Of a stretch of DNA of 13,641 nt, positions 1 to 13,641 are shown piece by piece. The stretch comes from Streptomyces katrae. GTDB taxonomy: Bacteria; Actinomycetota; Actinomycetes; Streptomycetales; Streptomycetaceae. How positions within the stretch are numbered: the first letter of the stretch is position 1; each line of letters opens with the position of its first letter. The stretch lies in contig NZ_JZWV01000566.1 of assembly GCF_000966975.1 (NCBI RefSeq), forward strand, positions 1-13,641. Reading direction: 5' to 3'. Position numbers and translations under genes: made by a program. The notes under the pieces are model-generated. The model searched no databases. It had not been told where the DNA came from and saw only the letters and a list, made by a program, of their open reading frames with translations.

Positions 1-20
1 GAGATGTGTATAAGAGACAG
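1..20 (+). other. Residual Nextera (Tn5 mosaic end) sequencing adapter
   Basis: Bases 2-20 are exactly the 19-bp Tn5 mosaic end AGATGTGTATAAGAGACAG used in Nextera libraries. The G at base 1 fits the Read 2 adapter (which has ...CTCGG before the mosaic end) better than the Read 1 adapter (...GCGTC). The stretch is AT-rich, unlike everything downstream, and lies at the extreme edge. It is therefore untrimmed library sequence at a contig end, not genome. The open frame happens to run through it, so any start codon placed here is an artefact. Confidence 0.97.
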
Positions 21-776
21 CTGCTGGTCCGTACGGGCCGTGAGATGCGGTTGACCCAGGCGGGGGAGGCCCTCGTGCGGCACGCCGCCGGGATCCTGGC
101 CGGGCTGACCGCCGCCGAGGAGGAGGTCGCGGCCATCGCCGGGCTGCGCGCGGGGCGGGTGCGGCTGGTGTCCTTCCCCAGCGGGAGTTCCACGCTGGTG
201 CCGACCGCGCTCGCGGCGATGCGCGCCGAGCACCCGGGCACCCGCATCTCCCTGGTGGAGGCGGAGCCGCCGCGTTCGGTGGAGATGCTGCGCGAGGGCG
301 ACTGCGACCTGGCGCTGGCCTTCCGCTACGGCGGGGCGGCGGCCGTGGCCGAGTGGGAGGACCTCGTGGTCACCCCGCTGCTGACCGACCGGCTCGTCGG
401 GCTCGTTCCCGAGGGGCACCCGCTGGCCGGGGCCGGGCGGGTGGGCATGGCGGAGCTGGCCGACGAGCCCTGGATCGCGGGCTGCCCGCGCTGCCGGCGG
501 CATCTGGTGGAGGTGTGCGAGGGGGCGGGCTTCACCCCGCGCATCGACTTCGCCACCGACGACTACCCGGCCGTGGTCGGGCTGGTCGGCGCGGGGCTGG
601 GCGTGGCGGTGCTGCCGGAGCTGGCGGTGGAGTCCGTACGGGCCAAGGGCGTGAGCACCCTGGCGGTGGAGCCGGCGGTGGAGCGGGAGGTCGTGGCGCT
701 GACGCTGCCCGACCTGGCCCGCGTGCCGGCGGTGGCGGCGACCCTGGGGGAGCTGGTGCGGGCCGCCGCCCGCTGA
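21..776 (+). CDS. LysR-type transcriptional regulator, 5' end missing
   Basis: Probable DNA-binding regulator. The first genomic residues (LLVRTGREMRLTQAGEALV) match the end of the LysR winged helix-turn-helix (usually L-x-R-T-G-R-x-x-x-L-T-x-A-G). The remaining roughly 210 residues form the periplasmic-binding-protein-like effector domain, with the GDCDLALAF and GLGVAVLPELAV signatures. About 251 residues remain of a family norm near 300, so roughly the first 40-50, including the recognition helix, lie off the contig. The apparent start at base 6 is inside adapter sequence and is not real. A Cys-x-x-Cys (codons at 483 and 492) plus a third Cys (516) sit in the effector domain; a redox or metal role is only a guess. 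It converges on whiD with 3 bp between stop codons. The target and effector cannot be told from sequence. Confidence 0.87.
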   Translation: MLVRTGREMRLTQAGEALVRHAAGILAGLTAAEEEVAAIAGLRAGRVRLVSFPSGSSTLVPTALAAMRAEHPGTRISLVEAEPPRSVEMLREGDCDLALAFRYGGAAAVAEWEDLVVTPLLTDRLVGLVPEGHPLAGAGRVGMAELADEPWIAGCPRCRRHLVEVCEGAGFTPRIDFATDDYPAVVGLVGAGLGVAVLPELAVESVRAKGVSTLAVEPAVEREVVALTLPDLARVPAVAATLGELVRAAAR

Positions 777-789
777 CGGTCAGTGCGGC
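765..789. terminator. Possible bidirectional terminator between convergent stop codons
   Basis: The two convergent stop codons (TGA at 774-776 on plus, TCA at 780-782 for minus) lie inside the 11-bp palindrome CTGACGGTCAG (773-783). Flanking GCCGC (765-769) and GCGGC (785-789) can extend the stem around a small internal loop. There is no U tract. It is the only hairpin at this junction, so it could end both transcripts, but its stability is modest. Confidence 0.35.
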
Positions 790-1106
790 GTGATCGGGCC
801 GATGGTGCTGGAGGCGGGGATCAGACGGTGCCGTGCGCGGCCCATCAGTTCCTCGCGCTCGTCCTCGGTGAGGCCGCCCCACACCCCGTAGGGCTCGCGG
901 ACGGCGAGTGCGTGCGCGGCGCACTCCGAGCGCACCGGGCAGCGCATGCAGACCTCTTTAGCCGAGGCCTCGCGCGCACTCCTGGCCGCGCCCCGCTCGC
1001 CCTCCGGGTGGAAGAAGAGGGAGCTGTCGACTCCGCGGCAGGCAGCCAGCAGCTGCCAGTCCCAGAGGTCGGCGTTCGGTCCGGGGAGGCGGGAGAAATC
1101 TGCCAT
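780..1106 (-). CDS. whiD: WhiD, WhiB-family [4Fe-4S] developmental regulator
   Basis: 108-residue Wbl protein. The four cluster-ligand cysteines are visible at C23, C53, C56 and C62 (C-x29-C-x2-C-x5-C), followed by the family turn GVWGG at 74-78 and a basic C-terminus. WhiD of S. coelicolor is needed for late spore maturation and binds an oxygen-sensitive [4Fe-4S] cluster; it is reported to contact region 4 of the principal sigma factor HrdB. The ATG at 1106 is preferred because AGAGGA lies about 7 bases upstream and the protein then begins MADFSRLPGP. An in-frame extension to 1157 (17 more residues) lacks family similarity. It is divergent from bldM, the arrangement known in S. coelicolor, and this supports the whiD call over other Wbl paralogues. 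Confidence 0.95.
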   Translation of the reverse strand: MADFSRLPGPNADLWDWQLLAACRGVDSSLFFHPEGERGAARSAREASAKEVCMRCPVRSECAAHALAVREPYGVWGGLTEDEREELMGRARHRLIPASSTIGPITPH

Positions 1107-1331
1107 GGGTAGTCCTCTTGGTGCCGGTACTGAGGCGGATAGGGTCCATGTCTCCACACCTACTGTCGTAGTAGATGTAAATATGACTCATTGGGAATCT
1201 AGCCTCAGGCACATGCAAAACGGAAGGAAAGCCGCCAAATAGGGCATAGCTCCAGATGGAGGACGCGCGGCGGGTGGCTCCAGCGTCGTGATCGCTTCCT
1301 CACGTAGAGTGCCGAAGGTGTCCGTCCGACC
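1107..1331. promoter_or_regulatory. whiD upstream region (left part of the whiD-bldM divergent intergenic region)
   Basis: Non-coding and clearly less GC-rich around 1170-1200 than the flanking genes, as expected for promoter DNA. It contains a perfect inverted repeat CTACT-N5-AGTAG at 1160-1174, 54 bp upstream of the whiD start. I could not assign convincing -10/-35 elements for whiD. No coding frame here looks real. Confidence 0.55.
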
Positions 1332-1359
1332 CGTAACTCTTTCGAGTGACCATCGTTGA
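1332..1359 (+). promoter_or_regulatory. Sigma-BldN-type promoter for bldM
   Basis: CGTAAC (1332-1337) and CGTTGA (1354-1359) are separated by exactly 16 bp. This matches the -35/-10 consensus I recall for promoters of the ECF sigma factor BldN, whose classic target is bldM. Transcription would start near 1366, giving a leader of about 120 nt before the ATG at 1486. BldN control of bldM is established in S. coelicolor and S. venezuelae; the match here is seen directly. Confidence 0.88.
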
Positions 1360-1390
1360 GAGAGCGAGTGCGGTTGAAACGAGAAGTTCC

Positions 1391-1404
1391 CGGACAGGTG
1401 TCCG
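1391..1404. promoter_or_regulatory. Palindrome CGGACA-GG-TGTCCG in the bldM leader
   Basis: A perfect 6+2+6 inverted repeat lies about 25 bp downstream of the predicted bldM transcription start. It could be an operator for a dimeric regulator, or a leader hairpin. It contains GTGTC (GACAC on the other strand), the core reported for WhiA, but a five-base match carries little weight. Confidence 0.4.
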
Positions 1405-1485
1405 AGGGCATCGACCGCACAGGTGACGATACGTACCAGCCTGGAGGCTCAAGGTGACGCGCATCAGCAGCTGCGGAGGGCGGTC

Positions 1486-2097
1486 ATGACTTCCGTCCTC
1501 GTCTGCGACGACTCCCCGCTTGCCCGAGAGGCGCTCCGTCGCGCGGTTGCCACCGTGCCCGGCGTCGAGCGTGTGACGACGGCCGCCAACGGGGAGGAAG
1601 TCCTCCGCCGCTGGGGTGCCGACCGGTCCGACCTGATTCTGATGGACGTACGGATGCCCGGGCTCGGGGGTGTCGAGACCGTCCGCCGGCTCCTGTCCGC
1701 CGACCCGGGTGCCCGCATCATCATGCTGACGGTCGCCGAGGACCTGGACGGCGTGGCCCTCGCGGTCGCCGCCGGCGCCCGTGGCTACCTGCACAAGGAC
1801 GCCTCGCGCGCCGAACTGCGGGCCACGGTCACCCAGGCGCTCGCCGACCCGACCTGGCGGCTCGCCCCGCGCCGGCTGCGCTCGGCCGAGATGGGCGCCG
1901 CGCCCACCCTCACCGCGCGCGAGATCCAGGTGCTGGAGGGCATGAGCCACGGCCGTTCCAACGCGGAGATCGGGCGCGAGCTCTTCCTCTCCGAGGACAC
2001 GGTCAAGACGCACGCCCGCAGGCTCTTCAAGAAGCTCGGCGCCTCGGACCGGGCGCACGCCGTGGCGCTCGGCTTCCGCTGGGGTCTCGTCCGCTGA
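1486..2097 (+). CDS. bldM: BldM, orphan response regulator of aerial development
   Basis: 203-residue protein with a receiver domain at about 1-120 and a LuxR/NarL-type helix-turn-helix at about 138-198 (TAREIQVLEGMSHGRSNAEIG). Receiver residues are intact: acidic pair D8/D9, phospho-acceptor position D54 (in LILMDVRMPG), T82 and K104. BldM is known as an atypical regulator needed for aerial hyphae and sporulation. It acts as a homodimer at one promoter class and as a heterodimer with WhiI at another, and phosphorylation is not needed for function. No kinase gene is adjacent, consistent with an orphan regulator. The ATG at 1486 has GGAGGG five bases upstream and gives the family length of 203; the in-frame GTG at 1423 has no comparable site. 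Confidence 0.97.
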   Translation: MTSVLVCDDSPLAREALRRAVATVPGVERVTTAANGEEVLRRWGADRSDLILMDVRMPGLGGVETVRRLLSADPGARIIMLTVAEDLDGVALAVAAGARGYLHKDASRAELRATVTQALADPTWRLAPRRLRSAEMGAAPTLTAREIQVLEGMSHGRSNAEIGRELFLSEDTVKTHARRLFKKLGASDRAHAVALGFRWGLVR

Positions 2098-2133
2098 CCG
2101 CGGGAGCGGCGGCCTCCGGCTGACCGGAGCGGT

Positions 2134-2156
2134 CCCGTCCGCCGATGGCGGGCGGG
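2134..2156 (+). terminator. Hairpin terminator after bldM
   Basis: CCCGTCCGCC (2134-2143) and GGCGGGCGGG (2147-2156) form a 10-bp stem with one G-U wobble and a three-base GAT loop, 37 bp after the bldM stop. No U tract follows, which is common for actinobacterial terminators. A smaller stem (CTCCGG/CCGGAG, 2114-2129) lies just upstream. Confidence 0.55.
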
Positions 2157-2262
2157 GCGGCAGGCCCTCTGGGGGCGGCGGGGCGGGAAAGTCCCGTCGC
2201 GACCGGTGTCCCGTCGGGGATTGACGGGGCACAATCCGGGGGACGTGTCGCTTCGGGCGCGA

Positions 2263-2294
2263 TGCCGCATCCTTGATGGTGTGCCGCATTCTTG
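2263..2294 (+). promoter_or_regulatory. Direct repeat upstream of the ECF sigma gene
   Basis: TGCCGCATCCTTG (2263-2275) and TGCCGCATTCTTG (2282-2294) match at 12 of 13 positions with a 19-bp period, close to two helical turns. They lie 59-90 bp before the chosen start of the sigma-factor gene, in otherwise non-coding DNA. The placement suits tandem binding of an activator or repressor. No -10/-35 pair could be assigned with confidence. Confidence 0.4.
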
Positions 2295-2352
2295 GAGAGG
2301 TCGAGTCCTCGGGGACGACGATTCGGGCCGAGCGGAGGGGAGGGCGCAGAAG

Positions 2353-3072
2353 ATGGGTTCCGGCGCACCCGCTCATAACGCTTCGATGCACAACACGGAC
2401 CGCGATGCCACGAACGCTCCGGCGCCAAGGCACCATGGATCGATGCGCGACGACGAGGCCCTGGGGTCACCCCCGGCCGCAGGCCCCACCGGCGCCGCCA
2501 AAGGCGGCAACGCCGGGGCCGTCAGCGCGCTCGTACGCCGTGCGGTCGACGGCGACGAGCAGGCCACGCACGATCTGCTGGCCTTCGTGCACCCCCTCGC
2601 CCTCCGCTACTGCCGCACGCGGCTGTCGCGGCTGCCGGGTGACGCCCGCCACTTCGTCGAGGACCTCGCGCAGGAGGTGTGCGTCGCGGTCCTGATGGCG
2701 CTGCCCCGCTACCGGGACACCGGGCGCCCCTTCGAGGCCTTCGTCTTCGCCATCGCCGCCCACAAGGTCGCCGACCTCCAGCGGGCCGCCATGCGGCACC
2801 CGGGGAGCACCGCCGTCCCGTCCGACGAGATGCCGGAGCGGCCGGACGACTCGCTCGGACCGGAGGAGCGGGCGCTGCTCAGCAGCGACGCCGCCTGGGC
2901 CAAGAAGCTGCTGGCCAACCTGCCGGAGAACCAGCGCGAGCTGCTCGTCCTGCGGGTGGCCGTCGGGCTGACCGCGGAGGAGACCGGCCAGATGCTCGGC
3001 ATGTCCCCGGGCGCGGTGCGGGTCGCGCAGCACCGTGCGCTCAGCCGGCTGCGCGCGCTCGCGGAGCAGTGA
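2353..3072 (+). CDS. shbA: ECF-type RNA polymerase sigma factor, ShbA/SigD-like
   Basis: 239-residue sigma-70 family protein. Region 2 spans about 76-146 (core RNA polymerase binding and -10 recognition, [20 protein letters not shown]). A linker follows at 147-183, then region 4 at about 185-235 with a helix-turn-helix around [25 protein letters not shown]. The first 55 residues are low-complexity and poorly conserved in appearance. The ATG at 2353 has a strong GGAGGGGAGGG 8 bases upstream; ATG 2443 (209 residues) is a possible alternative without a clear ribosome site. Position between bldM and guaB matches ShbA of Streptomyces, reported to drive transcription of the principal sigma gene hrdB, and parallels sigD near guaB2/guaB3 in Mycobacterium tuberculosis. 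No anti-sigma gene is adjacent. The gene symbol rests on synteny plus family. Confidence 0.85.
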
Positions 3073-3079
3073 GCCGCCT

Positions 3080-3102
3080 CTCCCGGAATTTCCCGGAGTT
3101 TT
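3080..3102 (+). terminator. Candidate terminator after the sigma gene
   Basis: CTCCCGG (3080-3086) pairs with CCCGGAG (3092-3098) around an AATTT loop with one C-C mismatch, and four T residues follow immediately (3099-3102). It lies 7 bp past the sigma-gene stop. A U run is unusual in this GC-rich genome and raises the likelihood, though the stem is short. Confidence 0.45.
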
Positions 3103-3111
3103 CCATCGTAG

Positions 3112-4713
<1,602 letters not shown>

Positions 4714-4725
4714 CAGCCGACCTGA

Positions 4726-4759
4726 GAAGGGCGGGCCGGGGTGACCGGGCCCGCCCTTC
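4726..4759 (+). terminator. Strong terminator after guaB
   Basis: GAAGGGCGGGCC (4726-4737) and GGCCCGCCCTTC (4748-4759) form a perfect 12-bp stem with a 10-base loop, starting 13 bp after the guaB stop. The descending arm ends in CCCTTC rather than a long U tract. Confidence 0.8.
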
Positions 4760-4914
4760 GGCCGTCTGCGGGTGACCGGCGCTGCGCGCCGCGGACCCCG
4801 CGCCTCAATCGCCGGCGAGGCTGGATTCCGGCGTCCGTACAGCGGTCACCGGAACGCGGGTCCCCGGGGTTCGGGGATACTGGACGGGCAGACCCAGAGG
4901 AAAGGCCACCACAC

Positions 4915-6039
4915 GTGACTGAGATCGAGATCGGGCGCGGCAAGCGCGGCCGCCGGGCGTACGCCTTCGACGACATCGCCATCGTCCCCAGCCGGCGTAC
5001 GCGGGACCCGAAGGAGGTCTCGATCGCCTGGCAGATCGACGCGTACCGCTTCGAGCTCCCCTTCCTGGCCGCCCCCATGGACTCCGTGGTCTCCCCGCAG
5101 ACCGCCATCCGCATCGGCGAGCTCGGCGGCCTCGGCGTGCTGAACCTCGAGGGCCTGTGGACCCGCTACGAGGACCCGCAGCCGCTGCTCGACGAGATCG
5201 CGGAGCTGGACGAGGAGGCCGCCACCCGCCGCCTCCAGGAGATCTACGCCGCGCCGATCCAGGCCGACCTGATCGGGCAGCGCATCAAGGAGGTGCGCGA
5301 CTCGGGCGTCGTCACCGCCGCCGCGCTCTCCCCGCAGCGCACCGCCCAGTTCTCCAAGGCCGTCGTGGACGCGGGCGTCGACATCTTCGTCATCCGCGGC
5401 ACCACCGTGTCGGCCGAGCACGTCTCGGGCGCGGCCGAGCCGCTGAACCTCAAGCAGTTCATCTACGAGCTCGACGTCCCGGTCATCGTCGGCGGCTGCG
5501 CCACCTACACGGCGGCCCTGCACCTGATGCGCACCGGCGCCGCGGGCGTCCTCGTCGGCTTCGGCGGCGGCGCCGCGCACACCACGCGCAACGTGCTCGG
5601 CATCCAGGTCCCGATGGCCACGGCCGTCGCGGACGTGGCCGCGGCCCGCCGCGACTACATGGACGAGTCCGGCGGCCGCTACGTGCACGTCATCGCCGAC
5701 GGCGGCGTGGGCTGGTCCGGCGACCTGCCGAAGGCCATCGCCTGCGGTGCGGACGCCGTGATGATGGGCTCCCCGCTGGCCCGTGCCACCGACGCGCCCG
5801 GCAAGGGCCACCACTGGGGCATGGAGGCCGTCCACGAGGACGTGCCGCGCGGCAAGAAGGTCAACCTCGGCACGGTCGGCACGACCGAGGAGATCCTCAC
5901 CGGCCCGTCGCACACCCCGGACGGCTCGATGAACCTGTTCGGCGCCCTGCGCCGCTCGATGGCCACGACCGGCTACAGCGAGCTCAAGGAGTTCCAGCGG
6001 GTCGAGGTCACGGTCGCGGACTCCCAGCACCGCCGCTGA
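4915..6039 (+). CDS. guaB3: GuaB3-family IMP dehydrogenase-related protein
   Basis: 374-residue TIM-barrel paralogue of IMPDH, without CBS modules. The N-terminal signature (AYAFDDIAIVPSRRTRDP) and the barrel strands align with guaB, but the active-site loop reads GGGAAHTTRN. His222 sits where IMPDH has its catalytic Cys (GSICTTR). The flap is much shortened and lacks the Arg-Tyr pair. The nucleotide-phosphate loop (DGGVGWSGD) is kept, so purine nucleotide binding is plausible while IMP oxidation by the normal mechanism is not. Actinobacterial GuaB3 has, as far as I know, no settled function. GTG 4915 is chosen because AGAGGAAAGG precedes it by 9 bases and the protein then starts at the conserved region; the frame is open back to 4741 through the terminator. 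Adjacent guaB2-guaB3 order is conserved in mycobacteria. Confidence 0.95.
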   Translation: MTEIEIGRGKRGRRAYAFDDIAIVPSRRTRDPKEVSIAWQIDAYRFELPFLAAPMDSVVSPQTAIRIGELGGLGVLNLEGLWTRYEDPQPLLDEIAELDEEAATRRLQEIYAAPIQADLIGQRIKEVRDSGVVTAAALSPQRTAQFSKAVVDAGVDIFVIRGTTVSAEHVSGAAEPLNLKQFIYELDVPVIVGGCATYTAALHLMRTGAAGVLVGFGGGAAHTTRNVLGIQVPMATAVADVAAARRDYMDESGGRYVHVIADGGVGWSGDLPKAIACGADAVMMGSPLARATDAPGKGHHWGMEAVHEDVPRGKKVNLGTVGTTEEILTGPSHTPDGSMNLFGALRRSMATTGYSELKEFQRVEVTVADSQHRR

Positions 6040-6056
6040 CCCGGCTTTCCGTACGA

Positions 6057-6102
6057 ACGCCGGAGGGCCGGCACCCCGAGCGGGGTGCCGGCCCTCCGGC
6101 GT
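6057..6102. terminator. Bidirectional terminator between guaB3 and the small membrane protein gene
   Basis: A perfect 21-bp stem (6057-6077 with 6082-6102) closes on a four-base GAGC loop. It lies 17 bp after the guaB3 stop and 7 bp past the end of the opposing gene, so it can serve both convergent transcripts. Outer arms include CGCCGGAGGGCC and GGCCCTCCGGCG. Confidence 0.88.
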
Positions 6103-6109
6103 GTGCGGA

Positions 6110-6457
6110 TCAGGCGGTCTTGCGGCCGACCTGGAAGGCCGCGTAGCCGCCGATGGCGAGGAAGAGGAAGGTCAGCGGGTCCACGCCTTCCTTCCAGCTG
6201 TCGATCACCTCGGAGGTGCGGTTGGTCAGCACGTCCACGACGCTCTCGGAGAGCTGGTCGGCGCCGTCCAGGGCGATGCCGAACAGCTGGCCGGCGAGCA
6301 CGGAGACGACGGAGACCAGGGCGGCGACGACCGGCAGGACGGCGTTGCGCCCGCCGGCCTTGGCGGCGGCGAAGCCGACGTTGCCCTTGCGGGCCGGGGC
6401 CTGGGCGGGGGCCGGGGTGTAGGACGAGGGCGCGGGCGGCTGGAAGTTCTGGCTCAT
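6110..6457 (-). CDS. Small two-helix membrane protein of unknown function
   Basis: 115 residues; not a family I recognise. The first 30 or so residues are Pro/Ala/Gln-rich and polar (MSQNFQPPAPSS...), with basic residues (ARKG) before a hydrophobic segment at about 39-63 (VLPVVAALVSVVSVLAGQLFG). A central amphipathic stretch at 64-92 (D, E, S rich) precedes a second hydrophobic segment at about 93-108 (PLTFLFLAIGGYAAFQVG), ending RKTA. The layout suggests both termini in the cytoplasm with a short external loop. The ATG at 6457 is preceded by a G-rich run (seven G) rather than a canonical site. Codon bias fits a real gene, and the strong terminator sits directly at its 3' end. Its promoter region holds the repeats at 6482-6522. 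Role unknown. Confidence 0.75.
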   Translation of the reverse strand: MSQNFQPPAPSSYTPAPAQAPARKGNVGFAAAKAGGRNAVLPVVAALVSVVSVLAGQLFGIALDGADQLSESVVDVLTNRTSEVIDSWKEGVDPLTFLFLAIGGYAAFQVGRKTA

Positions 6458-6481
6458 GCGGGAAATCCCCCCCAGGGATTC

Positions 6482-6522
6482 GGGCGCACGTGTGCCCGGC
6501 GGGCATAAGTGCGAGATAAGTG
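6482..6522. promoter_or_regulatory. Operator-like repeats upstream of the small membrane protein gene
   Basis: GGGCGCACGTGTGCCC (6482-6497) is a 16-bp palindrome around CACGTG with one mismatched pair, 25-40 bp upstream of the start at 6457. Next to it, ATAAGTG occurs twice (6505-6511 and 6516-6522) with an 11-bp period, one helical turn, in an AT-richer patch. Read on the minus strand these are CACTTAT repeats where a promoter would be expected. No clear -10/-35 pair was identified. Confidence 0.4.
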
Positions 6523-6562
6523 ACGCCGCAGGCTAGCAGGGGACTGCGGCATTCCTGGAGGG

Positions 6563-6591
6563 GATTTCGGTCGGATGATCGAACCGGAATC
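6563..6591 (-). terminator. Candidate terminator after the dehydrogenase-like gene
   Basis: An imperfect inverted repeat (GATTTCGGTCG at 6563-6573 against CGAACCGGAATC at 6580-6591) with one mismatch and one bulge encloses a GATGAT loop. It lies 25 bp beyond the stop of the minus-strand gene. Modest stem and no U run. Confidence 0.4.
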
Positions 6592-6615
6592 GGGCCGTGA
6601 CCTGCGGCGGGCCGG

Positions 6616-7845
6616 TCAGAGGCGGTGGGCCGCGCCCGCCGGGCTGGCGCCGCGGGTGTCGAGGAGGAGCTGGGCCTTCACCGCCAGGCCCTGCATGTCG
6701 TACGTGCGGTGGTGCTGGAGCAGGATCGTCAGGTCGGCGTTGGCGGCGGCCTCGTACAGGGAGTCGGCGCGCGGGACGGGCTGGTCGCGGACCCGCCAGC
6801 CCGAGATGTACGGGTCGTGGTAGCTGATCAGGGCGCCCAGGTCGAGGAGGCGGCTGGCGATCTCTCCGGCGGGCGAGCCCTCCTGGTCGGCGAGGTCGGG
6901 CTTGTAGGTGACGCCCAGCAGGAGGACGCGGGCGCCGCGGGCGGACTTGCCGTGCTCGTTCAGCAGGGTGGCGCAGCGCTGGATGACGTATTGCGGCATC
7001 CGGCCGTTGATCTCCTGCGCCAGGCCGACCATGCGCAGGGGGTGGCCGGGGGTGCGGGTGGTGTGGGGGAGGTAGTTCGGGTCCAGCGGGACGCCGTGGC
7101 CGCCGACGCCGGGGCCGGGGCGGAAGGCCTGGAAGCCGTACGGCTTGGTCTCGGCGCACCGGATGACGTCCCACAGGTCCACGCCGAGGTCGTGGCAGAG
7201 GACCGCCATCTCGTTCATGAGGGCGATGTTCACGTGCCGGTAGTTGGTTTCGAGGAGCTGGACGGTCTCGGCCTCGCGCAGGCCGCGGGCGCGGACGACC
7301 TTCTCGGTGAGGCGGGCGTAGAAGGCGTGCGCGGACTCGGTGCAGGCGGGGGTGAGGCCGCCGATGACCTTGGGGGTGTTGGCGATGGTGTGGGTGCGGT
7401 TGCCGGGGTCGAGGCGGCTGGGGGAGTAGGCCAGGTGGAAGTCGCGGCCGGCGCGCAGGCCGGAGCCCTCTTCGAGGATGGGCCGCAGGTAGTCCTCGGT
7501 GACCCCGGGGTGGGCGGCGGATTCCAGGATCACGGTGGTGTGCGGGCGCAGCCGGGCGGCGAGGGTGCGGCCGGCCGCGCCGACGGCTCCGAGGTCGAGC
7601 GCCCGGTCGGCGCCGAGCTGGGTGGGGGCGCAGATGACGGCGGTGCGGACGCGGCCGAGTTCGGCGGGGTTGGTGGTGACGCGGAAGCCGGCCGCCGACA
7701 TCCGGCGGATCTCGGCGGCGGTGAGGGGGCTGTCCGTGGCGGGGCCGCTGTCGTAGCCGACGGTCTCGATCCCGGCGGCGACGGCCGCCTGGGCGAGGGG
7801 GAGGCCGAGGTGGCCGAGTCCGATGACGGCGAGGTCTGCGGGCAT
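6616..7845 (-). CDS. Nucleotide-sugar dehydrogenase homologue, probably catalytically inactive
   Basis: 409-residue member of the UDP-glucose/UDP-ManNAc (WecC-like) dehydrogenase family. It has an N-terminal Rossmann domain with GLGHLGLP (9-16) and D32, a central helical domain, and a C-terminal UDP-binding domain (LLLGVTYKPD). The fold signatures are clear, yet the chemistry residues are not. The catalytic Cys of GGHC-x-P-x-D is Gly251 (GGHGVPLDP). The family Lys and Asn of KLLEN are Gln196 and Thr200 (QLLETN). The Glu of SPER is Ser143 (SPSRLDPGN). The Thr pair of ESTxxPG is Ala110/Ala111. Only Asp255 remains. Oxidation to a uronate is therefore unlikely; it may bind NAD or a nucleotide sugar. 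The ATG at 7845 follows AGGGA and places the Rossmann motif normally; ATG 7878 lacks a site. Monocistronic, divergent from glpD. Confidence 0.88.
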   Translation of the reverse strand: MPADLAVIGLGHLGLPLAQAAVAAGIETVGYDSGPATDSPLTAAEIRRMSAAGFRVTTNPAELGRVRTAVICAPTQLGADRALDLGAVGAAGRTLAARLRPHTTVILESAAHPGVTEDYLRPILEEGSGLRAGRDFHLAYSPSRLDPGNRTHTIANTPKVIGGLTPACTESAHAFYARLTEKVVRARGLREAETVQLLETNYRHVNIALMNEMAVLCHDLGVDLWDVIRCAETKPYGFQAFRPGPGVGGHGVPLDPNYLPHTTRTPGHPLRMVGLAQEINGRMPQYVIQRCATLLNEHGKSARGARVLLLGVTYKPDLADQEGSPAGEIASRLLDLGALISYHDPYISGWRVRDQPVPRADSLYEAAANADLTILLQHHRTYDMQGLAVKAQLLLDTRGASPAGAAHRL

Positions 7846-7901
7846 GGGGGGCCGTCCCTTCCCTTCCCTGGCATGCATGAGGGGGCGGTGCGCGCAAGTC
7901 C

Positions 7902-7910
7902 TGTGGACGA
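7902..7910 (-). promoter_or_regulatory. DnaA-box-like nonamer
   Basis: On the minus strand it reads TCGTCCACA, fitting the Streptomyces DnaA-box pattern (T/C)(T/C)(G/A/C)TCCACA. It lies 57 bp upstream of the dehydrogenase-like gene start and faces away from the second box at 7987-7995. Confidence 0.45.
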
Positions 7911-7942
7911 ATGGAGCTGGCGCAATGTCAGACTAGGCGTAT

Positions 7943-7958
7943 ATATGACAGATATGTC
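7943..7958. promoter_or_regulatory. AT-rich dyad and 9-bp direct repeat in the divergent region
   Basis: The only AT-rich island of this intergenic region (about 7939-7957, GTATATATGACAGATATGT). It holds the inverted repeat GACA-N4-TGTC (7947-7958) and overlapping direct repeats ATATGAC/ATATGTC with a 9-bp period (7943, 7952). It is centrally placed between the two divergent genes, as for a shared operator or promoter. No definite -10/-35 was assigned. The rest of 7846-8098 shows no coding potential. Confidence 0.4.
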
Positions 7959-7986
7959 GCATTCTGGGGTTGTGGCCATCCCTGTG

Positions 7987-7995
7987 TTGTCCACA
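7987..7995 (+). promoter_or_regulatory. Consensus Streptomyces DnaA box
   Basis: TTGTCCACA is exactly the preferred Streptomyces DnaA box. It is embedded in the inverted repeat CTGTG-N5-CACAG (7982-7996), which leaves open that it is instead an operator for another protein. It lies 104 bp upstream of the glpD start. Confidence 0.55.
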
Positions 7996-8098
7996 GCCGG
8001 TGGCTGATGTCGGTGCGGCCGGTCAGAATCGGAAAACGGGAGATGTGAGCGGGATCACCCGCATCGAGCGGGTTCGCCCGCACCAACGGGAGGCAGCC

Positions 8099-9805
8099 GT
8101 GAGGACAGCGACACTGGGGCCCGCGCAGCGCGCGGAGGCCCTCGCCGGGATGGCCGAGCGGGAACTGGACGTGCTGGTCGTCGGCGCGGGCGTGGTCGGC
8201 GCGGGCACCGCGCTCGACGCGGTGACCAGAGGCCTGTCGACCGGGCTGGTGGAGGCGCGCGACTGGGCGTCGGGGACGTCGAGCCGCTCCAGCAAGCTCA
8301 TCCACGGCGGCCTGCGCTATCTGGAGATGCTCGACTTCGCCCTGGTCCGCGAGGCGCTCAAGGAGCGCGGGCTGCTGCTGGAGCGGCTCGCCCCGCACCT
8401 GGTGAAGCCGGTGCCCTTCCTGTACCCGCTCCAGCACAAGGTCTGGGAGCGGTTCTACGCGGGCTCGGGCGTCGCCCTGTACGACGCGATGTCGGTCTCC
8501 AGCGGGCACGGGCGCGGCCTGCCCGCGCACCGGCACCTGACGCGCAAGCGGGCGCTGCGGATCGCGCCGGCGCTGCGCAAGGACGCCCTGGTGGGCGCCC
8601 TGCAGTACTACGACGCCCAGATGGACGACGCCCGGTACGTGACCACGCTGGTCCGGACGGCCGCCGCGTACGGGGCGCAGTGCGCCAACCGGGCGAGGGT
8701 GGTCGGCTTCCTGCGCGAGGGCGAACGGGTGGTCGGGGCCCGGGTGCAGGACGTGGAGGGCGGCGGCGAGTACGAGATCCGCGCCAAGCAGGTGGTGAAC
8801 GCGACCGGGGTGTGGACGGACGACACCCAGGCGCTGATCGGCGAGCGCGGGCAGTTCCACGTACGGGCGTCCAAGGGCATCCACCTCGTGGTCCCGAAGG
8901 ACCGGATCCACTCCAACAGCGGATTGATCCTGCGGACCGAGAAGTCGGTGCTGTTCGTCATCCCGTGGGGGCGGCACTGGATCGTGGGCACCACGGACAC
9001 GGACTGGGACCTGGACAAGGCGCACCCGGCGGCGTCGAGCGCCGACATCGACTACCTGCTGGAGCACGTGAACTCGGTGCTGGCGGTGCCGCTGACCCGG
9101 GACGACGTCCAGGGCGTCTACGCGGGCCTGCGGCCGCTGCTGGCGGGGGAGTCCGACGCCACGAGCAAGCTCTCCCGCGAGCACACGGTGGCCCATCCGG
9201 TGCCGGGGCTGGTGGTGGTGGCCGGCGGCAAGTACACGACGTACCGGGTCATGGCCAAGGACGCCGTCGACGAAGCGGTGCACGGCCTGGACCAGCGGGT
9301 GGCCCAGTGCGTCACGGAGGACATCCCGCTGGTGGGCGCCGAGGGCTACCGGGCCCTGTGGAACGGCCGGGCCCGCATCGCCGCGCGGACGGGCCTGCAT
9401 GCGGTGCGGGTCGAGCACCTGCTGAACCGGTACGGGTCCCTGACGGAGGAACTGCTCGAACTGATCGCGGCCGACCCGGCGCTGGGGGAGCCGGTGACCG
9501 GGGCGGAGGACTACCTCCGGGCGGAGATCGTCTACGCCGCTTCGCACGAGGGGGCCCGGCACCTGGACGACGTGCTGACGCGGCGGACCCGGATCTCGAT
9601 CGAGACCTTCGACCGGGGGACCCGCTCGGCGCGCGAATGCGCGGAACTGGTGGCTCCGGTGCTGGGCTGGGACAAGCGGCAGATCGAGAACGAAGTGGAG
9701 CACTACGAGAAGCGGGTCCAGGCCGAGCGTGAATCGCAGCGCCAGCCGGACGACCAGACGGCCGACGCGGCCCGGCTGGGGGCGCCCGACATCGTGCCGC
9801 TGTAA
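8099..9805 (+). CDS. glpD: Aerobic glycerol-3-phosphate dehydrogenase
   Basis: 568-residue FAD-dependent enzyme oxidising sn-glycerol 3-phosphate to dihydroxyacetone phosphate, passing electrons to the quinone pool at the membrane. The dinucleotide-binding motif (VVGAGVVGAGTALDA, about 27-41) and the GlpD signature SSKLIHGGLRYLE (64-76) are present. Further on come the FAD/substrate-domain motifs (NATGVWTDD, GTTDTDWD, GLRPLL, GGKYTTYR) and the C-terminal helical domain. Length is normal. The GTG at 8099 has GGGAGG five bases upstream and yields the usual start (VRTATLGPAQ); the frame is open back to 7970 through the DnaA-box region, which is not coding. No glycerol kinase or facilitator gene is adjacent, so this is a stand-alone copy. 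It ends in a long hairpin terminator. Confidence 0.97.
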   Translation: MRTATLGPAQRAEALAGMAERELDVLVVGAGVVGAGTALDAVTRGLSTGLVEARDWASGTSSRSSKLIHGGLRYLEMLDFALVREALKERGLLLERLAPHLVKPVPFLYPLQHKVWERFYAGSGVALYDAMSVSSGHGRGLPAHRHLTRKRALRIAPALRKDALVGALQYYDAQMDDARYVTTLVRTAAAYGAQCANRARVVGFLREGERVVGARVQDVEGGGEYEIRAKQVVNATGVWTDDTQALIGERGQFHVRASKGIHLVVPKDRIHSNSGLILRTEKSVLFVIPWGRHWIVGTTDTDWDLDKAHPAASSADIDYLLEHVNSVLAVPLTRDDVQGVYAGLRPLLAGESDATSKLSREHTVAHPVPGLVVVAGGKYTTYRVMAKDAVDEAVHGLDQRVAQCVTEDIPLVGAEGYRALWNGRARIAARTGLHAVRVEHLLNRYGSLTEELLELIAADPALGEPVTGAEDYLRAEIVYAASHEGARHLDDVLTRRTRISIETFDRGTRSARECAELVAPVLGWDKRQIENEVEHYEKRVQAERESQRQPDDQTADAARLGAPDIVPL

Positions 9806-9860
9806 CTCCGCGATCCGGACGGGGGAACCGCTGCCCCGGGGCTCCCGTCCGATGCGGAGT
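9805..9860 (+). terminator. Terminator after glpD
   Basis: Arms 9805-9823 and 9844-9860 pair over 17 bp with two single-base bulges (ACTCCGC with GCGGAGT outside, GGACGGG with CCCGTCC inside) around a 20-base loop. The hairpin starts at the last base of the glpD stop codon. Confidence 0.7.
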
Positions 9861-9896
9861 GAGCAACAATGAGGTTTCTGCCGGGGTGGGTTACCT

Positions 9897-9920
9897 TGCC
9901 CCCGGCGGCTGCCGGGGGCA
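9897..9920 (+). promoter_or_regulatory. GC hairpin in the kinase leader
   Basis: TGCCCCCGGC (9897-9906) and GCCGGGGGCA (9911-9920) form a perfect 10-bp stem with a GGCT loop, ending 34 bp before the kinase ATG and 24 bp before its ribosome site (GAGGGG, 9945-9950). It may be a second terminator for glpD, or leader structure affecting kinase expression. Sequence alone does not decide. Confidence 0.4.
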
Positions 9921-9954
9921 GCCGGGGCAGGCTGCACGATCGCAGAGGGGACGC

Positions 9955-12426
9955 ATGTCGAAGCCGGAGCACACCGAGTCGCCTGCCGAGGCGCCTGGGG
10001 CGAAGCGTGAGGGTGCCGGTGCCTCCGGGGGCGGTGGTGCGGTGAAGTCGCCCGCCCAGGCCGGATCTGACGTTCCGCAGCCCGCCGCCCCCCGGGCGGA
10101 AGACGGCGGTTCCGCGGCGGAACCCGCCGCCGCATCCGTGCCCCGTCCGAGGTCCGAGAAGGTCCGGGACAAGGCGCCCGAGGCCCCGGAGGCCGCCGCG
10201 CGGAAGGCTTCTGACGCCCCGGCGGACGCGAGCGCGTCCGCGAAGTCCGCGCGCCGGAGCGCCCCGCCGGCGGATGCCGTGCCCGCGGGTGCGGACAAGG
10301 GTGCGGCGTCGAAGCCCGGGTCGCGCGTCGAGCCGGTGGATGCCGTGCCCGCGCGGGCGGACAGGGATCCGGCCGCGAAGGGGACTGCGGCGGCGCCGGA
10401 GCCCGAGGACGCCACGCCCGCGGCGGCGAAGGCGGCTCCTGGGGGCGCGAAGGCCGCCTCGGTCGGGGCGGGCGCTCCGGCGGCGGAGGAGCCCGCGCCC
10501 GGGGACGACGACCCGCAGGACGCCGACGAGGCGGCCGCGGAGCGCAAGGGCAGGCTGCTCGCCGGGCGGTACCGGCTCGGGGCCGTACTCGGCAAGGGCG
10601 GCATGGGCACCGTCTGGCGGGCCGAGGACGAGGTGCTCGGCCGGACCGTCGCCGTCAAGGAACTCCGCTTCGGCGGCGGGGTCGACGAGGACGAGAAGCG
10701 CCGCCTCATCACCCGTACCCTCCGCGAGGCCAAGGCCATCGCGCGCATCCGCAACGAAGGCGCCGTCACCGTCTACGACGTCGTCGACGAGGACGCCCGG
10801 CCCTGGATCGTCATGGAACTCATCGAGGGGCCCTCCCTCGCCGAGTTCGTCCGCGAGAACGGCCCGCTGACCCCGCGCCGCGCCGCCGAGGTCGGGCTCG
10901 CCGTGCTCGACGTCCTGCGCGCCGCGCACCGCCAGGGGATCCTGCACCGCGACGTGAAACCGTCCAACGTGCTCATCGCCGCCAGCGGCCGCGTCGTCCT
11001 CACCGACTTCGGCATCGCCCAGGTCGAGGGCGACCCCTCCATCACCTCCACCGGCATGCTCGTCGGCGCCCCCTCGTACATCTCCCCCGAGCGCGCCCGC
11101 GGTTACAAGCCCGGCCCGCCCGCCGACATGTGGTCCCTCGGCGGACTGCTGTACGCCGCCGTCGAGGGCGTGCCCCCGTACGACAAGGGCTCCGCGCTCG
11201 CCACCCTCACCGCCGTCATGACCGAGGCCGTGGACCCGCCCCGGAACGCCGGTCCGGCCCTGACCGAGGTCATCTACGGGCTGCTGGTCAAGGACCCGGC
11301 GCTGCGGCTCGACGAGGACCGCGCCCGGACGATGCTCACCGCCGTCATCAACGCGCCCGAGCCGCTCCCGGCCCCCGAACCGGTCCCGGTGGTCGAGGAG
11401 ACCCGCCCCATCTCCCTCACCAAGGCCGAGGCGGAGGCGGAGAAGGCCGCCGAGAAGGCGGCGAAGAAGGAGCGGGAGCGCCGCGAGCGCGAGCAGCGCG
11501 ACCGGGCCCGCGCCGCGCTGAAGGCCACCCGCAAGGCGGCGGCCGCCCAGGCCGCGGCCGCCTCCGCCGCCGAGGCCCCGAAGCGTCCCTCGACGGTGGC
11601 CCCCGCCTCCCTCACCGACGTGATGCCGCGCCGCACCATCGCCCTCGCGATAGCCGGCGTGCTCGTGGTCCTCGCGGTCATCGGCTCGCTCATCGCGTAC
11701 GCGGTCAGCGGCCAGGACGACAAGGACGGCCGGAAGGACGAGGGCCAGGCCGGCCCCACCCCCGTCGCCTCCGCCGGCCACTCCCCGGGCAACGCCCCGG
11801 CGGCGTCCCAGGCCTCCTCGCCGAGCCCGACCCCGAGCGCGTCCCCGAGCGGCAGCCCGAGTCCGGCCGCGTCCGGCGCGAACCAGGGCACCGACCCCGC
11901 CCAGAACCAGGGGCAGGGCAGCCAGGGCCAGGGCGCCAGCCCGGGCGGCCCCGGCGGCGGGGCGGGCCTGCCCGCCGGGTTCGTCACGGTGACGGACCCG
12001 GGCTACCGGTTCGCCATGGCGATGCCCGAGGGCTTCCACCAGACCGGCACCGCCGGCACCAAGTCGGGCGCGATATACAGCCGCTCCGGCGGCTACCCCC
12101 GAATCCAGGTGGACCACACCAACTCCCCCGGCACCGACGCCCGGGCCGCCTGGGCCGAGATGGCCCCGGGCACGGCCGCCAGCAGCAGGAACTACCACCA
12201 GATCCGGCTCGAAACCGTCCAGTACCGCAATTACCCGACCGTCGCGGACCTGGAGTTCGAGCGCGACGACCAGGGCATGAGGACCCGCGTGCTCGACCGC
12301 GGTTTCCGGGCGGACGCCAACAACGGCTACGCCATCATGATCAGCTGCCCGGCCGACCAGTGGGACGGCCCCGAGTGCACGCAGATCCGCAATACCGCCT
12401 TCGACACCTTCCAGCAGTTGGGCTGA
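9955..12426 (+). CDS. Membrane receptor-type Ser/Thr protein kinase
   Basis: 823-residue PknB-like (Hanks-type) kinase. Residues 1-198 are a disordered Ala/Pro/Lys/Glu-rich extension. The kinase domain covers about 206-470, with Gly loop GKGGMGTV, ATP lysine K235 (VAVKE), catalytic D333 (HRDVKPSNV), metal-binding D351 (DFG) and GAPSYISPE; all catalytic residues are intact. A highly charged, probably helical stretch (about 490-540) leads to one transmembrane helix at about 562-584. A Pro/Ser and Gln/Gly linker follows, then an extracytoplasmic domain at about 675-823 with two cysteines (C798, C808) that may form a disulfide. No PASTA repeats are seen. ATG 9955 has GAGGGG four bases upstream; the in-frame ATG-less extension to 9859 crosses the terminator and hairpin. 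It is followed after 91 bp by a pseudokinase gene, so a shared signalling unit is likely. Ligand and targets unknown. Confidence 0.94.
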   Translation: MSKPEHTESPAEAPGAKREGAGASGGGGAVKSPAQAGSDVPQPAAPRAEDGGSAAEPAAASVPRPRSEKVRDKAPEAPEAAARKASDAPADASASAKSARRSAPPADAVPAGADKGAASKPGSRVEPVDAVPARADRDPAAKGTAAAPEPEDATPAAAKAAPGGAKAASVGAGAPAAEEPAPGDDDPQDADEAAAERKGRLLAGRYRLGAVLGKGGMGTVWRAEDEVLGRTVAVKELRFGGGVDEDEKRRLITRTLREAKAIARIRNEGAVTVYDVVDEDARPWIVMELIEGPSLAEFVRENGPLTPRRAAEVGLAVLDVLRAAHRQGILHRDVKPSNVLIAASGRVVLTDFGIAQVEGDPSITSTGMLVGAPSYISPERARGYKPGPPADMWSLGGLLYAAVEGVPPYDKGSALATLTAVMTEAVDPPRNAGPALTEVIYGLLVKDPALRLDEDRARTMLTAVINAPEPLPAPEPVPVVEETRPISLTKAEAEAEKAAEKAAKKERERREREQRDRARAALKATRKAAAAQAAAASAAEAPKRPSTVAPASLTDVMPRRTIALAIAGVLVVLAVIGSLIAYAVSGQDDKDGRKDEGQAGPTPVASAGHSPGNAPAASQASSPSPTPSASPSGSPSPAASGANQGTDPAQNQGQGSQGQGASPGGPGGGAGLPAGFVTVTDPGYRFAMAMPEGFHQTGTAGTKSGAIYSRSGGYPRIQVDHTNSPGTDARAAWAEMAPGTAASSRNYHQIRLETVQYRNYPTVADLEFERDDQGMRTRVLDRGFRADANNGYAIMISCPADQWDGPECTQIRNTAFDTFQQLG

Positions 12427-12438
12427 CGGCCCTCCCAA

Positions 12439-12462
12439 GCCCGGGACGCGGGCGGCCCGGGC
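12439..12462 (+). terminator. Weak hairpin between the two kinase genes
   Basis: GCCCGGG (12439-12445) pairs with CCCGGGC (12456-12462) around a 10-base loop, 12 bp after the kinase stop. Just after it, CACG-TAT-CGTG (12463-12473) is a small inverted repeat that contains a TATCGT -10-like hexamer. The gap could hold a weak terminator plus a promoter, or simply be read through. Confidence 0.3.
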
Positions 12463-12517
12463 CACGTATCGTGTCAACGGGGGCCAAGGGGGACCCACCG
12501 CACTCGGGGGAGGCGAA

Positions 12518-13641
12518 GTGGAGGACTACGCGGGCCGGATCCTGGCCGGCCGCTACCGCCTGCCGGTGCCGCCGTCCGACGAGTACGAGCTGATAGAGAC
12601 CCGCGCCTTCGACACCCGCAGCGGTCAGGAAGTCCTCGTCCGGCACGTGCCGCTGCCGGAGGTCGTGGACGCCGAACTGCTCGACGGCACCCGTGCGACA
12701 CCGTCGGACGCCGGGGAACTCCCCGCGGTGCGCCGGGCGATAGCCGCGGCCCAGGCCGCCGCCTCCGTACCGGACCACCCCCGCCTCGACCAGGTCTTCG
12801 ACGTGTTCGCCGAGGACGGCTCGCTGTGGATAGTGAGCGAACTCGTCCCCGCCAGGCCGCTGGCCGCGCTGATCGCCGACGAACCGCTGAACCCGTACCG
12901 GGCGGCGGAGGTGGCCTCGGACGTGCTGACCGCACTGCGCGTGCTGCACGCGCACGGCTGGACGCACCGCAACATCACCGTCCGCACCGTGCTGATATGC
13001 GAAGACGGCCGGGTGGTCCTGACCGGGCTCCGACGCCCCCGCCGCGCCCTGGGAGACGCCGCCCCGGGAACCCCTCTACGCCCCTCTGGTGGCGCCCGGC
13101 TACGACACCGGGCCGCGCTACTCCGACCACATCCTCCCGGAGTCCGACCGGCCCGCGCCGCCCGAGCCCCCGGCCCCGCCCGCGCCTCCCGTCCGGCCCG
13201 CCGGGACCCGTGACGACGCCGTGGCCGCGGCCCGCGCCGGGACGGTCGCCGCCTACCGGGCCGGCTCCCGCGCCGCCGCCGAGAAGGTGGCGCAGGAGCG
13301 CGGGGCACGGGGCCCGGTAGTGGTCCCGCAGCTGCCGCCGACCGGGGCCAACCTGCCGCAGGAGTACGCGTACCCGTACGGCGGCGGCCCCGACACCACC
13401 GCCGGCACCCCCTGGCACGGAGCCGCCCCCCGCCGCCCGGCGTCCCCGGACCAGCGGCCGGAACCCCGGCAGGACCAGGCTCCCCAGCCGGAGCCGCACC
13501 CGCACCCGGAGCAGGCCCGCCACCCGCAGCCCGACCAGCCCCCGGCCCCGGACCCCGGGCCGCAGCGGCCCGCGCCCGCGGCCGCCCCGCCCCGCCCCGC
13601 GCTCCCGGCGGCGCTCGCGCTCCCGCAGGGCTACCACCAGG
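12518..13641 (+). CDS. Ser/Thr pseudokinase, frameshifted near 13030-13060 and cut by the window end
   Basis: Kinase-fold protein whose N-lobe and early C-lobe are readable (DQVFDVFAEDGSLWIVSELV, AAEVASDVLTALRVLHAHG) but which lacks the catalytic set. There is no Gly loop after GRYRL, Arg42 (VLVR) sits at the ATP-lysine position, HRN (N152) replaces HRD, and TGL (169-171) stands where DFG belongs. The GTG at 12518 follows GGGGGAGG. The starting frame ends at a TGA at 13211-13213 in implausible Arg/Pro/Ala-rich sequence. The next frame (codons at 13080, 13083...) is open to the window end with strong G/C third positions and family-like text (AGTVAAYRAGSRAAA, TPWHGAAPRRP). One extra base, perhaps a C at 13030-13040, would explain this, either as sequencing error or true disruption. 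The downstream part is a Pro/Gln-rich linker; the rest lies beyond the window. Confidence 0.82.

Follow-up and report, generated by a model that had tools for sequence, protein, structure and literature searches.

Is a gene that encodes a complete nucleotide-sugar dehydrogenase (NSDH) fold without the catalytic residues of the family a damaged copy, an enzyme of unusual make-up, or a protein kept for something other than catalysis? The question is raised by a gene in the window analysed here, a 13,641-nt stretch of Streptomyces katrae contig NZ_JZWV01000566.1 (assembly GCF_000966975.1). A sequence-only reading had proposed a maintained pseudoenzyme, perhaps a sugar-nucleotide or NAD sensor, or an enzyme with new chemistry. 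Here we report an analysis of its orthologues, more distant relatives and genomic neighbourhood, by which the gene is very probably one member of a clade-wide pseudoenzyme of Streptomyces and near genera, predicted to have no dehydrogenase activity.

Protein architecture and catalytic residues

The gene occupies positions 6616..7845 on the minus strand, with its ATG at 7845 and its stop codon at 6616. The frame, described as intact by the sequence-only reading, is indeed open over 409 codons plus the stop (409 aa), with GC contents of 0.74, 0.51 and 0.98 at codon positions 1, 2 and 3. A purine-rich GGGAAGGGAAGGGA stretch is located 5' of the ATG, and the N-terminus MPADLA is common to the orthologues. 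The protein matches the TIGR03026 nucleotide sugar dehydrogenase model at 315.6 bits (cut-off 189.8), and three NSDH Pfam domains, all above their cut-offs, give it the three-domain architecture of the family across its full length. The predicted fold is the full and intact NSDH fold, according to a good structure model built from 66 sequences; an earlier model from 24 sequences was poor (pLDDT 64.2) and was set aside. Model confidence is lowest at residues 251-270 (block means of 62 and 56), and this weak loop was not counted as evidence.

For comparison, we used 241 orthologues (at least 68% identity, identical proteins counted once) and 38 relatives of 40-56% identity, the latter picked by identity under 0.6 irrespective of their residues. 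The entries L005 and L007 correspond to the window itself. Alignments of the window protein with 4r16, Cap5O, CalS8 and the 38 relatives place the five proposed substitutions as claimed. In the N-terminal NAD-binding (Rossmann) domain (about residues 1-180; 7306..7845, minus strand), A110-A111 and S143 stand in place of Thr-Thr and Glu, and the GxGxxG motif is kept as described, with G9 and G14 present in 241 and G11 in 237 of the 241 orthologues. In the central domain (residues 190-280; 7006..7278, minus strand), Q196, T200-N201 and G251 replace Lys, Asn-Thr and Cys, and D255 and K234 are retained. The C-terminal domain (UDP-binding in active members; residues 308-399; 6649..6924, minus strand) carries E322 where all 38 relatives have the Arg of a RESP motif, a sixth invariant residue. 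The Cys, Lys, Asn, Glu and Thr expected of an active NSDH are thus all absent from it.

The losses are common across the orthologues, which rules out a strain-specific mutation. All six residues are present in 38/38 relatives, whereas among the 241 orthologues Glu143 is lost in 241, Cys251 and Arg322 in 240 each, Asn200 in 239, Thr110 in 220 and Lys196 in 123; the catalytic Cys of the GGxCxxxD motif therefore survives in 1/241 orthologues against 38/38 relatives. None of the six residues is retained in 119 orthologues, one in 104, two in 16, three in one and four in one. Lys196 is still present in 118/241, and Gln196 is, as judged from these proteins, a lineage-specific detail. At positions 200-201 (window 7243-7248), the N-T of the relatives has become T-N in the orthologues (T200 in 236/241, N201 in 238/241) and is constant thereafter. 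The family catalytic Asp (Asp280 of the human enzyme) is matched by D255, which is retained in 238/241 orthologues, as expected of a catalytically active NSDH. Among the 54 alignment columns invariant in the 38 relatives, nine drop below 90% in the orthologues, including five of the six catalytic ones (hypergeometric p = 2e-4). Two orthologues, L156 (genome G525) and L135, are gapped at the former substrate loop with the frame still open, and in L156 a gap is also found near the DPGN motif; these gaps look like a pocket being trimmed.

Distribution, order of losses and selection

The gene lies between a guaB3-like IMP dehydrogenase-family gene (4741..6039, plus strand; ORF coordinates with a provisional start) and a divergently oriented glpD-like gene for an FAD-dependent glycerol-3-phosphate dehydrogenase (7970..9805, plus strand; ORF coordinates, likely start at 8099 or 8150). 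In the 80 named loci, guaB3 adjoins the pseudoenzyme gene in 80 and glpD is on its other side in 79, both on the opposite strand; the lone locus without glpD (L122) ends before that gene. Orthologues collected at this junction have the same losses as the window protein. With guaB3 and glpD as neighbours, a polysaccharide cluster at the site is unsupported. The guaB3 match of genome G396 (L187) has one reported in-frame TGA. Response-regulator-like and sigma-factor-like genes at 1423-3072 (plus strand), upstream of guaB2, accompany the junction in the majority of the 80 named loci; we take them to resemble BldM and ShbA of Streptomyces. In positions 5900-8400, a promoter scan detected nothing resembling a sigma-70 site; its single terminator-like hit, on the plus strand, is close to what chance would give.

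At 6110-6457 on the minus strand, a small ORF encodes 115 aa that include a hydrophobic stretch and match no Pfam family; it has a tblastn match (1e-8) in 40/80 named loci and an omega of 0.12 (23 sequences). A homologue is found in the L189 junction, which has no pseudoenzyme gene, and by eye also in L190. The small ORF is therefore probably an independent gene, and an operon or functional pair with the pseudoenzyme gene is unsupported.

Matches at E<=1e-150 were found in 198/297 genomes of the family, in 9/17 genera, and in 238/246 genomes of the same genus. A phylum-wide scan returned matches at E<=1e-60 in 159/396 genomes, with identities of at most 57% outside the genus among the matches listed. 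The best 120 database proteins are 73-96% identical, those with organism names coming from Streptomyces or Streptoverticillium, and a second protein search added members named, among others, Wenjunlia, Actinacidiphila and Streptantibioticus. In eight genomes of eight family genera that lack the gene, guaB3 is followed by glpD after about 0.1-0.25 kb in four (L188, L191, L193, L194), the two are 2.3 and 1.1 kb apart with putative other ORFs in between in L192 and L195, and no glpD lies within reach of guaB3 in L189 and L190. The sequences of these junctions fit a gain in one ancestor, a direction that we infer, with loss elsewhere as the alternative.

All eight same-genus genomes below the E<=1e-150 threshold carry guaB3 and a match, none less than 59% identical. 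Two (G712 and G819) have full-length, divergent copies, 62% identical, that have the common losses except for Lys and Thr; in these copies, which adjoin guaB3 (L200 and L199, respectively), the otherwise kept Asp255 is replaced by Asn. Contig ends cut two further copies (G725, G890), three others (G833, G872, G887) are split into pieces in different frames, and the match in G690 spans residues 1-296 only, with guaB3 about 8.5 kb off. The readable residues of the eight copies have the same losses, the exceptions being four copies with Lys, two with Thr and one with Arg322. The gene thus seems dispensable in a few lines, unless the four broken or truncated copies (G833, G872, G887 and G690, out of 246 genomes) are assembly errors. 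No internal stops were found among the matches listed in the main genome scans.

In a tree of 50 orthologues and 38 relatives, from which L177-L179 were left out, the orthologues form one clade (SH-aLRT 100) nested among sequences with the full residue set. Its first branches are L155, whose protein is identical to that of W. vitaminophila, and L152, followed by L149. On a tree built without the catalytic columns, the number of kept/lost changes is 11 for Lys196, nine for Thr110, three for D255, two each for Cys251, Asn200 and Arg322, and one for Glu143. Residue identity changes 15-20 times at positions 110, 143, 251 and 322, 14 times at 196, and three times at 200 and at 255 on the 88-row tree. 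A further 86 proteins near the basal branch, two of them also within the 241, were tallied separately: none of the six residues is kept in one, one in 54, two in 23, three in three, four in four and five in one, and by residue Lys is retained in 81, Thr in 32, Cys and Asn in six each, Arg in four and Glu in one. The closest to the ancestral state is P0123, named Streptomyces capparidis, in which Glu alone is lost. To judge from these proteins, the losses were stepwise and Glu was likely lost first; a strict Glu-first order is contradicted by P0177, which keeps Glu and lacks Asn, Cys and Arg. Partial residue sets occur only in such basal members, of about 70% identity, and Lys196 in about half of the clade, so that close relatives with Cys, Lys, Asn and Glu, by which the sequence-only reading would have been overturned, did not appear.

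Purifying selection, which that reading had also anticipated, was borne out in three samplings, with an omega of 0.019 for 38 close relatives and 0.038 for 27 named loci (both GY), and 0.119 for a diverse set under the MG model, a value not directly comparable with those from GY. The corresponding values are 0.014 and 0.022 for guaB3, 0.020 and 0.025 for glpD, and 0.039 and 0.042 for two groups of relatives that retain all the residues. All omegas are rough, with quick trees and, in the deeper sets, synonymous sites that have probably come close to saturation. The low omega and the 238/246 strong matches rule out a decaying pseudogene as the general account. More telling than the omega values are the site rates: positions Thr110, Glu143, Lys196, Cys251 and Arg322 rank between the 84th and 95th rate percentiles in the orthologues and between the 1st and 6th in the relatives. 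Intermediate percentiles at Asn200 (52nd in orthologues, 2nd in relatives), D255 (53rd, 5th), H250 (50th, 2nd) and G11 (65th, 23rd) point to some loosening beyond the classic residues. The T-N pair at 200-201 is itself constrained, with position 200 at the 52nd percentile, and a new function of the pocket is therefore conceivable. Clade-wide loss of the catalytic motif at the junction, together with open frames, purifying selection and an intact modelled fold, supports a maintained pseudoenzyme.

Possible function and alternative explanations

The orthologues retain R144, R203, N206, F241, G246, G248 and G249 in 241/241, K234 in 240, K315 in 238 and H250 in 231, and T200, N201, C230 and E232 are fixed in 97-100%. 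In human UDP-glucose dehydrogenase (UGDH), the UDP-sugar is wrapped by chain 265-280, and Arg260 extends across the dimer (PMC3184952); by analogy, the nucleotide pocket appears to be largely kept and the sugar-oxidation end abandoned. The former suggestion is limited by the NAD contacts Asp32 (present in 215/241) and Thr75 (217/241), lost in 26 and 24 orthologues, about a tenth each. The overall charge has shifted as well: the orthologues are less acidic, with a net charge of +0.5 (sd 1.8) versus -14.4 (sd 5.0) in the relatives, and have several fixed arginines, signals that are both confounded by shared ancestry.

The proposed scenario would start with the arrival of a WbpA-like gene (UDP-HexNAc 6-dehydrogenase type) in the guaB3-glpD junction of the ancestor of Streptomyces and near genera. 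Loss of the residues would have been stepwise, probably beginning with Glu and going on to Cys, Asn, Arg and Thr, and Lys would still be disappearing in separate lines. The protein would have been retained for a binding function, its dinucleotide fold, GxGxxG motif and most of the putative nucleotide-pocket residues being kept. A dimer may bind NAD(H) and/or a UDP-nucleotide without turnover, and its altered surface may regulate or scaffold a partner macromolecule. We infer inactivity, ligand binding and partner alike, and we put this mechanism forward tentatively, as the likeliest of those considered. Still more speculative, and rather doubtful as a whole, is the idea that the clade represents the first described NSDH pseudoenzyme branch and acts as a metabolite gauge of NAD redox state or UDP-sugar supply, with dinucleotide and UDP pockets kept and an arginine-bearing surface acting on a partner, perhaps linked to the purine and glycerol-phosphate steps of guaB3 and glpD.

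Among the alternatives, an enzyme re-purposed for other NAD-dependent chemistry, through D255, H250 or the fixed T200-N201 and E232, is improbable. Such a role could draw on the conservation of these residues and of C230, and migrated catalytic residues are described for other families in a pseudoenzyme review (PMC10211241). Against it, residues have switched 14-20 times at each of the former Thr, Glu, Lys, Cys and Arg sites, which evolve at the high rates given above, the former substrate loop is gapped in L156 and L135, and D255 is missing from L199, L200 and L156. New chemistry at the old catalytic positions, the other option of the sequence-only reading, is disfavoured because these positions vary between lineages. 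A somewhat smaller chance is given to a hetero-oligomer subunit that tunes an active NSDH in its own cell; this would be one form of the pseudoenzyme reading, and the odds of the two overlap. Family members form dimers or hexamers with cross-subunit substrate contacts, according to PMC3184952, and our own tentative alignment equates the retained K234 with Arg260 of the human enzyme. A second homologue at E<=1e-70 was found in 8/13 genomes carrying the gene and not in the other five (G402, G406, G482, G497 and G509). The window genome has this sole match at E<=1e-60 and no near relative with the full set, and of its other PF03721 hits, the two with resolved motifs, L001 and L003, resemble UGDH, with an identity of about 25-30%.

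We consider a slowly decaying relic without function very unlikely, even though the catalytic residues are gone, some members have gaps in the former loop and the four same-genus copies described above are broken or truncated; it is opposed by an omega far below 1, by the absence of internal stops among the matches listed and by full-strength matches in 238/246 same-genus genomes. The least credible alternative is a still-active UDP-sugar 6-dehydrogenase with unusual residues, which would agree with database names such as nucleotide sugar dehydrogenase or UDP-GlcNAc dehydrogenase and with the Cys, Lys, Asn and Thr retained in some basal members; against it, five catalytic positions and the RESP Arg have been lost jointly, and the human UGDH mutant C276A fails to carry the reaction through from UDP-glucose (PMC3184952). 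According to that paper, C276A can still oxidise the aldehyde intermediate, so that Cys loss alone is no proof of inactivity; C276S accumulates a covalent adduct, and mutation of Lys220 cuts function strongly, not completely.

If the pseudoenzyme reading is right, metabolic models of Streptomyces that rely on the database names (nucleotide-sugar, UDP-GlcNAc or UDP-glucose/GDP-mannose dehydrogenase) would carry an unlikely reaction, and those basal members that retain three to five of the six residues would show intermediate steps on the way from an enzyme to a non-enzyme. Both the order of losses and the reason for retention are directly testable in model streptomycetes.

Comparison with known systems

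A literature search, mostly outside subscription journals, showed among the results listed neither an NSDH-family pseudoenzyme nor any non-catalytic role for this gene. Nothing was found on SCO4773, a tentative locus number, and the accessible parts of papers on neighbouring SCO numbers held nothing on the pseudoenzyme gene; SCO4772 is given as a transposase in one published table, an entry for which no link to the window was found.

The most similar proteins with a full residue set are Actinomycetota proteins of 54-56% identity (L164, L165, L174 and L175), which, to judge from their motifs, are putative WbpA-like UDP-HexNAc 6-dehydrogenases. They resemble the pseudoenzyme in full length, three domains and tree nesting, and the SPxRxDPGN, TKPFGFQAFRP and PGVGGH motif neighbourhoods are common to both, but in these relatives all six residues (Thr, Glu, Lys, Asn, Cys, Arg) are present. 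Neither guaB3 nor glpD was found in the examined flanks of L174-L179 (4.7 kb only for L177). At 27-28% identity, the Pyrococcus horikoshii UDP-ManNAc dehydrogenase (4r16) and Cap5O (3ojl) likewise have the catalytic set intact. The human UDP-glucose dehydrogenase mutants T131A (3itk) and E161Q (3khu) carry single engineered changes, in contrast to the natural joint loss of at least five residues in the pseudoenzyme. In the maintained pseudoenzymes of other families described in PMC10211241, the catalytic motif has likewise been lost and the fold kept.
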